Source: Streptomyces alboflavus (lineage in GTDB: Bacteria; Actinomycetota; Actinomycetes; Streptomycetales; Streptomycetaceae). From it: DNA of 62,737 nt. The position numbers were made by a program, and so were the translations under genes. Position 1 is the stretch's first letter; each line of letters opens with the position of its first letter. The notes below the pieces were generated by a model. It was not told where the DNA came from. It did not search any database and saw only the letters and a list, made by a program, of their open reading frames with translations. Positions 1 through 62,737 of this stretch are shown here, piece by piece. The stretch covers positions 1-62,737 of the forward strand of contig NZ_JNXT01000054.1 of assembly GCF_000716675.1 (NCBI RefSeq), given 5' to 3'.

Positions 1-2
1 AA

Positions 3-77
3 ATCTGCACCCGCTCGTCGGCAGGCACGCAAACCGACCATGTCGTGATCAAGGTGCCCAAGCTGTCGCAGACGTAG
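3..77 (+). CDS. 3' end of an unidentified prophage gene (partial)
   Basis: The reading frame that starts at base 3 is open from the window edge to a TAG at 75-77. It ends in the peptide TDHVVIKVPKLSQT, which looks like a natural protein terminus. It lies just upstream of the HNH gene on the same strand, so it is probably the last gene before the phage packaging module. Only about 24 residues are visible, so no family can be named. The other two frames are either closed early or read into the next gene out of register. Confidence 0.35.
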   Translation: MCTRSSAGTQTDHVVIKVPKLSQT

Positions 78-102
78 GCATGGTGAATGTCGTCCAACAC
101 AC

Positions 103-825
103 ATGCCAAAGAACTGCCAGGACTGCGGGAAGCCCTCGAAGTGGCCGCTCGCCCGAGGCCGATGCCGCACCTGCTACCCCAAGCACGTGCGGTGGCTCAA
201 GGAGGCGGGCACGTTCCGCAAGCTGACCGTGCGGCCCGCTGCCGAACGCGTACTAGCCCGCGTCGTCCCGGCGCACGGCGGGTGCGTCGTCTGGACCGGC
301 TCAACCGTCAGCGGATACGGCCAGATCCGCGAGGCTGGTGTGCACAAGCAGGCCCACCGCGTGGTCTACGAAGCGCTCGTCGGACCGATCCCGGCAGGCA
401 TGGAACTGGACCACCTCTGCCACAGCCGCAGCAAGGACTGTCGGGCTGCCGACGATTGTCCGCACCGTCGCTGCGTGAACCCGGCCCACCTGGAGCCGGT
501 GACGCGTCAGGAGAACAACCGTCGCAGCACGAGCTTCAGTGCGCTCAACATGGCCAAGACCCACTGCTCGATGGGTCACGAGTACACGGAGGAGAACACC
601 TACTACCCGCCGAGCGGCCGACGGACGTGCCGCCAGTGCAGGCGCGCCCGGGTCGCTGAGGCACGGAAGCGCAAGGCGGTCCCGAAGGAAGAGCCCACGC
701 ACTGCCGCAATGGACACCCGCGCAACGAAGCGAACGCCTACGTCGACAGCAAGGGCGCGAGGGATTGCCGGGAGTGCCGCCGAGAAGCGCAGCGCCGCTA
801 TAAGCAGCGCAAGCGCGACGCCTGA
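103..825 (+). CDS. HNH endonuclease next to terminase genes
   Basis: This 240-residue protein carries an HNH nuclease core at about residues 60-145. The core has the segment MELDHLCH, paired cysteines (DCRAADDCPHRRC), then CVNPAHLEPVT and an NN pair typical of HNH_3-type phage nucleases. Two further cysteine-rich modules (HCSMGHEYTEEN, then HCRNGHPRNEAN, each followed by RxCRxCRR) form a repeated zinc-binding tail, and a CxxC pair opens the protein. In many HK97-like phages an HNH protein encoded beside the terminase supports cos-end cleavage during packaging, and its place just before the terminase genes fits that role. A free-standing homing nuclease is the alternative. The ATG at 103 is the first in-frame start. 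Confidence 0.85.
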   Translation: MPKNCQDCGKPSKWPLARGRCRTCYPKHVRWLKEAGTFRKLTVRPAAERVLARVVPAHGGCVVWTGSTVSGYGQIREAGVHKQAHRVVYEALVGPIPAGMELDHLCHSRSKDCRAADDCPHRRCVNPAHLEPVTRQENNRRSTSFSALNMAKTHCSMGHEYTEENTYYPPSGRRTCRQCRRARVAEARKRKAVPKEEPTHCRNGHPRNEANAYVDSKGARDCRECRREAQRRYKQRKRDA

Positions 826-856
826 GCGCACCACCGTCGGCCTCGCCACGGTCACC

Positions 857-925
857 GTGCTCTACCCCGTCGACCTCCCCATCGCCGCCCGCGTCGACCT
901 CCTCGCCGACGCGCTCACCGCCTGA
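857..925 (+). CDS. possible very short ORF between HNH gene and next gene
   Basis: After the HNH stop, one frame reads VLYPVDLPIAARVDLLADALTA to a TGA at 923-925, using the GTG at 857 as start. The residues form a plausible amphipathic helix, and the frame stays open upstream into the HNH gene, so a start inside that gene is also possible. There is no clear ribosome binding site. It is recorded as a weak candidate only. Confidence 0.25.
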   Translation: MLYPVDLPIAARVDLLADALTA

Positions 926-944
926 ACCGCGAACGGAGACTGCC

Positions 945-1160
945 ATGGACAAGCCCAACCTCGACCGCAGCAAGGACTACGACCACGAGTACTCCGACGA
1001 CGGCGGCCACACCTGGATCCCGACCAACACCAACTGCTCCGCCATGGTCGAAGCCGAAGTGCTGCACGCCCAAGACGAGGGCCGCGCGGTCACCGTCAAC
1101 GGGCAGGTCGTCGTCATCGACGAGGGCGGCAGCCTCACCCGGTGGACGCCCCGCTCGTAA
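945..1160 (+). CDS. small hypothetical phage protein (71 aa)
   Basis: This 71-residue acidic protein begins at an ATG preceded by GGAGAC at good spacing. The sequence has an N-terminal charged stretch (DRSKDYDHEYSDDGG), a central segment with one cysteine, and the beta-like ending GQVVVIDEGGSLTRWTPRS. There is no membrane segment, signal peptide or recognised domain. It lies between the HNH gene and the terminase genes, and a strong hairpin follows its stop at once, so it probably ends a short transcription unit. I do not recognise the family. Confidence 0.7.
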   Translation: MDKPNLDRSKDYDHEYSDDGGHTWIPTNTNCSAMVEAEVLHAQDEGRAVTVNGQVVVIDEGGSLTRWTPRS

Positions 1161-1176
1161 CCCCGTCCACCACCAC

Positions 1177-1214
1177 GCCGGAGGCCCGCCCCACCTCGGG
1201 AGCGGGCCTCCGGC
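1177..1214 (+). terminator. hairpin terminator upstream of terminase
   Basis: A 13-bp perfect stem (GCCGGAGGCCCGC at 1177-1189 pairing with GCGGGCCTCCGGC at 1202-1214) has a 12-base loop. There is no T-run, as is usual in Streptomyces. It separates the HNH/small-protein unit from the terminase unit. Confidence 0.7.
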
Positions 1215-1293
1215 CTGCGTGCGCCGTCCACCAGTTGCACTCGTCGTTACCATCAAAACGAGCCACACGGTAACCACAGGGCAGGAGGGCGCC

Positions 1294-1818
1294 ATGGCCA
1301 ACCCCAACCAAGACGCCCGCGCCCACAACACTGGCCGCTACGAACGCAGCATCGAAACTGCACGCCGCGACGCACGCGCCGCCGAACTCCGCGCCCAAGG
1401 CTGGACCTACCAGCAGATCGGCGACGAGCTCGGCATCCACCGGCGGTCCGCCATCGACTGCTGCCGCCGCGCCGTCCGCGAGGCCGTCGACGGCGCCGCC
1501 AAGGACCTCATCCACCTCGAAGTCACACGCCTCGAGGCGATGTACGACGAAGTCCTCGACGTGCTCCGCCGCGACCACTACGTCGTGTCGTACGGCCAGA
1601 TCGTCCGCGACGACGCCGGCGCCCCGCTCCTCGACGACGAGATGAAGCTCAAGGCCGTCGACCGCGCACTGCGCACCCGCGAGTCGTTCCGCAAGCTCCT
1701 CGGCCTAGACGCCCCCTCCCGCGTCAGCGTCGAAGCCGAGCAACTCGGCCGCGAGATCGGCCGCCTCCTCGACTCGGCCCTCGGCCCGGACGGCGCCGGT
1801 GACGACCCCGACGCGTGA
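1294..1818 (+). CDS. terminase small subunit (HTH DNA-binding)
   Basis: This 174-residue protein likely recognises the phage DNA end and loads the large terminase. An N-terminal helix-turn-helix is visible at about residues 30-60 (ELRAQGWTYQQIGDELGIHR), followed by helical regions rich in Leu, Arg and Glu that suit oligomerisation. The start chosen is the ATG at 1294, preceded by GGCAGGAGGG; the frame is open upstream but has no comparable binding site. The 3' end overlaps the large terminase start by 20 nt, implying translational coupling. Identification rests on the HTH plus position; sequence similarity among small terminases is low. Confidence 0.82.
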   Translation: MANPNQDARAHNTGRYERSIETARRDARAAELRAQGWTYQQIGDELGIHRRSAIDCCRRAVREAVDGAAKDLIHLEVTRLEAMYDEVLDVLRRDHYVVSYGQIVRDDAGAPLLDDEMKLKAVDRALRTRESFRKLLGLDAPSRVSVEAEQLGREIGRLLDSALGPDGAGDDPDA

Positions 1819-3298
1819 CAGCATCCGCCACCAGGTCGAGCAACTGGTGCGCGCCGGAGACACCAAGGCCCTGCGCGAGATCCGCGACCAACTCCGCAGC
1901 AAGGTCGACCGCCGCGCCCTGCAACAGCGCTCACGCCTGTACGCGCACAACCCCGTCGGCTGGGTGCAGGAGCGCCTGCGCCAGATCGTGTGGTCGAAGC
2001 AGCGCGAGATCATGCTCAGCGTCCGGGACCACCGGCGCACCGCCGTACGGTCCTGCCATGGCGCGGGGAAGTCCCACACGGCCTCGCTGGTCGCCTCGTG
2101 GTGGCTCGACACGCACCCGCCCGGCGAGGCCTTCGTCGTCACCTCAGCGCCGACCTTCGCGCAGGTCCGGGCGATCCTGTGGCGGTACATCCGCCGCACC
2201 CACCGCCGCGGCAAGTTGGCCGGCCGGGTGAACCAGACAGAGTGGCACATCGACGACGAGCTCGTCGCGTTCGGCCGGAAGCCCGCCGACCACGACGAGT
2301 CCGCGTTCCAGGGCATCCACGCCCGCTACGTCCTCGTGATCCTCGACGAGGCGTGCGGCATCCCCGAGCAGCTGTGGGTGGCGGCGGACGCGCTGACGAC
2401 GAACGCGGACTGCCGGATCCTCGCGATCGGCAACCCCGACTCACCCTCGTCGCACTTCCGGAAGGTGTGCGTGCCCGGCTCCGGCTGGCACGTGATCGGC
2501 ATCAGCGCGTTCGACACCCCGAACCTCACCGGCGAGGACGTCCCGGAGCCGGTGGCGCAGGCCCTGGTGGGCCGGGAATGGGTGGAGGAGAAAGCGGCGG
2601 AGTGGGGCGAGGACAACCCCCTCTACCGATCCAAGGTCCTCGGCGAGTTCAGCGAGGACGCCCCCAACCGCGTCGTGCGCGCGAGCGACATCGCGGCCTG
2701 CCGCATCGACCCCGAGACCAAGCTCAAGGCGGAGGACCTGGAGCCGGTCGAGCTCGGCGTTGATGTCGGCGGCGGTGGGGACGAGACCGTCATCCGTGAG
2801 CGCCGCGGCCGCCGCGCCGGGCGGGAGTGGCGGGCGCACACGGACCGGCCGGAGAAGATCGCGCCGCTCGTGCTCCAGGCGATCATGGAGAGCGGCGCGG
2901 GCGCGGTGAAGGTCGACTCGATCGGCGTCGGGTTCGGCGTGATCGGCGAGCTGCGGAACCTCGCGAGTCAGGGCAAGCACCGTGCGCGGGTCGTCGCCGT
3001 GAACGTCTCCGAGAAGGCCAGCAAGCCCGACAAGTTCAAAAACCTGCGCGCCGAGATCTGGTGGGAGGTCGGCCGCGGCCTGTCGGAGCGCAAGGGCTGG
3101 GACCTGTCCGTCATGGAGAACGGCGACACGACGGTGGCGCAGATGCTCGCGCCGCTGTGGGACGTCGATGCGCAGGGGCGGATCCAGGTGGAGCCGAAGG
3201 ACGAGATCAAGAAGCGGCTCGGCCGCAGCCCGGACAACGCCGACGCCCTACTGTTGGCTTTCTACAACGGAGGCCGAACAAGAGTGAGGTGGGTGTGA
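1799..3298 (+). CDS. terminase large subunit (ATPase/nuclease)
   Basis: This 499-residue motor protein pumps DNA into the prohead and cuts it. The ATPase half shows a Walker A (RSCHGAGKS, about residue 82), a Walker B with catalytic Glu (VLVILDEACG, about residue 180) and a coupling motif (AIGNPDSPSSHF). The nuclease half shows the RNase-H-like strands GVDVGGGGDE (about residue 320), VKVDSIGVGFG and the final NADALLLAF, giving the acidic residues of the metal site. It starts at a GTG inside the small-subunit gene and ends in a GTGA overlap with the next small gene. The length fits the family, and nothing looks damaged. Confidence 0.95.
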   Translation: MTTPTRDSIRHQVEQLVRAGDTKALREIRDQLRSKVDRRALQQRSRLYAHNPVGWVQERLRQIVWSKQREIMLSVRDHRRTAVRSCHGAGKSHTASLVASWWLDTHPPGEAFVVTSAPTFAQVRAILWRYIRRTHRRGKLAGRVNQTEWHIDDELVAFGRKPADHDESAFQGIHARYVLVILDEACGIPEQLWVAADALTTNADCRILAIGNPDSPSSHFRKVCVPGSGWHVIGISAFDTPNLTGEDVPEPVAQALVGREWVEEKAAEWGEDNPLYRSKVLGEFSEDAPNRVVRASDIAACRIDPETKLKAEDLEPVELGVDVGGGGDETVIRERRGRRAGREWRAHTDRPEKIAPLVLQAIMESGAGAVKVDSIGVGFGVIGELRNLASQGKHRARVVAVNVSEKASKPDKFKNLRAEIWWEVGRGLSERKGWDLSVMENGDTTVAQMLAPLWDVDAQGRIQVEPKDEIKKRLGRSPDNADALLLAFYNGGRTRVRWV

Positions 3299-3480
3299 GC
3301 GCGAAGAAGGACTATATCGCCAGCTCAGGACGCAAGTTGAACACGGCCATGCCGTACCTGCTTGACACGGCTGGCATCATTCTCTTGTCTGGATCAGTCA
3401 TGATGCTTCACGTGGCCGCTGGCATCGCGGTAGCGGGCGTCGGGATGTTCGTCCTGAACTGGCGGTTCTACGACAGGTAG
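3295..3480 (+). CDS. small phage membrane protein (61 aa)
   Basis: A GTG at 3295 overlaps the terminase stop as GTGA, with GAGGTGG just upstream. The 61-residue product has a basic start (SAKKDYIASSGRK) followed by one long or two short hydrophobic segments (AGIILLSGSVMMLHVAAGIAVAGVGMFVLNW). It is a predicted inner-membrane protein of unknown role placed between terminase and portal. This is an unusual position for a membrane protein, and it might be a superinfection or DNA-injection factor, but nothing in the sequence proves that. An alternative GTG at 3289 would add two residues. Confidence 0.65.
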   Translation: MSAKKDYIASSGRKLNTAMPYLLDTAGIILLSGSVMMLHVAAGIAVAGVGMFVLNWRFYDR

Positions 3481-3498
3481 GCGTGAAGGGAGGGGCCG

Positions 3499-6400
3499 GT
3501 GGCCAGAACCCTCCTCGGCACGCTCCTGAACCGCGCCCCCGTCCCGTACTCGGGCCGTTCCAACATCAGCATTCCGTGGCGGCAGCCCACCGGCGCTGAG
3601 GCGCAGATGCGCGCGATGGGCACGGTCGGCACGCTGTTCGCCATCGTCAACCGCACATCGAACGCGACCGCCTTGGTCAACTGGCGCTTGTACCGCAAGG
3701 CCCCGTCCGGGCTGCCGGAAGACCGCACCGAGGTCACCCAGCACGCAGCCCTCGACCTATGGAACAAGCCCAACAAGTTCTTCACCCGCCAGGAACTGGT
3801 GGAGTCCGAGCAGCAGCACATCGACCTGACCGGCGAGGGCTGGCTGGTCATCGCCCGCAGCCCCCGCTCCCCGATCCCGCTGGAGCTGTGGCCCGTCCGC
3901 CCGGACCGCATCGCGCCAGTCCCGCATCCGGTGGACTTCATCTCCGGCTACATGTACACGGGACCGGACGGGCAGGAGATCGCGCTGCGGGTCGAGGACG
4001 TCATCCAGATCCGCATGCCCAACCCGCTGGACCCGTACCGCGGTATGGGTCCGGTGCAGTCGGTGCTCACCGAGATCGACGCGGCGCGGTACTCGGCCGA
4101 GTGGAACCGGAACTTCTTCATGAACTCCGCCGAGCCGGGCGGGATCATCGAAGTCCCGCAGGCCCTGGGGGACACCGAATTCAACGAGCTCCGTGAGCGA
4201 TGGAACGAGCAGCACAAGGGCGTCGCGAACGCGCACAGGGTCGCGATCCTGGAGCACGGCAAGTGGGTGGACCGCAAGTACACCCAGCGCGACATGCAGT
4301 TCGCCGAACTCCGGCAGGTGTCCCGCGACGTGATCCGTGAGGCGTTCGGCGCGCCAGCGTTCGTCCTCGGCGATGTCGGGGACGTCAACCGCGCCACCGC
4401 CGAGGCCTCGAAGGTCCTGTTCGCCGAGCAGCTCACCGTGCCACGGCTGGAGCGGTTCAAGCAGGCGCTGAACAACGACCTCCTCCCGCTGTACGGCAAG
4501 GACGCGGCCCGCACCCTGGAGTTCGACTACTGCGACCCGGTACCGCCGGACGCTGCGGCCCGCAACTCCGAGCTGCGAGAGAAGACGTCCGCGTATGCGC
4601 GGCTTGTCAACGCCGACGCGGACCCGCGCCTCGTATCCGAGTACCTCGGCCTGCCGGAGATCGCGGGCGATGCTGACCGGGCTCTGCTGGTGGAGATCGT
4701 GAAGGGCGCCCCGTCGACGGCTCCGTGGATTCTGCCGCTGCTCGGCTTCGACATCCCCGACCGGCCTGTTGTGCCGGCGCCTGGGGCGCCTGCGCCCGCC
4801 GCATCTGCTCGCGTGGACCTGCACCACCACGTGCCGTTCACGCCCGCAGCCCGGCACCTGCCGTCGTACAACACCGTCCTGTCCCGGCCCCGCACGCTGC
4901 CCCGCGCGGCTGCCGCAGACCCGGACCTGGGCTCGCTGCGGGCGCAGTTCGACGAGGCACTCACCGCGCTGCTGGAGGCGTGGGAGCCGGTCGCTGAGGC
5001 GCAGTACACGGAGCTGGAGCGGCAGATCGAGGAAGCCGTCGATGCCGACGACATAAACAAACTGTCTGGTCTGTCAGTAGCGTCTGATGAAGCCGCGCGC
5101 GTGCTGCGGTCGGCGCTCGCCGACATGGCCGAGACCGCGGCCAGGCAGATGGCCGAGGAAGCGGCCGAGCAGGGCGTGAAGGTCCGCCCGCCGAAGCTCG
5201 ACAAGGGCCTGCGGAACGCGTTCGGGTCGGAGCTGGTGGAGATCGCCGCCGCGACCGCCGGTCTCGTCTCCGCAGATGCGGCTGCGGCGGCGGGCCGTGA
5301 GGCGCTGCGCCTGCTCGTGCCCGGCGCGTCCGGAGCGAGCGTGGCGGAGAAGGTCGGCGGGTTCCTGCGCGGGCTGAAGAACTGGTTCCGCCGCGACCAG
5401 CTCGGCGGCGCCCTGCACCGAGCCCAGAACGCCGGGCGCGTGGCCACGCTGCAAGCCGCACCCAAAGCCCGCTATTTCGCGACAGAACGCCTAGATCAGA
5501 ACACCTGTCTTGCCCCCGAGGTTCTAGTGACGACCCGGTCCGGCCTGGTGCCAGCAAAGGACGTCACGCTCGACGACGAGCTGCTGACGCACTCCGGGCG
5601 CTGGGCAAAGCCAGACCGGATCGTTGTCTCAGAGGTCGAGGAGCAGCTGACCAGGATGGTGCTCACTGACGGCCGATCGCTTCGCCTGACGTGGGACCAC
5701 CCGGTCCTCGTCCGGAACGGCAGTGGCTTCGCCTGGCGGAACGCGGGGGATCTCGCCGTGGGCGACCTCGTAGTCGATCAGTCGACGCTTGAACTCGACG
5801 GGGAAGTCAGCGCCGTTGATCTCGGTCTCGGACAGGCGCCAGACGGTGTATCCACGGTCGGCTATGTCGGCGGTCTTGCGGCGGTCGACGCCCGGGCGCA
5901 GCGAGTGCCAGTAGTCTCCGTCGGCCTCGACTACGAGAGAGTCGCCGACGAGGAAGTCCACGACCCAGGGGCCGATCTGGACCTGGGATCGGTGACTGCG
6001 CCCGAGGTGTTCGAGAGTCTCGCGGACCCGGCGTTCGATGCTGGTCTCGGCGTCGCTGGCGCGGTAGCAGCGGACCGAGCAGTACCGCTTGCGGGCGGCG
6101 CCGGAGGGGACGATGCGGAAGTTCGTCCCGCAGTGGCCGCAGGAGATGATGACGGGCGGTCGGCGGCAGGTCTCGGAGCAGTGGCTCCGCTTGTCGGTCT
6201 GGGAGTGCCGGAAGGCGGCACCGCATCGCTTGCACGTGGCGGTGATGCCCCGGGCGTTACTGCAGGCTCGCGAGCAGCGGATGTACCGGTGTGCGGTGCC
6301 GACGGGAACGCTGTACTCCTTGCCGCATTCGGGGCAGACCTTGGTGACCTGCCGCCTCGGGGTCCTGATCTTGGCGAGGAACTCAGGGTCGGCGAACTTG

Positions 6401-8613
6401 CACTTCTTCGAGCAGTAGATGGCGCGATGGCGCGACCTGCTGGTGATCTCGCCCGAGCAAGTCTTGCAAGTCGGCGGCGTGTAGTCCGGACGTCTTCTGC
6501 GCCACGCCGCGCGCATCGAGCAGGGCTTACAGAGCGGTCCGAGCTTGACCGCGTTTCCGCAGTCCGTACACGTTCTGTCCATGATCTAAGCGTACAGGTA
6601 GCGACGGCCCAAATCGCCGCAATTGAGCGGGAGTTGCACGCCGGAGAGGTCTTCGACTTCACCATCCCGGACGACGAAACGTTCTGGGCAGAGGGCGTCC
6701 TGGTCCACAACTGCACGCCGTGTGCGGACATCGACGGCCGCGAGTTCGAGGACCTCGACGCCGTGCGCGCCGTGTACGGGGCGGGCGGCTACCAGGAGTG
6801 CGAGGGCGGGATCCGCTGCCGCGGCACGGTCACAGCGGTCTGGGACACCACGGAGGAGGCCTCGATGGGCCGCACGCGACGCTGCTGGAACACCGCGACA
6901 CCCGAGCAGATCGCCGCCCGCGGCCGCGCCATGCGGCCCGCGCTCCCCGCGCCGGGCGGCGAGGAAACCTGGTACCGCATCACCAACGCCATGGACGAGG
7001 CCAGCGGCAGTCCTGTCGCGTCGGTGCACATCTACGGAGACATCGGATCATGGGGCATCACGGCCGCGGCGTTCGTGGAAGAGCTGAAGACGGTCGACGC
7101 CGCCGAGATCCACCTCTTCGTCAACTCCCCCGGCGGGGACGTCTTCGACGGGCTAGCCATTCACAACGCGCTGCGCTCCCACCGGGCCCGTGTGATGGTG
7201 CAGGTCGACGCGCTCGCGGCGTCGATCGCCTCGGTGATCGCGATGGCCGGGGACCGGATCGTCATGTCCCCGCACTCGCAGATGATGATCCACGACGCGC
7301 AGGGCGTGTCCTGCGGTAGCCCTGAGGAGCTGCGGGAGTACGCCGACTTCCTCGACCGGCAGTCCGACAACATCGCCGCGGTCTACGCCGAGCGCGCGGG
7401 CGGCACGAAGTTGCAGTGGCGCAAGCGGATGCAGGCCGAGACCTGGTACTTCGCCGACGAGGCGGTGGAGGCCGGACTCGCGGACGAGGTCGCCGAGCCG
7501 CAGAGGGTGCCGGACGAGGAAGCGGCGTCGGATGACCGTGCGATCGCCGCCGCGTGGGACCTGAGCGTGTACAACTACGCGCACGCCAGCCGCGAAGAAG
7601 CGCCCGCCCCGCCGCTGGACACGGCCGCGCCGACCCACCACACCGCGACGGTGGACCGGCCCTGGGACTCCGGCCCGAACGAGCGCCGCCTGCCGTCGCC
7701 GATGAGCGTGGCGACGGCGAAGAAGGCGTACGGCTGGTACGACCCCGCCCAGGCCGAGAACGGCGAGCTGCCCAAGGCAGCCTGCAAGTTCCCTCACCAC
7801 GAGGTCGACGGCGACGGCAGCCCCGGTGCCGCGAACCTGGCCGCCTGCCGCAACGCACTCGCCCGCCTACCGCAGTCCGATGTGCCCGAAGCGCAGCGCG
7901 CGGCCGTGGAAGCACACCTGCGCGCGCACCTCACCGACGGCGACAGCAGCGAGGACCACACCCACCACGCGCCCACCGCCGCGGTCGTGTTCGACCCCGA
8001 AGCGTTCCGTCAGGCCGCGGTCGCAGCCCTCGACCCGATGCCCGGCTACCAGCCCGACCACATGCGTTCCCTCATGGCCGGACTCGCAGGCGACGCACCC
8101 GCCACACCCCAGCCGCAACGCGAGGCCCCCGCCTACGTGCCGCCCCCGGCCGACACCGTGCCCGAACCCGACCCCCACGCTGTGGCCGCCGACTACTTCC
8201 GCTCCCACATGGCAGGCGTCGCCGACAACGCGCCCGCCGCACCCGAGCCCGAACGGCCGGCCGCACCATACGTACCGCCGCCTGTCGACACCGTTGCTGA
8301 TGCGGATCCCGAGACCGTTGCGGTGGGCTGGTTCCGCAGCGTGTTCGCCGCCGCAGCGAACGACGCCCCCGCTGTGCCGCAGCCCGAACAGCCCGCACCC
8401 ACAGCTGAGGCCCCGCAGGTGGTGTACGTCCCCGAGCCGCCGCCGCCCGCCGATGAGGTCGCCGTCGACTACATGCGCACCCTCATGGCGAACGCCGCCC
8501 ACGACCTTGCCGCCCCCGAGCAGGCTGCGGCACCCGGCCCGGCGCGCGCCGAGCCGATCCCGGAAATCGACCCGAAGAGTTTCGAACGCAGCCTCAGGGA
8601 GGCACGACTGTGA
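3499..8613 (+). CDS. portal - MuF - ClpP-type prohead protease fusion, interrupted by an intein
   Basis: This gene encodes 1704 residues, about 1302 after intein removal. Residues 1-400 are a phage portal protein, the dodecameric DNA gate. Residues about 480-669 plus 1072-1120 form a MuF-type head-morphogenesis domain with the family motif NT|CTPCADIDG. Residues about 1150-1345 are a ClpP/S14-like prohead protease with nucleophile region ALAASIASVIAMAG and histidine region MMIHDAQG. The end (about 1520-1704) is a four-copy Pro/Ala/acidic repeat. Portal, MuF and protease are usually separate genes. Here one chain would have to be cleaved, plausibly by its own protease. The GTG start at 3499 follows GAAGGGAGGGG. 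The stop overlaps the capsid gene as GTGA. Confidence 0.9.
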   Translation: MARTLLGTLLNRAPVPYSGRSNISIPWRQPTGAEAQMRAMGTVGTLFAIVNRTSNATALVNWRLYRKAPSGLPEDRTEVTQHAALDLWNKPNKFFTRQELVESEQQHIDLTGEGWLVIARSPRSPIPLELWPVRPDRIAPVPHPVDFISGYMYTGPDGQEIALRVEDVIQIRMPNPLDPYRGMGPVQSVLTEIDAARYSAEWNRNFFMNSAEPGGIIEVPQALGDTEFNELRERWNEQHKGVANAHRVAILEHGKWVDRKYTQRDMQFAELRQVSRDVIREAFGAPAFVLGDVGDVNRATAEASKVLFAEQLTVPRLERFKQALNNDLLPLYGKDAARTLEFDYCDPVPPDAAARNSELREKTSAYARLVNADADPRLVSEYLGLPEIAGDADRALLVEIVKGAPSTAPWILPLLGFDIPDRPVVPAPGAPAPAASARVDLHHHVPFTPAARHLPSYNTVLSRPRTLPRAAAADPDLGSLRAQFDEALTALLEAWEPVAEAQYTELERQIEEAVDADDINKLSGLSVASDEAARVLRSALADMAETAARQMAEEAAEQGVKVRPPKLDKGLRNAFGSELVEIAAATAGLVSADAAAAAGREALRLLVPGASGASVAEKVGGFLRGLKNWFRRDQLGGALHRAQNAGRVATLQAAPKARYFATERLDQNTCLAPEVLVTTRSGLVPAKDVTLDDELLTHSGRWAKPDRIVVSEVEEQLTRMVLTDGRSLRLTWDHPVLVRNGSGFAWRNAGDLAVGDLVVDQSTLELDGEVSAVDLGLGQAPDGVSTVGYVGGLAAVDARAQRVPVVSVGLDYERVADEEVHDPGADLDLGSVTAPEVFESLADPAFDAGLGVAGAVAADRAVPLAGGAGGDDAEVRPAVAAGDDDGRSAAGLGAVAPLVGLGVPEGGTASLARGGDAPGVTAGSRAADVPVCGADGNAVLLAAFGADLGDLPPRGPDLGEELRVGELALLRAVDGAMARPAGDLARASLASRRRVVRTSSAPRRAHRAGLTERSELDRVSAVRTRSVHDLSVQVATAQIAAIERELHAGEVFDFTIPDDETFWAEGVLVHNCTPCADIDGREFEDLDAVRAVYGAGGYQECEGGIRCRGTVTAVWDTTEEASMGRTRRCWNTATPEQIAARGRAMRPALPAPGGEETWYRITNAMDEASGSPVASVHIYGDIGSWGITAAAFVEELKTVDAAEIHLFVNSPGGDVFDGLAIHNALRSHRARVMVQVDALAASIASVIAMAGDRIVMSPHSQMMIHDAQGVSCGSPEELREYADFLDRQSDNIAAVYAERAGGTKLQWRKRMQAETWYFADEAVEAGLADEVAEPQRVPDEEAASDDRAIAAAWDLSVYNYAHASREEAPAPPLDTAAPTHHTATVDRPWDSGPNERRLPSPMSVATAKKAYGWYDPAQAENGELPKAACKFPHHEVDGDGSPGAANLAACRNALARLPQSDVPEAQRAAVEAHLRAHLTDGDSSEDHTHHAPTAAVVFDPEAFRQAAVAALDPMPGYQPDHMRSLMAGLAGDAPATPQPQREAPAYVPPPADTVPEPDPHAVAADYFRSHMAGVADNAPAAPEPERPAAPYVPPPVDTVADADPETVAVGWFRSVFAAAANDAPAVPQPEQPAPTAEAPQVVYVPEPPPPADEVAVDYMRTLMANAAHDLAAPEQAAAPGPARAEPIPEIDPKSFERSLREARL
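5506..6711 (+). other. intein in the MuF domain (402 codons, class 1 cis-splicing)
   Basis: The insert runs from Cys670 to Asn1071 of the host protein. Block A is CLAPEVLVTTRSGLVPAKDV. Block B holds the T-x-x-H motif as TWDHPVL (Thr731, His734) followed by GDLAVGDLVV. Block F is VFDFTIPDDETFW, and block G is EGVLVHN followed by Cys+1. All expected splicing residues are present: Cys1, block B Thr/His, penultimate His, terminal Asn and Cys+1. The roughly 250 residues between the splicing halves are low-complexity Ala/Gly/Asp/Arg/Val and show no LAGLIDADG or HNH motif. Removing the insert rejoins the extein as LDQNT-CTPCADIDG, the intact MuF signature. Confidence 0.93.
5629..6582 (-). CDS. antisense-nested zinc-finger VSR-like homing endonuclease inside the intein
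   Basis: The 317-residue product has five paired-cysteine zinc modules: C5/C8/C18/C21, C39/C42/C57/C61, C83/C86/C103/C107, C117/C120/C135/C139 and C148/C151/C168/C172. Modules 2-5 share the pattern CxxCGxxF...CSxxC. A VSR-like/DUF559 nuclease fold follows at residues 180-270: WVVDF (Asp209), EADGDYWH (Glu219, Asp221, His226) and YTVWRLSETEI. By hand count 58 of the first 70 codons end in G or C, as expected for real coding sequence here. The start is fixed because an in-frame TAG lies two codons upstream of the ATG. No Shine-Dalgarno is visible, so a leaderless transcript is possible. Its C-terminal tail is antisense to intein block B. The natural role would be cutting intein-free MuF alleles. 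Confidence 0.85.
   Translation of the reverse strand: MDRTCTDCGNAVKLGPLCKPCSMRAAWRRRRPDYTPPTCKTCSGEITSRSRHRAIYCSKKCKFADPEFLAKIRTPRRQVTKVCPECGKEYSVPVGTAHRYIRCSRACSNARGITATCKRCGAAFRHSQTDKRSHCSETCRRPPVIISCGHCGTNFRIVPSGAARKRYCSVRCYRASDAETSIERRVRETLEHLGRSHRSQVQIGPWVVDFLVGDSLVVEADGDYWHSLRPGVDRRKTADIADRGYTVWRLSETEINGADFPVEFKRRLIDYEVAHGEIPRVPPGEATAVPDEDRVVPRQAKRSAVSEHHPGQLLLDL
8056..8610 (+). repeat. four imperfect 45-47 codon repeats at the end of the portal-protease gene
   Basis: Units begin at 8056, 8191, 8326 and 8467 with the pattern D(Y/H)(F/M)RS.MA..A..APA.P.PE, then YVPPPADTV and an acidic spacer. Units 1 and 2 are each 45 codons, unit 3 is 47, and unit 4 diverges into the protein C-terminus. 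The helix-plus-proline pattern and the position just before the capsid gene suggest a scaffold-like segment, which is inference. Confidence 0.75.
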
Positions 8614-10115
8614 ACACGGCAACCATCCGGAGGCAGCGCGAGACCGTGAGGTCCGGACTGCGCCAGCGCATGATCAAGCGGGCCGGGTTCGACCCGGCCG
8701 CGGCCGGCAAGGCGTACAACCGGGTCGCCGAGCCCCCGGCGCCGGCGAACGGCATGGACCCGGAGCGGCTGGCCATTCCGACGGGTCAGGCTGAGCTGGA
8801 GGCGATGCTCACCGACTCGGCGAAGATGCAGCGCGTTTTCGCCGACAAGAACGGTGCGTTCGGGGAGTTCGTCACCAACTACGCCCGTGCGGTCCACAAC
8901 CGCGACCTGTCCATCGCGACGCAGGTCAAGGAGCAGACCGAGGCGATCCTCGCGAACTGGCTGCGGGAGAACCAGCCTGAAGGCGTCGAGCGGCTCGACC
9001 TCACCCCGAAGGCGGTCGTGCAGACCGGCAACGCCCGCAACCACCTGCACAACCCGAAGGCGATGGGCGCCGTCCTGGACCGCGAGTTCAAGAACAGCGC
9101 GGAGTACTTCCAGACGATCTGGCACAACGCGAACCGCACCGCGGACATGCAGGCGAAGCTGTCCCGGGTCCGCAACGCGTTCTCCTCGACGGTGCCGTCC
9201 GAGGGCGGGTTCCTGATCCCGGAGACGCTCCGCTCGGAGATGCTCGCGGTCGCACTGGAGACCTCCGTGGTGCGTCAGCGGGCGCGGGTCATCCCGATGG
9301 AGACCCTCAGGGTGCCGTTCCCGGCGATCGACTCCACGAGCAACGTCAGCTCGGTGTACGGCGGTGTGGTCGGCTACTGGACCGAGGAAGGCGCAGCGCT
9401 CACCGCGTCGCAGGCCGCCTTCAGCCGGATCGTCCTGGACGCGAAGAAGCTCACCGCGTACACCGAGGTCCCCAACGAGCTGATCTCCGACTCGGCAGTC
9501 TCGTTCCAGGCGTTCCTCGACCAGATCTTCCCCGAAGCTCTGTCCTTCTACGAGGACATCGCCTTCCTCAAGGGCTCCGGTGTGGGCGAGCCCCTCGGCG
9601 CCCTCGACTCGGGCAACGCCGCGACGATCTCCGTCACCAAGGAGTCCGGCCAGGCGGCGGACACGATCGTCTGGGAGAACATCGTCAAGATGTACTCCCG
9701 CATGCTCCCGTCCAGCCTGGACCGGGCCGTGTGGGTGTGCTCCATCGACACCTTCCCCCAGCTCGCCACGATGGCCCTGTCCGTGGGTACGGGCGGGTCG
9801 GCGATCTGGCTCAACAACGGCGTGCAGGGCCCGCCGATGACGATCCTCGGACGGCCCGTCATCTTCACCGAGAAGGCGCCGGGTGTCCTCGGTGACCTCG
9901 GCGACATCAGCTTCGTGGACTTCGGGTTCTACCTGATCGGCGACCGGCAGGTCATGAGTGCGATGAGCTCGCCGCACTTCAAGTTCCAGAACGACCAGAC
10001 CGCCTACCGCATCATCCAGCGCGTCGACGGCCGCCCCTGGCTCCAGTCCGCGATCACGCCGCAGAACAACGGCCCCACGCTTTCGCCGTTCGTCCAGCTT
10101 GCGGCCCGCGCCTGA
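8610..10115 (+). CDS. major capsid protein, HK97 fold
   Basis: This 501-residue protein builds the icosahedral shell. An N-terminal region of about 180 residues, rich in charged helix, resembles the delta/scaffold domain. It is followed by the typical entry to the HK97 core: TVPSEGGFLIPETLRSEML, then RVPFPAIDSTSNVSSVYGG, GYWTEEGAALTASQAAFSRI and TAYTEVPNELISDSA, and the loop FLKGSGVGEPLGAL. The start GTG overlaps the upstream stop (GTGA), so translation is coupled to the portal-protease gene. The N-terminal part is presumably trimmed by the protease encoded just upstream. The protein is longer than HK97 gp5 (385 residues) because of the long N-terminal part. Confidence 0.95.
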   Translation: MNTATIRRQRETVRSGLRQRMIKRAGFDPAAAGKAYNRVAEPPAPANGMDPERLAIPTGQAELEAMLTDSAKMQRVFADKNGAFGEFVTNYARAVHNRDLSIATQVKEQTEAILANWLRENQPEGVERLDLTPKAVVQTGNARNHLHNPKAMGAVLDREFKNSAEYFQTIWHNANRTADMQAKLSRVRNAFSSTVPSEGGFLIPETLRSEMLAVALETSVVRQRARVIPMETLRVPFPAIDSTSNVSSVYGGVVGYWTEEGAALTASQAAFSRIVLDAKKLTAYTEVPNELISDSAVSFQAFLDQIFPEALSFYEDIAFLKGSGVGEPLGALDSGNAATISVTKESGQAADTIVWENIVKMYSRMLPSSLDRAVWVCSIDTFPQLATMALSVGTGGSAIWLNNGVQGPPMTILGRPVIFTEKAPGVLGDLGDISFVDFGFYLIGDRQVMSAMSSPHFKFQNDQTAYRIIQRVDGRPWLQSAITPQNNGPTLSPFVQLAARA

Positions 10116-10127
10116 CCTGACCTGGCC

Positions 10128-10162
10128 AGCCCCGGGGCGGCAATCAACCCCCGCCCCGGGCT
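10128..10162 (+). terminator. hairpin after the major capsid gene
   Basis: The 5' arm AGCCCCGGGGCGG (10128-10140) pairs with CCGCCCCGGGCT (10151-10162), leaving one bulged C and a 10-base loop. It probably attenuates transcription or protects the abundant capsid mRNA rather than fully ending the late operon, since tail genes follow on the same strand. Confidence 0.55.
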
Positions 10163-10206
10163 CAACCCCACGGTGGCATTAACACCCCACCGGGAGAGGC
10201 AACATC

Positions 10207-10719
10207 ATGACCACAGGAGCACGCGGCCTCGGCCGGGTCTTCAACGCCTCTGTCGGCGCCGTCCCTGCGGACGCCGTCAGCGCGGCCATCACCGGCAACC
10301 GCATCCACATGAAGGACTGCGACACTGTCGCCTTCCTCGTGGTCGCTGGGAGCGGATCGACGGACGTCCTCGACCTCGATCTCCAGGAGCACACCGCCGC
10401 GACCGGTGGCACCAGCCAGGACCTGGACATCATCACCAAGTTCTATTACCAGGACGAGACCACCCTCGACGGTGACGAGACGTGGACCGAAGGGTCGCAG
10501 TCTGCCGCGTCGGAGATCACCGACGTCGGGTCGGCGTCGGCGCAGCAGCTCGTCGTGGTGGAGGTCGGCTCGGAGCAGCTGTCCGACGGCTACGAGTGGG
10601 TGTCGCTGAACGTGCCGGACCTGGGCACGAACGGGTCGAAGTACGTGGCGATCATCAATCTGGCGCTGGATCTGAACGTGCAGCGCAAGCCCACCAACCT
10701 CGCGAACCTCAACACCTGA
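10207..10719 (+). CDS. hypothetical head/decoration protein (170 aa)
   Basis: This 170-residue protein begins at an ATG preceded by GGGAGAGGCAAC. It looks like a small beta-rich virion protein: an N-terminal segment ARGLGRVFNASVGAVPADA, many Thr/Val/Asp strands and a terminal helix LNVQRKPTNLANLNT. There is no signal peptide or membrane span. It lies directly after the major capsid gene, the usual place for decoration or cement proteins. That role is inferred from context only; I do not recognise a named family. Confidence 0.75.
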   Translation: MTTGARGLGRVFNASVGAVPADAVSAAITGNRIHMKDCDTVAFLVVAGSGSTDVLDLDLQEHTAATGGTSQDLDIITKFYYQDETTLDGDETWTEGSQSAASEITDVGSASAQQLVVVEVGSEQLSDGYEWVSLNVPDLGTNGSKYVAIINLALDLNVQRKPTNLANLNT

Positions 10720-10734
10720 GAGGAGGACTGACCC

Positions 10735-11217
10735 ATGGCAACTCTCATTCAGGGCAACGAACTTCGCTCCCTGGTTCTCGGACGTCCGCCCGTCTCCTCT
10801 CCGTCCGGCGCGTTCGCCGCCGACACGAGGACGATCTTCACCGTCGCGGGCGGCGAGGTGCTGATCACCGCCCTGTGGGGCAAGGTCACCACCGCGATCA
10901 CCGTCGCGAACACAGTGAAGCTCGTGGTCAACCCGACGACCGGTGACAGCGCCGACGTCAACGAGGCCACCGACCTCGGGACGACGGACACGGCGGCCGG
11001 GACGGTCATCGGGTTCGCCGGTTCGGTCGACGACCCTGCGACGACGGGCGCGACGTTCGAGTACCAGCTCGCCAAGAACGCGGCTGCTCTGTCCGGGCTC
11101 GTTGTGACGACCGGGGATGTCGAGCAGGTCACCACCGGTACGGGCCCGGACGGAGCGATCACCTGGTACGCGACATGGGTGCCACTCACCGACGGCGCGA
11201 CCCTGGTGGCTGGCTGA
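10735..11217 (+). CDS. hypothetical structural protein (160 aa)
   Basis: This 160-residue protein has a strong GAGAGGAGG site before its ATG. It is rich in Val, Thr and Ala, with alternating beta-type segments (TRTIFTVAGGEVLITALWGKV, then TVKLVVNPTTGDSADV) and no transmembrane span. It is followed at one base distance by the next gene, so the two are surely co-transcribed. It is likely a virion component of the head or head-tail region; the sequence does not identify a family. Confidence 0.75.
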   Translation: MATLIQGNELRSLVLGRPPVSSPSGAFAADTRTIFTVAGGEVLITALWGKVTTAITVANTVKLVVNPTTGDSADVNEATDLGTTDTAAGTVIGFAGSVDDPATTGATFEYQLAKNAAALSGLVVTTGDVEQVTTGTGPDGAITWYATWVPLTDGATLVAG

Positions 11218-11218
11218 C

Positions 11219-11647
11219 ATGGCGGGGTCGGTGACGGCGACGGTATCCGCGGTGACGGGCGGGGCCGGGGTGCGGAAGTACAGCCTCGACTGGACCTCGG
11301 ATGCGTCCGGTGACGTGTCCGGGAATTCGGTGACGCTGCCTGCCGGGACAATCGTCGCCGTCACCTTCACCCCCGACTCAGGGGGCACGCAGCCGACCGA
11401 CCAGTACGACGTGACGATGACGTGCGACCAGCACGGCGTGAACGTTCTGGACAACGGTGCGGGCACGTCGATCGGCGCGAACCTGTCGAACGCCGCCGCT
11501 ACCCACAAGATCGCTTTCATTGGTGCGGCGGACACCACCTACATCCGGCAGTGGCTGCACGGAGGCGGTTACACGCTGGTGGTGGCTGCCGCCGGCAGCG
11601 CCAAGGGCGGGCTGGTGGACGTCTACATCGCTCCGGGGGTGCTGTGA
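11219..11647 (+). CDS. hypothetical structural protein (142 aa)
   Basis: The ATG at 11219 is one base after the previous stop. The 142-residue protein begins MAGSVTATVSAVTGGAGVRKYSLDWTSDASG and continues as a Ser/Thr/Gly-rich beta sequence ending in LVVAAAGSAKGGLVDVYIAPGVL. It resembles small phage decoration or tail-associated proteins in composition, but no catalytic or metal motif is present. It belongs to the same tightly packed operon of small structural genes. Confidence 0.72.
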   Translation: MAGSVTATVSAVTGGAGVRKYSLDWTSDASGDVSGNSVTLPAGTIVAVTFTPDSGGTQPTDQYDVTMTCDQHGVNVLDNGAGTSIGANLSNAAATHKIAFIGAADTTYIRQWLHGGGYTLVVAAAGSAKGGLVDVYIAPGVL

Positions 11648-11648
11648 C

Positions 11649-12167
11649 ATGGCGCTGTGGGTGTGTGCCGGGCCGGACGGGTGCGGGACGAAGTACGCAG
11701 TGGGGCTGTTCAAGTGCCCTCGCTGCCACAACACCGAGTTTTTCGAGGACGGAGATCCCATGGCGAAGATCACCCGCCACGGTGGGGCGTCCGACGCGAC
11801 GCTGCCTCAGCCGGAGCCTGCGGCGGCTGACGCTGCTGTGCCGGAGCCGGTGAAGGCCCCCGAGCCCGCACCCGGGCTGGTCGAGGAGCCGCTCGACGTC
11901 ACCAGGGACCTGGCCGGAGAGCCAGCGCCCGTAGAGGAGACGAGCGAGGGTGCGGAGCCGGGGCCTGACAGTGGCACGGCCGAGCCCGAGGCGGCCGAGG
12001 CCCCCCGCGAGCAGGAGCCGGACTACGAGACGTGGACCGTCGAACAGCTCAAGGAGCAGCTCGCCGTACGCGGCCTGCCCAAGTCCGGCAAGCGGGACGA
12101 CCTCGTGCTCCGTCTCCTGGAGGACGACGACACCCGCACGGCGCAGGCCGAGACCGCAACGGAGTAG
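11649..12167 (+). CDS. zinc-ribbon and SAP-domain phage protein
   Basis: This 172-residue protein starts one base after the previous stop. Residues 1-35 carry a zinc-ribbon-like set, CAGPDGC followed by CPRC. The middle (about 45-120) is a disordered Ala/Pro/Glu linker. The end (about 125-160) is a SAP-type helix-extended-helix DNA-binding motif: WTVEQLKEQLAVRGLPKSGK then DDLVLRLLE. Short SAP proteins of this shape occur in the structural cluster of several actinophages and are often annotated as head or Rho-terminator-like proteins. The DNA-binding role is inferred. Confidence 0.72.
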   Translation: MALWVCAGPDGCGTKYAVGLFKCPRCHNTEFFEDGDPMAKITRHGGASDATLPQPEPAAADAAVPEPVKAPEPAPGLVEEPLDVTRDLAGEPAPVEETSEGAEPGPDSGTAEPEAAEAPREQEPDYETWTVEQLKEQLAVRGLPKSGKRDDLVLRLLEDDDTRTAQAETATE

Positions 12168-12170
12168 GCC

Positions 12171-12536
12171 ATGGCCGTCGGATTCTCCACCGCTGCGGCG
12201 AACACACACCTGGACAACCAGGGCACCGCCTACCCGTGGGTCCAGCTGCACGTCGGGGACCCCGGCGCTGCGGGCACCGCGAACGCAGCGACGGAGACGA
12301 CCCGTAAGCAAGCGACGTGGGCGTCGGCGTCCGCTGCCGCGAAGACCACGTCGGCTGACCTGGTCTGGACTGCCGTGGCCGGTACGGAGGACTACACGCA
12401 TTTCTCGCTGTGGTCGGCCTCGTCCGGCGGGAACTTCGGCGGGTCCGGAACGGTCACGGCGAACGCGGTCACGGCCGCGGACAGTTTCACGATCTCCGCC
12501 GGTGATCTCGATCTCAGCCTGACCGTCGCAGCCTGA
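12171..12536 (+). CDS. hypothetical tail-fibre-like structural protein (121 aa)
   Basis: This 121-residue protein starts three bases after the previous stop. The sequence has HLDNQGTAYPWVQLHVGDPGAAGTAN near the start, a pattern I recognise from small actinophage proteins often labelled putative tail fibre proteins, and the beta-rich end SFTISAGDLDLSLTVAA. No cysteines or membrane spans are present. A strong AAAGGAGGTGA site follows for the next gene. The function is uncertain beyond virion structure. Confidence 0.68.
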   Translation: MAVGFSTAAANTHLDNQGTAYPWVQLHVGDPGAAGTANAATETTRKQATWASASAAAKTTSADLVWTAVAGTEDYTHFSLWSASSGGNFGGSGTVTANAVTAADSFTISAGDLDLSLTVAA

Positions 12537-12572
12537 ACCACCCGCCCGAGCCCAGAAAGGAGGTGACCGAGG

Positions 12573-13577
12573 ATGTCTCAGCGATCCGACCAGGCCAGCG
12601 ACCGCGTCAGCTACACAGCCAGCGCCCCGCCCGCGCCCGCGACGGCATTCACGGCCGTCTTCTGGGCTCGGCTGCGCGTAGACCGCGATGACTTCTCGAC
12701 GATGATGCGGCTGCACTCGTCGTCCGGCGCGTCGACCACGGTCAACATCGCGACGGGCAGCAGCGGCACCACGCCGGTCGTCGTGAGCCCCGGCAACACC
12801 GGCGGAATTGTCGGCAGCGACGCGCTCGCGGTCGACACGTGGCGGATGCTCGCCGTCACGATCGCCGGTACCGGTGCCACGGACGGGAAGATCTACACCA
12901 AGGCGATCGGCGGCGCCACGAACGTCGTCACCGGAGAGGTGTCCGGCGGGAGCGCGCCCGATGGGATCACGCTGTTCGGCCGGTCGGCCGGGGATTCCGG
13001 CGAGTGGTTCAACGGCGGCCTCGCGTACGTGCGGGTGTGGTCGGCTGTTCTGTCGCAGGCCGAGATCGAGGCCGAGTGGGAGTCCGCCACGGTCGTCCGT
13101 ACCTCCGGGGTGTGGGCGGACTGGCCCATGCTCACCGACATCAACGACGCCTCCGGCAACGGCAGGCACCTCGCTGCCGGAACGACCGCACTGTCCACCG
13201 AGGACGACCCGCCACAGCCAGCCGACGTCACCGGCACCGCGCTCGCGGAGTTCGGTGGCCTCAGCGCCACTGCTGCTGGTGTGCGCGCTACCAGCGGCAG
13301 CGCGGCGGGCTCTTTCGGCGGGCTCACTGCGACGGCGCGCGGCGGGTTGCCGGGGGCCTCGGAAGGCTCGTGGTACGGGCTCCTCGACATCCTCCGCGAG
13401 GGCGCGCAGCAGTACCGCGAGGACCGCACCCGCACTCCCCAAGCGTGCGAGGAGTGCGGGGAACCGCTGCGTAGTGGGCCGCGCGGTGAGCTGTTTTGCC
13501 TGTTTGACGGCTCGATCTGGGGGGCGGGCGGCCAGCGCCTCGGCCAGGTCGACCCCTCCATGACGGGGAGGCGGTGA
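12573..13577 (+). CDS. LamG-like domain virion protein with C-terminal zinc ribbon
   Basis: This 334-residue protein follows a perfect AAAGGAGGTGA ribosome binding site. Residues 1-190 form a concanavalin/LamG-type jelly roll: FTAVFWARLRVDRDDFSTMM, DTWRMLAVTIAG, and FNGGLAYVRVWSAVLSQAEIEAEW, the classic closing strand. LamG domains bind carbohydrate or surface ligands, so a decoration or adsorption role is likely. The last 60 residues hold a CEECGEPL plus C zinc ribbon. The stop overlaps the next start as GTGA. Two other proteins in this tail region carry related LamG modules. Confidence 0.75.
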   Translation: MSQRSDQASDRVSYTASAPPAPATAFTAVFWARLRVDRDDFSTMMRLHSSSGASTTVNIATGSSGTTPVVVSPGNTGGIVGSDALAVDTWRMLAVTIAGTGATDGKIYTKAIGGATNVVTGEVSGGSAPDGITLFGRSAGDSGEWFNGGLAYVRVWSAVLSQAEIEAEWESATVVRTSGVWADWPMLTDINDASGNGRHLAAGTTALSTEDDPPQPADVTGTALAEFGGLSATAAGVRATSGSAAGSFGGLTATARGGLPGASEGSWYGLLDILREGAQQYREDRTRTPQACEECGEPLRSGPRGELFCLFDGSIWGAGGQRLGQVDPSMTGRR

Positions 13578-14632
13578 CGATGCAGCCCTCGTACGCGACC
13601 CGCGAGGAGATCAAAGCCGAACTCGATGTGCGGGAGACAGCGCGCAGCAACGCCCGCATCGACCGCGTCCTGGACGATGCGTCGCGCGCCGTCGAGGACC
13701 TGTGCCACCGGCCGCACTTCTACCCGGTGATTGCGACGCGCTACTTCAACTGGCCCAACGCGCAGTCGGGTACGTCGTGGCGGTTGTGGCTGGACGACTC
13801 CGAACTCATCTCTGTCACCACCCTCACCAGCGGCGGCACGACGATCGGGGCGAGCGACTACTTCCTGGAGCCCAACCGCAGCGGCCCGCCGTACAACTAC
13901 CTGGAGATCGACCTCGGCAGCGGCTCGGCGTTCGGCGGCGGCGACACCCACCAGCGCGACATCGCCATCACCGGGCTGTGGGGTTACCGCGACGACGAGA
14001 CCACCCTTAGCGCCACAGCGGAGGCGCTGGACGCCTCGGGGACCGGCATCGACGTCGATGCCGCCACCTCGGCCGCCGTCGGCGTCGGCAGCCTGCTGCG
14101 CATCGACAGCGAGCGCGTCATCGTCACCGGCCGCTCCCAGCTCGACACCGGCCAGAACCTGGGCGGGAACCTGACTGCGGCCAACAACAACGTGTCTGTC
14201 AGCGTGTCCAGCGGCGCCGCGTACGCGATCGACGAGGTCATCCTCATCGACTCGGAGAAGATGCGCATCGACGAGATCGCGGGCAACACGCTCACCGTCA
14301 CGCGCGCTTGGGACGGGACCACGCTCGCCGCGCACACGTCCGGCGCGGACATCTACGCCCCCCGCACGCTCACGGTCACCCGGGGCGCGCTCGGCACCAC
14401 CGCGGCCACGCACACCACGAGCGCCATCGTGTACCGGTGGGACCCGCCGGGGCCTGTGCGACAGATGTGTATCGGGGAGGCCCTCACGAGCCTGTTGCAG
14501 GGCCGGTCCGGGTACGCGCGGACGGCTGGCTCCGGTGAGTGGGAGCGCGAGACCACCGGCCGCGGGCTGAAGGACTTGCGCGAGCGCGTGTACGCCAGCC
14601 ACGGGCGTAAAGCCCGGGTTCGGAGCGTGTGA
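13574..14632 (+). CDS. head-tail connector (adaptor) protein with long insertion
   Basis: This 352-residue protein begins as a gp6-type adaptor: YATREEIKAELDV, IDRVLDDASRAVEDLCHR and FYPV, then FLEPNRSG. Such adaptors form the ring below the portal. Typical members are about 100-200 residues. This one carries an additional beta-rich segment (about residues 140-290) that repeats the theme LLRIDSERVIVTGR / VILIDSEKMRIDEI, each followed by TVTR. The start may be the GTG at 13574, overlapping the upstream stop, or the ATG at 13580. Confidence 0.75.
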   Translation: MTMQPSYATREEIKAELDVRETARSNARIDRVLDDASRAVEDLCHRPHFYPVIATRYFNWPNAQSGTSWRLWLDDSELISVTTLTSGGTTIGASDYFLEPNRSGPPYNYLEIDLGSGSAFGGGDTHQRDIAITGLWGYRDDETTLSATAEALDASGTGIDVDAATSAAVGVGSLLRIDSERVIVTGRSQLDTGQNLGGNLTAANNNVSVSVSSGAAYAIDEVILIDSEKMRIDEIAGNTLTVTRAWDGTTLAAHTSGADIYAPRTLTVTRGALGTTAATHTTSAIVYRWDPPGPVRQMCIGEALTSLLQGRSGYARTAGSGEWERETTGRGLKDLRERVYASHGRKARVRSV

Positions 14633-14633
14633 C

Positions 14634-15008
14634 GTGCTGCTCGATGTCTCCAGCCGCGGATCCGGCCCGCTGTTCGACGGGCGGGCCCGAGTTGCCGCGA
14701 ACGCGTACGTCGACCATCTGGAGCGGCAGCTCGCTGAGGAGGGCCTGACCATCCTCCGCGGCGAGATGCGCGCGGTGTTCCGGAACCCGACGGGCTACTA
14801 CGAGTCGCGGTGCCGGGTCGAGGACGGTCACAAGATCACGGACAGTCGGGTCGTGTATGGGCCCTGGCTGGCCGGGGTGGGCTCGCGGAATTTCCCGGTG
14901 ACCAAGTTTCGCGGCTATGACCACTGGATCCGCACGCGCGACCGCCTGAACGAGCGCAAGGTCGGCATCGGCGAGCGGCTGCTGCGCCGGTACACGGGGC
15001 GGATGTGA
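14634..15008 (+). CDS. head-closure or minor connector protein (124 aa)
   Basis: This 124-residue basic protein starts at a GTG just after the previous stop. It has the segments ARVAANAYVDHLERQLAEEG, AVFRNPTGYYESRCRVE and FRGYDHWIRTRDRLNERK. Its place between the adaptor and the next connector-type protein, with similar size, matches head-closure or minor head-tail joining proteins (HK97 gp7/gp10-like slots). The sequence itself has no diagnostic motif, so the role is positional inference. Confidence 0.7.
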   Translation: MLLDVSSRGSGPLFDGRARVAANAYVDHLERQLAEEGLTILRGEMRAVFRNPTGYYESRCRVEDGHKITDSRVVYGPWLAGVGSRNFPVTKFRGYDHWIRTRDRLNERKVGIGERLLRRYTGRM

Positions 15009-15014
15009 TCGCCC

Positions 15015-15476
15015 ATGCCCCTGGACCTGCTGACCTACCGCAACGTGGCGATCAGTCACGCCATGGCAACGGGCCTGTTCGGGAACGTCCTCGCCCACGA
15101 ACCGGTCAGTGCCCCGGGCTCTGGGCTCACCGCGGCGTTCTGGGTGCGGCACATCGCGCCCGTTCCCGGCGCGTCCGGACTCCAGGCGACCACCGGCCGC
15201 CTGGAGCTGAGGGGCCTCCTGCTGCTGCCCGCCGACACCGAACCGCAGGACGACGTCGACACAGCGCTCACCAGCGCCGCGGATGCCCTCCTAGCCGCGT
15301 ACTCGGGGGACTTCGACTTCGGGAGCAGTGTGCGCTGCGTGGATCTCCTCGGAGCGCACGGCACAGGCCTGAGCGCGGTGTTCGGCTACCTCAACTTCCA
15401 GGGCGGGACCACGTACAGGGTCGCGACCCTCACCATCCCGCTGATCATCAACGACGTATGGGGGCAGACGGCATGA
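15015..15476 (+). CDS. tail terminator/completion-type protein (153 aa)
   Basis: This 153-residue protein begins MPLDLLTYRNVAISHAMATG. It has the alternating segments TGRLELRGLLLLPADTE, DVDTALTSAADALLAAYSG and YRVATLTIPLIINDVWGQTA, a composition and length like tail terminator proteins, which cap the tail tube and join it to the head. It sits directly before the first tail-tube-like gene and overlaps it (ATGA). The function is inferred from position and overall fold type. Confidence 0.7.
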   Translation: MPLDLLTYRNVAISHAMATGLFGNVLAHEPVSAPGSGLTAAFWVRHIAPVPGASGLQATTGRLELRGLLLLPADTEPQDDVDTALTSAADALLAAYSGDFDFGSSVRCVDLLGAHGTGLSAVFGYLNFQGGTTYRVATLTIPLIINDVWGQTA

Positions 15477-16861
15477 GCAAACAGTCCGGCCTCGGACAGG
15501 CCTTCTACCTCGGCGGGTATGACCTGTCCGGCGACACCGGCGCGGGCAATGAGATCGGCGGCGGGCTCACGGGCACGCAGGATGTGACGGGCATCGACAA
15601 GAGTGCCCCTGAGCGCGTCGGTCTCCTGCGGGACGGGCGCCTGAACTGGACGTCCTTCTTCAACCCCGCCTCAGGCCGGGCGCATGGGGTGCTCTCCAGT
15701 CTTCCGACGACGGACCGGCACGAGATGTGGGCCACCGGTACGAGCCTCGGGTCTGAGGCGGCGTGCATGGTCGCCAAGCAGATCGATTACAACCCGACCC
15801 GGGGCGCGGACGGCTCCCTCACTATCAGCGTGTCCTCGCTGGCCAACGCGTACGGCTTGGAGTGGGGAACGCTGCTGACGGCCGGGCAGCGCACCGACAC
15901 GAGCGCCACGAACGGCACCGCAGTTGAGTTCGGTTACGACGGCGAGGACTTCCTGTTCCTCTCCGGCACATCCGGCGACTACGCGTCCACACCCGACGAC
16001 GCGAGCCTGGACATCACGGGCGACATCGACATCCGGGCCCGCGTCGCCCTGGATGACTGGACGCCGGCGGCGGAGTCGACGCTCATCGCCAAGTACACGG
16101 CCACGTCGGACGAGCGCAGCTACGCACTGGCGGTGACGACTGGCGGCAACCTGATCCTGCGGTGGACGGAGGACGGGGCGTCTGAGCTGTCGGAGACGTC
16201 GTCGGTGGCGGTGTCCGCGTCCAACGGGGCGACGGCGTGGGTGCGGGCGACGCTCGATGTGGATGACGGGGCGTCGGACGCGCAGGCCACGTTCTACACC
16301 TCGGACGACGGTGTGACGTGGACGCAGCTGGGTGCGGTGCAGGCGGTCGGCGCGACGACGGCGATCTATGCGTCGACGGCTGTGCTGGAGATCGGCTCTC
16401 AGTCGGAGGGCACGGTGAACCGGACGGCGGGGAAGTTCTTCGAGGGCTCCGTCCTCAGCGGGATCGGCGGCACCGCGGTGGCGGCGCCGGTCGCGTCGGC
16501 GTCGTCGGACGCGGTCACGGATGCGACGCCGCTGACGTGGACGGTGCAGGGCAACGCCTACATCTCCTCGCACACGGTGCACGGCGCGCAGGCGTACCTC
16601 CAGGCGTTCTCGTTCGCTGGGACGGACGTGACGGTGAAGCTCCAGCACTCCCACGACAACGGGTCGACGGACGTGTTCGCGGACATCACGGGCGGAGGGT
16701 TCACGCAGATCACCGCGGCGCCGACGACGGAGCGGATCGCGATCGCCGCCGGGACGGAGATCAAACGCTACGTGCGGGCGGTGACGGTGACCACGGGCGG
16801 GTTCACGTCGCTCGTATTCGCGGCCGCGGTGAACGTCAACCTCACAGCGACCGAGTTCTGA
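15473..16861 (+). CDS. tail-tube-like protein with LamG extension
   Basis: This 462-residue protein starts at an ATGA overlap. Residues 1-145 resemble the smaller tail protein at 17335: both have MxKxSGLG, then GTQ-VTGIDKSA-ER. Residues 160-350 form a LamG-type jelly roll (GDYASTPDDASLDITGDIDI, WVRATLDVDDGASDAQATFY, VTWTQLGAV) that closely matches one in the tail-tip protein at 22182. The final 110 residues are beta-rich. It looks like a tail-tube or tail-decoration subunit bearing a surface carbohydrate-binding module; which of the two paralogs forms the main tube cannot be decided here. Confidence 0.75.
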   Translation: MSKQSGLGQAFYLGGYDLSGDTGAGNEIGGGLTGTQDVTGIDKSAPERVGLLRDGRLNWTSFFNPASGRAHGVLSSLPTTDRHEMWATGTSLGSEAACMVAKQIDYNPTRGADGSLTISVSSLANAYGLEWGTLLTAGQRTDTSATNGTAVEFGYDGEDFLFLSGTSGDYASTPDDASLDITGDIDIRARVALDDWTPAAESTLIAKYTATSDERSYALAVTTGGNLILRWTEDGASELSETSSVAVSASNGATAWVRATLDVDDGASDAQATFYTSDDGVTWTQLGAVQAVGATTAIYASTAVLEIGSQSEGTVNRTAGKFFEGSVLSGIGGTAVAAPVASASSDAVTDATPLTWTVQGNAYISSHTVHGAQAYLQAFSFAGTDVTVKLQHSHDNGSTDVFADITGGGFTQITAAPTTERIAIAAGTEIKRYVRAVTVTTGGFTSLVFAAAVNVNLTATEF

Positions 16862-16872
16862 GGGGGTGCGCG

Positions 16873-17307
16873 ATGGGTGAGCCGTTCCGTCTCCCGCCGC
16901 AGGGGCCGATGCAGGCCTACCAGACCTTCAGCGTCCGCTCCCGGCCTGACAGGACGGTCAAGGCGGTGTGTGAGCAGGTCGGCTGTGACGCGTGGCGGCG
17001 GGGCTGGGAGTCCGTCATCGATGAGCGCACCGATCTCGGCCGGGCGCAGGCGGCCTACATCCGTGGCCAGTCCGGGCGCACTTTCCGTGAGCAGCGCCGC
17101 GGGGACGGCATGACGGTGTTCCGGTTCGAGGCTGGTCAGCGCTGTTTCGGCGAGCACCGGACTCGGCCTGAGCTGTACGTGGTCCGTGATGGGGACTGGC
17201 GGGGGAATCCGACGGGCCGTCAGCGCACGCATGTGCGGCCGGCGGACTGGGTGGAGCACATGCAGGAGGAATTCGGCCGGTTCAGCGAGGACCGCCGCAA
17301 GGGCTAG
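16873..17307 (+). CDS. hypothetical tail-region protein (144 aa)
   Basis: The ATG at 16873 follows GAGGGGGTGCGCG. The 144-residue protein begins MGEPFRLPPQGPMQAYQTFSVRS and contains a potential metal site (VCEQVGCDAW, later RCFGEH) and a basic, aromatic C-terminus (VRPADWVEHMQEEFGRFSEDRRKG). It lies between the two tail-tube-like genes. I recognise it only as a conserved type in actinophage tail clusters; no function is assignable. Confidence 0.7.
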   Translation: MGEPFRLPPQGPMQAYQTFSVRSRPDRTVKAVCEQVGCDAWRRGWESVIDERTDLGRAQAAYIRGQSGRTFREQRRGDGMTVFRFEAGQRCFGEHRTRPELYVVRDGDWRGNPTGRQRTHVRPADWVEHMQEEFGRFSEDRRKG

Positions 17308-17334
17308 CCCACTAGGGCAGGAAGGGTGTGAACC

Positions 17335-17742
17335 ATGGCCAAGGAGAGCGGCCTTGGATGGACCACGCTGAATGTGGATGATTCGGGCGGAAGCGCACGG
17401 GACATCCGCAACGACGTCACGAACCTCGACTGGAGCCTGCCGCGCGGCACGCAGGAGGTCACGGGTATCGACAAGAGCGCGATGGAGCGGCTGCTGCTGC
17501 TCGCTGATTTCAGCGGCACGATGAACGGCGTTTTCAACGATGCGTCGAACCTCTCGCATGCCGTGCTCCGGACGGTGTCGTCGACGTCGGTGAACCGGAC
17601 GATCGGCATCGTCATCTCGGGTCAGACCCTCAACAACGAGTGCCTCATCACCGACTACGCGCTCACTCGCGCGGCGAGTGGCGAGTTCACGTGGTCGGCG
17701 CCGTTCTCTCTTGCCGACGGCACTGTGCCGACCTGGTCCTGA
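17335..17742 (+). CDS. major tail (tube) protein
   Basis: This 135-residue protein follows GGGCAGGAAGGG. It contains LPRGTQEVTGIDKSAMERLLLLADF and VNRTIGIVISGQTLNNECLITDYALTRA, then the strand GEFTWSAPFSLADGTVPTW. Size, beta composition and the slot just before the gpG/gpGT tail chaperones all fit the major tail tube protein. It shares a GTQ-VTGIDKSA signature with the longer protein at 15473, so one likely arose by duplication. Confidence 0.82.
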   Translation: MAKESGLGWTTLNVDDSGGSARDIRNDVTNLDWSLPRGTQEVTGIDKSAMERLLLLADFSGTMNGVFNDASNLSHAVLRTVSSTSVNRTIGIVISGQTLNNECLITDYALTRAASGEFTWSAPFSLADGTVPTWS

Positions 17743-17774
17743 CCGGGCCCTGATCACTGATTGGAGGTGCGGCC

Positions 17775-18173
17775 GTGGGATTCCGCGAGCCCAACAGCAC
17801 CATCACACTCCGCTTCAAGCAGGGCGACGAGCTCCACGGCCTGGAGGCCACGCTCCGGGGCATGAGCATCGGCGAGTACATGCAGGCCACCGGCATGGAC
17901 GGGGGCGAGGGCGAGGACACGGCCCAGACCATGGGCCGGTTCTTCGCTGCCCTGATCTCGTGGAACCTCGAAGACGAGCAGGGGAATCCGATCTCTGTCA
18001 GCGAGGCTCCCACCCGGGATCAGCGGCTGATCCGGCGGCTGAACAACGCCTACGTCGACGCCCTCATGGGGGTTCATGAGGCCGACCCTTTGGCCGAGAG
18101 CTCCACCTCTGGAGAGAACTCCCCGGCGCCCGCCATCCCGATGGCACCACTGTCCGAGAGCCAGGCGAGCTAG
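17775..18173 (+). CDS. tail assembly chaperone, gpG-like (unshifted product)
   Basis: This 132-residue protein starts at a GTG after GGAGGTGCGGCC. It lies between the tail tube and tape measure genes, the invariant place of tail assembly chaperones. The first 100 residues are helical and include the segments LHGLEATLRGMSIGEYMQATG and FFAALISWNLEDEQGNPI. The last 30 residues are a disordered Ser/Pro stretch. A slippery heptamer at 18086-18092 allows ribosomes to enter the -1 frame and make a longer gpGT. Chaperones of this type bind the tape measure while the tube polymerises. Confidence 0.88.
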   Translation: MGFREPNSTITLRFKQGDELHGLEATLRGMSIGEYMQATGMDGGEGEDTAQTMGRFFAALISWNLEDEQGNPISVSEAPTRDQRLIRRLNNAYVDALMGVHEADPLAESSTSGENSPAPAIPMAPLSESQAS

Positions 18174-18340
18174 CCCATGCCCGCTGGCTGCTGGGGCTGC
18201 TCAGGCAGTTCCCCGGCTACACCCTGACGACCCTGCTGCAAGAAGACGTGCGTCTGCTGCGCCTGCTGAGTATCGAGAGCCTCGGCGCCCCTGATGAGCC
18301 CGCGGAGGGAGGTGAACCAGAGTGGCCGGAGACGATGTAA
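17775..18340 (+). CDS. tail assembly chaperone gpGT, -1 frameshift product
   Basis: Ribosomes that slip back one base at CCCTTTG (18086-18092) leave gpG after residue 106 (EADPL) and continue for 82 residues to a TAA at 18338-18340, giving 188 residues. The new frame reads GRELHLWRELPG, then ARWLLGLLRQFPGYTL and LLQEDVRLLRLLSIESLG, a compact helical T domain with no start codon of its own at the right place. It overlaps the tape measure start at 18322. The -1 frame is stopped at 18077-18079, just before the heptamer, so the slip must occur after that point. Confidence 0.87.
18086..18092 (+). promoter_or_regulatory. programmed -1 ribosomal frameshift site (C CCT TTG)
   Basis: The heptamer CCCTTTG is in the X XXY YYZ register of gpG (codons GAC CCT TTG). 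Slipping one base pairs CCC and TTT with only wobble changes. The upstream -1 stop (TGA 18077-18079) and the open -1 frame to 18340 bracket it exactly. No downstream pseudoknot was worked out by eye. Confidence 0.85.
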
Positions 18341-21300
18341 CGATCATCATCCGCGCCGACAACGGCGACGCGATCCGGGCTTTCCGTGACACGGAGGGCC
18401 GTCTGCGGGACATGGGTGGCCGGTTCCGGTCCGAGGGTTCGGTGATGTCCCGGTCGATGAACCAGCTCGCGGCGTCCTTGGGCGGTGTTCGTGGCTCGCT
18501 GGTCCCGCTGGCGACGGCTGCGGTGCCGGTGGCGGCGGCGATGGCGCCGATCGCGGCGAAGACGGGCGCTGCGGGGCTGGCGGTGGCGGCGTTCGGGGCG
18601 GCGCTGAAGCCGCAGATCTCCAACTTGCAGGACGTTTCGGCTGCGCAGGACAAGTACAACGACGCCGTCGACCAGTACGGGGCCCGCTCCAAGCAGGCGG
18701 TCGAGGCGCAACAGGCGGTCGCGCAGACGCTGCGGTCGATGCCGAAGGAGACCCAGCGCGCTGCGGTCGCCTACGGGATGCTCCGCGATGAGACGCGGGC
18801 CTGGTCGGATGACATGGCGCGGTTCACGATGGCGCCGGTCGAGAAGTCGTTCGCGGTCATGGGTCAGGTGGTGCCGGAGCTGACGCCGATGGTGCGGGGT
18901 GCGTCGACGGAGCTGGACCGGCTGATGACGGTGGCCGGGGGTGCGGTGGCGTCGCCGGGGTTCGATGCCCTCTCGGAGAAGGTCTCGGCGTTCGCGAACG
19001 AGTCGCTGAGGGACGCGGTTGACGGGGCGATTCATTTCTCGCGGGTGCTGTCGGAGGGCGACGCGTCGGGGCCGATTCGGTCGTTCATGGAGTACGCGCA
19101 GCAGAGCGGGCCCGCTTTGCGGGAGACGATGTCCAGCGTCGGGGATGCGGTGTCCACGCTCGTCGAAGCCGCCGCGGCCGCCGGGCCGGGGATGCTGACG
19201 CTGGTGAACGCCGCAGCGGGCCTGGTGGCGGCGTTGCCGCCGGAGCTGGTGACCGTGGCGTTGCAGGTCGCGGTCGGGCTGAAGATGATTTCGCTGGCCG
19301 GTGCCGGGGTGGCGGCGGTTGCCGGTGGGGTGTCCGCGCTGGGGGCCAGGCTCAGTGCGTTGGGGGCGGCGTCGGCTGCCGCGGGTGGCGGGTTGGCGGG
19401 TCTGAGGGCCGCGTTCCTGTCGCTGGGGGTGGCGGCGCGAGCCTCGGTGGTCGTTGCGGGGATCGCGGCGATCGCGGTGGCGGTGCACAAGCTGTCGAGC
19501 ATGGGGCGCGAGGCGCCGCCCAATGTGGACAGGTTGACGACCAGCCTGGGCAAGCTCGGACAGTCCGGCAAGGTCGGTGGTGAGGCGGCCCGCGTCTTCG
19601 GAGATGACCTCAGCAAGCTGTACGACAAGATCCGGTCGGTGTCTGATCCGTCGACTGCCGACAAGGTCCAACAAGGCCTCGTCAAAGTGTTCTCGCTGGG
19701 TATGGCGGACTCGACGCCGGTCAAGGAGGCCAAGGAGCGTCTCGACGCGATCGATACGGGTCTGACCAATCTGGTCAAGGGAGGGAAAGCGGACATTGCT
19801 GCGGCGGCGTTCGAGCGGCTGAAGAAGGCGTACGCGGAGGAGGGCAAGGCCTCGGAGTTCACGTCGCGGATGGACGACTACAAGTCGGCGTTGGCGGACA
19901 TGAAGTTCGAGCAGGAGCTCGCCGCGCAGAGCATGGGCTTGTTCGGTGCGCAGTCACTGGCGGTGCAGGAGAAGCTGAACGCGCAGAAGGCGTCGGCGGA
20001 TGGGCTCCGGCAGAGCATCGTTGCTCTCAACGACGTGAACCGCGCGGCGTCGGGTGCGATGAACGCGTTCGAGCAGTCCATCGACGATGTGGCGAAGGTC
20101 GCGCAGGAGAACGGCGGCGCGCTGCGGATGGTCGACGGTCAGCTCGACCTGAACTCGAAGCGGGCCCGGGATGCCGAGGCAGCGCTGCGGGCCCTGTCGC
20201 AGAACATGGATGGGGCTGCGACGGCGGCGCGTGAGGCAGGCGAGCCGTGGGAGAAGGTCAATGGGATCTATGCCCGCGGCCGTGAGAAGTTCGTCGCGGC
20301 CGCAGAGGCGTTGGGCCTTTCGGAGTCGCAGGCCCGCCAGCTGGCCAAGACCATGATGCGGATCCCGGACTCCAAGAAGCTGAAGATCGAGATGCGTACC
20401 GAGGACGCCGTGGCGGGGCTGGACTCGGTGATCTCTGCGATGAAGAAGACCCCGAAGTCCAAGAGCGTCACAGTCAAGGCGCTGACCAGGGACGCAGTCG
20501 ACATGCTGAAGTCTCTGGGGCTGAAGGTCACGCGGTTGAAGGACGGGAGCTTCCGGGTCACGGCGAAGACCCGGGCGGCGCACTCCAGCATCGGAGCGGT
20601 CAGGCGGGCGCGGGACGGGCTGAAGAACAAGACCATCAGCATCGGCGCCAACACGGCAGGTTTCAGGGCGGCGGTCCGCGGAATGGTCGGCAGGTCGCTG
20701 GGCACCTCCTACGTCGATGTGGTGTACCGAAGGAACCCGGCGGTGGGTGCCGCGCTGCTGGGTGGTATGCGTGCGTTCGGTGCGTCCGGTGGTCTGGCCA
20801 GTGCCCTGCCTCGGAAGCGGTTCGCCGCGGGCGGTGAGGTGCAGGCGTTCCCCAACGGGGGGAGCATCCGGGGCCCGGGCACGAACACGTCGGACAGCAT
20901 CCTGGGCATGTTCCCGTCCGGCGCCATGGCTCGGGTGTCTGACAGTGAGTACGTCGTGCAGGCGCGGGCGGTGCGCAAGTACGGGGTGCGGTTCCTCGAC
21001 GCTCTGAACAGCGGCCAGCTACTGATCCCTGGGCTGAAGCGGGGTGGGTTGACGAAGGCTCAGCAGCGGGCGAAGGAGCGGGCTGAGGCGGAGTCTCGGG
21101 CGCGGAAGGAAGCCGCCGGGGAGCTGACGATCAGCTACTTCGGGCAGCGTGCGGGGTACCGCAACCCTGAGATCCGTAACCAGTTGGGGGCCCCTGACTC
21201 GCTGGGTGATCTGACGTCGTCGCTGAACAAGTGGCGGTCGGTCATCAAGCGGGCGACGCATGGCGGTGTGGAGCGCAGCCTGCTCCGTTCGCTGGACCGC

Positions 21301-22185
21301 GCCGGGCGGTCGCTGATCTCGCACGAGAAGAAGATCCTCGGCGTTAACAAGGCCTTGGACAAGGCGAAGGACAAGCTGGGTGATCTGCGGTCGGCGGCGT
21401 CGCAGCTCCGCAGCAGTGTGAAGGATCGGGTGGTGTCCGATGCGGGTATCACGCGGGCGGCTGGGTCTGATGATGCCCGGCTCACGATCAACACGCTGTT
21501 GTCGCAGATGACGGGCAGTGCCGCCAGTGCGAAGCAGTTCGCGAGCATGCTGAAGTCCTTGAAGAGCCGCGGCCTGTCGAAGGATTTGATCGCGCAGATC
21601 GCTGAGGCCGGTGTTGAGGGCGGGGGGCTGGAGACGGCGGCGGCGGTTCTCGGCGGCGGCAAGGGCGAGATCCAGCGGCTGAACGCCCTGCAGAAGGAGA
21701 TCGTGTCTGCTGCCGGGTCGGCGGGGACGACCGCGGCGGATGCGATGTACGGGGCGGGGATCAAGGCTGCCGAGGGGTTGGTGAAGGGCCTGCAGAAGAA
21801 GCAGGATGCGATCGAGAAGCAGATGATGAAGATCGCCAAGAGCATGGAGAAGGCGATCAAGCGGGCGTTGAAGATCAAGAGCCCGTCGCAGGTGATGGAG
21901 GAGATCGGCGACTACACCGCCGAGGGATTCGCTCTGGGCATGCGCCGTAACCGGTCTGTGACTCCGGCGTGGGCGTCGATGCTGAATGTGCCTCCGCAGA
22001 CGACTGCCGACCGCGGCGCCTCGGCTTCGGCTCGGGCCGGGGGTGCCGCAGGCTGGGATGGGCGGCCGATCGTCGTGCAGCTGCGCATCGGGGAGCGGGA
22101 TCTCGGTGAGGTGGTGATCGACCCGCTGCGCCGGGCGATCGCCCACCGGGGCGGCAATGTCCAGTCCGCCTTGGGGAGGCCGTGA
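18322..22185 (+). CDS. tape measure protein
   Basis: This 1287-residue protein sets tail length and helps DNA entry. It begins at a GTG inside the gpGT reading frame, preceded by GGAGGTGAACCAGA. Hydrophobic segments at about residues 59-95 and 290-395 (GVAAVAGGVSALGARL, VVAGIAAIAVAVHKL) are the usual membrane-active parts. Long helical stretches and Lys/Glu-rich segments surround them. The C-terminal third includes many Lys/Ser pairs (KSPSQVMEEIGDYTAEGFALGM), a motif common at tape measure ends. It is the longest gene in the tail block apart from the tail-tip gene and the portal fusion. Confidence 0.93.
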   Translation: MAGDDVTIIIRADNGDAIRAFRDTEGRLRDMGGRFRSEGSVMSRSMNQLAASLGGVRGSLVPLATAAVPVAAAMAPIAAKTGAAGLAVAAFGAALKPQISNLQDVSAAQDKYNDAVDQYGARSKQAVEAQQAVAQTLRSMPKETQRAAVAYGMLRDETRAWSDDMARFTMAPVEKSFAVMGQVVPELTPMVRGASTELDRLMTVAGGAVASPGFDALSEKVSAFANESLRDAVDGAIHFSRVLSEGDASGPIRSFMEYAQQSGPALRETMSSVGDAVSTLVEAAAAAGPGMLTLVNAAAGLVAALPPELVTVALQVAVGLKMISLAGAGVAAVAGGVSALGARLSALGAASAAAGGGLAGLRAAFLSLGVAARASVVVAGIAAIAVAVHKLSSMGREAPPNVDRLTTSLGKLGQSGKVGGEAARVFGDDLSKLYDKIRSVSDPSTADKVQQGLVKVFSLGMADSTPVKEAKERLDAIDTGLTNLVKGGKADIAAAAFERLKKAYAEEGKASEFTSRMDDYKSALADMKFEQELAAQSMGLFGAQSLAVQEKLNAQKASADGLRQSIVALNDVNRAASGAMNAFEQSIDDVAKVAQENGGALRMVDGQLDLNSKRARDAEAALRALSQNMDGAATAAREAGEPWEKVNGIYARGREKFVAAAEALGLSESQARQLAKTMMRIPDSKKLKIEMRTEDAVAGLDSVISAMKKTPKSKSVTVKALTRDAVDMLKSLGLKVTRLKDGSFRVTAKTRAAHSSIGAVRRARDGLKNKTISIGANTAGFRAAVRGMVGRSLGTSYVDVVYRRNPAVGAALLGGMRAFGASGGLASALPRKRFAAGGEVQAFPNGGSIRGPGTNTSDSILGMFPSGAMARVSDSEYVVQARAVRKYGVRFLDALNSGQLLIPGLKRGGLTKAQQRAKERAEAESRARKEAAGELTISYFGQRAGYRNPEIRNQLGAPDSLGDLTSSLNKWRSVIKRATHGGVERSLLRSLDRAGRSLISHEKKILGVNKALDKAKDKLGDLRSAASQLRSSVKDRVVSDAGITRAAGSDDARLTINTLLSQMTGSAASAKQFASMLKSLKSRGLSKDLIAQIAEAGVEGGGLETAAAVLGGGKGEIQRLNALQKEIVSAAGSAGTTAADAMYGAGIKAAEGLVKGLQKKQDAIEKQMMKIAKSMEKAIKRALKIKSPSQVMEEIGDYTAEGFALGMRRNRSVTPAWASMLNVPPQTTADRGASASARAGGAAGWDGRPIVVQLRIGERDLGEVVIDPLRRAIAHRGGNVQSALGRP

Positions 22186-25100
22186 TGACGTTCCCTCAGA
22201 CGCCGCTGCCGATCCAGGTCGACATCTCGCTGGACGGCTCCACCTGGACCGACATCACGACGGACGTACGCGGCGGCGACCAGGTGCGCATCATCCGGGG
22301 CCGCTCGGACTGGGGGCAGCAGGCTGACGCGGGCCGGTGCAGCTTCGTCCTGAGCAACACGGGTGGAACGTACTCTCCGAGGAATCCGGAGGGCGCGTAC
22401 TACGGGCAGATCGGCCGCAACACGCCCGTGAGGGTGTCCGTGAATACGGGCTCCGTGGCGCTCGACCTGCCTGGTGCGGCGGGGGATTACGCCTCGACGC
22501 CTGACGCGGCGGCGCTGGACATCACCGGGGACATCGACGTCCGTGTCGATGCGACGCTGGCCAACTGGGTCCTGCCGGAGTACCCGTCGACGGGGGACAC
22601 GGATTACGGGTACACGGAGCTGATCGGCAAGGAGACCACGGCTGACAGGGCGTGGGCCCTGTACACCCGGCTGGGGAAGCTGCTGTTCCAGTGGCGGAAC
22701 AGCGGCGGCTCGGCGACCAGCGTCATCTCGGATGATCTGCCGCTGACGGCGTCGGGGCGCCTGGCGGTCCGGGTGGCGCTGGACGTCGACAACGGCGCCA
22801 GCGGTTACGACCTGACGTTCTACACGTCCGACTCGATCGACGGGACGTGGACGCAGCTCGGGGACACGACCACGGGCGGCGCGACGACCAGCATCCGCGC
22901 GAGCGCGGCGGCGCTACGGATCGGGGATGTCGAGTCGGCGTCGAGTGCGTGGCATCATCCGGCGATCGGCCGGGTGCATGCGGTGCAGGTGCTGGACGGG
23001 ATCGGCGGCACGGCCGTGGCGAACCCCGATTTCACGGCCCATTCCGACGGGACGACGTCGTTCGCGGATGCGGCGGGACGGACGTGGTCGCTGGCCGGGA
23101 ACGCGGAGATCACTAACCGCAAGGTGAGGTTCGTCGGCGAGGTCTCCAGCTGGACGCCCCGCTGGGACACGGGCGGCCTCGATGTGGTGACGGAGGTCGA
23201 GGCCGCGGGCGTGCTGCGTCGTCTGGGGCAGGGCGCTGTGCCGCTGAAGAGCCCCGTGTTCCGCGCGTACACGGGCACGACGGCGACGGACGTGGTGGCG
23301 TACTGGCCGATGGAGGACGAGGAGAACGCCACCGAATTGGCGTCGGCGTTCGACGGGCATCCAGCGGTGACGTTCACGGACACAGTGTCGGTGGCCGGGT
23401 ACAGCGACTATGTGGGGTCGGCGCCGGTGCCGACGGTGACGAGCGGGCAGCTTCAGGTCAGCGTGCCGGAGTACTCGCTGGATTCGACGAGCAACACGAA
23501 CATCTTGTTCTTCGTCAAGGTGCCTGCTGCGGGTGTGGTGTCCACGCAGCGGCTGTTGTGGTTCTCGCAGTCCGGGTCTGCCACGTACTGGGACGTCCAG
23601 GTCAACACATCGGGCAACGTGAAGCTGCGCGCGTTCGACAACGAGGGCACGAACATTCTCGACAGCGGGTTCAGCTCGTCTTCCATCAACGGCCTGGAGA
23701 AGATCATCACCGTTGAGCTCGTCAAGGACGGCGCAGACGTCGATTGGGTCGTCACCGTCTACGACATCGCCGGATCGCTCACCACGGCCGTCCCCAGCGA
23801 CACCCTCAGCTTCTTCACTCTCAGCGGCACCCTCGCCTCGTACACCACCGGCCGCGTGACGAGATTCCGCATGTGCCGCGACGGCGCCATGAATGGAACC
23901 GCGGTCGGGCACCTCGTCCTTGGCAACACCACCGACGCGTTCAAAGCCACAGCTGGGGCGCTTGTCGGGTGGACGGCGGAGACCGCGGCGTCCCGCGTCT
24001 CCCGGCTCGGGCGCGAGGAGGGCATCCACGCCTACGCGACCCGCTCCGGCGACGAGCAGTGCGGCGCGCAGGCCCGCAACACAGCGCTGGACCTGATGCG
24101 CAGCGCGGAGAGCGTGGACGAGGGGATCCTTGCTGAGCAGCGGGGCATCCTCGGGGTCCGGTATGTGACGCGGGCGAGCATGTACAACCAGCCCGTTGAT
24201 CTCAGCCTCGACTACACCGGCTCGGATGGGCTCGTGGCGCCGCTGGCTCCGGTGGACGATGACCAGTCCGTCACCAACGACGTGACCGTGCAGCGCGAGG
24301 GCGGATCCTCGGCGCGCGCCGTGCTGGACGCCGGCGCGCTGTCCACGCAGGCCCCGCCGGACGGGGTTGGCCTGTACGACACCTCGTACGCCCTGAACCT
24401 GCTGGACGACACCCAGCCCGCGCATCACGCGGGCTGGCGCCTGCACCTGGGGACGTGGGACGAGACCCGGTTCCCGCAGGCCACAGTGAATCTGGCGAAT
24501 GCCCCGGCGAGTATCGAGGCCGCGGCGGTGGTGGATGTCGGCTCGCGCCTCCAGATCACCAACCCGCCGGTGTGGCTGCCGCCGGACACGCTGGATCTGC
24601 TGGTGCAGGGATACAGCGAGGTGATGGATCAGTTCACGTGGACGATCACGTACAACTGCACGCCGTTCGGGCCGTTCAGTGTGGCCACCGAGGGCGATGC
24701 CCGGTACGCCCGGGCAGACACTGCGGGCAGTGAGCTGGACGAGGCGCTGACGACCACGGAGACCGACGTGGACGTGGCGACTACCTCGGGCCCGGTGTGG
24801 GTCGAGTCTGGTGACCGGCTCACCGCCAACCCGGACTTCGAGGTGGACACGTCCGGCTGGACGGCGGGCGGCGGCGCGACGATCTCCCGTGTGGCCACGC
24901 CCGAAAATGCGCCATTCAGCGGGTCGTGGTCGCTGAAGATCGTGCCGGACGGTGTGTCCAGCAGCGCGTACGCGGTGTCAGATCAGGTGGCGGTCAGTCC
25001 CAGCACCTCGTACTACGTGTACGGGTGGCTGCGCTGTGACACCAGCCGCAGTGTCACGTTGGGCGTCGACTGGTTCACCGGTGGGGGGGCGTACATCTCG

Positions 25101-26063
25101 TCGTCGTCGGTCTCGCAGAGCGTGGCGGCTGGGGTGTGGACGGAGTTCTCCGGCACGGTGACGTCACCGGGGACGGCGGGGCTGGCGAATCTGTATCCGC
25201 AGGTGGGATCGACGCCGTCGGCGTCGGATGTCGTGCACGCGGATGTGGTGCTGCTGAGCGACACCGAGGAGAGCGGGTCGCGGGAGTTGCCGTTCGAGGT
25301 TCGAGTGGCTGGTGAGGTGATGCTGGTGAGGGATGTGGCGTCGTGGGCGACAGACGCGTTCGGCCGGTCGGTGTCGAGCGGGTGGGGAACCGCCGACAGC
25401 GGGCAGGCGTGGACCACCAGCGGCGGCACGGCGGCGGACTATGCGGTCGGCTCGGGGTACGGGAGCCATGTCCTGGCGTCGACGAACGTGTCGCGGCGGT
25501 GTATCACCGATTTCGCGTACGCCGACATCGACGTGTACGTCAGCTTGACCACGTCGGCGACCGCGGCCGGGGGCAGCCTGTACGGCGGGCTGACGGGCCG
25601 GTACACGGACTCCGACAACCTGTACATGGCCCGGGTGGAGGCCACTACCAGCGACACGCTGATCTTGTCTATCCGTAAGCGGGTGGCAGCGGCGGAGACC
25701 CAACTGGGCACCTATGCGCTGTCGACGGGGATCACGTACACGCCGGGCACGACGTATGTGCGGGTGCGTTTCCAGGTGGCTGGGAGCATGCTGCGGGCGA
25801 AGGCCTGGCTGGTCGGCGCGCTGGAGCCGGGGCCGTGGCAGGTGGAGGTGGTGGATACGTCGCTGACCACGTCGGCGTCCATCGGGACGCGGTCGATCGC
25901 CTCGTCGGCGAACACGAACATCAACCCCGAGGTGCGGTACGACGACTACGAGGTCGTCAATCCCCAGACGTTCACCGTCACACGGTCCGTGAACGGCGTG
26001 ACGAAAGCTCAGTCGGCTGGCGCGGATGTGCGGCTGGCGTATCCCGCGTATGCGGCCCTGTAG
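22182..26063 (+). CDS. modular tail-tip/receptor-binding protein with LamG and CBM-like domains
   Basis: This 1293-residue protein follows the tape measure with a four-base overlap (GTG 22182 or ATG 22185). Residues 1-90 look like a distal-tail segment (LPIQVDISLDGSTWTDITTDV). A LamG module (about 92-300) repeats the one in the protein at 15473. A second LamG-like module starts near residue 366 (VVAYWPMEDEENATELAS). A CBM-like jelly roll lies at about 879-1030 (NPDFEVDTSGWTAGGGATIS). A third sugar-binding-type sandwich spans about 1055-1270. Such stacking suggests host-surface polysaccharide binding. There is no depolymerase motif that I can see. Confidence 0.82.
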   Translation: MMTFPQTPLPIQVDISLDGSTWTDITTDVRGGDQVRIIRGRSDWGQQADAGRCSFVLSNTGGTYSPRNPEGAYYGQIGRNTPVRVSVNTGSVALDLPGAAGDYASTPDAAALDITGDIDVRVDATLANWVLPEYPSTGDTDYGYTELIGKETTADRAWALYTRLGKLLFQWRNSGGSATSVISDDLPLTASGRLAVRVALDVDNGASGYDLTFYTSDSIDGTWTQLGDTTTGGATTSIRASAAALRIGDVESASSAWHHPAIGRVHAVQVLDGIGGTAVANPDFTAHSDGTTSFADAAGRTWSLAGNAEITNRKVRFVGEVSSWTPRWDTGGLDVVTEVEAAGVLRRLGQGAVPLKSPVFRAYTGTTATDVVAYWPMEDEENATELASAFDGHPAVTFTDTVSVAGYSDYVGSAPVPTVTSGQLQVSVPEYSLDSTSNTNILFFVKVPAAGVVSTQRLLWFSQSGSATYWDVQVNTSGNVKLRAFDNEGTNILDSGFSSSSINGLEKIITVELVKDGADVDWVVTVYDIAGSLTTAVPSDTLSFFTLSGTLASYTTGRVTRFRMCRDGAMNGTAVGHLVLGNTTDAFKATAGALVGWTAETAASRVSRLGREEGIHAYATRSGDEQCGAQARNTALDLMRSAESVDEGILAEQRGILGVRYVTRASMYNQPVDLSLDYTGSDGLVAPLAPVDDDQSVTNDVTVQREGGSSARAVLDAGALSTQAPPDGVGLYDTSYALNLLDDTQPAHHAGWRLHLGTWDETRFPQATVNLANAPASIEAAAVVDVGSRLQITNPPVWLPPDTLDLLVQGYSEVMDQFTWTITYNCTPFGPFSVATEGDARYARADTAGSELDEALTTTETDVDVATTSGPVWVESGDRLTANPDFEVDTSGWTAGGGATISRVATPENAPFSGSWSLKIVPDGVSSSAYAVSDQVAVSPSTSYYVYGWLRCDTSRSVTLGVDWFTGGGAYISSSSVSQSVAAGVWTEFSGTVTSPGTAGLANLYPQVGSTPSASDVVHADVVLLSDTEESGSRELPFEVRVAGEVMLVRDVASWATDAFGRSVSSGWGTADSGQAWTTSGGTAADYAVGSGYGSHVLASTNVSRRCITDFAYADIDVYVSLTTSATAAGGSLYGGLTGRYTDSDNLYMARVEATTSDTLILSIRKRVAAAETQLGTYALSTGITYTPGTTYVRVRFQVAGSMLRAKAWLVGALEPGPWQVEVVDTSLTTSASIGTRSIASSANTNINPEVRYDDYEVVNPQTFTVTRSVNGVTKAQSAGADVRLAYPAYAAL

Positions 26064-26072
26064 GAGGTTCTG

Positions 26073-26570
26073 ATGGCGTTTACTCCGTGGGCTGCTGGTC
26101 AGCGGATCACTGCGTCGAGGCTGGCCGGCATGACGCTCACGTGGTCGGCGTGGACGCCGACGTGGACGACGTCGACCGGAGCGAACTCCCCGTCGTTCGG
26201 GAACGCGACGATCGACTGCAAATACGCGCAGTCCGCGGACGCCGTCCTGTTCGAGATGGAGATCACGTTCGGGTCGACGACGAACTTCGGCGGCGGCGGC
26301 AGCAGCGACAACTGGCGCTTCAGTCTCCCGGTGACCGCGGCTGAGTCCGTTCTGATCGCGGGCGTGGGTGAGATCCAGGACGGCGCGGCGACGACGCGCT
26401 GGCCTGTGCGTGCCCGCCTCACCACCACGACGACGGTCGAGGTCGAGCTGTGCGGGCGGGCGTACGACGACACAGCGGGCGTGAGCTCGGGTCTGGTGGA
26501 CGCGACGACGCCGATGACGTGGGCCAACGGCGATCGGATTCTGCTGCATGGCCACTACCAGGCCGCCTAG
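26073..26570 (+). CDS. hypothetical tail/fibre protein (165 aa)
   Basis: This 165-residue protein begins MAFTPWAAGQRITASRLAGM after TAGGAGGTTCTG. The N-terminal phrase (GQRITASRLNxM type) is a motif I know from small fibre-like proteins of actinobacterial phages. The rest is a beta-rich domain: VLFEMEITFGSTTNFGGG, WRFSLPVTAA, and PMTWANGDRILLHGHYQAA. It probably forms part of the tail tip with its neighbours. No enzyme motif is seen. Confidence 0.75.
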   Translation: MAFTPWAAGQRITASRLAGMTLTWSAWTPTWTTSTGANSPSFGNATIDCKYAQSADAVLFEMEITFGSTTNFGGGGSSDNWRFSLPVTAAESVLIAGVGEIQDGAATTRWPVRARLTTTTTVEVELCGRAYDDTAGVSSGLVDATTPMTWANGDRILLHGHYQAA

Positions 26571-26582
26571 CGGGAGGTATTG

Positions 26583-27068
26583 ATGTCTGTCTATGTGTGC
26601 TCGCTGAAGACGACGGGGCCGCAGCTGATCGATCCGGGCGGCTACCAGGTGGTGCGGCTGCCGTATGGCGGGGGTGAGTCGTACGACCCGCACGGCATGC
26701 ATCCGGCTGAGCAGCCCGACGGGTACGTCGTCGGCAGCTGGCTCGCCGAGGACCGCGCCGGGCTGATCTGGCCCGCCATCGACGGATGGGGCGAGCTCCG
26801 AGCCATGATCCAGTGGGAAGCGGGCGGTTACACCGAGCTGCGCGACCAGGTCGTACGCGATCCGCTGGGGATGACCAGCGACCCGGCGGACACGACGGCG
26901 ACGGATCACCGTCCGCCGACGCCGGGCATGCAGTGTTTCACCAAGGCGTGGTCGATCTTCGTGCACCCGGGGGTGCCGCTCGCACTGCGCGTCGCCCACA
27001 ACGACGCGGGGCCGCGGCAGTTGGTGCTCGCCGAGCTCAAGCTCATCATCCACCCTGAGGAGGGCTGA
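26583..27068 (+). CDS. hypothetical tail-associated protein (161 aa)
   Basis: The ATG at 26583 follows GGGAGGTATTG; a TTG three bases earlier is a less likely start. The 161-residue protein starts MSVYVCSLKTTGPQLIDPGGYQVVRLPYGG and ends in beta-type strands (VPLALRVAHNDAGPRQLVLAELKLIIHP). It has no signal peptide or membrane span. Sitting between the tail-tip proteins and the endolysin, it is likely a small tail accessory protein. The family is unrecognised. Confidence 0.7.
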   Translation: MSVYVCSLKTTGPQLIDPGGYQVVRLPYGGGESYDPHGMHPAEQPDGYVVGSWLAEDRAGLIWPAIDGWGELRAMIQWEAGGYTELRDQVVRDPLGMTSDPADTTATDHRPPTPGMQCFTKAWSIFVHPGVPLALRVAHNDAGPRQLVLAELKLIIHPEEG

Positions 27069-27070
27069 CC

Positions 27071-27988
27071 ATGGCCCCGCCCCTGACTCCCGCCACCCTC
27101 CTCAGCGTGCTCCGCGCCGAGGGCTTGACCGTCGTCGAGGTCGGCAACTGGCGTACACACAACCGCAACCACAAGGGACCGTGGGGCCCGGTGCACGGCG
27201 TGATGATCCACCACACCGTGACCCGGGGCAGCGCCGCCACGGTGGACCTCTGCCGCCGCGGCCACTCCACCCTGCCCGGCCCGCTGTGCCACGGCGTCAT
27301 CACGAAGGACGGCCGCGTCCACCTCGTCGGCTACGGCCGCGCCAACCATGCCGGGATGGGCGATGACGACGTGCTCCAGGCCGTCATCGCCGAGCGCGCG
27401 CTGCCGCCGGACAACGAGGCCAACACCGACGGCAACCGCCACTTCTACGGCTTCGAGTGCGAGAACCTCGGCGACGGCGAAGACCCCTGGCCCGAGGCCC
27501 AACTCCGGGCGATCGAGAAGGTCAGCGCGGCGATCTGCCGCCACCACGGCTGGGGCCCGGGGTCCATCATCGGCCACTTGGAGTGGCAGCCCGGCAAGGT
27601 CGACCCGCGCGGCTTCTCGATGCAGACCATGCGCGGGCGGATCGCCGCGCGCCTCGACAGCAATCAACCCCCTGAGCAGGAGGACCCGATGGCAGGCATG
27701 AGTAACGCCGACATCTGCAAGGCGGTGTGGACGACCGATGGCGTGGTCGGCGTCCCCGACGGCTGGGGCGCCCCCGGCAACACGGAGTGGAAGCCTGCCA
27801 GCATCCTCATCGACATGGGCAAGCGGCTACGCACCGTGGAAGCCCAGCAGGCGGCGCAGGCCGCCACGATCGACAAGCTGGTCGATGCCGTGGCCGCCGG
27901 ACCCGCCGCAGACCTCGATGCCCTCAAGGCAGAGATCCGCGCCGCGATCGAGTCCGTAGTCATCCGCATCGACGCCGACAGCGTCTGA
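27071..27988 (+). CDS. endolysin, N-acetylmuramoyl-L-alanine amidase (Amidase_2)
   Basis: This 305-residue lysin cuts the amide bond between muramic acid and the peptide stem. Residues about 30-200 form the zinc amidase fold: GVMIHHTVTRG with the first His ligand, HGVITKDGRVHLVGYGRANHAG, FYGFECENLGDG and IIGHLEWQPGKVDPRGF, which supplies the second His and the catalytic Lys/Asp region. The C-terminal 90 residues are helical (LRTVEAQQAAQAATIDKLVDAVA) and likely oligomerise or bind the wall. No signal peptide is present, so release needs the holin just downstream. Confidence 0.93.
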   Translation: MAPPLTPATLLSVLRAEGLTVVEVGNWRTHNRNHKGPWGPVHGVMIHHTVTRGSAATVDLCRRGHSTLPGPLCHGVITKDGRVHLVGYGRANHAGMGDDDVLQAVIAERALPPDNEANTDGNRHFYGFECENLGDGEDPWPEAQLRAIEKVSAAICRHHGWGPGSIIGHLEWQPGKVDPRGFSMQTMRGRIAARLDSNQPPEQEDPMAGMSNADICKAVWTTDGVVGVPDGWGAPGNTEWKPASILIDMGKRLRTVEAQQAAQAATIDKLVDAVAAGPAADLDALKAEIRAAIESVVIRIDADSV

Positions 27989-28009
27989 CGCACTCCGGGG
28001 AGTAGCAGC

Positions 28010-28219
28010 ATGAGGATCTCGAAGTACTGGAAGGCGGTCGTCGCTGCGGTCGCGGCGGGCGCGGCGGCGTTGGCGACGGCGCTGGACGACGGCACGGTGA
28101 CGGCGCAGGAGGGCCTGACTGTGGGGCTCGCGGTGCTCGGCGCGCTGGGGCTGACCTGGGCGGTGCCGAACAAGGCGCGCACGCCGAGTACGCCGCCTGG
28201 TCCGGTGCCGGGGAGCTGA
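28010..28219 (+). CDS. holin
   Basis: This 69-residue protein has a basic start (MRISKYWK), two hydrophobic stretches (AVVAAVAAGAAALATAL and GLTVGLAVLGALGLTWAV) separated by an acidic hinge (DDGTVTAQE), and a short polar tail. That is the form of a small two-span phage holin, and it directly follows the endolysin. It would form the membrane lesion that lets the amidase reach the wall. Confidence 0.82.
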   Translation: MRISKYWKAVVAAVAAGAAALATALDDGTVTAQEGLTVGLAVLGALGLTWAVPNKARTPSTPPGPVPGS

Positions 28220-28250
28220 CTCTGCCCCATGCGAGCGTCGGGGAGGTGGC

Positions 28251-28517
28251 ATGGACGCCGCCATGGTCACGGCCGTCGCCGCGCTGATCGCGGGGCCGGT
28301 GGCTGCGGCGGCCGCCATGTACGGCACCCGCGGCGCGGCTCGGGCGGCCCGGGAGGGTAATGCGGTGACCGGTCTCACCAGCTTGACCGACCAGCTCCAG
28401 GAGGAGCGCGTCGAGATGCGTGCCGAGTTGGCCACGCTGCGAGCGGAGTTGGCGGCCGAGCGCGCGGAAGTGGCCCGGCTCAAGGCGCTCGTCATGCAGT
28501 TGGGAGGGCAGCCGTGA
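28251..28517 (+). CDS. membrane-anchored coiled-coil protein in the lysis cassette (88 aa)
   Basis: This 88-residue protein has an N-terminal transmembrane segment ([20 protein letters not shown]) and a long heptad-type coiled coil ([21 protein letters not shown]...[12 protein letters not shown]). The ATG at 28251 follows GGGAGGTGGC. Its stop overlaps the next start as GTGA. Small one-span coiled-coil proteins in this position may modulate holin timing (antiholin or spanin-like helper), but this is inference. Confidence 0.75.
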
Positions 28518-29215
28518 CGCGGACCGAGAGCGCGCTGTACCGGGCCCGACACCTGCTGTGGATCACAGCTGCGCTGCTCGTCCTCGGTGGTGGTCTGGGG
28601 CTCGCGTTCCTACTGATCGACCGTGCGAGCGAGCGAGCGGACACGGCGATCGCGGAGGCCAACCTCAGGGGTGAGGCGGTGAGCACGCTGGCGGGTGATG
28701 TGCGGGCGCTACGGGAGCAGGTGAAGGCGGAGGGCGAGGAGCCGGTGGCGCCGGATCCGACGCGGGCGGTGGAGGATCTGCCGGAGCGGGCGGAGGTGCC
28801 GGTGCCGATTCCGGGGCCGCGGGGTCCTGCTGGTGAGCCGGGCCAGTCAGGGGCTTCCGGGCGGCCGGGCGAGGACGGGGCTTCGGGGCGTGACGGTGCG
28901 GACGGGGCTGGTGGCGATCCGGGCCCGAGCGGTGCGCCTGGCGCTCCGGGGTCCTCCGGCGCTGACGGCGCGGCGGGCCCGCCCGGTCCGCAGGGGGAGC
29001 CGGGGCCGGCGGGCCCGGCGGGTGAGCAGGGCCCGCCCGGGGAAGACGGTGCGGACGGCCGGGATGGGCAGACGTGCCCGGACGGGTACTCGCTGCAGCC
29101 GCCGCCGGATGATCCGGATGCGCTGGTGTGTCGCCGTGATGGTCCGCCGCCGGAGGAGCCGGAGCGGTCGCCGCAGGCTGCGGCGTTGGATCCGCAGCGT
29201 CGGCAGTACGCGTGA
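28514..29215 (+). CDS. membrane protein with collagen-like G-x-y repeats
   Basis: This 233-residue protein starts at a GTGA overlap. It has a transmembrane segment ([22 protein letters not shown]), a helical stalk to about residue 75, then about 90 residues of G-x-y triplets ([19 protein letters not shown] and on) and a Cys-containing tail ([11 protein letters not shown]...LVCRRDG). Collagen-like triplets in phages usually form trimeric fibres. The N-terminal anchor here suggests a membrane or virion-attached fibre that could act at the surface of the lysogen. The last gene of the late operon fits either a lysis or a conversion role. Confidence 0.8.
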
Positions 29216-29218
29216 GGT

Positions 29219-29410
29219 TCAGGCGGCGGTGACGATGTCGGCGTGGACGGCGGCGACCCACTCGCGGAGGAGGCGTTCGTACACGGCTCGCTGAGCGGCC
29301 GTCAGCCTGACGCGGGGGTCTCGGTGTCCGCCGTGCCAGAGGGCGCGGATGTCCTCGTTCACGTCCGCAGCGGGGCGCACGGGGCCAGGGCGCTGGGGGT
29401 TGGGGGACAT
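29219..29410 (-). CDS. small hypothetical protein (63 aa), convergent to late operon
   Basis: Read from the ATG at 29410, this 63-residue protein is MSPNPQRPG... then DVNEDIRALWHGGHRDPRV and LTAAQRAVYERLLREWVAAVHADIV. The last half is a clear amphipathic helix. It ends three bases from the stop of the collagen-like gene on the other strand, and appears to belong with the regulator/NUDIX cargo group. The frame is open far upstream, but this ATG gives the sensible product. The function is unknown. Confidence 0.6.
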   Translation of the reverse strand: MSPNPQRPGPVRPAADVNEDIRALWHGGHRDPRVRLTAAQRAVYERLLREWVAAVHADIVTAA

Positions 29411-29451
29411 GCCTGTCAGCGTAGGCGGTGCCACTGACTGGACGCCATGGG

Positions 29452-29988
29452 CTACACACCCCGCAGCCGCGCGAGCATGAGCAGCGCGGCGACGGCGTTC
29501 GCCGAGCGCACTTCGCCCCGGGTGATCAGCTCTGGGACCTGCGCGAGCGGCACCCACTCCCTCCGTGCCGACTCGAAGTCGTCGGCAGGGAGGTCGCGGA
29601 TCTGCTCGGCCCGGTCGGACCAGTACACGCGGTGGTGCGAGGTCGAGATGCCCGGCATCGGGTCGACTGTGAGGAGGAGCTGCATCGGGCCCGGCCGCCA
29701 GCCGGTCTCCTCCTCGAACTCGCGCGCCGCCGCGACCGCTGGGTCCTCGCCCACGCCCGTGCCTCCGGAGGGAAGTTCCCAGCCCCACGCGTCCGTGATG
29801 AAGCGGTGCCGCCACAGCAACAGCGCCTCGTTGCGCTCGTTCACGACAGTCGCCACGGCCACGGGGCGCAAGCGGATCACGGTGTGATCGAGGTGTCGGC
29901 CGTCGGGCAGCTCGACGTCGGCCATCGCGACGTTCACCCACCGGTTCTCGTACACGGTGCGCTCGCCGAGGTTCCGCCACACTGACAC
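29452..29988 (-). CDS. NUDIX hydrolase
   Basis: This 178-residue protein carries a full Nudix box, GGTGVGE then REFEEETGW (about residues 75-97), the metal-binding loop-helix of enzymes that hydrolyse nucleoside diphosphates linked to another moiety. The N-terminal segment (WRNLGERTVYENRWVNVAMADVELPDG) resembles ADP-ribose pyrophosphatase-type members. The GTG at 29988 is chosen because AGAGGCAGC lies at good spacing; a second GTG lies two codons later. It sits downstream of an XRE-TPR regulator on the same strand, a pairing often seen in Streptomyces. The substrate cannot be told. Confidence 0.85.
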   Translation of the reverse strand: MSVWRNLGERTVYENRWVNVAMADVELPDGRHLDHTVIRLRPVAVATVVNERNEALLLWRHRFITDAWGWELPSGGTGVGEDPAVAAAREFEEETGWRPGPMQLLLTVDPMPGISTSHHRVYWSDRAEQIRDLPADDFESARREWVPLAQVPELITRGEVRSANAVAALLMLARLRGV

Positions 29989-30032
29989 GCTGCTGCCTCT
30001 CGTCGGGTACGTCGCCCATCCGACCACAGCGG

Positions 30033-31370
30033 CTACAGCGGGATGCGCAGGGTGTCGTCGATCCTCGTGATGGCCTCGGTGGTGGCGCTGCTCCGCGTCG
30101 CGGCGAGGCTGCGGCGGACACCAGCGAGCCGGTCCATCAGCCGGTACGACTCCATACCCTGCACGGTGTCGAGCATCCGCATGGCCGTGCCTGCGGCTTG
30201 GTCGACCGCGCCCGCGCGTAGTTCGCAGTCGGCCAGGGTGGCGAGCCTGTGCACGCGGCCGCGCGCGTGTGTCTGTACGGCGACGGCTGACGCCGCGTAC
30301 TCCTGTGCGGGTCCCGTGTCGCCGAGCCGCATGAGGGTGTCGGCGAGCGCGTTCTCCAGCAGGCCGGGCTGTACGTATCCGGTCTCGGCCGGTTCTTCGT
30401 CGGGGCGGATGAGCCCGGCTGCGGTCTCGGCTTGACGCATGGCGCGGTGGGCGGAGGTGTGGTCGCCCATGCGCGCGAACGCCTTGGCCTGCATGGCGTT
30501 GAGGTCGCAGGCGAGCGCGGGGGAGATCGCGTGTCCTGCGGTGCGGAGCCCTGCCTCGGCGAAGGCCACGGCCTGGCTGTGCTGCCCAAGGAAGATCGAG
30601 TGATTGACCAGGAGCGCTATCACGTACCCGCCGAACGCCCGGTCGCCGCTGGCTTTCGCGAGGCGCAGGGCCTGGTGGTAGTAGCGCTGTGCGAGGCCCT
30701 GCGCGTTCGAGTCGTAGGCGCAGATCCCGGCGATCGCCGACAACCCGCCCACGGCCCGGTGCAGTTCGCGCCCCGTGCTGTCGGTGTACGTGCCGCGCAT
30801 CAGCGGTGCTGTGTCGTACACGAGGTACTGGAGGATGCGGCCTCGGGTCGCCACTCCACCGGCTTTGCGGTACATCTGTTCGTAGTGGGTGCGCGCGGTG
30901 CGGAGTTGTTCCACGTCGGGGAGGCCGACTCGGATCGTGCCGCGGCTGGACACGTCGCGGTCGTCCGGCGGGTTCTCCCATTCCCACACGGGGCCTACTG
31001 CTGGCAGCCCGGTGATGACTGGCGATTGCCGGAGGTCCTCGCGCTGCTGGTGGTCGCCCCTCCAGAGGGCGGTCGCTCGACCGATGAAGCCGGTGAGCGG
31101 GACGGATGCGGGTGGCGCCGACGAGCCCATGCCGATGTCGTCGAGTGTCAGGCGGCGTCCGAGGCGTGCGCCGAGCACTTCACTGATGAGTTCGGCGACG
31201 TCGCCACGAGGCTTCTGCCCCTTCAGCCAGCGGATGACGGAGCTGTGGTCGTAGCGCATTCGTTTCCCTCGCAGTGCGCCGGCGCGGTTGACACGCGTGG
31301 CTAGGCCAGCGCGCGACATGCCGGATTCGTGCAGCAGCGCGTCCAGCAGCGTGTTCGGCTCCGTGCGCAT
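30033..31370 (-). CDS. XRE-family regulator with TPR-like repeats
   Basis: The 445-residue protein has an N-terminal helix-turn-helix (about residues 5-65: LLHESGMSRAGLATRVNRAG, then HSSVIRWLKGQKPRGD) and a long helical C-terminal region built of TPR-like pairs (QRYYHQALRLAKASGDRAFGG, AVAFAEAGLRTAGH, ADTLMRLGDTGPAQEYAASAVAV). This architecture matches Streptomyces regulators that sense a small molecule or peptide through the TPR part. A 17-bp palindrome just upstream (31422-31438) is the probable operator and is shared with the divergent gene. Confidence 0.85.
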   Translation of the reverse strand: MRTEPNTLLDALLHESGMSRAGLATRVNRAGALRGKRMRYDHSSVIRWLKGQKPRGDVAELISEVLGARLGRRLTLDDIGMGSSAPPASVPLTGFIGRATALWRGDHQQREDLRQSPVITGLPAVGPVWEWENPPDDRDVSSRGTIRVGLPDVEQLRTARTHYEQMYRKAGGVATRGRILQYLVYDTAPLMRGTYTDSTGRELHRAVGGLSAIAGICAYDSNAQGLAQRYYHQALRLAKASGDRAFGGYVIALLVNHSIFLGQHSQAVAFAEAGLRTAGHAISPALACDLNAMQAKAFARMGDHTSAHRAMRQAETAAGLIRPDEEPAETGYVQPGLLENALADTLMRLGDTGPAQEYAASAVAVQTHARGRVHRLATLADCELRAGAVDQAAGTAMRMLDTVQGMESYRLMDRLAGVRRSLAATRSSATTEAITRIDDTLRIPL

Positions 31371-31421
31371 GGGCTCGGCCTCTCGCGTGACTTTCGATTT
31401 ACTGAGCGTAGCGGTGCGCGT

Positions 31422-31438
31422 TTCACACAGTGTGTGAA
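31422..31438. promoter_or_regulatory. palindromic operator between divergent regulator and 31506 gene
   Basis: TTCACACA-G-TGTGTGAA is a perfect 8-1-8 inverted repeat, 52 bases upstream of the XRE-TPR start and 68 bases before the divergent ATG at 31506. Dyads of this type are standard for XRE dimers; binding by the neighbouring regulator is inferred. Confidence 0.65.
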
Positions 31439-31505
31439 CGCAGCGAAGCCGGTCAAGGGCTGCACACACTTCCCCGCACTCTGACCTGCCGCGAACGATG
31501 GGCGC

Positions 31506-31961
31506 ATGGATGAGAGAGCGCGCATCGCCCAGTGGCTCGCCGGTGCCCACCCCGTACCCCGTCAGGCCGAGGCCGAGTGGGCGAACCACGGCGTCGCGCT
31601 GCTCCCGCTCGGCCGACGCTTCGACGCCGTGCGCGTACCCGCCGATCGCATCCACGCCGCCGTGGGCAGCGACGAGGCGGCCATCGTGGCCGACGCCCTA
31701 CTCCAGTGGCTGCAAGGTCCGGTGTTCCGCGACACCCGGTACAGCGAAGGCCCGTACTACGTACTCGTGCCACCGGGCACCGCGTGGGACGGCGAGGAGC
31801 ATCTCGGCGAGGGCGCCTACCTCGGCGTCCCACGGGTCGGCGACGCCACACTGCTCGCGGCCTGGGTGGTGCTGCCTCCGCGCCCGGGTGACTTGTGCGA
31901 TCCGACGTACCTGCGGGGTCTGCTCGCCACAGCCGAGACCCTCAGGGAGATCGAGCGGTGA
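31506..31961 (+). CDS. hypothetical protein divergent from XRE-TPR regulator (151 aa)
   Basis: This 151-residue protein has segments RIAQWLAGAHPVPRQAEAEW, RFDAVRVPADRIHAAVG and YSEGPYYVLVPPGTAW, and an ending LRGLLATAETLREIER. The middle resembles the short primase/polymerase-like or DUF-type proteins that often sit divergently from TPR regulators in Streptomyces, but I see no full catalytic motif. It overlaps the next gene as GTGA. It is probably controlled through the shared palindrome at 31422. Confidence 0.72.
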   Translation: MDERARIAQWLAGAHPVPRQAEAEWANHGVALLPLGRRFDAVRVPADRIHAAVGSDEAAIVADALLQWLQGPVFRDTRYSEGPYYVLVPPGTAWDGEEHLGEGAYLGVPRVGDATLLAAWVVLPPRPGDLCDPTYLRGLLATAETLREIER

Positions 31962-32131
31962 ACGGCACGGAGAGCGCCGCCTCACGCGCGGACGAGTTGT
32001 ACCGGATCCAGATCAGTCACCTGTACGCGTGCCCAGCGTGCAGCAGGAGCGTCGAGTGCGAGAAGGGCGTCCGTCTGCGTCGTGCTGTGCGTGCGGCGCG
32101 GCTTGCTGCTGATGGGCGGGCACGGCGTTAG
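31958..32131 (+). CDS. small CxxC protein (57 aa)
   Basis: A GTG at 31958 overlaps the upstream stop (GTGA). The 57-residue product contains YACPACSRSVECEKG, so three closely spaced cysteines that could bind a metal, followed by a basic helix (RLRRAVRAARLAADGRARR). It overlaps the 3' end of the convergent XRE gene by four bases. Its function is unknown; co-expression with the 151-residue protein is likely. Confidence 0.6.
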   Translation: MNGTESAASRADELYRIQISHLYACPACSRSVECEKGVRLRRAVRAARLAADGRARR

Positions 32132-32361
32132 CGGACGAGGTCGGCGAGGGGCACGTCGAGGGCGTTGGCGATCAGGAGCAGGTCGGTGAGGCTGGGGACG
32201 CGGATCGCGTTTTCCCACCGGCTGATGGTCTTGTGGTCGCGGCCGACGCGCTCGCCGAGTTGGAGTTGGGAGAGGCCGGCGTGTTGGCGGGCGGCTCGTA
32301 TCTGCATCCCGATGTCCTGGCGACGGGTGAGTACCCAGGGGGGCATGGGGTCGAGCGGCAT
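32128..32361 (-). CDS. XRE-family helix-turn-helix protein (77 aa)
   Basis: This 77-residue protein is essentially one HTH_3 domain: IRAARQHAGLSQLQLGERVG, then RDHKTISRWENAIRVPSLTDLLLIANALDVPLADLV. The recognition helix is around HKTISRWENA. It is the size of phage or plasmid repressors and Cro-like proteins. A symmetric site TTTACC-N6-GGTAAA lies 33 bases upstream and may be its own operator. No DNA-independent domain is present. Confidence 0.85.
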   Translation of the reverse strand: MPLDPMPPWVLTRRQDIGMQIRAARQHAGLSQLQLGERVGRDHKTISRWENAIRVPSLTDLLLIANALDVPLADLVR

Positions 32362-32394
32362 CCGTCAAAGCTCTGACGATCATGCGCAGGAGTC

Positions 32395-32412
32395 TTTACC
32401 TGGCTGGGTAAA
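32395..32412. promoter_or_regulatory. inverted repeat upstream of small XRE gene
   Basis: TTTACCTGGCTGGGTAAA holds 6-bp perfect arms around a 6-base spacer, placed in the promoter region of the XRE gene that starts at 32361. It is likely an autoregulatory operator. A smaller AAACGTTT palindrome follows at 32479-32486. Confidence 0.55.
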
Positions 32413-32826
32413 TCTTGCGATCTTGGGTAGGGGCGCGACGGACGGGAAGGAAGCTCTGACCAGGGATGCGCGGCGAGTAAACGTTTCACCCCCCGTGCGA
32501 ATAGAACGCCGTCACGTGCCACACGCACACACTTCCAGCATGTACGACACCGCAGTGAGATAGGGGCACCACCCCCTCACGAGACCGGCGCGAGCCCGGA
32601 GCCCGCTCGCGCCGTCGGCGGCCGCCTGCTCGCCGTGAGCACCCCCTCGTCGGCGAGTGGGCGGCTTCCACCCATCTCCGATCACGCCTGGTTCAAACTC
32701 GTCCGATCGGATGGCGAATTTGCCCGTGTCATGTGCCTGACTAGGTCGTTAAATCAGACGGCCAGGGTGGGGGAGATTCCACCCCCCAGGTGGCACCTCC
32801 ACCCTGGTCCCCCGACCGGCAGCAAA

Positions 32827-32858
32827 CGGCCCCCGTGGATTCACATCCGCGGGGGCTG
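32827..32858. terminator. strong hairpin in prophage-end noncoding region
   Basis: CCCCCGTGGAT (32830-32840) pairs with ATCCGCGGGGG (32845-32855), with one G-U pair and a four-base TCAC loop. Outer bases extend the stem to 32827-32858. It would stop transcription in either direction, isolating the host gene cluster from the prophage. Confidence 0.65.
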
Positions 32859-32879
32859 CTGTCGTGTGCGCTTGCACTT

Positions 32880-32960
32880 CGCATGGGAGACGGACTGGGA
32901 GACGATCATGCCGAGTAACCCCGGACAGTCTCTAGAAATCCCTAATAATCTCTAGTTTCC
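32880..32960. other. candidate prophage right attachment junction
   Basis: Phage-type cargo genes end at 32361 and host genes begin with the small membrane gene ending at 32942. Short direct repeats (GGGAGAC twice, TCTCTAG twice) cluster here, overlapping the 3' end of the host gene, which is a common integration site. The matching left junction is outside the window, so the core cannot be proved. Confidence 0.35.
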
Positions 32961-33226
32961 TTCGATTCCCCAGAAGGGGAGCCGACGCCCGCAGGCTCCT
33001 CATCAGGGCTGGCAGTGGCGCTGACCTGCCCCTCCGGCGCCTCCTTGAAGTCGACCTTCCCCATGTGCCGGTTCATGGACTTCATCAGTCGCCACACCGC
33101 GAGCGCCATCACCGCGAACACGATGAACCCCAGGACCCCGGGGGTCACCTTGTTCTCGTCGACCTCCTTGGCGAGGGGGACGAGGTGCGTCACTGCCAGG
33201 CTTGCGCTTCCGCTCATGTCAGGCAT
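32942..33226 (-). CDS. small membrane protein downstream of mca (94 aa)
   Basis: This 94-residue protein has one transmembrane segment (VLGFIVFAVMALAVWRLM), preceded by a short N-terminal part and followed by a basic then acidic tail (KSMNRHMGKVDFKEAPEG...). It overlaps the 3' end of mca by eight bases and is the second gene of that operon. Proteins of this shape are regularly found after mca in Streptomyces. Its last residues (SKETRDY) may have been replaced by phage integration at the 3' end. The function is unknown. Confidence 0.8.
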   Translation of the reverse strand: MPDMSGSASLAVTHLVPLAKEVDENKVTPGVLGFIVFAVMALAVWRLMKSMNRHMGKVDFKEAPEGQVSATASPDEEPAGVGSPSGESKETRDY

Positions 33227-34100
33227 TGTCGCGGATGCCCGCGAAGAGGTCGTCCTCGGGGAGGGAGGTATCGACCAGAGACTTCGCGAGCTCGTACTCC
33301 TCGGTCGGCCAGACCTCCCGCTGGATGTCCATCGGGACCCGGAACCAGCCGCCGTCGGGGTCGATCTGCGTGGCGTGCGCGATCAGCGCCTTGTCCCGGA
33401 TCTCATAGAAGTCGCCGCACGGAACGTGCGTGGTCAGCGTGCGCTCGACCCGCTCGAACTCGTCCCAGCGCTTCAGCCACTCCCCGTACGGCGACTCCAG
33501 GCCGCGGTCCAGCATGGCCTGGTGCAGCGCCTCGGTGCGCGGCCGGTTGAAGCCCTGGTTGTAGTACAGCTTCTGCGGCGTGAAGACGGGGCCGAACTCG
33601 CTCTCCGGGTACTTCTCCGCGTCCGCGGCACCCTCGAAGGCCACCATGGAGATCTTGTGGGTCATGATGTGGTCCGGGTGCGGATAGCCGCCGTTCTCGT
33701 CGTACGTCGTGATCACCTGCGGGCGGAACGTACGGATCTGCTTCACCAGCTCCCCGGCCGCCTTGTCGACGTCCTCCAGGGCGAAGCAGCCCTCGGGCAG
33801 CGGCGGCAGCGGGTCGCCCTCGGGCAGGCCCGAGTCGACGAAGCCGAGCCACTCCTGCTTGACGCCGAGGATCTCGCGCGCCTCGTCCATCTCCTTCTTG
33901 CGCACCTCGTGGATGTGCTCCTGGATGTACGCGTCGCCCTGGAGCTTGGGGTTGAGGATGTCGCCGCGCTCTCCGCCCGTGCAGGTCACGACGAGCACGT
34001 CCACCCCCTCGGACACGTACTTGGCCATGGTGGCCGCGCCCTTGCTCGACTCGTCGTCGGGGTGGGCGTGAACGGCCATCAGTCGAAGCTGCTCAGTCAA
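33219..34100 (-). CDS. mca: mycothiol S-conjugate amidase
   Basis: This 293-residue zinc enzyme of the LmbE/PIG-L family cleaves mycothiol S-conjugates to glucosaminyl-inositol and a mercapturic acid, so it detoxifies electrophiles and antibiotics in actinobacteria. The signature AHPDDESSKG (about residues 12-21) and GGYPHPDHIMTHK (about residues 145-157) supply the zinc ligands and catalytic Asp. The C-terminal half (LYYNQGFNRPRTEALHQAM) fits Mca rather than the deacetylase MshB. The length is normal. A small membrane gene follows with an overlap. Confidence 0.95.
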   Translation of the reverse strand: MTEQLRLMAVHAHPDDESSKGAATMAKYVSEGVDVLVVTCTGGERGDILNPKLQGDAYIQEHIHEVRKKEMDEAREILGVKQEWLGFVDSGLPEGDPLPPLPEGCFALEDVDKAAGELVKQIRTFRPQVITTYDENGGYPHPDHIMTHKISMVAFEGAADAEKYPESEFGPVFTPQKLYYNQGFNRPRTEALHQAMLDRGLESPYGEWLKRWDEFERVERTLTTHVPCGDFYEIRDKALIAHATQIDPDGGWFRVPMDIQREVWPTEEYELAKSLVDTSLPEDDLFAGIRDNA

Positions 34101-34257
34101 GACTCGATCCTCAGGTGTCCGGCGCCGACGCGTGCTGCGGCGCCCTCGGTCATCAGGCGTTGTGCGGGGCTTCTATAGTGACGGAACCGGGGGGCGGAAA
34201 ATTCCGGCATTCCTTGCCCGTCTGCGCGGGCGCCCCGTGCCCGTCTGGAGGACGATC

Positions 34258-34683
34258 ATGACCGTGGTGAGCGGCGGCGACAGCGGCGGCCCGGCCACCC
34301 GCGTCCCCGAGGACCGCTACGGCAGGTCGGCGGACGCGCGCGCGGACCGCAAGCTCAAGATCGTCGGCTCCGTCCTCGGCGTGCTGCTGCTCGGTGTGGT
34401 CGGCTGGTTCGGGTACGACTCGATCTCCGGGACCAAGCTCAGCGGCGAGATGATCAAGTTCGACGTGGTCTCGGACCAGGCCGTCGAGGTGCACCTGGAA
34501 GTGCGCAAGGACGCGGATGCGAACGGCTACTGCACGCTGCGCTCCCAGGCCGAGGACGGCTCCGAGGTGGGCCGCGCCGACTTCCGCTTCGACCAGGACA
34601 AGGGGCGCGTCGACAAGACCGTCACGCTGCGTACGACGGAGCGCGCCACCAGCGCGGAGCTCGTCGGCTGCCACGCAGACTGA
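34258..34683 (+). CDS. DUF4307 membrane protein
   Basis: This 141-residue protein starts at the ATG at 34258 after GGAGGACG. A cytosolic N-terminal part (about 35 residues) precedes one transmembrane span (KIVGSVLGVLLLGVVGWFGY). The rest lies outside and has beta strands with two conserved Cys (GYCTLRSQ and LVGCHAD), which probably form a disulfide. This matches the actinobacterial DUF4307 family, encoded beside mca and greA in many genomes. The function is unknown; the divergent promoter region to mca is shared. Confidence 0.85.
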   Translation: MTVVSGGDSGGPATRVPEDRYGRSADARADRKLKIVGSVLGVLLLGVVGWFGYDSISGTKLSGEMIKFDVVSDQAVEVHLEVRKDADANGYCTLRSQAEDGSEVGRADFRFDQDKGRVDKTVTLRTTERATSAELVGCHAD

Positions 34684-34897
34684 GGCGACTGACGCGACTG
34701 ACGCCCCGCGCAGGGGCGGCGACACGCCTCACTGCTCCGGGCATCCCCGCGTTCACCTGCGCTAACACTTTTCTGATGGCTTATGTCCTCCCCCTCCGGC
34801 ACCGAAATTGTTAGGCTCGTGGTTTCGCCCACCCGTGAGGGAACATCCTTCTGGGTAGGGCGATGCTTTGTATTCCCAGTACCTACGAGGAGCACCT

Positions 34898-35395
34898 GTG
34901 ACCCAGACCAGCGACAACGTCACCTGGCTGACCCAGGAGGCGTACAACCAGCTCAAGGCCGAGCTGGAGTACCTGTCTGGTCCTGCGCGCACCGAGATCG
35001 CATCCAAGATCGCGGCGGCGCGTGAGGAGGGCGACCTGCGCGAGAACGGCGGGTACCACGCGGCCAAGGAGGAGCAGGGCAAGCAGGAGCTCCGCGTCCG
35101 CCAGCTGACCCAGCTCCTGGAGCATGCCAAGGTCGGTGAGGCTCCCGCCGAGGACGGCGTCGTCGCCCCCGGCATGGTCGTCACGATCGCCTTCGACGGC
35201 GACCCGGACGACACGCTGACCTTCCTGCTGGCCTCGCGTGAGTACGCCAGCGACGACATCGAGACGTACTCCCCGCAGTCACCGCTCGGCACCGGCGTCA
35301 ACGGCAAGAAGATCGGCGCGGACGCCCAGTACGAACTGCCGAACGGCAAGCTGGCCTCCGTCAAGATCCTCGAGGCCAAGGCGTACCAGGGCTGA
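34898..35395 (+). CDS. greA: transcription elongation factor GreA
   Basis: This 165-residue factor rescues backtracked RNA polymerase by stimulating transcript cleavage. The N-terminal coiled coil (residues 8-75) carries the acidic tip REEGDLRENGGYHAAKEEQG, whose Asp and Glu enter the secondary channel. The C-terminal globular FKBP-like domain follows (MVVTIAFDGDPDDTLTFLLAS, then SPLGTGVNGKKIGA). The start is the GTG at 34898 after ACGAGGAGCACC. A strong hairpin ends the unit. All family features are present. Confidence 0.96.
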   Translation: MTQTSDNVTWLTQEAYNQLKAELEYLSGPARTEIASKIAAAREEGDLRENGGYHAAKEEQGKQELRVRQLTQLLEHAKVGEAPAEDGVVAPGMVVTIAFDGDPDDTLTFLLASREYASDDIETYSPQSPLGTGVNGKKIGADAQYELPNGKLASVKILEAKAYQG

Positions 35396-35413
35396 GCCCC
35401 TCGGGACACCCGA

Positions 35414-35444
35414 AGACCCCCGGCGCGATCCGCTCCGGGGGTCT
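35414..35444 (+). terminator. terminator of greA
   Basis: A 10-bp perfect stem, AGACCCCCGG (35414-35423) with CCGGGGGTCT (35435-35444), and an 11-base loop lie 19 bases after the greA stop. It also faces the convergent secreted-protein gene ending at 35491, so it may act on both strands. Confidence 0.8.
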
Positions 35445-35490
35445 CGTGCGTTCGGGGCGGGGTGTCACCCGCGTGCGACGTACCCGGCCG

Positions 35491-35871
35491 TCACCTGCAT
35501 TCGAGGTAGATGCCGCCGGACTGCTTCACGTCCACCCTGTTGTTGGTCCTGGTGCCCGACAGGAAGGTCTTGAAGGCGCCCCGGGTGGGGCACTTCACGG
35601 ACGTGTTGATGCTGCCCAGCGAGCTGGGCGACACGTTCTGGCACTTGTTGGTGAGCTGCACCCAGCCGGAGAGCGTCTGCCCGAGCAGCGAGACGCAGAC
35701 CTTCTTGTAGCCCTCGTAGAACCCGTTGCCCCAGACCTTGCCGTTCTGGACCTTCGGGGTGTACGCGACCAGTTCCAGCTCCTGGGCCGCGGCCGACGAC
35801 TGGGACGCCGCCCCCATCACCATTCCGGCCGCCATCACGGCCGCGGCCGCACTCATCCGCACCTTGGACAT
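35491..35871 (-). CDS. small secreted four-cysteine protein, copy 1
   Basis: This 126-residue protein has a Sec signal peptide (MSKVRMSAAAAVMAAGMVMGAASQSSAAA). The mature part is about 95 residues with four cysteines (KKVCV, TNKCQ, SVKCP, LECR) that could form two disulfides. The ATG at 35871 follows GAGGGGAAG. The gene at 35913 is a clear tandem paralog: shared phrases are QELELVAY, GFYEGYKKVCV, NKCQNVSPSSLGSI and LSGTRTNNR. I do not know a named family; an extracellular role is certain only from the signal peptide. Confidence 0.8.
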   Translation of the reverse strand: MSKVRMSAAAAVMAAGMVMGAASQSSAAAQELELVAYTPKVQNGKVWGNGFYEGYKKVCVSLLGQTLSGWVQLTNKCQNVSPSSLGSINTSVKCPTRGAFKTFLSGTRTNNRVDVKQSGGIYLECR

Positions 35872-35912
35872 GGACTTCCCCTCGTTCCGTCGGTCGATCG
35901 TGCCCGCGCCGT

Positions 35913-36317
35913 TCACCTGCACTTGACGAAGCGCGGCGCCGAGTCCTTGATGTCCTTGCGGTTGTTGGTCCTGGTGCCCGAGAGCAGGGTCCGGAAGATG
36001 CCCTCGCGCGGACACTTGGCGCCGATGCTGATGCTGCCCAGCGAGCTCGGCGACACGTTCTGGCACTTGCTCGTCACCGGGATCGGCGGGATCGTCCCGA
36101 GGCTCTCCTGCAGCAGCGTGACGCAGACCTTCTTGTAACCCTCGTAGAACCCGCTGGCCCACACCTTGCCGTTCTGTGCCTTGGGCTGGTACGCCACCAG
36201 CTCCAACTCCTGGGCCGCCGCGGACGACTGGGACGCCGCACCCGCCACCATCGCCGCCGCCATCACGGCCGCGGCCGCACCCATCCGAGCCTTCGACACC
36301 TTCGACACCTTGGACAT
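35913..36317 (-). CDS. small secreted four-cysteine protein, copy 2
   Basis: This 134-residue paralog of the neighbouring gene has a signal peptide whose start holds a short repeat (MSKVSKVSKARMG...). The mature region keeps the four cysteines (KKVCV, TSKCQ, GAKCP, VKCR) and the motifs GFYEGYKKVCVTLL and SPSSLGSI. The genes lie 41 bases apart on the same strand, so they are probably one operon. Differences concentrate in the middle segment (GTIPPIPV against SGWVQL) and the end, suggesting divergence of a surface after duplication. Confidence 0.8.
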   Translation of the reverse strand: MSKVSKVSKARMGAAAAVMAAAMVAGAASQSSAAAQELELVAYQPKAQNGKVWASGFYEGYKKVCVTLLQESLGTIPPIPVTSKCQNVSPSSLGSISIGAKCPREGIFRTLLSGTRTNNRKDIKDSAPRFVKCR

Positions 36318-36615
36318 GGCGTTCCCCTCGTTGGCTGTACGTCGGTCGGCCGGACCGGCCGGGGCGCGCCACCCGGACGTTCTCGGCGTCTGTAGCCTCC
36401 AGCCCCGCGCGCCCCGGCAGTACCCCCCGCCCAGGGGATCTTTTGCGCCAGGCCCGGGACACTTTCCTGCCGATGATTCATGTCCATGTCACTCGCAGTT
36501 CACCTTCGGCGTCGCACCATCTTGGGCGTACGCAGCCTGATCACGTAGTCACTGCCGTGATGGACCACTGGCTGCGCACTCACCACGGGGAAGCAGTGAG
36601 ACACGGGGGTCAACT

Positions 36616-37326
36616 GTGATTTCGGTCGGTGTCATCGCGCGCGGCGGACCGGAACGGGCGGAGCTGCGGGCCGCCCTGGAGGCGGAGGGGCGGCATCTGG
36701 TCGCCGACGAGGACGAGCCGGGCCGGGAGGTGGCGCTCGTGCGCCGCGCCCGGCCCCGGGTGCTCGTGGTCAGCCAGGGCGACGAGGAGTCGGCGGTCAC
36801 CGCCCTGCACCGGCTCGCCGCCGCGCCCGCGCCGGTGGCCGTGCTGCTGCTCGCGGGCCGCTTCACCTGCGGCGGCCTGCGCCGGATCCTGTCCTGCCGC
36901 CCGGCGGGCGTCCTGCACCGGGCCACGGCGGCCGCCCATCTGCCCTGGGCCGTCGGCGCGGCGGCCGCGGGCGGGCCGGTCCTCGGCCCCGAGCTGGTCG
37001 ACGTCGTGGCCGGTGCCTGTCCGTGCCCCGGCTGCGCCCCCTCGGCGCGGGACGAGGCGCGGGCCCTGCTCGCCACCCTGTCCGCGCGCGAGCTGGAAGT
37101 GCTCGAACTCGTCGGCGACGGCCTGTCGAACCCGCAGATCGCCGCGGCCCTCACCATCAGCTGCGACACCGCCAAGGACCATGTGGGCAGCATCTGCGCC
37201 AAGCTCGGCATCCGCGGGCGGCTCCAGATCGCCCGGGTCGCCTGGCAGGCGGGGCTCACCGGGCAGGCGGGCCTCGCCGGGCGGCGGACCCCCGCGGGCG
37301 GGCGGGTGCACGCCGCCTGCGGGTGA
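36616..37326 (+). CDS. LuxR-family response-regulator-like protein
   Basis: This 236-residue protein begins at a GTG after GGGGGTCAACT. Its N-terminal half resembles a receiver fold but lacks the clear acidic pocket and phospho-Asp of a true receiver (SVGVIARGGPERAELRAALEAEG, then RPRVLVVSQGDEE). A CPCPGC segment sits before a complete LuxR helix-turn-helix (ATLSARELEVLELVGDGLSN, then PQIAAALTISCDTAKDHVGSICAKLGIRGR). This indicates an atypical, possibly phosphorylation-independent regulator. A strong hairpin follows the stop immediately. Confidence 0.85.
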   Translation: MISVGVIARGGPERAELRAALEAEGRHLVADEDEPGREVALVRRARPRVLVVSQGDEESAVTALHRLAAAPAPVAVLLLAGRFTCGGLRRILSCRPAGVLHRATAAAHLPWAVGAAAAGGPVLGPELVDVVAGACPCPGCAPSARDEARALLATLSARELEVLELVGDGLSNPQIAAALTISCDTAKDHVGSICAKLGIRGRLQIARVAWQAGLTGQAGLAGRRTPAGGRVHAACG

Positions 37327-37353
37327 CCGGCGCCCCGGGAGAGGGGGCGCCGG
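37327..37353 (+). terminator. terminator of the LuxR-type gene
   Basis: CCGGCGCCCC (37327-37336) pairs with GGGGCGCCGG (37344-37353) around a 7-base loop, starting directly at the stop codon. G/C-rich direct repeats follow to 37418. Confidence 0.7.
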
Positions 37354-37418
37354 GTGACGGGCCGCCAGGGTGCCGGGCCGCCGGGGTGCCGGGTGGCCCG
37401 GCGTCAGGCGGCCGAGTG

Positions 37419-38270
37419 TCAGGCGGCCGCCGAGCGGTACTTGCGCACCGCGAGCGTGCGGAAGACCACCAGGATGAGGATCGACCAGAGCACCGAGGCC
37501 AGGACCGGGTGCTGCATGGGCCAGGCGTCCGGCGTCTTGAAGCCGGGCGGCAGATTGCCGAACAGCTCGCGGCACGCCTGCACGGTGGTGCTGAACGGGT
37601 TCCACTCGGCGATGTGCCGGAAGAACGTCGGGAGGTTGTTGGAGTCCACGAAGGCGTTCGAGATGAACGTCAGCGGGAACAGCCAGATGAGCCCGCCGGA
37701 GGTCGCCGCCTCCGGTGTGCGCACCGACAGACCGATCAGGGCGCCGATCCACGAGAAGGCGTACCCGAGCAGGAGGAGCAGGGCGAAGCCCGCGAGGATC
37801 TTGCCGACGTTCTCATGGGTGCGCCAGCCGATGAGGAGCGCGACCAGGGCGAGCACGACCAGGGTCAGGGCGGTCTGCACCAGGTCGGCCACCGTACGGC
37901 CGGTGAGGACGGCGCCGCGCGCCATGGGCAGCGAGCGGAAGCGGTCGATGAGGCCCTTGTGCATGTCGTCCGCGATACCGGCGCCCGCTCCGGCCGTGGC
38001 GAAGGTGACCGTCTGGGCGAAGATGCCGGCCATCAGGAACTCGCGGTAGTCCTGCGACGAGAGCGAGCCGCCGACCTGGATGGACCCGCCGAAGACGTAC
38101 GTGAAGAGGACGACGAACATCACCGGCTGGATGAGGCCGAAAAGGACCATCTCCGGGATCCGGGACATCCTGATCAGGTTCCGGCGGGCGATGACCAGGG
38201 AGTCGCGGACGGACTTGCCGATGCCGCCGGCCGGTCTGGGGGCGGGAGCGGTACGCGTGACGGCACTCAC
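37419..38270 (-). CDS. ABC-2 type exporter permease (DrrB-like)
   Basis: This 283-residue membrane protein has six hydrophobic spans, including MVLFGLIQPVMFVVLFTYVFG, ALTLVVLALVALLIG and SWIGALIGLSVR, plus the ABC-2 segment GLIWLFPLTFISNAFVDSNNLPTFFRHIAEWNPFS, which is a hallmark of daunorubicin-resistance-type permeases. It would form the channel for the ATPase encoded just upstream, with which it overlaps by four bases. The substrate is probably a lipid or drug-like compound; it cannot be specified. Confidence 0.92.
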   Translation of the reverse strand: MSAVTRTAPAPRPAGGIGKSVRDSLVIARRNLIRMSRIPEMVLFGLIQPVMFVVLFTYVFGGSIQVGGSLSSQDYREFLMAGIFAQTVTFATAGAGAGIADDMHKGLIDRFRSLPMARGAVLTGRTVADLVQTALTLVVLALVALLIGWRTHENVGKILAGFALLLLLGYAFSWIGALIGLSVRTPEAATSGGLIWLFPLTFISNAFVDSNNLPTFFRHIAEWNPFSTTVQACRELFGNLPPGFKTPDAWPMQHPVLASVLWSILILVVFRTLAVRKYRSAAA

Positions 38271-39307
38271 GGGGCGGCCTCCTTCTTGTGCTTGTCCTTG
38301 GCGGCAGCCGCACCCTTGGCGTCACTGTCGCCGTTCGCGCCGTTCGCGCCGTTCTCTTCGTCCTTGACCTCGGCCAGGTGACCCGTCAGGGAGATGAACA
38401 CGTCGTCGAGCGTGGGGCGGCGCAGGCCGATGTCGTCGATCTCGATGCCGCGGGTGTCGAGTTCACGGATGACCTCGGCGAGCAGCTTCGCGCCGCCGGT
38501 GACGGGGACGGTCAGCTTGCGGGTGTGCCGGTCGACGGTGGCCTCGCCCTTGCCGAAGCCGGTGAGGACCTCGACGGCGGTCGTGATGTGGTCCGGCTCG
38601 TGCACCACGACCTCGACGCGCTCGCCGCCGATCTGGGCCTTGAGCTGGTCGGCGGTGCCGCGGGCGATGACGCGGCCGTGGTCGACGACGCAGATGTCGT
38701 GCGCCAGGTGGTCGGCCTCCTCCAGATACTGCGTGGTCAGCAGGAGGGTGGTGCCGCCGGCGACGAGCTCCTGGATGACCTCCCACAACTGCTGGCGGTT
38801 GCGCGGGTCCAGACCGGTCGTGGGCTCGTCCATGAACATCACCGGCGGCGACACGACCAAGGCGGCGGCGAGGTCGAGGCGGCGGCGCATACCGCCGGAG
38901 TAGGTCTTGGAGGGGCGGTCCGCCGCGTCCGCGAGATGGAAGCGCTCGAGGAGCTCACCCGCGCGCTCCTTGGCCTCCTTGGCCCGCATCTCGTAGAGCT
39001 GGCCGACCATCTGGAGATTCTCACGGCCCGTCAGATACTCGTCCACGGCGGCGAATTGGCCGGAGAGGCCGATCGAGCGCCGCACTTCGTTCGGATGCTT
39101 CAGGACATCGATCCCGGCGACGAACGCCTTGCCGCTGTCGGGGGTGAGCAGCGTGGTCAGGCAGCGCACCGCCGTCGTCTTTCCCGCGCCGTTCGGCCCG
39201 AGGAGGCCGAGGACGGTGGCTTCCGGGACATCGAGATCGACGCCGTCCAGAGCCTTTACGTCGCCGAAGGTCTTCACCAGACCTTCGGCGTAGATGGCGC
39301 CCGACAT
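38267..39307 (-). CDS. ABC exporter ATPase (DrrA-like)
   Basis: This 346-residue ATP-binding subunit has Walker A GPNGAGKTTAV (about residue 40), the ABC signature KTYSGGMRRRLDLAAAL (about residue 140), Walker B PPVMFMDEPTTGLD and the H-loop LTTQYLEEAD. The C-terminal domain (residues 230-310) is of the DrrA type. A charged Glu/Lys/Asn tail (ENGANGANGDSDAKGAAAAKDKHKK) ends the protein. The ATG at 39307 follows GGGAGG; longer in-frame starts lack a site. A 16-bp palindrome lies about 100 bases upstream. Confidence 0.93.
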   Translation of the reverse strand: MSGAIYAEGLVKTFGDVKALDGVDLDVPEATVLGLLGPNGAGKTTAVRCLTTLLTPDSGKAFVAGIDVLKHPNEVRRSIGLSGQFAAVDEYLTGRENLQMVGQLYEMRAKEAKERAGELLERFHLADAADRPSKTYSGGMRRRLDLAAALVVSPPVMFMDEPTTGLDPRNRQQLWEVIQELVAGGTTLLLTTQYLEEADHLAHDICVVDHGRVIARGTADQLKAQIGGERVEVVVHEPDHITTAVEVLTGFGKGEATVDRHTRKLTVPVTGGAKLLAEVIRELDTRGIEIDDIGLRRPTLDDVFISLTGHLAEVKDEENGANGANGDSDAKGAAAAKDKHKKEAAP

Positions 39308-39404
39308 AGGGGGCCTCCCATGTTTTGGGTGGTTTCCTAGCGAAAAGCTTAGAATCACCGGGTTCCGATCGCCCGGGCGCTCAGTGGCGTGCATCACAAC
39401 GCTA

Positions 39405-39420
39405 ACGCGATACATCGCGT
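39405..39420. promoter_or_regulatory. palindrome upstream of the DrrAB-like operon
   Basis: ACGCGAT-AC-ATCGCGT is a perfect 7-2-7 inverted repeat in the 268-base gap before the ABC exporter genes. Such dyads usually bind TetR- or PadR-type repressors of exporters. No such regulator gene is adjacent, so its partner would act in trans. Confidence 0.55.
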
Positions 39421-39575
39421 CACTCAACGCATTCACTGAATCTCGCGGAACCTGGCGGAGCACGGGATCCGTCGCGCGCCCCCCGCGTCGCCCGCGCGCC
39501 CTCACTGCCGTACACGATGTAGCCGACGTCAGTCGATCTACGTGCCCGGCATCAGCCGATCGACGTGTCCCGACG

Positions 39576-40817
39576 TCAGCCGATCACCGTGTACCCGGCG
39601 TCCCGCAACGCCGTCGCGACCTCCGCGCAGTGCTCGGGCCCCTTGGTCTCCAGGTGCAGCTCCACCTCCGCCTCCGTGAGCCCGAGCCGGGGATCGGTCC
39701 GCACATGGCTCACGTCGAGGACATTGGCGTCCGCCGCCGACAGCACACCGAGCAGGGTCGCCAGGGCGCCGGGCCGGTCCGTCAGACGCAGCCGCAGCGA
39801 CAGATAGCGGCCCGCCGCCGCCATGCCGTGGCGCAGGATGCGCTGCATCAGCAGCGGGTCCACATTGCCGCCGGAGAGCAGCGCGACGACCGGGCCCTCG
39901 AAGGCGCGCGGATCGCTCAGCAGCGCCGCCACCGGGCTCGCACCCGCGGGTTCGACGACCATCTTGGCCCGCTCCAGGCAGAGCAGCAAGGCACTCGACA
40001 GCTCGTCCTCGGACACCGTGACGACGTCGTCCACGAGCTCCTCGACGAGCCGGAAAGGCACGTCCCCCGGGCGGCCCACCTTGATGCCGTCCGCCATGGT
40101 CACGGGGTTGTCGATCGACGTCGGGCGCCCCGCGGCCAGCGAGGGCGGGTACGCCGCGGCGCCCGCCGCCTGCACCCCCACCAGACGTACGTCCGGGCGC
40201 AGCGACTTGACCGCGACCGCGATGCCCGCGACGAGGCCGCCGCCGCCCACGCCGACGACGAGCGTGCGCAGCTCCGGGCACTGCTCCAGGATCTCCAGGC
40301 CGACGGTGCCCTGTCCGGCGACGATGTCCGGGTGGTCGAAGGGGTGGATGAAGACCGCGCCCGTCTCGCGCGCGTAGTCCTGCGCGGCGGCCAGCGTCTC
40401 GTCGATGACGTTGCCGCGCAGCCGGACCTCCGCGCCGTAGTCCCGGGTCGCCGCGACCTTCGGCAGCGGGGCCCCGGCCGGCATGAACACCGTGGCGCGG
40501 ACGCCGAGCAGGGAGGAGGCGAGGGCCACGCCCTGGGCGTGGTTCCCGGCGCTGGCCGCGACGACTCCGGCGGCGCGCTCCTCGGGCAGCAGCCCGGAGA
40601 TGCGCACATAGGCGCCGCGGAGCTTGAAGGAGCCGGTCCGCTGGAGGTTCTCGCACTTCAGGTGCACCGGCGCGCCGACCAGCTGCGACAGGTGCCTGCT
40701 GCCTTCCATGGCGGTCACCCTGGAGACGCCGACGAGCATCTTCTGGGCGCCCCGTACGTCGTCGAGCGTGACGGCCGGGAGGGAGCGCGGAAAGGAGCGA
40801 GTCGTGCGGTAGCTCAT
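39576..40817 (-). CDS. ilvA: threonine ammonia-lyase
   Basis: This 413-residue PLP enzyme deaminates threonine to 2-oxobutanoate, the first step to isoleucine. The PLP lysine lies in RTGSFKLRGA (about residue 64). The phosphate loop is GVGGGGLVAGIA (about residue 190), with ASAGNHAQGVA before it. The C-terminal 75 residues are an ACT domain (LSLRLRLTDRPGALATLLGVL), as in the shorter single-ACT catabolic/biosynthetic type, which has regulatory ligand binding. The start is the ATG at 40817. A MarR gene is divergent, with 145 bases between. Confidence 0.93.
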   Translation of the reverse strand: MSYRTTRSFPRSLPAVTLDDVRGAQKMLVGVSRVTAMEGSRHLSQLVGAPVHLKCENLQRTGSFKLRGAYVRISGLLPEERAAGVVAASAGNHAQGVALASSLLGVRATVFMPAGAPLPKVAATRDYGAEVRLRGNVIDETLAAAQDYARETGAVFIHPFDHPDIVAGQGTVGLEILEQCPELRTLVVGVGGGGLVAGIAVAVKSLRPDVRLVGVQAAGAAAYPPSLAAGRPTSIDNPVTMADGIKVGRPGDVPFRLVEELVDDVVTVSEDELSSALLLCLERAKMVVEPAGASPVAALLSDPRAFEGPVVALLSGGNVDPLLMQRILRHGMAAAGRYLSLRLRLTDRPGALATLLGVLSAADANVLDVSHVRTDPRLGLTEAEVELHLETKGPEHCAEVATALRDAGYTVIG

Positions 40818-40962
40818 GACTGCAGTCTCGCAGTTCACGCCCGTCCCCTCCCGGCGTGACCAAGCGGCGAGACGGGTTTGCGCAGCGCCGGTACGGGTAG
40901 CGCCCGGGCCGCGTACCCTGTCCCCCAACCCACCACCCTTCCCATGAAGTGAGCCCCCGGCC

Positions 40963-41475
40963 ATGCCCACAACTCCGGACATGACGACCGCCAGCGATCC
41001 CGGCCTCCTCGATACGCTGCAGCACCAGGTTGCGGTGTTCGCACGGCGTGCGGAGCAGACCCGCCTCGGCGGCGTCGGACAGGTCCGCAACTCCATGGAC
41101 CGCGCCGCATACTTGCTGCTCAACCGCCTCGACAAGGAAGGTCCCATGGGCGTCAAGGCGCTCGCGGCGAGCATGGGCATCGACTCGTCGACCGTGACCC
41201 GGCAGGTCGCTCCCCTGGTCGACACCGGCCTGGTCAAGCGCACCTCCCACCCCGAGGACGGCCGTGCCGTCGTCCTCCAGCTGTCCCCGCGCGGGCAGGC
41301 CCGCCTGGACGAGGTCCGCTCCTCGCGCCGCGAGCTGATGGCGGAGCTCACGCAGGACTGGGCCCCGGCGGAACGCGAGAGCTTCACCGCGCTCCTCACC
41401 CGCTTCAACACCGCGCTCTCGGCGCGGCAGTCCTCCCAGGGGGTACCGGACTCCGTCGCTCCGACCGACTCCTGA
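40963..41475 (+). CDS. MarR-family transcriptional regulator
   Basis: This 170-residue protein has the MarR winged helix: MGVKALAASMGIDSSTVTRQVAPLVDTGLVKRTSHPEDGRAVVLQLSPRGQ (about residues 63-115), with the wing arginine and DGR motif intact. Long helices on both sides form the dimer interface. It is divergent from ilvA and ended by a hairpin at 41479. The ligand is unknown. Confidence 0.92.
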   Translation: MPTTPDMTTASDPGLLDTLQHQVAVFARRAEQTRLGGVGQVRNSMDRAAYLLLNRLDKEGPMGVKALAASMGIDSSTVTRQVAPLVDTGLVKRTSHPEDGRAVVLQLSPRGQARLDEVRSSRRELMAELTQDWAPAERESFTALLTRFNTALSARQSSQGVPDSVAPTDS

Positions 41476-41478
41476 GCC

Positions 41479-41511
41479 CCCGGCCGCGGTACGCCGACCA
41501 CCGCGGCCGGG
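41479..41511 (+). terminator. terminator of the marR-type gene
   Basis: CCCGGCCGCGGT (41479-41490) pairs with ACCGCGGCCGGG (41500-41511) around a 9-base loop, five bases after the MarR gene stop. Confidence 0.75.
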
Positions 41512-41612
41512 CGCAGGGCGGCACGTTCCGCTCGCGCAGGGCTCTTGACCTGGGCACCGTGCCTGGCCTCAGATGAAACCGAGTCCCCCTACGCCGGACG
41601 GCGGGAGGCGCG

Positions 41613-42134
41613 GTGCGAGACCGGCAGGCCGCCCAACAGGCCCGCCGTGCCCGGGAGTTCCAGGCGTTCGTCGCGGGCGCGGCAGGGCGTCTCCTGCATG
41701 CCGCCACGCTGCTCACCGGTGAGCGGCCGGACGCCAACCCGCGCGCGCGGGCGTTGCTCACGGCCGCGCTCGCGTCCACGTACGCCTCCTGGGACAGGCT
41801 GCGCGGCGAGGATCCGTACGACCGCACCCGCACCGTCCTCGTCGTCCGCTTCGCCCGGGGCGCCTGGCGGCGGTCCCGCGGGCGCGGTGGGCTGCTCGCC
41901 CGGCTGTCCCCGCAGGAGCGGCTCGTCGTCGTTCTCCGCCTGTACGAGGGGGTGGCGGAGGAGCAGACGGCGGCGCTGCTGGGCCTCGGCGTGGAGCGGG
42001 TGCGGGTGCTGTCGGCGCGGGCCGTCGCCGCGGTGCTGCATCCGCCGCGGGGGCCGGCGCCCGGGGTGTCCGGGGTGTCCGCCGCGCTCGGGGGGCCGTC
42101 CGGTGCGTCGCTGGGGAAGGGGGCCTCGCCGTGA
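41613..42134 (+). CDS. sigma-factor-like protein
   Basis: This 173-residue protein starts at a GTG. It has a reduced region 2-like N-terminal part (REFQAFVAGAAGRLLHAATLLTG) and a region 4-like helix-turn-helix (LSPQERLVVVLRLYEGVAEE, then QTAALLGLGVERVRVLSARAVAAVL). This looks like the SigE-subfamily ECF-like proteins of Streptomyces, though region 2 lacks the clear promoter-melting motif. The end is a Gly/Pro/Ser-rich tail. It overlaps the next gene by four bases, and that gene encodes a membrane protein that could control it. Confidence 0.75.
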   Translation: MRDRQAAQQARRAREFQAFVAGAAGRLLHAATLLTGERPDANPRARALLTAALASTYASWDRLRGEDPYDRTRTVLVVRFARGAWRRSRGRGGLLARLSPQERLVVVLRLYEGVAEEQTAALLGLGVERVRVLSARAVAAVLHPPRGPAPGVSGVSAALGGPSGASLGKGASP

Positions 42135-42385
42135 GCCAGCAGGAGCGGCGTGAGGCCGTGGTCCGGGGGATGCTCGACGCCGAGGGGCCGGTGGCGGTAC
42201 CGGTCGAGCTGCACGCGGACGCCGTCCGGCGGGGGGCCCGCATGCTGCGGCGCCGCACGGTCGTGCGGCGGCTGATGTGGCTGCTCCTGCTGATCGCCGT
42301 GGTCGCGTTCGCCGTCTGGGCGGCTCAGGCCCAGCCCTGGGTGGAGCCCCCGTCGAGCCGCACCCCGCCCCTGACCAGCTGGTGA
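42131..42385 (+). CDS. small membrane protein coupled to the sigma-like gene (84 aa)
   Basis: This 84-residue protein starts at a GTG overlapping the upstream stop. A cytosolic helix of about 45 residues (REAVVRGMLDAEGPVAVPVELHADAVRRG) precedes one membrane span (LMWLLLLIAVVAFAVWAAQA) and a short outside tail. A short cytosolic part plus one span, translationally coupled to a sigma-like gene, is the layout of a minimal anti-sigma factor, but it lacks a zinc motif, so that role is inference. Confidence 0.72.
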   Translation: MSQQERREAVVRGMLDAEGPVAVPVELHADAVRRGARMLRRRTVVRRLMWLLLLIAVVAFAVWAAQAQPWVEPPSSRTPPLTSW

Positions 42386-42410
42386 CCCGCCCCGGCAGCG
42401 GAAACGCCCT

Positions 42411-42471
42411 CTCCGGAGAGGCCCGGCAAGCTCCGGAGAGGCCCGGGCAAGCTCCGGAGAGGCCGGGGAAG
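42411..42471. repeat. three tandem 20-21 bp repeats
   Basis: Copies start at 42411, 42431 and 42452, each CTCCGGAGAGGCC followed by a G/C-rich ending and AAG. They lie between the convergent small membrane gene and cystathionine gamma-synthase. CTCCGGAG is itself palindromic, so the array may fold as a terminator. Confidence 0.7.
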
Positions 42472-42528
42472 GCGAAGGGGCGGCCCGGGAACCCCCGGCC
42501 GCCCCGCACCGTACCGGCGCCCGCGCGC

Positions 42529-43683
42529 CTAGCCCAGCGCCTGCTGCAGGTCCGCCAGCAGGTCGTCCGCCGACTCGATGCCCACGGAGAGGCGCACCAG
42601 GTCGGCCGGGACCTCCAGGGCGGAGCCCGCGACGGAGGCGTGGGTCATGCGGCCGGGGTGCTCGATGAGGGACTCGACGCCGCCGAGGGACTCGCCGAGG
42701 GTGAAGAGGCGGGCCCGGTCGCAGACCGCGACGGCCGCTTCCTCGCCGCCCTCGACCTGGAAGGACACCATCCCGCCGAAGGACTTCATCTGCTTGGCGG
42801 CGACCTCGTGCCCGGGGTGCGAGGCGAGCCCCGGGTAAAGCACCTTGGTCACGCGCGCGTGCCGCGTGAGCATCTCGACGACGCGCTCGGCGTTCTCGCT
42901 GTGCCGGTCCATGCGGACGGCAAGCGTCTTGATGCCGCGCAGGACCAGCCAGGAGTCGAAGGGCCCGGCGACGGCGCCCATCGCGTTCTGGTGGAACGCC
43001 AGCTCCTCGCCGAGTTCGGCGTCGTTGACGACGAGCGCGCCGCCGACGACGTCGGAGTGCCCGCCCATGTACTTCGTCATGGAGTGCACGACGACGTCCG
43101 CGCCGAGGGCGAGCGGCTGCTGCAGGTAGGGGCTGGCGAAGGTGTTGTCGACGACGAGCTTCGCCCCGGCCTCGCGGGCGATCTGGGCGACGGCCTCGAT
43201 GTCGGTGATGCCGAGCAGCGGGTTGGAGGGGGTCTCCACCCAGACGGCCTTGGTACGCGGCGTGAGCGCGGCCCGCACCGACTCCGGGTCGGAGGTGTCG
43301 GCGACCGACCACTCCACGCCCCAGCGCGAGACGACCTTGGCGAACAGGCGGAACGTGCCGCCGTACGCGTCATTGGGGATGACGACGTGGTCGCCGGGGC
43401 CGAGCAGCGTACGCAGCAGGCAGTCCTCGGCGGCGAGGCCGGAGGCGAAGGCGAGGCCGCGGCGGCCGCCTTCGAGGGCTGCGAGGTTCTCCTCCAGGGC
43501 AGTGCGCGTCGGGTTGGCGCTGCGGCTGTACTCGTAGCCGCCGCGGAGTCCGCCGACTCCGTCCTGCTTGTACGTGGACACCTGGTAGATGGGCGGGACG
43601 ACGGCGCCGGTGAGCGGGTCGGCGGTGTTGCCCGCGTGAATGGCGACGGTCTCGAAATTCTGGCTGCTGTGCGAGTCACTCAT
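42529..43683 (-). CDS. metB: cystathionine gamma-synthase/lyase
   Basis: This 384-residue PLP enzyme of the Cys/Met metabolism family joins cysteine and an O-activated homoserine, or cleaves cystathionine. The N-terminal phrase FETVAIHAGNTADPLTGAVVPPIYQVSTY, the YEYSRSANPTRTALEENLAALEGG motif and the Schiff-base lysine in VVHSMTKYMGGHSDVVGG (about residue 200) are complete. The C-terminal region (LGGVESLIEHPGRMTHASV) is typical. Synthase and lyase cannot be separated from sequence alone; the metB symbol follows Streptomyces custom. The ATG is at 43683. Confidence 0.92.
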   Translation of the reverse strand: MSDSHSSQNFETVAIHAGNTADPLTGAVVPPIYQVSTYKQDGVGGLRGGYEYSRSANPTRTALEENLAALEGGRRGLAFASGLAAEDCLLRTLLGPGDHVVIPNDAYGGTFRLFAKVVSRWGVEWSVADTSDPESVRAALTPRTKAVWVETPSNPLLGITDIEAVAQIAREAGAKLVVDNTFASPYLQQPLALGADVVVHSMTKYMGGHSDVVGGALVVNDAELGEELAFHQNAMGAVAGPFDSWLVLRGIKTLAVRMDRHSENAERVVEMLTRHARVTKVLYPGLASHPGHEVAAKQMKSFGGMVSFQVEGGEEAAVAVCDRARLFTLGESLGGVESLIEHPGRMTHASVAGSALEVPADLVRLSVGIESADDLLADLQQALG

Positions 43684-43817
43684 GCGGCCTGAGCGTAATG
43701 CGGCGCGGCCCCGGGGGCCGGGCGGGGCGAAGGGCGGCCCGGGTCGGGCGGCGCGGGATGACCGGCGGGCACGGCCAGGTTGGCCAATTGTCACAGGCGT
43801 CTGGTTCGCTTGTACGT

Positions 43818-44936
43818 ATGGAGATTCTCTGGGTCCTGATGGCAGTGGTCATGATCGGGGCGGTTCTCGGGCCGGTCCTGCTGCGCAGGCGCGGCGGAAT
43901 CCGCCAGGTGCACCCGGGCGCGCCGGACGCGGCGGACCCGGCGAACTACGGCTTCGCGCGGCAGGAGGAGCTGGACATCCGCATGCCCGGCCCCGACGCG
44001 GACCTGATCGAGGTCCTCGACCTGGTGCAGCGCACGCAGGACTGGCGTGCCGCGTCGCAGCTGCTCGCCGGGACAGAGGTGCACGGTGAGCAGCGGTGGC
44101 AGCGTGTGCAGGCCTTCGCGGGCGCGGCGTCCCTGGAGCTTGCGCAGCGGCCGGGCGGGGTCAGCGACAACCCCGGCGGGCAGTGGCTGCGCGTCTGGCG
44201 GGCGGAGGCGCCGAAGGACGCGGGCGGCGCGGCCGTGCACGCGGAGTTCCTGGTGCAGCAGGCCTGGCGCTCCTCGACGGCCGGGACGGACGAGTTCCGG
44301 ATCATCCTGGAGGAGGCGAAGGAGGCCTGCGGCCAGGCCGCACTCCTCTCCCCCGGCGACCCCATCCCGTACATCGTCGAGCTGTCGATCGCCCGCGGCA
44401 TGGCCTATCCGCGTGCGGACTTCGAGCAGCTGTGGCTGAAGATCCTGGACCGCGCCCCGGCCCACATGGGGGCGCATCTGGCGGCGCTGCACTACTGGTG
44501 CGAGAAGTGGCACGGCACCCGCGAGGAGGCGTACTCCTTCGCGGAGGCCGCGGCGGCCCGCGCCCCCAAGGGCTCCCTGCTCTCCGCGCTGCCCCTGTTC
44601 GCGGTGTACGAGCACCTGCCCGAGGTGAACCTGGTCCGCGGGTTCTACCAGAGCGAGGTCGTCACCAAGGCGATCGAGGGCGCCAAGTTCGCGGTGCACT
44701 CCGCCCGCCCGGACGACCCGATGCTGGCCCACGTCCGCCACCTTCTGGTGTTCTTCCTGGTGCGCTGCGAGCGCTGGGGCGAGGCCATGGACCAGCTGGT
44801 CCACGTCGACGGCCACGTCGGCGCCCTCCCCTGGACCCTGTCCCCCGACCCGGCCGCGGACTACGCGGTCTACCGCGCCCTGGCCGTCGCGGGCTACGAG
44901 GCCAACGGCGGCAGCCCGGCCACGCTGCCGCACTGA
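43818..44936 (+). CDS. membrane-anchored hypothetical protein (372 aa)
   Basis: This 372-residue protein starts at the ATG at 43818. A single N-terminal membrane anchor (EILWVLMAVVMIGAVLGPVLL) leads into a basic patch (RRRGG) and a large all-helical domain with TPR-like spacing (DLVQRTQDWRAASQLLAG, AEFLVQQAWRSSTAG, AHLAALHYWCEKWHGTREEAYSFAEAAAARAP). The end includes ADYAVYRALAVAGYEANGG. It looks like a cytosolic helical-repeat protein tethered to the membrane, conserved in Streptomyces. No enzyme motif is present. Confidence 0.82.
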   Translation: MEILWVLMAVVMIGAVLGPVLLRRRGGIRQVHPGAPDAADPANYGFARQEELDIRMPGPDADLIEVLDLVQRTQDWRAASQLLAGTEVHGEQRWQRVQAFAGAASLELAQRPGGVSDNPGGQWLRVWRAEAPKDAGGAAVHAEFLVQQAWRSSTAGTDEFRIILEEAKEACGQAALLSPGDPIPYIVELSIARGMAYPRADFEQLWLKILDRAPAHMGAHLAALHYWCEKWHGTREEAYSFAEAAAARAPKGSLLSALPLFAVYEHLPEVNLVRGFYQSEVVTKAIEGAKFAVHSARPDDPMLAHVRHLLVFFLVRCERWGEAMDQLVHVDGHVGALPWTLSPDPAADYAVYRALAVAGYEANGGSPATLPH

Positions 44937-45013
44937 CCGGCAGGAATGCCGAGACCCGTAGCAGCGTTCTGCATACTTGCCGCCGCCCGCCCCGCCACAA
45001 GGAGTGAACCCCC

Positions 45014-45724
45014 ATGATCTTCGGCCGCACGCCCGTCCTCCCCACCCCCGAGGAGGCCCTGAAGGGCCGCGAGACGCCCGAGTTCGAGGTCCCCTCCCGG
45101 CACACGGTGCTCGGCAACGCCCTGCTCGGCCCCTACCCCGAGGGCCTGGAGGTCGCGGACTTCGGCCTCGGCTGCTTCTGGGGCGCCGAGCGCAAGTTCT
45201 GGCAGACCGACGGCGTCTGGACGACCCTCGTCGGCTACCAGGGCGGCTACACCCGAAACCCCTCCTACGAAGAGGTCTGCTCCGGCCTGACCGGCCACAC
45301 GGAGGTCGTGCGCGTCGTCTTCGACCCCGAGAAGGTCACGTACGCCGAACTCCTGAAGCTCTTCTGGGAGTCCCACAACCCCACCCAGGGCTTCCGCCAG
45401 GGCAACGACGTGGGCACCCAGTACCGCTCCGCGATCTACACCCACACCCCCGCCCAGGAGACCACCGCCGCGGCCTCCCGCGACGCCTACCAGCAGGTCC
45501 TCACGGCCGCGGGCCACGGCGAGATCACCACCACGGTCCTCCCGGCAGCCGACCGCGCCTTCTGGCCCGCCGAGGCCTACCACCAGCAGTACCTGGACAA
45601 GAACCCCGACGGCTACTGCGGCATCGGCGGCACGGGCGTGAAGCTGGGCGACCCCTTCGAGACGAACTGGGGGGTGTCGTGCCCGACGGGGATCGCGCCC
45701 GCGCCCGAGGCGGCGGACAAGTAA
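45014..45724 (+). CDS. msrA: peptide methionine-S-sulfoxide reductase MsrA
   Basis: This 236-residue enzyme repairs oxidised methionine. The catalytic Cys is in [14 protein letters not shown] (about residue 56). The family segments [28 protein letters not shown] and [30 protein letters not shown] follow. A later Cys in [14 protein letters not shown] can resolve the disulfide. The extra N-terminal segment ([26 protein letters not shown]) is shared with the long MsrA of E. coli type. The ATG is at 45014 after AGGAGTGAACCCCC. Confidence 0.96.
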
Positions 45725-45751
45725 CCGAGCCCTCCGCTTCCAAGGACCCCC

Positions 45752-46552
45752 ATGCCCCACGCCTACGCCCCCGACGGCACCGCTCTGCACTATGAACTTT
45801 GTGGCTCCGGTGAGCCGTTGGTGTTGTTGAGCGGGCAGTCCAACAGTCGGCACTGGTGGGATCCGGTGGTCGAGGACTTCGCCGCCGCGTTCACCGTCGT
45901 CACGCTGGACTGGCGGGGGACGGGGGACAGTGATCGGCCCGACACCGACTCCTACAGCACGCGGGGGTTCGCGGACGACGTCGCGGCCGTGCTCGATGAC
46001 GCGGGGATCGGGCGGGCGCATGTGTACGGGACGTCGATGGGCGGGCGGGTCGCGCAGTGGTTCGCCGCCGAGTTTCCGGAGCGGGTGGGGCGGCTCGTGC
46101 TCGGGTGTACGTCGCCGGGGGCGCCGCACGGTGTCGAGCGGGGGCCCGAGGTGCGGCGGGCGCTCGCGCAGGGTGACCCGGAGGCGGTGCGACGGGCCCT
46201 CCTTGAGCTGATGTACACGCCCGCGTGGATCGCCGCCCAGGAGGCGGGCGGGCGGCGGGAGTTCGGGACGCTCGGCGATCCGTCCATGCCCGCGCACGCC
46301 CGCCGCCGTCATCTGCGGGCCAGCGCCCGCCACGACGCGTGGGACGCCCTCGTCAGGATCAAGGCGCCGACACTCGTCGTGCACGGGAGCGACGACACCT
46401 TCAACCCCACCGCCAACGCCCCGCTCCTCGCCGAGCGCCTGCCGGACGCCCGGATGCGGCTCGTCCCGGGCGCGCGGCACGCCTACTTCGAGGAGTTCGC
46501 GGAGGTCGCCACCCCTCTGGTCCTCGGGTTCCTGCGCGACGGGCAGGCGTGA
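45752..46552 (+). CDS. alpha/beta hydrolase
   Basis: This 266-residue protein has an alpha/beta hydrolase fold with nucleophile elbow YGTSMGGRV (about residue 95), catalytic Asp in VVHGSDDTFNP (about residue 212) and His in GARHAYFEEF (about residue 240). The oxyanion region is LVLLSGQSNSRHWW with LDWRGTGDSDRP. It could be an esterase, lactonase or haloperoxidase-like enzyme. It follows msrA by 27 bases, so the two may be co-transcribed; the substrate is unknown. Confidence 0.9.
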   Translation: MPHAYAPDGTALHYELCGSGEPLVLLSGQSNSRHWWDPVVEDFAAAFTVVTLDWRGTGDSDRPDTDSYSTRGFADDVAAVLDDAGIGRAHVYGTSMGGRVAQWFAAEFPERVGRLVLGCTSPGAPHGVERGPEVRRALAQGDPEAVRRALLELMYTPAWIAAQEAGGRREFGTLGDPSMPAHARRRHLRASARHDAWDALVRIKAPTLVVHGSDDTFNPTANAPLLAERLPDARMRLVPGARHAYFEEFAEVATPLVLGFLRDGQA

Positions 46553-46592
46553 GGCGGCGGGGCCCGATACCCGGTCACGCCGCCCGGACGGG

Positions 46593-46979
46593 CTACTCCC
46601 CCGACCCGTACGCCCGCGTGATGATCTCCAGCTTGTGGCCGTCCGGGTCGTCCCAATACACCCCGCGGCCGCCGTCGTTCGTGTTGATCTGGTTCTCCTG
46701 CGTGTGGTACGGGTCCGCCCAGTAGGTCAGGCCCCGCTCCTTGATGCGGCCGAAGATCGCGTCGAACTCGCCCTCGGAGACGAGGAACGCGTAGTGCTGG
46801 GGCACCAACGGGCCGCCGTCGCCCTCGTAGTAGTCGAGCGTGACGCCGTTGGGGATCTCCACGGGGATGAACGGGCCGTACTGCGGGCCGACTTCGAGCC
46901 CCAGGATGTCGGCGAGGAACTGCGCGGACGCCTTCTTGTCCGTGGCGGCGACAATCGTGTGGTTCAGCTCGATGGTCAT
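46593..46979 (-). CDS. VOC (glyoxalase/dioxygenase) superfamily protein
   Basis: This 128-residue protein has two beta-alpha-beta-beta-beta halves of the vicinal oxygen chelate fold: MTIELNHTIVAATDKKASAQFLADILGLEVG, and later YAFLVSEGEFDAIFGRIKERGLTYWADPYHTQ and GGRGVYWDDPDGHKLEIITRAYG. Likely metal ligands include the His of LNHTIV and the Glu of LEII. It is convergent with the hydrolase gene. The reaction is unknown; the size suits a single-domain, dimeric member. Confidence 0.9.
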   Translation of the reverse strand: MTIELNHTIVAATDKKASAQFLADILGLEVGPQYGPFIPVEIPNGVTLDYYEGDGGPLVPQHYAFLVSEGEFDAIFGRIKERGLTYWADPYHTQENQINTNDGGRGVYWDDPDGHKLEIITRAYGSGE

Positions 46980-47221
46980 CGTGCGGACCTCCTCGTAGCG
47001 CGGCCGGTACGGCTCTGCCCGGCCTTGCGGTGTGGACCTGTGTGCCTGACATCGACCACGCTACGTTCGGCCGCCCGACCCCACATCGGTCAGCGGTTCG
47101 GCGCCCGCTGCGCATTGCGCCCTAGGCCCGTGGTCGCAGTCGAAATCCGGTCACGGGGCCCGCACCGCCGACCTCACCGACTTCGCCGCCGCCGTCCGGG
47201 CGGCCGTCCCGTCCCACCAGG

Positions 47222-48274
47222 TCAGATCGTCCCCGCGTCGATCACGAAGCGGTAGCGCACGTCGCTCGCGAGCACCCGCTCGTACGCCTCGTTGATCTGG
47301 TCGGCCGAGATCAGCTCGATCTCCGCGCCCAGGCCGTGCTCGGCGCAGAAGTCCAGCATCTCCTGGGTCTCCTGGATGCCGCCGATGCCGGAGCCCGCGA
47401 GGCTCCTGCGGCCCAGGATCAGGGAGAAGAGGTTGAGCGACACGGGCTCCTCGGGGGCGCCCACGTTCACGAACGCGCCGTCCGTCTTCAGGAGGCCCAG
47501 GTACTTGTCCAGGGGCAGGGGCGCCGACACCGTGGAGACGACCAGGTCGAGGCTGCCCGCGAGCTGCTCGAAGGTGGCGTCGTCGCTGGTCGCGTAGTAG
47601 TGGTCGGCACCCAGGCGCAGGCCGTCGTCCTTCTTGCGCAGGGACTGCGAGAGGACGGTGACCTCGGCGCCCATGGCGTGCGCGATCTTGACGGCCATGT
47701 GGCCGAGCCCGCCGAGTCCGACGACGGCGACCTTCTTGCCGGGGCCCGCGTTCCAGTGCGCCAGCGGGGAGTACGTGGTGATGCCCGCGCACAGCAGCGG
47801 CGCGGCGACGTCCAGGGACAGGCCGTCGGGGATGCGGAGGGTGAAGGCCTCGTCGACGACGATGCGGGTGGAGTAGCCGCCGTAGGTGGGCCGGCCCTCC
47901 TTGTCGAGGGCGTTGTACGTCTGGATGTTGCCCTGGGCGCAGTACTGCTCCAGGCCCGCCTTGCAGTTCTCGCACTCCCGGCAGGAGTCGACCATGCAGC
48001 CGACACCGACGCGGTCGCCGACCTTGAACCTGGTGACGTCGGCGCCGACCTCCGCCACCACACCGGCGATCTCGTGGCCGGGCACCATCGGGAAGATGCC
48101 CTCGCCCCAGCCGTCGCGGGCCTGGTGGATGTCGGAGTGGCAGATGCCGGCGTACTTGACGTCGATCAGGACGTCGGAGGCGCCGACGGCGCGGCGCTCG
48201 ATGGTGGTGCGCGCCAGCGGGGCGCCGGCGGCGGGGGCTGCGTAAGCGGGGACGTTCATGGTCTGTGCGGTCAT
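47222..48274 (-). CDS. zinc-dependent alcohol dehydrogenase (NAD(P)-dependent)
   Basis: The 350-residue enzyme belongs to the cinnamyl-alcohol-dehydrogenase-like MDR family. Catalytic zinc ligands are in [10 protein letters not shown] (about residue 45) and [10 protein letters not shown] (His, about 67). The structural zinc Cys cluster is [20 protein letters not shown]. The Rossmann motif is [17 protein letters not shown] (about residue 185). It reduces or oxidises aldehydes and alcohols. The start is likely the ATG at 48274; another in-frame ATG lies 15 bases later. An MmyB-type regulator gene is divergent and probably controls it. Confidence 0.93.
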
Positions 48275-48422
48275 GCCATCGACGCTGTCACCTGCGGAAA
48301 GACCTACCCAGCCCTCCGTTGCGCGTACGTCCGGCGGGCCTACCACGGGCCGTCCTACCCCTGCCCTGCCTACCACTGGCAGTGTCAGGCCCCTGCGTCG
48401 GCGAGGCGGAATACTGGACATC

Positions 48423-49337
48423 ATGGACGACAACGCGCCCACCCCCCGGCGGCAGCCGGAGACCCTCGACCCGCGCGCCGAGCTGAGCGAGTTCCTGCGT
48501 ACCCGCAGGGCCCGGTTGCAGCCGCACGACGTCGGCCTGCCCAGCTTCGGGCGGCACCGGCGGGTGCCGGGGCTCAGGCGCGAGGAGCTGGCGCAGCTCG
48601 CCGGGGTGTCGGTGGCGTACTACACGCGCCTTGAGCAGGGCAACGGCCGCAATGTGTCGGGCGAGGTCCTCGACGCCATCGCGCGCGCCCTGCGCCTGAG
48701 CGACGCCGAGCACGCCCACCTGACGCACCTGGCGCGGCCGACCGCCCACAAGAAGAAGAAGGCGACCCGGCCCCAGCACCTGCGCCCCGCGGTGCAGCAC
48801 CTGATGGACGCCATGGACGGCGTCCCCGCCTACGCCCTGGGGCGGCGCTCGGAGATCCTCGGCTGGAACAGGCTGGCGGCGGCGCTGTTCGGCGACTGGG
48901 GGCTGCTTCCGCCCGAGGAGCGCAACTGGGCGCGGCTGACGTTCCTGAGCGAGGACATGCGGACGCTGTTCGACGAGACGTGGCAGCAGAAGGCGTCGGA
49001 CATGGTGAGCTTCCTGCGGATGGAGGCGGGCTGCTATCCGAACGACCCGCTGCTGTCCGCCCTGGTCGGCGAACTCTCCGTGAAGAGCGAGGAGTTCAGG
49101 CGGCTGTGGGCCGAGCACGACGTGCGCGAGAAGGGTCACGGCGTCAAGCGCCTGCGCCACCCCGTGGTCGGCGAGCTGACCCTGTCGTTCGAGTCCATGC
49201 GCCTGCCCGACGACTATGAACAGACCTTGGTGACGTACCACGCGGAGCCGGGCTCCCCGTCGGCGGAGGGCCTGCGGCTGCTCGCGAGCTGGGGCGTGGA
49301 CGCGGCGGCCCCGGCGGCCCGCAGTGAGGTGCCGTAG
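48423..49337 (+). CDS. XRE regulator with MmyB-like ligand domain
   Basis: This 304-residue protein begins at the ATG at 48423. Residues 20-85 hold the HTH ([43 protein letters not shown]). The C-terminal part (about 115-270) is an MmyB-type PAS-like ligand domain with [22 protein letters not shown], then [17 protein letters not shown] and [28 protein letters not shown]. Such regulators often sit divergently from dehydrogenases, exactly as here, and may bind a fatty-acid-like ligand. Confidence 0.92.
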
Positions 49338-49369
49338 GGGCCCGCCGGGTCAGGAGTGGTACCGCCGGG

Positions 49370-49981
49370 TCAGGAGCGGTAGCGGGGGAACTTGGCCGTG
49401 TCGATGGTCCACCGGCCCATGGGGACGGCGTCGCCGAACTTGTACCGGCGCGGGGTGTCGGCGTACCGGGGCTCGCCACTGGTCGTGTCCGGACCGGAGT
49501 GCACGGTGATCGTGCCGTCCCTGGGGTCGACGATCACGTACTCGGGGACGCCCATGCGGGGGTAGTCGCGGAGCTTGGTGATGTAGTCGTTGCCGGGATT
49601 CGACGAGGAGACGACCTCAACGGCTACGGACACATCAGGGGCGAACGCGGCGAAGTCTTCGGTCTCCCGCTCGTAGGCCTCTTGGGTCATGACCAACAGG
49701 TCGGCTGTACGGCACAGACCGAGCTCGGGATGGTCGACACGAGTCTCGGCAAAGGTGGCGGCCGTCTCATCCTGGTTCTCGACCTGATGGCTGATCATGA
49801 TCACGATACGTCCGTGCGTCGTTGTCGGGGACATCATGTGGACGGTGATCTCCTGGTTCGCGATGTCTGCCCGCACACGGTCGCCCTGCCGGTCCGCCTG
49901 CGCCTCGACTGCTTCGACAAGGCCGCGGAACCGCTGATACGTGGCTGCCGGCATGTTCTGCTCGACCTGCTGCGCACTCAT
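49370..49981 (-). CDS. Uma2-family (DUF820) nuclease-fold protein
   Basis: This 203-residue protein has a PD-(D/E)XK-type fold: PELGLCRTADLLVMTQEAYERE, the acidic strand DVSVAVEVVSSSNPGNDYITKLRDYPRMGVPEYVIVDPRDGTI with the Glu-x-x-Ser-Ser-Ser and Lys motifs, and a later beta part. The Uma2 family is abundant in Streptomyces and cyanobacteria; its role is not established, and an endonuclease function is only suggested by fold. The ATG is at 49981. Confidence 0.9.
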   Translation of the reverse strand: MSAQQVEQNMPAATYQRFRGLVEAVEAQADRQGDRVRADIANQEITVHMMSPTTTHGRIVIMISHQVENQDETAATFAETRVDHPELGLCRTADLLVMTQEAYERETEDFAAFAPDVSVAVEVVSSSNPGNDYITKLRDYPRMGVPEYVIVDPRDGTITVHSGPDTTSGEPRYADTPRRYKFGDAVPMGRWTIDTAKFPRYRS

Positions 49982-50086
49982 GCTGCGACTCCCTTACGCG
50001 TGTGGTGCCCGGCCGCGCGGCCGGATCCCGTTTTCCACGGTACCCGCCGCGCGCCCGGACCACCTGCCCCTTCCCCGTACGGGTGA

Positions 50087-50875
50087 TCAGGGCTGGTACG
50101 GCGGCGCCGCCCCCCAGTTCCACAGCGGCACCGGCTGGGCCGTGGGCCGGGCCGCGTCCGGTCCCGAGAAGTACACCGCGAGGCGCGTGCCCCACTCGAC
50201 GTACGCGACGAACGCCGAGCGGAACTCCGCGTCCGTCGGCAGCCCGGCCTCGTCCGCCGCGTCCTGGATGAGGTTCACCCAGCGGCGCCGCTGCGGCTCC
50301 GTGATGCCCTTGCCGAAGTGCTTGCCGACCATGTGGGCGTGGGCGCCGGAGCCGTCCTCGCCGCCGTGCTCCTTGGAGTACGCCGCCGGGCCGCCGAAGA
50401 CCTCGCCGAGCCACCGCGCGACGTGCGCGGCGTGTTCGGGCGCGAGGCCCGCGAAGACCGGGGCGAGCAGGTCGTCGGCGAGCACCTTCTCGTAGAAGAC
50501 CTCGGTGAGGCGGTCGAAGCGCTCCGCGCCGCCCGCCCACGCGTACAGCGTCGGCGTGGAGGCGCCGGATCCGCGCACGGACGTCGGCGTGTAGTGCCGC
50601 ATCTCCTCGATGTTCTCGACGTAGGGACGGATGTGCGCGAAGGAGTCCTGGAACTGCTGGGAGGATCTGAAGCCCTCCAGGTGGTCTTTCGTGGACGTCC
50701 AGGTGATGCGCAGGATGAAGTGTTCGAAATCCTCCTCGCAGCGCGTGAGTTCGTAGTCCACGCACTGCGGCGCGGCGGCCAGCGGGACGGCGGCGAGGGT
50801 GTACGCGGCGAGGAACTCGGCGGCGCGGTCCTCGGGGACGCGGTAGCGGATGTACTCGACGGTGTGGGCGCTCAT
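50087..50875 (-). CDS. ABM domain - truncated globin fusion
   Basis: This 262-residue protein joins an N-terminal antibiotic-biosynthesis-monooxygenase-like domain (residues 1-95: YIRYRVPEDRAAEFLAAY, then CVDYELTRCEEDFEHFILRITWTS) to a group II-type truncated haemoglobin (about 105-235: YAWAGGAERFDRLTEVFYEKVLADDLLAPVF, with heme His in AHMVGKHFGKGI, and WVNLIQDAADEAGLP). The fusion may link a small oxidoreductase or heme-binding step to oxygen or NO chemistry. It overlaps the upstream HxlR gene by four bases, forming one unit. Confidence 0.9.
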   Translation of the reverse strand: MSAHTVEYIRYRVPEDRAAEFLAAYTLAAVPLAAAPQCVDYELTRCEEDFEHFILRITWTSTKDHLEGFRSSQQFQDSFAHIRPYVENIEEMRHYTPTSVRGSGASTPTLYAWAGGAERFDRLTEVFYEKVLADDLLAPVFAGLAPEHAAHVARWLGEVFGGPAAYSKEHGGEDGSGAHAHMVGKHFGKGITEPQRRRWVNLIQDAADEAGLPTDAEFRSAFVAYVEWGTRLAVYFSGPDAARPTAQPVPLWNWGAAPPYQP

Positions 50876-51294
50876 GGGGTGACGGCTTCCTTCTCCCTGG
50901 CAGACGGGGCCTTGGCGCCCCAGTCCCAGAGTGCTTGCAGGACTTGACCCAACTCCCGGCCGTGCGAAGTCAGCTCATAGGTGACGGCGGGTGGCCAGCC
51001 GGGCGTCCGCGTGCGCCGGACGACCCCGGCGTCGGTCAGCTGGGTCAACCGCTCCGCAAGTACTTTGTCGGACAACTGCGGGAGGGCGGCGGCCAGTTCG
51101 CTGTACGCGTACACGTCACCCGAGAGCAGTTCGCGGACCAGGAGCGTCGTCCAACGACCGCGCAGCGCCGCGAGGGTGACCTCGACGGGGCACTCGGCGG
51201 TGGGCGTGGTGACGCGGGCGCGCGGGTCGTCGGGCAGGCCGGGGCGCGGCTCCCGGGTGGCCGGGGGTGCCTGCCTTACCGTTCGGTGAGCCAC
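50872..51294 (-). CDS. HxlR-family transcriptional regulator
   Basis: This 140-residue protein has the HxlR winged helix: CPVEVTLAALRGRWTTLLVRELLSGDVYAYSELAAALPQLSDKVLAERLTQLTDAGVVRRTRTPGWPPAVTYELTSHGREL. The GTG at 51294 is preferred because AGGAGG sits 7 bases upstream. An ATG at 51321 would add nine residues but has no site. Its coupling to the globin fusion suggests redox or aldehyde sensing. The divergent gene starts 26 bases away. Confidence 0.88.
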   Translation of the reverse strand: MAHRTVRQAPPATREPRPGLPDDPRARVTTPTAECPVEVTLAALRGRWTTLLVRELLSGDVYAYSELAAALPQLSDKVLAERLTQLTDAGVVRRTRTPGWPPAVTYELTSHGRELGQVLQALWDWGAKAPSAREKEAVTP

Positions 51295-51319
51295 GGGCGC
51301 GCCTCCTACTGTGCCGGTC

Positions 51320-51694
51320 ATGAGCACTTTCATCCTGCCCCAGCGCCCCGAGGACGTGCCGTCGGCGTTCGCCGAGCGGTTCAACAGCGGCGACCCGGCC
51401 GCCGTCCGTGAGCTGTACGAACCCGGGGCCTGTTTCGTCCCCGAGTCGGGTGCCCCCGTGCGCGGCGCCGACGCCGTCGCCGCGCAGAACGCCCCGTTCC
51501 TCGCCCTCGGCCTGCCCATCTCCGTGACGCCCCGGCGCGTGCACGTCGTGGACGACATCGCGCTCCTGCTCGTCGACTGGGAGATCGGCGGGAAGGTGGC
51601 GGCCACCGCCACGGACGTGGCGCGCCGGGGCGCCGACGGGTACTGGCGCTATCTGATCGACAGCCCGTTCGGTGCGGGGCGCCGGGACTCCTGA
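51320..51694 (+). CDS. SnoaL-like/NTF2-fold protein (DUF4440 type)
   Basis: This 124-residue protein begins MSTFILPQRPEDVPSAFAERFNSGDPAAVRELYEPGACFVPESG, the usual opening of NTF2-fold SnoaL-like proteins, then VHVVDDIALLLVDWEIGGK and a terminal strand (YWRYLIDSPFG). Such proteins are often small isomerases or binding proteins; no catalytic residues can be assigned. There is no Shine-Dalgarno before the ATG at 51320, so it may be leaderless, sharing the control region with the HxlR gene. Confidence 0.82.
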   Translation: MSTFILPQRPEDVPSAFAERFNSGDPAAVRELYEPGACFVPESGAPVRGADAVAAQNAPFLALGLPISVTPRRVHVVDDIALLLVDWEIGGKVAATATDVARRGADGYWRYLIDSPFGAGRRDS

Positions 51695-51819
51695 ACGCGG
51701 CGGGACGCGTGCCCCACCCCCGTGGAGGCACGCGTCCCTCGGCTCGCGCCGCATGTTCCCTCAACTCACGCCGTACGCGCCCCTCTTCCCGTCCGCGCCG
51801 TTCGCTTCCGGAAGTACGG

Positions 51820-51906
51820 GTTCATGTCCCGACGTAGACATCTCACTTCCCGACATGCGCGTCTCACTTCCCGATGTACGACGCGTCTCACTTCCCGAAG
51901 TACGCG
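51820..51906. repeat. imperfect tandem repeats at the 3' end of the first subtilase gene
   Basis: Three copies of TCTCACTTCCCGA (starting 51841, 51862, 51886), each followed by a GTACGCG-like ending, plus a degenerate copy at 51820. The last copy contains the subtilase stop and final codons (AYFGK), so the gene end has been tandemly duplicated downstream of its stop. Confidence 0.65.
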
Positions 51907-54900
51907 TCCCGGATGGCCACCGTCGCCCTGTTCCCCTTCTTGTCCTCGACCTCGGCGCGGAAGGACACCGACTTGCCCGCGGCCGGGTTCTTCACGGCGA
52001 TCCGGCCTTCGCGCACGGCCGCCTTCTTCCAGGTGCGGCCCCGGTCGTGGGAGACGTACACGGCGAGGGACTTGAGGTTCGCGCCCGCGGCGTCGCCCTG
52101 GACCGTCACCGGCACGGACTGGGTCACCCCGGCGGGCGCCCGGCTGTCCAGCCCCACCTTCGGAGTGAAGCGGACCGTCGACGCGGGGAGCCGGGTCTCG
52201 CCGCTCGCCTTCCTGGAGCGGAACGTCCAGCTCGCGTCGATGCGCGAGGACGCCGTCGCCACGCGCGGGTCCCGCCGCACCGACGTGGTCAGGCGGTAGT
52301 CGGCGGCCGCCGCGGGGACCGTGAAGGACTCGTCGCCGGAGAGCGGGTCCTTGTTCGTGGCGATCTTCCGGCCGTCGCGGTAGAGGGTCGTCCGCACCGA
52401 GGAGAAGTCGGACTCGCCCTCGTGCCCCGCGCCGTCGGCGGCCACCGGCACGAAGCCAGTGATCTTGTTGCCCTCGCGGGAGATCCCGAGGTCGTATCCG
52501 AGGCGCGGCCCGAACACGGCCGTGTTGAACGCCTTCGTGTAGGTCCTGCCCGCCTTGAATGTCTGCGGCGAGAGGACGTAGTACTCCGCCTCGTCGCTCT
52601 GGGCGCCGTTCTCGTCCACGGCCAGCTGCAGGAAGCGTGAGTGCCACTTCACCTTGTCCTCCGTGGACACGTGGAACGTGCGGGTGCTGCGGGCACGCTG
52701 CGGCACGTCCCAGGCGTCTATGCGCCCCCTGCCGCCGGGCAGCTTCCCGGCAACGCCGGCCACCCCCTCCTTGCCCGTGGCGGACGCCCCCAGGCCGACC
52801 CGCACCGTGGCCAGGTCGGCGGCCTCGACGTGCTTGGTGTAGCCGGTCGCGAACCGGTCGACCTTGCCGCCGACGAGGATGTCGTACTGCTCGTCGGCGC
52901 CCTTGACCCAGTGCCCGGACCACTGTTGGTGCAGCGCGCCGTCCGTGACTTCGGGGCCGAGGTGCGCGGTGCGCAGCGGGGCGAAGGAATCGAGGAACAT
53001 CTGGCCGCCGTCGCCGCTCTTGGTCTGGTACCGCGGCCAGGCATGCACCTGCCGGGCGTCCTTGTCGGGCACCGTGATGTCCACCGGCTTCGCCTTCCGG
53101 GCGTCCACCGTCAGGGTCATGTCCTTGGTGACGTCCAGCTTGGGCCGGGCGAGCCAGTCGACGCCCTTGGCGCTGTCCTCGGGGTCCTGGTAGATCTTGG
53201 TGTCGAGCAGGTAACCACCCCTGGGCACCCGGATCTTGACCGTTCCTGACAGGTCGTTGGCGTAGAAGTCGTGGTCGGCGCCGGGTCCGCTCAGACCGGT
53301 GAGGGCGGACGAGTAGAACCTCGCGGGCCGGCCGTCCCGCCCGATGTACTTCAGGGTCACGTCGAACGCCTCCCCCTCGCGCCGCACCACGGCGGCCGTG
53401 CGCACGGCCTGGCCGCCGCCCTTCGCCGCGACGTACGCGGAGTAGGCGCCGTGCCCGGCGCCGCCGATCCTGGTGCGGGCCGTCAGGCGGACCGACGCGC
53501 GCCCGCCCGCGGGCACCGTGACCTTCTTCGCGCCGAGCGTGTAGAAGCCGCGAGGGGCGGGCCGCCCCTTCGGGTCGGTGGCGGTCACCGACAGGTCGAG
53601 GGTGACGTCCTTCGTCCCGAGGTTCTTGTACGTGACCTTCCGGGTGACCGGCCTGTCGTCGGCGTGCGGCCACTTCGGGGCGCCGAAGTTCAGCGACACC
53701 GGGTCGGCGACCACCGTCTGGCCGATGGCCCTGTCGACGGCTATGCGCCCCGAACCCTGCTGGTACGGCGTGTACGCGCCGCCCTTCGCAGAGGACGTCA
53801 GGGCGCGCTTGAGGTCGGCCGCCCGCCAGTTGGGGTGCCGCTGCTTGAGCAGGGCGGCGGCGCCCGCGACGTGCGGGGTCGCCATCGACGTACCGGAGAT
53901 CGTCAGATAGCCCTCGGGCTTCTGGCCGACTTCCTGCTCGATCTCGCTGCCCGGCGCGGCCGCCGCCGTGATGTCGACGCCGGGCGCCGTCACGTCCGGC
54001 TTGACCGCGCCGTCGCCGCGGCGCGGGCCCTGGTTGGAGAAGTCCGCGAGCTTGTCCCCGCCGTCGACCGCGCCGACGGTCAGCGCCGCGTCCGCGCTGC
54101 CCGGCGAGTCGACGGCGCCGGGAGAGCCCTTGTTGCCCGCGGCGGCCGTGATCAGGACGCCCTTGTCGGCGGAGATCCTGTTGACCGCCTCCTCCAGCGG
54201 GTCGACGCCGATGGCGTCGGGTCCGCCGAGGCTCAGGTTCACGACATCGGCCCCTTGCGCGGCCGCCCACTCCATGCCCGCGATGATCCCGGAGTCGCTG
54301 CCCTCGCCGTCGTCCCCGAGCACCTTGCCGTTCAGGATCTCGGCGCCGGGTGCGACGCCCTTGAACCTGCCGCCCGACTTCGCCCCCGTACCGGCCGCCG
54401 TGGACGCGACGTGCGTGCCGTGCCCGACCCGGTCCTCGGTGCCGGCGGCGGCGGTGAAGTTCCGCGCGCCGACGATCCGGCCCTTCAGGTCCGGGTGGGT
54501 GGCGTCGACTCCCGTGTCCAGGACGGCGATCCTGACGCCCTTGCCGTCGTACCCGGCCGCCCACGCCTTCGGCGCCCCGACCTGCCGGACGCTCTTGTCG
54601 AGGCTCGCCTTCCGCGTCCCGTCCAGCCAGACGCGGTCGACGCCGGACGCGGTGCCGCGCCTGCCGCCGGTGAGGGTCTTCCAGAGCGCGGCCGTGTCCC
54701 GCTTCGGGGTGGTCACGGCGTCCGCGTTCAGGGAGGTCAGGGTGCGGCGGACCGCCGTGTCACCGGCCGCGCGGACCCCGGCTCTGGCGCCGCGCGCGGC
54801 GCCCTTGTAGCCGACGATCAGCTTCAGGCCGTTCCGCTGGGCCGTGCGGTTCGCCTTGCTGGTCAACTCCGAGACGTCGAAGAGGCGTTGGTCGACCCGG

Positions 54901-55223
54901 CCCTCGGCGATGAGCCGCTCGGCGTCCGCGGGCAGGACGAGGACGCGCCCGCGCACGGTCCGGGCGCTCACGGGGACGCGCTCGCGCCCCTTGGCCGGAG
55001 TGAAGCCGAGCAGGCGGCCCGTGGCCGCGACGGTGACGCGGTCGCCGGTGACGAGGGTGACGTGGTGCACGGAACCGGTCAGGGCCCGGTGCGGCGGCCC
55101 GGCCTGCGCGGACGCCCGCCCGGAGCCCGGCAGGTCCGCCCCCGCCGAAGCGGGCCCGACCACCCCCGCCGCCAGTGCCACGGCGATCGCCGCCGCGCAC
55201 GCCTTCTTCCTGTGCTGACGCAA
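51888..55223 (-). CDS. secreted subtilisin-like serine protease (S8), complete
   Basis: This 1111-residue extracellular protease has a signal peptide (RKKACAAAIAVALAAGVVGPASAG) and a propeptide. The subtilase catalytic domain has Asp in VRIAVLDTGVDATHPDL (about residue 235), His in VGHGTHVASTAAG (about 269), the oxyanion Asn in AAAGNKGS, and Ser in TISGTSMATPHVAGAAAL (about 443). The C-terminal 550 residues are beta-rich Fn3-like domains ending AYFGK. It starts at a TTG after GGGGGAAGTC, the same leader as its paralog. Substrates are unknown; such proteases usually degrade environmental protein. Confidence 0.93.
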   Translation of the reverse strand: MRQHRKKACAAAIAVALAAGVVGPASAGADLPGSGRASAQAGPPHRALTGSVHHVTLVTGDRVTVAATGRLLGFTPAKGRERVPVSARTVRGRVLVLPADAERLIAEGRVDQRLFDVSELTSKANRTAQRNGLKLIVGYKGAARGARAGVRAAGDTAVRRTLTSLNADAVTTPKRDTAALWKTLTGGRRGTASGVDRVWLDGTRKASLDKSVRQVGAPKAWAAGYDGKGVRIAVLDTGVDATHPDLKGRIVGARNFTAAAGTEDRVGHGTHVASTAAGTGAKSGGRFKGVAPGAEILNGKVLGDDGEGSDSGIIAGMEWAAAQGADVVNLSLGGPDAIGVDPLEEAVNRISADKGVLITAAAGNKGSPGAVDSPGSADAALTVGAVDGGDKLADFSNQGPRRGDGAVKPDVTAPGVDITAAAAPGSEIEQEVGQKPEGYLTISGTSMATPHVAGAAALLKQRHPNWRAADLKRALTSSAKGGAYTPYQQGSGRIAVDRAIGQTVVADPVSLNFGAPKWPHADDRPVTRKVTYKNLGTKDVTLDLSVTATDPKGRPAPRGFYTLGAKKVTVPAGGRASVRLTARTRIGGAGHGAYSAYVAAKGGGQAVRTAAVVRREGEAFDVTLKYIGRDGRPARFYSSALTGLSGPGADHDFYANDLSGTVKIRVPRGGYLLDTKIYQDPEDSAKGVDWLARPKLDVTKDMTLTVDARKAKPVDITVPDKDARQVHAWPRYQTKSGDGGQMFLDSFAPLRTAHLGPEVTDGALHQQWSGHWVKGADEQYDILVGGKVDRFATGYTKHVEAADLATVRVGLGASATGKEGVAGVAGKLPGGRGRIDAWDVPQRARSTRTFHVSTEDKVKWHSRFLQLAVDENGAQSDEAEYYVLSPQTFKAGRTYTKAFNTAVFGPRLGYDLGISREGNKITGFVPVAADGAGHEGESDFSSVRTTLYRDGRKIATNKDPLSGDESFTVPAAAADYRLTTSVRRDPRVATASSRIDASWTFRSRKASGETRLPASTVRFTPKVGLDSRAPAGVTQSVPVTVQGDAAGANLKSLAVYVSHDRGRTWKKAAVREGRIAVKNPAAGKSVSFRAEVEDKKGNRATVAIRDAYFGK

Positions 55224-55414
55224 GACTTCCCCCTGCCGTCGAAGTGTGGTCCGGACGTGCGTTCCGGACGAACGAAGCGGCTCCCGGCGCCTGTGGGGCC
55301 CCGGGAGCCGCTCCTCTCACTCCTTCAACTGTCCGCGGGATTCAGGTCGGTTCCCGGCGGACGCGGATCAGTTCCCTTGCCGCGAAGGTCACTTCCGCCG
55401 TGAGGCGGTGAAGG

Positions 55415-58400
55415 TCACTTCCCGTAGTACGCGTTGTAGATCGAGATCGTGGACTTGTTGCCCTTCTTGTCCGTGATCTTGGCGTGGAACGAGATGGCCT
55501 TGCCCTTCTCCGGGTTCTTGATCTCGACCTTGCCGCCGGTGACCTTCAGCGGGTCCCCCCAGTGCTGGCCGTAGTCGTAACTGACGTAGAAGTGCAGCGA
55601 CTTGAGGTTGGCTCCGGCCGCCGCGCCCGTGACCTTCAGCGGCACGGACTGCTTGGCGCCCGCGGGGGCCCGGCTGTCGAGGCCGACGGCCGCGCCGACG
55701 TGCACCCCGGAGACGGGCAGCTTCGTGGCGGTGGCCGTCTTCTTGGAGCGGAACGTCCAGCTGGCGTCGACCCGCGTGGAGGCCGCGGACACGGCCACCG
55801 AGCGCTTCACGGACGTCGACAGCTTGTACTCGGCGTCACCGGCGGGGACCGTGAACGGCTTGCCGCCGGTCAGCGGGTCGTCGTTGGTTCCGATCTGGGT
55901 GCCGTCGCGGGTCAGCGTCGTCTTCACCGCGGTGTAGAGCGAGCCGCCCGCGTGGGTCTTGCCGTCGGCGAACAGCGGCAGCCGGCCCGTGAGCTTGTCG
56001 CCGTCGCGCACGACGCCGTAGTCACCGCCGACGCGCGGCCCGATGACGGCCGTGTTGAACGTCTTCGTGTACGTCTTGCCCGCGGCGAACGCCTGCGGCT
56101 TGCCCAGCGTGTACGAGGCGTCGACGATCGGCCAGCCGTCGTCGCCGACACCGGCGCGCTGCTCGTACTCCAGGCTCCACTTGACCTTGTCGTCCGTGGA
56201 GACGTACAGGGTGCGGGTGCTCGGCGCCTTCTGCGGGGCGCTGAAGCCGGTGGCGCTGAAGCTGCCGGGCAGGCGGCCGAACGCGGTGGCCGTGGCCTGC
56301 TTGCCGCTGGAGGACGCGCCGAGGCCCGCCTTCACGGTGGCGAGGTCGGCTTCCTTGTACTCGCGGGTGTAGCCGGTCGCGAGCTTCTTCACGACGCCGC
56401 CGGCGACGGTGCTGTACTGCGCCTTCTCGCCCTTCGTCCAGTGCCCCTCCCACTTCTGGAGCACCGAGCCGTCGGTGACCTGCGGGCCGAGGTGGGCGGT
56501 GCGCAGCCCCGTGTACGAGTCCAGCCACCAGCCGAAGCCGTAGCCCGCGGTGCCCGCGGTGACCTCGAACGAGGGCGAGGCGAACACGGACTTCGCGGCG
56601 GACGACGGCACGCTGATGTCGACCGGCTCGGCCGTGCGGGCGTCCACCGTCAGCGTCGCGTCCTTGGTGACGTCGAGCTTCGGCTGCGCGATCCAGTCGA
56701 CGCCCTTGGTGATGTCCTCGGGGTCGACGATCACACCGGCGTCCAGGACGTAACCGCCCTTGGGCACCCGGACCGTGGCGGTCCCGGAGTCGCCGCGCAC
56801 CGGGATGAACTGCTCCTCGCCGAGCCCGGAGATGCCGACGAGCACGGTGCTGTAGTGCTTGGCGGCCTGACCGTCCCGGCCGATGTGCTTGACCGTCAGG
56901 TCGTACGACTCCACCTCGCGGTCGACCGCGGCGGCGGTGCGGACGCTCTGGCCGCCGCCGTTCGCCACGATGTACGCGGAGTAGGCGCCGTCGACCGCGC
57001 CGCCGAGTCGGGTGTCGGCCGTGAGGTCCACGGAGGCCGTGCCGCCCGCGGGGACGGTGACCTTCTTCGCGCCGAGCGTGAAGAACCCGTCGGGCGCGGG
57101 GTTGCCCTTGGGGTCGAGGGACTCGGCGGTGAGGTCGAGGGTGACCTCCTCCTTGCCGAGGTTCCGGTACGTGACCTTCTTGGTGACGGGCTTGTCGTCG
57201 GTGTGCGGCCACAGCTGGGTGCCGAAGCTGACCGACACGGGGTCGGCGATCACCGTCTGCTCGATGGCCTTGTCGACGGCGATGCGGCCCGAACCCTGCT
57301 GGAACGCCGTGTACTTGCCGCCCTTGGTGGACGCGGTGAGGGCGCCCTTGAGCTCCGGCTGCTTCCAGTCGGGGTGCTGCTGCTTGAGGAGGGCGGCGAC
57401 CGCGGCCTCCAGCGGGTCGACACCCGGGGTGTCGGGGGCGCCGAGGCTCAGGTTCACCACGTCGGCGCCCTCGGCCGCGGCCCAGTCGATGCCCGCGATG
57501 ATGCCCGAGTCGTCGCCTCCGCCGGTGTCGCCGAGGACCTTGCCGTTGAGGATCTTGGCGCCGGGCGCCACGCCCTTGTACGCGGCGTTCTTGGCGCCCG
57601 TGCCCGCCGCGATCGACGCCACGTGCGTGCCGTGCCCGACGCGGTCCTTGGTGTCCGGCGAGGGCGTGAAGTTCTTGGCGCCGACGACCTGTTCCTTGAG
57701 GTCGGGGTGGGTGGCGTCGACGCCGGTGTCCAGGACGGCGATCTTGACGCCCTTGCCGTCGTACCCGGCCTCCCACGCCTTCGGGGCGCCGATCTGCTGC
57801 ACGGACTTGTCGAGGCTGGCCTTGCGCACCCCGTCGAGCCAGACGCGGCTGATTCCGGCGGCGGTCGTGCGGGCCCCGTCCCGCTCGGCCGTCAGGGCCC
57901 GCCACAGCTCGGCGGCGTCCCGCTTGGGGGTCTGCACCGCGTCGGCGTTGAGGGTCTTCAGGGTGCGGCGGAGCTTGGTGCCGCCCGCCTCGCGCACCTC
58001 GGCCTTGGCCGCGCCGGCCGCGCCCTTGTAGGCGACGATGACCTTCAGGCCGTGCCTCTGTGCGGTGCGGTTGGCCTTCTTGCTCAGCTCGGTGACGTCG
58101 AACAGGCGTTGGTCGAGCGTGCCGTCGGCGATCAGGCGCTGGGCGTCCGCCGGTACGACGTGGATGTGGCCGTCCCGCTGGACGGTCCGCACGGGTATCC
58201 GCTCACGGCCCTTCGCGGGGTCGAACGCGATGGGGCGCCCCGAGCTGTCGAGGGTGACGCGGTCGCCGGTGAGCAGGGTGACGTGGTGGCGTACCGGCAC
58301 CCTCACCTCGTCGGCCGACGTTCCGGCCGTGTGGGTGGAGTCCGGGTCGGCCTGCGCCGGGCTGGTCATGCCCGCCGCGAGTGCCACGGCCGCGGCGGTG

Positions 58401-58468
58401 GCGACGGCGGCTACGGCCGCACGCCGCGCGGTGACTGGTCTCTTCGCTTTCTGTACTTGTCTGAGCAA
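55415..58468 (-). CDS. secreted subtilisin-like protein lacking the catalytic serine segment
   Basis: This 1017-residue paralog of the previous gene has a signal peptide (RRAAVAAVATAAAVALAAG), propeptide, catalytic Asp (VKIAVLDTGVDATHPDLKE, about residue 245) and His (VGHGTHVASIAAG, about 281). Then DPLEAAV joins directly to AALLKQQHP (plus-strand 57392-57403). About 108 residues present in the paralog, including the oxyanion Asn and the GTSMATPHVAG serine motif, are missing, in frame. The C-terminal beta domains (about 600 residues) are intact, ending YYGK. It should be inactive as a protease but could still fold and bind. The start is TTG. Confidence 0.9.
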   Translation of the reverse strand: MLRQVQKAKRPVTARRAAVAAVATAAAVALAAGMTSPAQADPDSTHTAGTSADEVRVPVRHHVTLLTGDRVTLDSSGRPIAFDPAKGRERIPVRTVQRDGHIHVVPADAQRLIADGTLDQRLFDVTELSKKANRTAQRHGLKVIVAYKGAAGAAKAEVREAGGTKLRRTLKTLNADAVQTPKRDAAELWRALTAERDGARTTAAGISRVWLDGVRKASLDKSVQQIGAPKAWEAGYDGKGVKIAVLDTGVDATHPDLKEQVVGAKNFTPSPDTKDRVGHGTHVASIAAGTGAKNAAYKGVAPGAKILNGKVLGDTGGGDDSGIIAGIDWAAAEGADVVNLSLGAPDTPGVDPLEAAVAALLKQQHPDWKQPELKGALTASTKGGKYTAFQQGSGRIAVDKAIEQTVIADPVSVSFGTQLWPHTDDKPVTKKVTYRNLGKEEVTLDLTAESLDPKGNPAPDGFFTLGAKKVTVPAGGTASVDLTADTRLGGAVDGAYSAYIVANGGGQSVRTAAAVDREVESYDLTVKHIGRDGQAAKHYSTVLVGISGLGEEQFIPVRGDSGTATVRVPKGGYVLDAGVIVDPEDITKGVDWIAQPKLDVTKDATLTVDARTAEPVDISVPSSAAKSVFASPSFEVTAGTAGYGFGWWLDSYTGLRTAHLGPQVTDGSVLQKWEGHWTKGEKAQYSTVAGGVVKKLATGYTREYKEADLATVKAGLGASSSGKQATATAFGRLPGSFSATGFSAPQKAPSTRTLYVSTDDKVKWSLEYEQRAGVGDDGWPIVDASYTLGKPQAFAAGKTYTKTFNTAVIGPRVGGDYGVVRDGDKLTGRLPLFADGKTHAGGSLYTAVKTTLTRDGTQIGTNDDPLTGGKPFTVPAGDAEYKLSTSVKRSVAVSAASTRVDASWTFRSKKTATATKLPVSGVHVGAAVGLDSRAPAGAKQSVPLKVTGAAAGANLKSLHFYVSYDYGQHWGDPLKVTGGKVEIKNPEKGKAISFHAKITDKKGNKSTISIYNAYYGK

Positions 58469-58606
58469 GTTTCCCCCTCAAGGTGAAAGCACTGAGTCAC
58501 GCAGTATGTCGAGGGGGACGATATCTGCTCAACTATGAGGCAGAAGTGCTTAGTTGGTGTTGTTGGCCGGTTCAACATGGTGCCGCGACACCGCGGACAC
58601 GACGAT

Positions 58607-58633
58607 GGCCCGCACCCCGGTGGGGTGCGGGCC
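58607..58633 (-). terminator. terminator of the L,D-transpeptidase gene
   Basis: GGCCCGCACCCC (58607-58618) pairs with GGGGTGCGGGCC (58622-58633) around a three-base loop, 30 bases beyond the transpeptidase stop. Confidence 0.8.
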
Positions 58634-58662
58634 ACTGCGCGTGGGAGTCAGGGGTGCGCCGG

Positions 58663-59913
58663 TCAGACGGCGGAGCCCGCCTTCCACTGCGCCCAGCTCA
58701 TGTTCCAGCCGTTGAGGCCGTTGTCCGGAGCGATCGTCTTGTCGCCGGTGTTGCGGACGTCCACGACGTCACCGGTGATCGAGTTGTTGAAGAACCAGGC
58801 ACCGGGCTTCGACTTGTCGCCCGCGCCCTTCGCGTCCTGCAGACCGATGCAGCCGTGGCTGGTGTTCGCGTTGCCGAAGATCGACGGCGAGCCCCAGTAG
58901 TTGCCGTGGATGAAGGTGCCGGAGGAGGACAGGCGCATGGCGTGCGGCACGTCCTTGATGTCGTACTCGCCCTTGCCGTCGTTGTCCGTGAAGCCGACGG
59001 TGGCGCCGTTCATCCGGGTCTCCTTGAACTTCTCGGAGATCACCATCTTGCCGTTGTACGTCTTGTTCTCCGGCGAGCCCGCGGAGATCGGGATGGTCTT
59101 GACGACCTTGCCGTCGCGCATGATCTTCATCTGCTTGGTCTTGGCGTCGACGACCGAGACCTGGTTGCGGCCGATCTTGAAGGTGACGGTCTTCTGCTGG
59201 ACGCCGTAGACACCCTCCGCGCCCTCGACGCCGTCGAGGTTCAGCTTCAGGGTGACCGTGGAGTTGCCCTTCCAGTAGCCCTGGGGGCGGAAGTCCAGGC
59301 GGTTCCCGCCGAACCAGTGGCCGACGACCTCCTGGCCACTGCTGGAGGACACCTGGATCTTGGACTGCACGGACTTCTTGTTCGTGATCGCCTTGTCGAA
59401 GTTGATCGACACCGGCATGCCGACGCCGACCGTCGAGCCGTCCTCCGGCGTGAAGCTGCCGATGAAGCTGTTGGCCTTCGAGACGGTGGTGAACGAGGAG
59501 TTCTCGTGCGCCTTGCGACCCTCGGAGTCCTTCGCCGTCACCGCGATCTTGTAGGTGGTGGCGCGCTCCAGCTGGCCGCTGGGCTTCCAGCTCTTCTTGT
59601 CCGCGGATATGTCGCCCTCGACCGCGGCGCCGCCCTCCGCCTTCATGACGACACTCGTGAGCGTGCCCTCGCTCACGGTGACCTTGGCGTCCTTGTTGAT
59701 GCCCGTGTTGTCGGAGCCGTTCTTCGGCGCGATCTCGATCTTGGCTTCCGAGGTCTTCTCGGCCGCCGCCTCGTCGACCTGGTTCTGCGACTTCTTGCCG
59801 CTGCCCGAACTGTCCTTGTCGCCGCCGTCGTCGCTACAGGCGGAGAGCACAAGCACCCCGCCGACCAGGGCGGACACGGCCATCAGACCCCTGCGCCGCT
59901 TACTGTCCGTCAT
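58663..59913 (-). CDS. lipoprotein L,D-transpeptidase (YkuD)
   Basis: This 416-residue cell-wall enzyme makes 3-3 cross-links in peptidoglycan. It has a lipobox (LVGGVLVLSACSDD), two Ig-like domains (about 55-260, for example VGMPVSINFDKAITNKKSVQSKIQV) and a YkuD domain with catalytic Cys in NTSHGCIGLQ (about residue 354) and His in FIHGNYWG. The layout matches the Ldt(Mt2) type of actinobacteria. The ATG at 59913 is preferred since GGAGAAG lies just upstream; an ATG at 59928 is the alternative and would add five residues. Confidence 0.94.
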   Translation of the reverse strand: MTDSKRRRGLMAVSALVGGVLVLSACSDDGGDKDSSGSGKKSQNQVDEAAAEKTSEAKIEIAPKNGSDNTGINKDAKVTVSEGTLTSVVMKAEGGAAVEGDISADKKSWKPSGQLERATTYKIAVTAKDSEGRKAHENSSFTTVSKANSFIGSFTPEDGSTVGVGMPVSINFDKAITNKKSVQSKIQVSSSSGQEVVGHWFGGNRLDFRPQGYWKGNSTVTLKLNLDGVEGAEGVYGVQQKTVTFKIGRNQVSVVDAKTKQMKIMRDGKVVKTIPISAGSPENKTYNGKMVISEKFKETRMNGATVGFTDNDGKGEYDIKDVPHAMRLSSSGTFIHGNYWGSPSIFGNANTSHGCIGLQDAKGAGDKSKPGAWFFNNSITGDVVDVRNTGDKTIAPDNGLNGWNMSWAQWKAGSAV

Positions 59914-60074
59914 TACACGCTTCTCCATCGTCGCCGAATCCCCAAGACCCCGCGGGTCCCCCCGTAACCCCGCCTAACGCCTTGCCCGGTGCATCCCGTT
60001 CCATTTCTGCCGAAGATGTGGTGAACGCCACGTCGGCGGTGCGGCCGGGACAGCCGTGCGTTCAGGAGACGACT

Positions 60075-60106
60075 GAGCCCCGGGCGGCGGTTGCCGCCCG
60101 GGGCTC
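60075..60106 (-). terminator. terminator downstream of 60152 gene
   Basis: GAGCCCCGGGCGGC (60075-60088) pairs perfectly over 14 bp with GCCGCCCGGGGCTC (60093-60106), four-base loop. It follows the minus-strand gene ending at 60152. Confidence 0.82.
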
Positions 60107-60151
60107 CCCATTTCAGAAAGCGCTTCCCGGGGCGCTGCTCGCCCGCCGCGG

Positions 60152-60487
60152 CTACGGCTCGTCGCCGTCCTCGGCGTCATCATGCTCGTCCGGGTCCCAT
60201 TCCGGCGAATCGGGGTCGTAGTCGATCACCTCGCTGCTCCAGGAGGCCTGGGTCAGCTCCACGCCGGGGATGTTCCCGACGAGGTCGACGGGGTCCACGA
60301 GGTAGGCGAGCGCCTCCGCGTCGTCCTCCTTCACCGTGGCCTGGGCGTGCGCCCGCTCGTCGTCCGGCATGTACGTGTCCTGGGCGATGCGCCCGAGGGC
60401 GGTGGAGCGCAGGTCCTCGGGTCCGTCGACCTCGACCACCAATTCGACGCGCAGTCGCACAAAGCGTGATGTCTCGTCCGTACTCAT
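60152..60487 (-). CDS. conserved hypothetical protein (111 aa)
   Basis: This 111-residue protein begins MSTDETSRFVRLRVELVVEVDGPEDLRSTALGRI and ends in a very acidic tail (DPDEHDDAEDGDEP). A central segment holds EDDAEALAYLVDPVDLVGNIPGVELTQASWSSEVIDYDPD. It has an alpha/beta look, no Cys, and no membrane span. It is conserved in Streptomyces without assigned function, to my recollection. The ATG at 60487 is the natural start; the frame is open further upstream. Confidence 0.8.
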   Translation of the reverse strand: MSTDETSRFVRLRVELVVEVDGPEDLRSTALGRIAQDTYMPDDERAHAQATVKEDDAEALAYLVDPVDLVGNIPGVELTQASWSSEVIDYDPDSPEWDPDEHDDAEDGDEP

Positions 60488-60598
60488 ACGCCGGAGCGTA
60501 CGGCCCGGGACCGGCGCGGCTTTCCCGCGACCCGCGCCTTTCACTAGCATCGCCCCAGACGGCCAATTCGCCAGCTCCACAAGGGGGATCCGTTTCCC

Positions 60599-60883
60599 GT
60601 GATCGCACGTCGACCGCTGCTGACCGCAGCCGCAGCCGGGGCCCTGCTCGGCGCCCTGTGGTTCGTCCCCTCCGCGAAGGCGACCGCGTCACCGGGCTCG
60701 CCCGGCGACATCGCGCGCCACTCGGCGAACTCGACGCACGAGACAGCCCACGCCGACGGCCGCCTCGCCGACTCCGGCGGCATCGACACGACTCCGTACG
60801 TGGCCGGCGGCACCGCGTTCCTGGGCCTGGGTGCGGGGTTCGTCCTGTACTCGGTGCGCAGGGAGCGGGCGGAGACGTACTGA
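60599..60883 (+). CDS. small secreted/membrane protein (94 aa)
   Basis: This 94-residue protein begins at a GTG with an N-terminal hydrophobic signal (RRPLLTAAAAGALLGALWFVPSA) and ends with a second hydrophobic span (GGTAFLGLGAGFVLYSVRRERAETY), so it is membrane-attached at its C-terminus with a short outside middle rich in Ser, His, Asp and Thr. The positive residues after the last span fit a cytosolic tail. The role is unknown. A very strong hairpin follows, shared with hutH. Confidence 0.78.
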   Translation: MIARRPLLTAAAAGALLGALWFVPSAKATASPGSPGDIARHSANSTHETAHADGRLADSGGIDTTPYVAGGTAFLGLGAGFVLYSVRRERAETY

Positions 60884-60925
60884 GCGCTCGCCGGGCCTGA
60901 CCGCTCTCCGTGCGGCCCGTACGCA

Positions 60926-60965
60926 CGTGGCCCCGGCTCCGGTTTCGTCCGGAGCCGGGGCCACG
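60926..60965. terminator. bidirectional terminator between 60599 gene and hutH
   Basis: A 17-bp perfect stem, CGTGGCCCCGGCTCCGG (60926-60942) with CCGGAGCCGGGGCCACG (60949-60965), and a six-base loop TTTCGT. It serves both convergent genes. Confidence 0.88.
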
Positions 60966-60989
60966 CGTCGTACTCGCGTCGTACCGAGG

Positions 60990-62534
60990 TCAGGCCAGCG
61001 GTCCCGTGACCTGCTCCACGGCCGCGACGAGCCGGCCCTCGCGGACGAAGGTGTCGGCGGCCGCCAGGTCCGGGGCCAGATAGCGGTCGGGCCCGGGGCC
61101 CTCGACGCCCGCCTTGCGGACGGCGTCGATGGCGGCACGGCTCGCGGGGGCCGGGGTCAGGCCGGTGCGCAGTTCGATGGCGCGGGTGGCGGCGTACAGC
61201 TCCACGGCGATGATCCGGTTGAGGTTGCCGACGGCCGTGCGCAGCTTGCGCGCGGCCGACCAGCCCATGGAGACGTGGTCCTCCTGCATCGCCGAGGACG
61301 GGATGGAGTCGGCGGAGGCCGGGACGGCGAGCCGCTTCATCTCGCTCACCAGGGCCGCCTGCGTGTACTGGGCGATCATCAGGCCCGAGTCGACGCCCGC
61401 GTCGTCCGCGAGGAACGGCGGCAGGCCGTGGCTGCGGTTCTTGTCGAGCAGCCGGTCGGTGCGGCGCTCGGCGATCGAGCCGAGGTCGGCGGCGGCGATG
61501 GCGAGGAAGTCCAGGACGTACGCCACGGGGGCGCCGTGGAAGTTGCCGTTGGACTCGACGCGGCCGTCGGGCAGCACCACGGGGTTGTCGACGGCCGACG
61601 CCAACTCGCGCTCGGCGACCGTACGGGCGTGCGCGAGGGTGTCCCGGCCCGCGCCCGCGACCTGCGGGGCGCAGCGCACCGAGTACGCGTCCTGCACGCG
61701 GGGCGCGTCGTCCTGGTGATGGCCCGTCAGGCCCGAACCGGCGAGGACGGCCAGCATGTTGGCGGCCGAGGCGGACTGGCCCGGGTGCGGGCGGATGGCG
61801 TGCAGCTCGGGCGCGAGGACCTTGTCGGTGCCGAGCAGCGCCTCCAGGCTGAGGGCGGCGGTGACATCCGCGGACTTGTACAGCGTGTCAAGGTCGGCGA
61901 GGGCCATGACCAGCATGCCGAGCATGCCGTCGGTGCCGTTGAGGAGGGCGAGGCCTTCCTTCTCGCGCAGTTCGACGGGGGCGATGCCGTGCGCGGCGAG
62001 CAGTTCGCCCGCGGGCTTCAGCTCTCCGTCCGGGCCCTCGGCCTCGCCCTCGCCCATCAGGGTCAGGGCGCAGTGGCTGAGCGGGGCGAGGTCGCCGGAG
62101 CAGCCGAGGGAGCCGTACTCGTGGACGACCGGGGTGATGCCGGCGTTCAGGATGTCGGCCATGGTCCGCGCGACCTCGGGGCGGACGCCGGTGTGGCCCG
62201 AGCAGACCGTCTTCAGGCGCAGGAACATCAGGGCGCGCACGACCTCGCGCTCCACCCGCGGGCCCATGCCGGCCGCGTGCGAGCGGACGATGTTGCGCTG
62301 CAGCTGGGCGCGGAGGTCCGGGCCGATGTGGCGGGTGGCGAGCGCGCCGAAGCCGGTGCTGACGCCGTAGACGGGGTCCGGCTTGGCCGCGAGGGCGTCC
62401 ACGATCTCGCGGGCCGCGGCGAGGGCGGTGACGGCGTCCTCGCCGAGTTCGACGCGAGCGTTGTGTCGTGCGACGGCGACGACGTCCTCTGCGGTTGTGC
62501 CGGTGGTTCCCAGCACCACGGTCTGCATATCCAT
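60990..62534 (-). CDS. hutH: histidine ammonia-lyase
   Basis: This 514-residue enzyme converts histidine to urocanate and ammonia, the first step of histidine use. The self-formed MIO electrophile arises from EYGSLGCSGDLAPLSHCAL (about residues 143-160). Here the triad is Cys-Ser-Gly where most family members have Ala-Ser-Gly, a form I recall from Streptomyces. Other hallmarks are YGVSTGFGALA (about residue 55), and later QDAYSVRCAPQVAGA and NPVVLPDG. The ATG is at 62534. The family length is normal. Confidence 0.95.
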   Translation of the reverse strand: MDMQTVVLGTTGTTAEDVVAVARHNARVELGEDAVTALAAAREIVDALAAKPDPVYGVSTGFGALATRHIGPDLRAQLQRNIVRSHAAGMGPRVEREVVRALMFLRLKTVCSGHTGVRPEVARTMADILNAGITPVVHEYGSLGCSGDLAPLSHCALTLMGEGEAEGPDGELKPAGELLAAHGIAPVELREKEGLALLNGTDGMLGMLVMALADLDTLYKSADVTAALSLEALLGTDKVLAPELHAIRPHPGQSASAANMLAVLAGSGLTGHHQDDAPRVQDAYSVRCAPQVAGAGRDTLAHARTVAERELASAVDNPVVLPDGRVESNGNFHGAPVAYVLDFLAIAAADLGSIAERRTDRLLDKNRSHGLPPFLADDAGVDSGLMIAQYTQAALVSEMKRLAVPASADSIPSSAMQEDHVSMGWSAARKLRTAVGNLNRIIAVELYAATRAIELRTGLTPAPASRAAIDAVRKAGVEGPGPDRYLAPDLAAADTFVREGRLVAAVEQVTGPLA

Positions 62535-62737
62535 ATTCAGGGAGCCTACGCACTGAATCGCCTCGTGTCACGAGTCCGTCTGCCCTCGGTTGCCCCGCCG
62601 CTCCGCGCCGGGGGTTCCCCCACCCGCCCGCCCGTTTCCAGCCCGCCGCGGGCTTCTGGCCGCCTGTGCCAGGTGCGGTTGTTCGGCGACTGCGGGCCGC
62701 CAGTCGCTTCGCCGCTTCGCGGCGGGGATTCCCCGCC
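62535..62737. other. upstream region of hutH, no gene seen
   Basis: About 200 bases with GC-rich inverted segments near the window edge (CGCTTCGCCGCTTCGCGGCGGGG). The hutH promoter should lie just upstream of 62534, but I see no clear -10/-35 pair. Confidence 0.4.

Follow-up and report, generated by a model that had tools for sequence, protein, structure and literature searches.

Split inteins in fractured genes, associated with Dassa et al. 2009, are reportedly interrupted by a Vsr-like nuclease gene lying between the two intein halves. In the ShiLan-type arrangement a hidden HNH endonuclease is encoded in an alternative frame of the same strand, within an insertion that keeps the host frame open and in which a splicing domain was not detected; for Pacc40, the second case treated there, other phages carry similar free-standing genes next to the host gene (PMC11855218). 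The L2066 group I intron of Didymium squamulosum is reported to carry an antisense homing endonuclease gene that is expressed and whose product cuts at the insertion site (PMC9548176), and I-Bth0305I is described as an EDxHD homing endonuclease (PDB code 3r3p; PMC3943268). Antisense homing genes in group I introns and same-strand, out-of-frame HNH genes in non-splicing insertions are already known. The word “antisense” is absent from an intein survey (PMC5050341) and from PMC3229294, and in PMC2988022 it concerns free-standing genes. An antisense endonuclease gene within an intein was not found in the literature searched by title and start of abstract; priority is uncertain, the title of 10.1101/2025.01.02.630785, on non-canonical actinobacteriophage inteins, leaving overlap possible. 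Here we describe a locus in a 62,737-nucleotide stretch of Streptomyces alboflavus DNA (contig NZ_JNXT01000054.1), termed the window, that we read, with a probability of roughly 80%, as a mobile phage intein bearing a likely homing nuclease gene antisense inside its own coding DNA.

The sense-strand ORF and its intein

The plus strand of the window displays the following features.

3499-8613, plus strand: host ORF of 1704 aa, in the order portal, MuF, intein and ClpP-type head maturation protease
5506-5796, plus strand: N-terminal intein half, residues 1-97, with Cys1 and block B TWDHPVLV
5797-6594, plus strand: sense centre, residues 98-363, an open frame antisense to the nuclease core
6595-6711, plus strand: C-terminal intein half, residues 364-402, ending in HN, with the extein Cys at 6712-6714
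5505/5506, plus strand: 5' junction of the insertion site, Thr / Cys1, from intein-free alleles of the same genus
6711/6712, plus strand: 3' junction, Asn / Cys of the MuF CxxC motif, from intein-free alleles and from the intein-free locus L208

Profile searches of the host ORF revealed Phage_portal, Intein_splicing and ClpP-type protease matches, and the MuF part was named through PHROG portal/head matches and MuF-annotated phage homologues. A single ORF joins portal, MuF and head protease in the window, and likewise in the phage locus L002 (positions 2861-5515); the part following MuF is ClpP-type in the window and resembles, by eye only, another protease type in L002. The intein comprises 402 residues, from Cys1 (5506) to His-Asn (6706-6711), and is followed by the extein Cys (6712). 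Pfam Intein_splicing matches it as two halves across a gap, with 36.3 bits when the intein alone is the query (cut-off 35.8) and 31.8 bits, below that cut-off, when the whole host ORF is used. The NCBIfam model TIGR01443 (intein_Cterm) scores above its cut-off, and intein_Nterm below (15.5 vs 24.5).

The hallmarks of class 1 inteins were located in the sense frame. Block A is present and its Cys1, the Thr-x-x-His of block B (T62 and H65) and the terminal His-Asn (H401 and N402) are invariant in all ten aligned inteins, and a Cys directly follows the intein in the six loci compared, as well as in L205 and L206. By structure modelling both halves are predicted to contribute to an intein fold, the N-terminal half showing the expected HINT fold (pLDDT mostly about 90), and the centre is predicted to be unfolded (pLDDT under 50). 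Positions 5506-6711 are best described as encoding a predicted class 1 intein within a portal-MuF-protease fusion. The preliminary description of this DNA had recognised class 1 splicing blocks in the sense frame and had considered the intein not to be split, and both points are borne out, the frame being unbroken in each of the eight phages that share the layout. The locus thus differs from a fractured-gene split intein, whose halves occupy two separate frames, and from a bifunctional intein with an in-frame nuclease, since the sense centre is of low confidence and the nuclease lies on the minus strand. A group I-type RNA intron was also considered and rejected, the region being an open protein frame with intein motifs, and Rfam returning no match in window positions 5000-7200 at E 0.1.

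The antisense nuclease gene

The opposite strand of the intein carries a gene with the following parts.

5629-6582, minus strand: antisense nuclease gene, 317 aa, ATG start, devoid of TTA, CTA and TCA codons
6058-6582, minus strand: zinc-finger region, nuclease residues 1-175, with repeated Cys pairs (alignment A1)
5752-6051, minus strand: catalytic domain, Vsr/I-Bth0305I-like, residues 178-277, from profile and structure matches
5629-5751, minus strand: C-terminal tail, mostly of low confidence, antisense to intein block B

The Cys columns of the zinc-finger region are invariant or nearly so in alignment A1, and residues of the catalytic domain are conserved in the nuclease alignment. The protein matches DUF559 (E 2.5e-7, above the Pfam cut-off), and homology of the catalytic domain to the EDxHD enzyme I-Bth0305I is indicated by a profile match to 3r3p (E 7e-17) and by a Foldseek match of the nuclease model to the same structure (E 1.9e-5). 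Residues 173-280 of the model also match Toxoplasma mitoribosomal proteins and the RAP module of human FASTKD4. Reading of the minus strand as a 317-residue zinc-finger/VSR-like nuclease, advanced earlier together with proposals for a protein database search and a structure prediction, is upheld by both: the search assembled 41 homologous proteins (window copy included), from inside inteins and from outside them, and the predicted fold of the product, by structure prediction and comparison, is that of a Vsr-type nuclease. The earlier placement of the gene antisense to the intein centre holds for the nuclease core, but the gene extends beyond the centre, underlying sense block B as well. The database copy of the window nuclease, P0001, has 295 aa, at least one gene call having taken the antisense gene.

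An antisense frame of the same register is open over at least 317 codons in nine of the ten long plus-strand window ORFs taken as genes, and for this reason openness of the antisense ORF was rejected as evidence. The case rests on homology, codon avoidance and substitution pattern, not on an open antisense frame.

Recurrence of the nested layout

Searching viral contigs with the nuclease returned 48 loci, the first of them, L001, being identical to the window. In L002, L003, L004, L005 and L034 the nuclease is flanked by intein halves on the opposite strand; Pfam Intein_splicing bridges the gap in all five but exceeds its cut-off only in L002, and L004 and L005 pass the cut-off of another Hint model. 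Use of the sense intein protein as query added L205 and L206. The search for the same antisense layout elsewhere, suggested at the outset, thus yielded seven further phages, giving eight with the window, of which five (window, L002, L003, L205 and L206) are close relatives. All eight inteins occupy one site, directly before a Cys of the MuF CxxC motif, a position confirmed for L004 by its intein-free relative L208. In every one of the eight, no stop interrupts the sense frame across the nuclease gene, and the nuclease frame is likewise open. Four metagenomic proteins (P0042-P0045) read through from Cys1 to His-Asn-Cys; they were left out of the count because they were found by sense similarity and are known as proteins alone. 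Tails that mirror intein blocks were observed in the nuclease proteins P0002, P0003 and P0005, among others, which are also known as proteins alone.

In the phage collection no match to the window intein was found, and only distant matches to the nucleases encoded by the window, L005 and L034. Among 199 genomes of the genus the nuclease was detected in one, the window's own, and among 394 genomes of the class in 23, the 22 non-window matches being weak and mostly restricted to the catalytic part. A scan of genome contigs gave six loci, none nested by intein-half search, with L050 equalling L008 in length and match. Nuclease scans starting from L004, L034 and alignment A2, with the re-cut loci L165-L184, which come from contigs met before, left out, revealed no further nested contig, and scans with the L005 and L034 sense proteins returned self-matches only.

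Codon avoidance in the nuclease gene

In this register each TTA, CTA or TCA codon of the nuclease gene, and no other codon, would place a stop in the sense frame; the sense strand is free of stops because the nuclease gene lacks all three. The eight nested nuclease genes contain none, against 24.5 expected from the codon usage of each contig (1.8, 2.2, 2.7, 6.7, 1.0, 5.0, 3.7 and 1.5 per gene), a pooled comparison that overstates independence, as five of the eight are close relatives, that includes L205 and L206, retrieved through the sense protein, and that uses an imperfect null for a mobile gene. The contigs of L004 and L034 are near 51% GC, and their individual probabilities of an open sense frame are 0.0006 and 0.0045, respectively; that of L205 is 0.021. 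Openness is singly unsurprising in the other five (P 0.057-0.35), and the window alone, with a P of 0.16, proves nothing.

The control set comprises 37 other relatives, drawn from 54 tabulated loci after removal of nested ones, duplicates, two in-frame fusions and pieces that were short or broken; 35 of the 37 hold at least one of the three codons, with 385 observed vs 317 expected. Eleven controls fall below expectation, including L021 (2 observed vs 7.3 expected), and the ten whose expectation is at most 3.2, as in most nested genes, total 35 observed vs 21.7, two of them having none. High GC content does not explain the layout. When re-encodings were simulated, the other two registers almost never stayed open, which makes register 0 the sole workable one; the shared register was therefore rejected as evidence of common ancestry. 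L024 and L042 combine absence of the three codons (chance of zero, 0.19 and 0.11, respectively) with an open opposite frame and were rejected as nested, as intein halves were not found; L024 follows another gene on a truncated contig, and L042 encodes a different nuclease type.

Selection switches between strands

Position 1 of the sense codon corresponds to the wobble position of the nuclease, and substitutions were counted accordingly at sense positions 1/2/3. Between the window and L002 they number 5/3/19 in the N-terminal half, 101/54/63 in the nuclease core and 6/5/19 in the C-terminal half; between L205 and L206 the corresponding values are 7/8/19, 122/57/76 and 10/8/25. When codons with a single difference were pooled over these two pairs, sense-synonymous changes made up 27/31 in the N-terminal half and 26/37 in the C-terminal half. 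In the core 125/178 were antisense-synonymous and 38/178 sense-synonymous, the latter no better than random change. The strand switch is present in all ten pairs among the five close relatives, L004, L005 and L034 being too divergent for this test. Where the nuclease tail overlaps block B the pattern is sense-like in nine of the ten pairs, the exception being window-L002.

Judged by these substitutions, the intein halves evolve as sense protein and the centre as antisense protein; the sense centre is kept open, but its protein sequence shows no more conservation than the overlapping nuclease accounts for. The converse, a centre conserved in the sense frame over a broken antisense frame, had been named as the pattern that would count against the arrangement, and it does not apply, as the five close relatives conserve the antisense protein instead. 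The view that both frames are apparently used is better put as both being kept open, with protein-level selection showing only in the intein halves and the nuclease.

Intein-free alleles and mobility

L208 is an intein-free relative of L004, with 86% protein identity over the best segment. The flanks of the two loci are near-identical, with 56-60 of 60 positions identical per 60-bp block at 60-600 bp upstream and 60-480 bp downstream, and 30/30 on each side at 30-60 bp from the site. In the 30 bp abutting the site identity is 28/30 upstream and 23/30 downstream, so that every 30-60-bp block checked but one, at the site, is at least 93% identical. The L004-L208 differences are concentrated in the 30 bp or so next to the intein site. 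Neither nuclease nor intein was found in the 6.2 kb of L208 examined, which, given the near-identical flanks, indicates that the two were gained or lost as one unit. The pair shows the presence/absence polymorphism at one site that is typical of homing elements. The junction differences would fit a short co-conversion tract or a changed target, as homing would leave; L208 could also represent precise loss rather than the target state.

The joined MuF flanks of the window match 14 of 392 genus genomes, the window's own included. The five strongest other matches (L186 and L188-L191; up to 79% protein identity, hence more distant from the window than L208 is from L004) cross the site uninterrupted, and intein and nuclease are absent from the genus MuF loci fetched (roughly 3.3 kb each), apart from the window's own.

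Related nuclease layouts

Eight further loci (L006, L007, L008, L009, L013, L015, L021 and L031) contain a muF-like gene devoid of intein, with a relative of the nuclease encoded convergently on the other strand; the two genes meet or slightly overlap at their ends. For seven of the eight, a match to Pfam Phage_Mu_F or to PHROG head models backs the muF identity, the Pfam score of L015 not reaching the cut-off; in L007 the assignment comes from the CxxC tail alone. The nuclease frame of L009 appears broken where checked. In a tree of 35 nucleases, from which L205, L206 and L009 were left out, nested and convergent types interleave: nested L005 groups with convergent L006 and L007 (support 99/97), and the nested label requires three changes, forced by well-supported branches, which may represent one gain and two losses. 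L034 forms a long branch of unsure placement. Other combinations were also observed. An intein match in L018 (3846-7463) includes a related DUF559 nuclease in frame, the conventional arrangement, and in L037 (2157-5981) an ORF of 1274 aa combines two matches to N-terminal intein halves with a nuclease.

Expression of the nuclease

A candidate control element lies within the C-terminal intein half.

6589-6594, minus strand: -10-like TACGCT, 6 nt before the nuclease ATG, a predicted, possibly leaderless promoter

All five close relatives (window, L002, L003, L205 and L206) have a TANNNT hexamer ending 6 nt upstream of the nuclease start position, and such a hexamer lies 5-7 nt upstream of 5 of the 1630 minus-strand ATG/GTG codons of the window. 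TANNNT just before a start codon fits the leaderless promoters of actinobacteria. No sigma-70 two-box match was found for the nuclease in the promoter scan, and a nuclease promoter at the C-intein border is put forward as a prediction. The aligned start is ATT/ATC in L205/L206. L205 has an ATG two codons later, and in L206 (4157-5125) the first ATG/GTG/TTG occurs 46 codons into the open nuclease frame, which implies a rare start codon or a shortened nuclease. At window positions 6583-6603 the C-terminal half uses the A-ending codons CTA and two GTA, one GTA helping to create the opposite-strand TANNNT; in ten window ORFs CTA makes up 0.8% of Leu and GTA 7.3% of Val codons.

Proposed mechanism and alternatives

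Under the favoured reading of a mobile intein with an antisense homing nuclease, the sense frame is predicted to yield a single precursor with some 266 unstructured residues between its folded intein halves, and splicing in cis would restore MuF. A dedicated promoter at the C-intein border would drive the nuclease, which would cut intein-free muF at the CxxC codons, whereupon repair would copy intein and nuclease together into that allele. MuF is a late gene, so a nuclease fused in frame would appear late; the layout suggests that with an antisense promoter of its own the nuclease would no longer follow the timing of the late head operon, and that late sense transcription might shut the nuclease off. 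We consider it somewhat more probable than its contrary that these elements form a distinct class of mobile intein, defined by an opposite-strand nuclease with its own promoter, which gives a separate clock in a late-expressed head gene, by a ban on three codons, and by repeated origin or switching from muF-convergent nucleases.

The eight intein-free phages carrying convergent relatives show that the nuclease can live outside inteins, and this, with the interleaving of both types on the tree, lends some weight to the view that it is a free-standing selfish gene for which the intein is a neutral landing place, unmoved by the nuclease. Such a gene would hardly be expected in eight phages at one exact intein site, nor does it agree with the joint absence of intein and nuclease from L208 and from the five strongest intein-free genus alleles (roughly 3.3 kb each), and we regard this view as unlikely. 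It is a little less probable still that base composition alone keeps the sense frame open, the intein being effectively split or dead and the nuclease an ordinary gene between its halves. Antisense frames in register 0 are indeed common in the window, where the P of 0.16 is unremarkable, but the deficit of 24.5 expected codons across eight cases, two of them on contigs near 51% GC, and the presence of such codons in nearly all other relatives argue against composition, as sense selection on the halves and retention of Cys1, the block B His and His-Asn-Cys argue against a dead intein. Phage nucleases can exclude competitors, and a conventional homing nuclease would be unexpected in a late head gene; the nuclease might accordingly serve another purpose, such as excluding competing phages, with a regulatory intein and homing secondary or lost. 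This we hold to be the least probable account, as the conserved catalytic-domain residues fit homing without extra assumptions, as does the presence/absence polymorphism with differences at the site.

If the proposed mobile intein is correct, it provides a natural case of about 270 codons kept readable on both strands by a simple rule. The side-by-side occurrence of convergent muF-linked and intein-nested forms offers a testable intermediate for the union of nuclease and splicing element. Annotation that keeps one of two fully overlapping genes hides either intein or nuclease, which may explain why such elements went unnoticed.

Comparison with known systems

As in conventional bifunctional inteins, nuclease DNA lies between the N- and C-terminal splicing halves and the same insertion logic applies; there, however, the nuclease is in frame (blocks B-F), whereas here it is antisense and outside the intein polypeptide. 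Conventional inteins tie the nuclease to the host protein, with the same transcript, time and amount, a link that the change of strand would break. Fractured genes reportedly share a nuclease of the same superfamily between intein halves, but here the intein is unsplit and one continuous sense frame passes through the nuclease gene. I-Bth0305I resembles the window nuclease in fold and sequence, a comparison covering the catalytic domain only, and is titled a mobile intron protein in the PDB, while the window nuclease resides in an intein. ShiLan and the window locus both place an alternative-frame nuclease in an insertion that leaves the host frame open; they differ in that the ShiLan nuclease is a same-strand HNH enzyme in an insertion where no splicing domain was detected, and that of the window is antisense, of Vsr type and located inside an intein domain. 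The L2066 intron likewise has a nuclease gene opposite a self-splicing element. In L2066 the sense strand is a self-splicing RNA intron with no frame to keep, whereas in the window it must stay coding.
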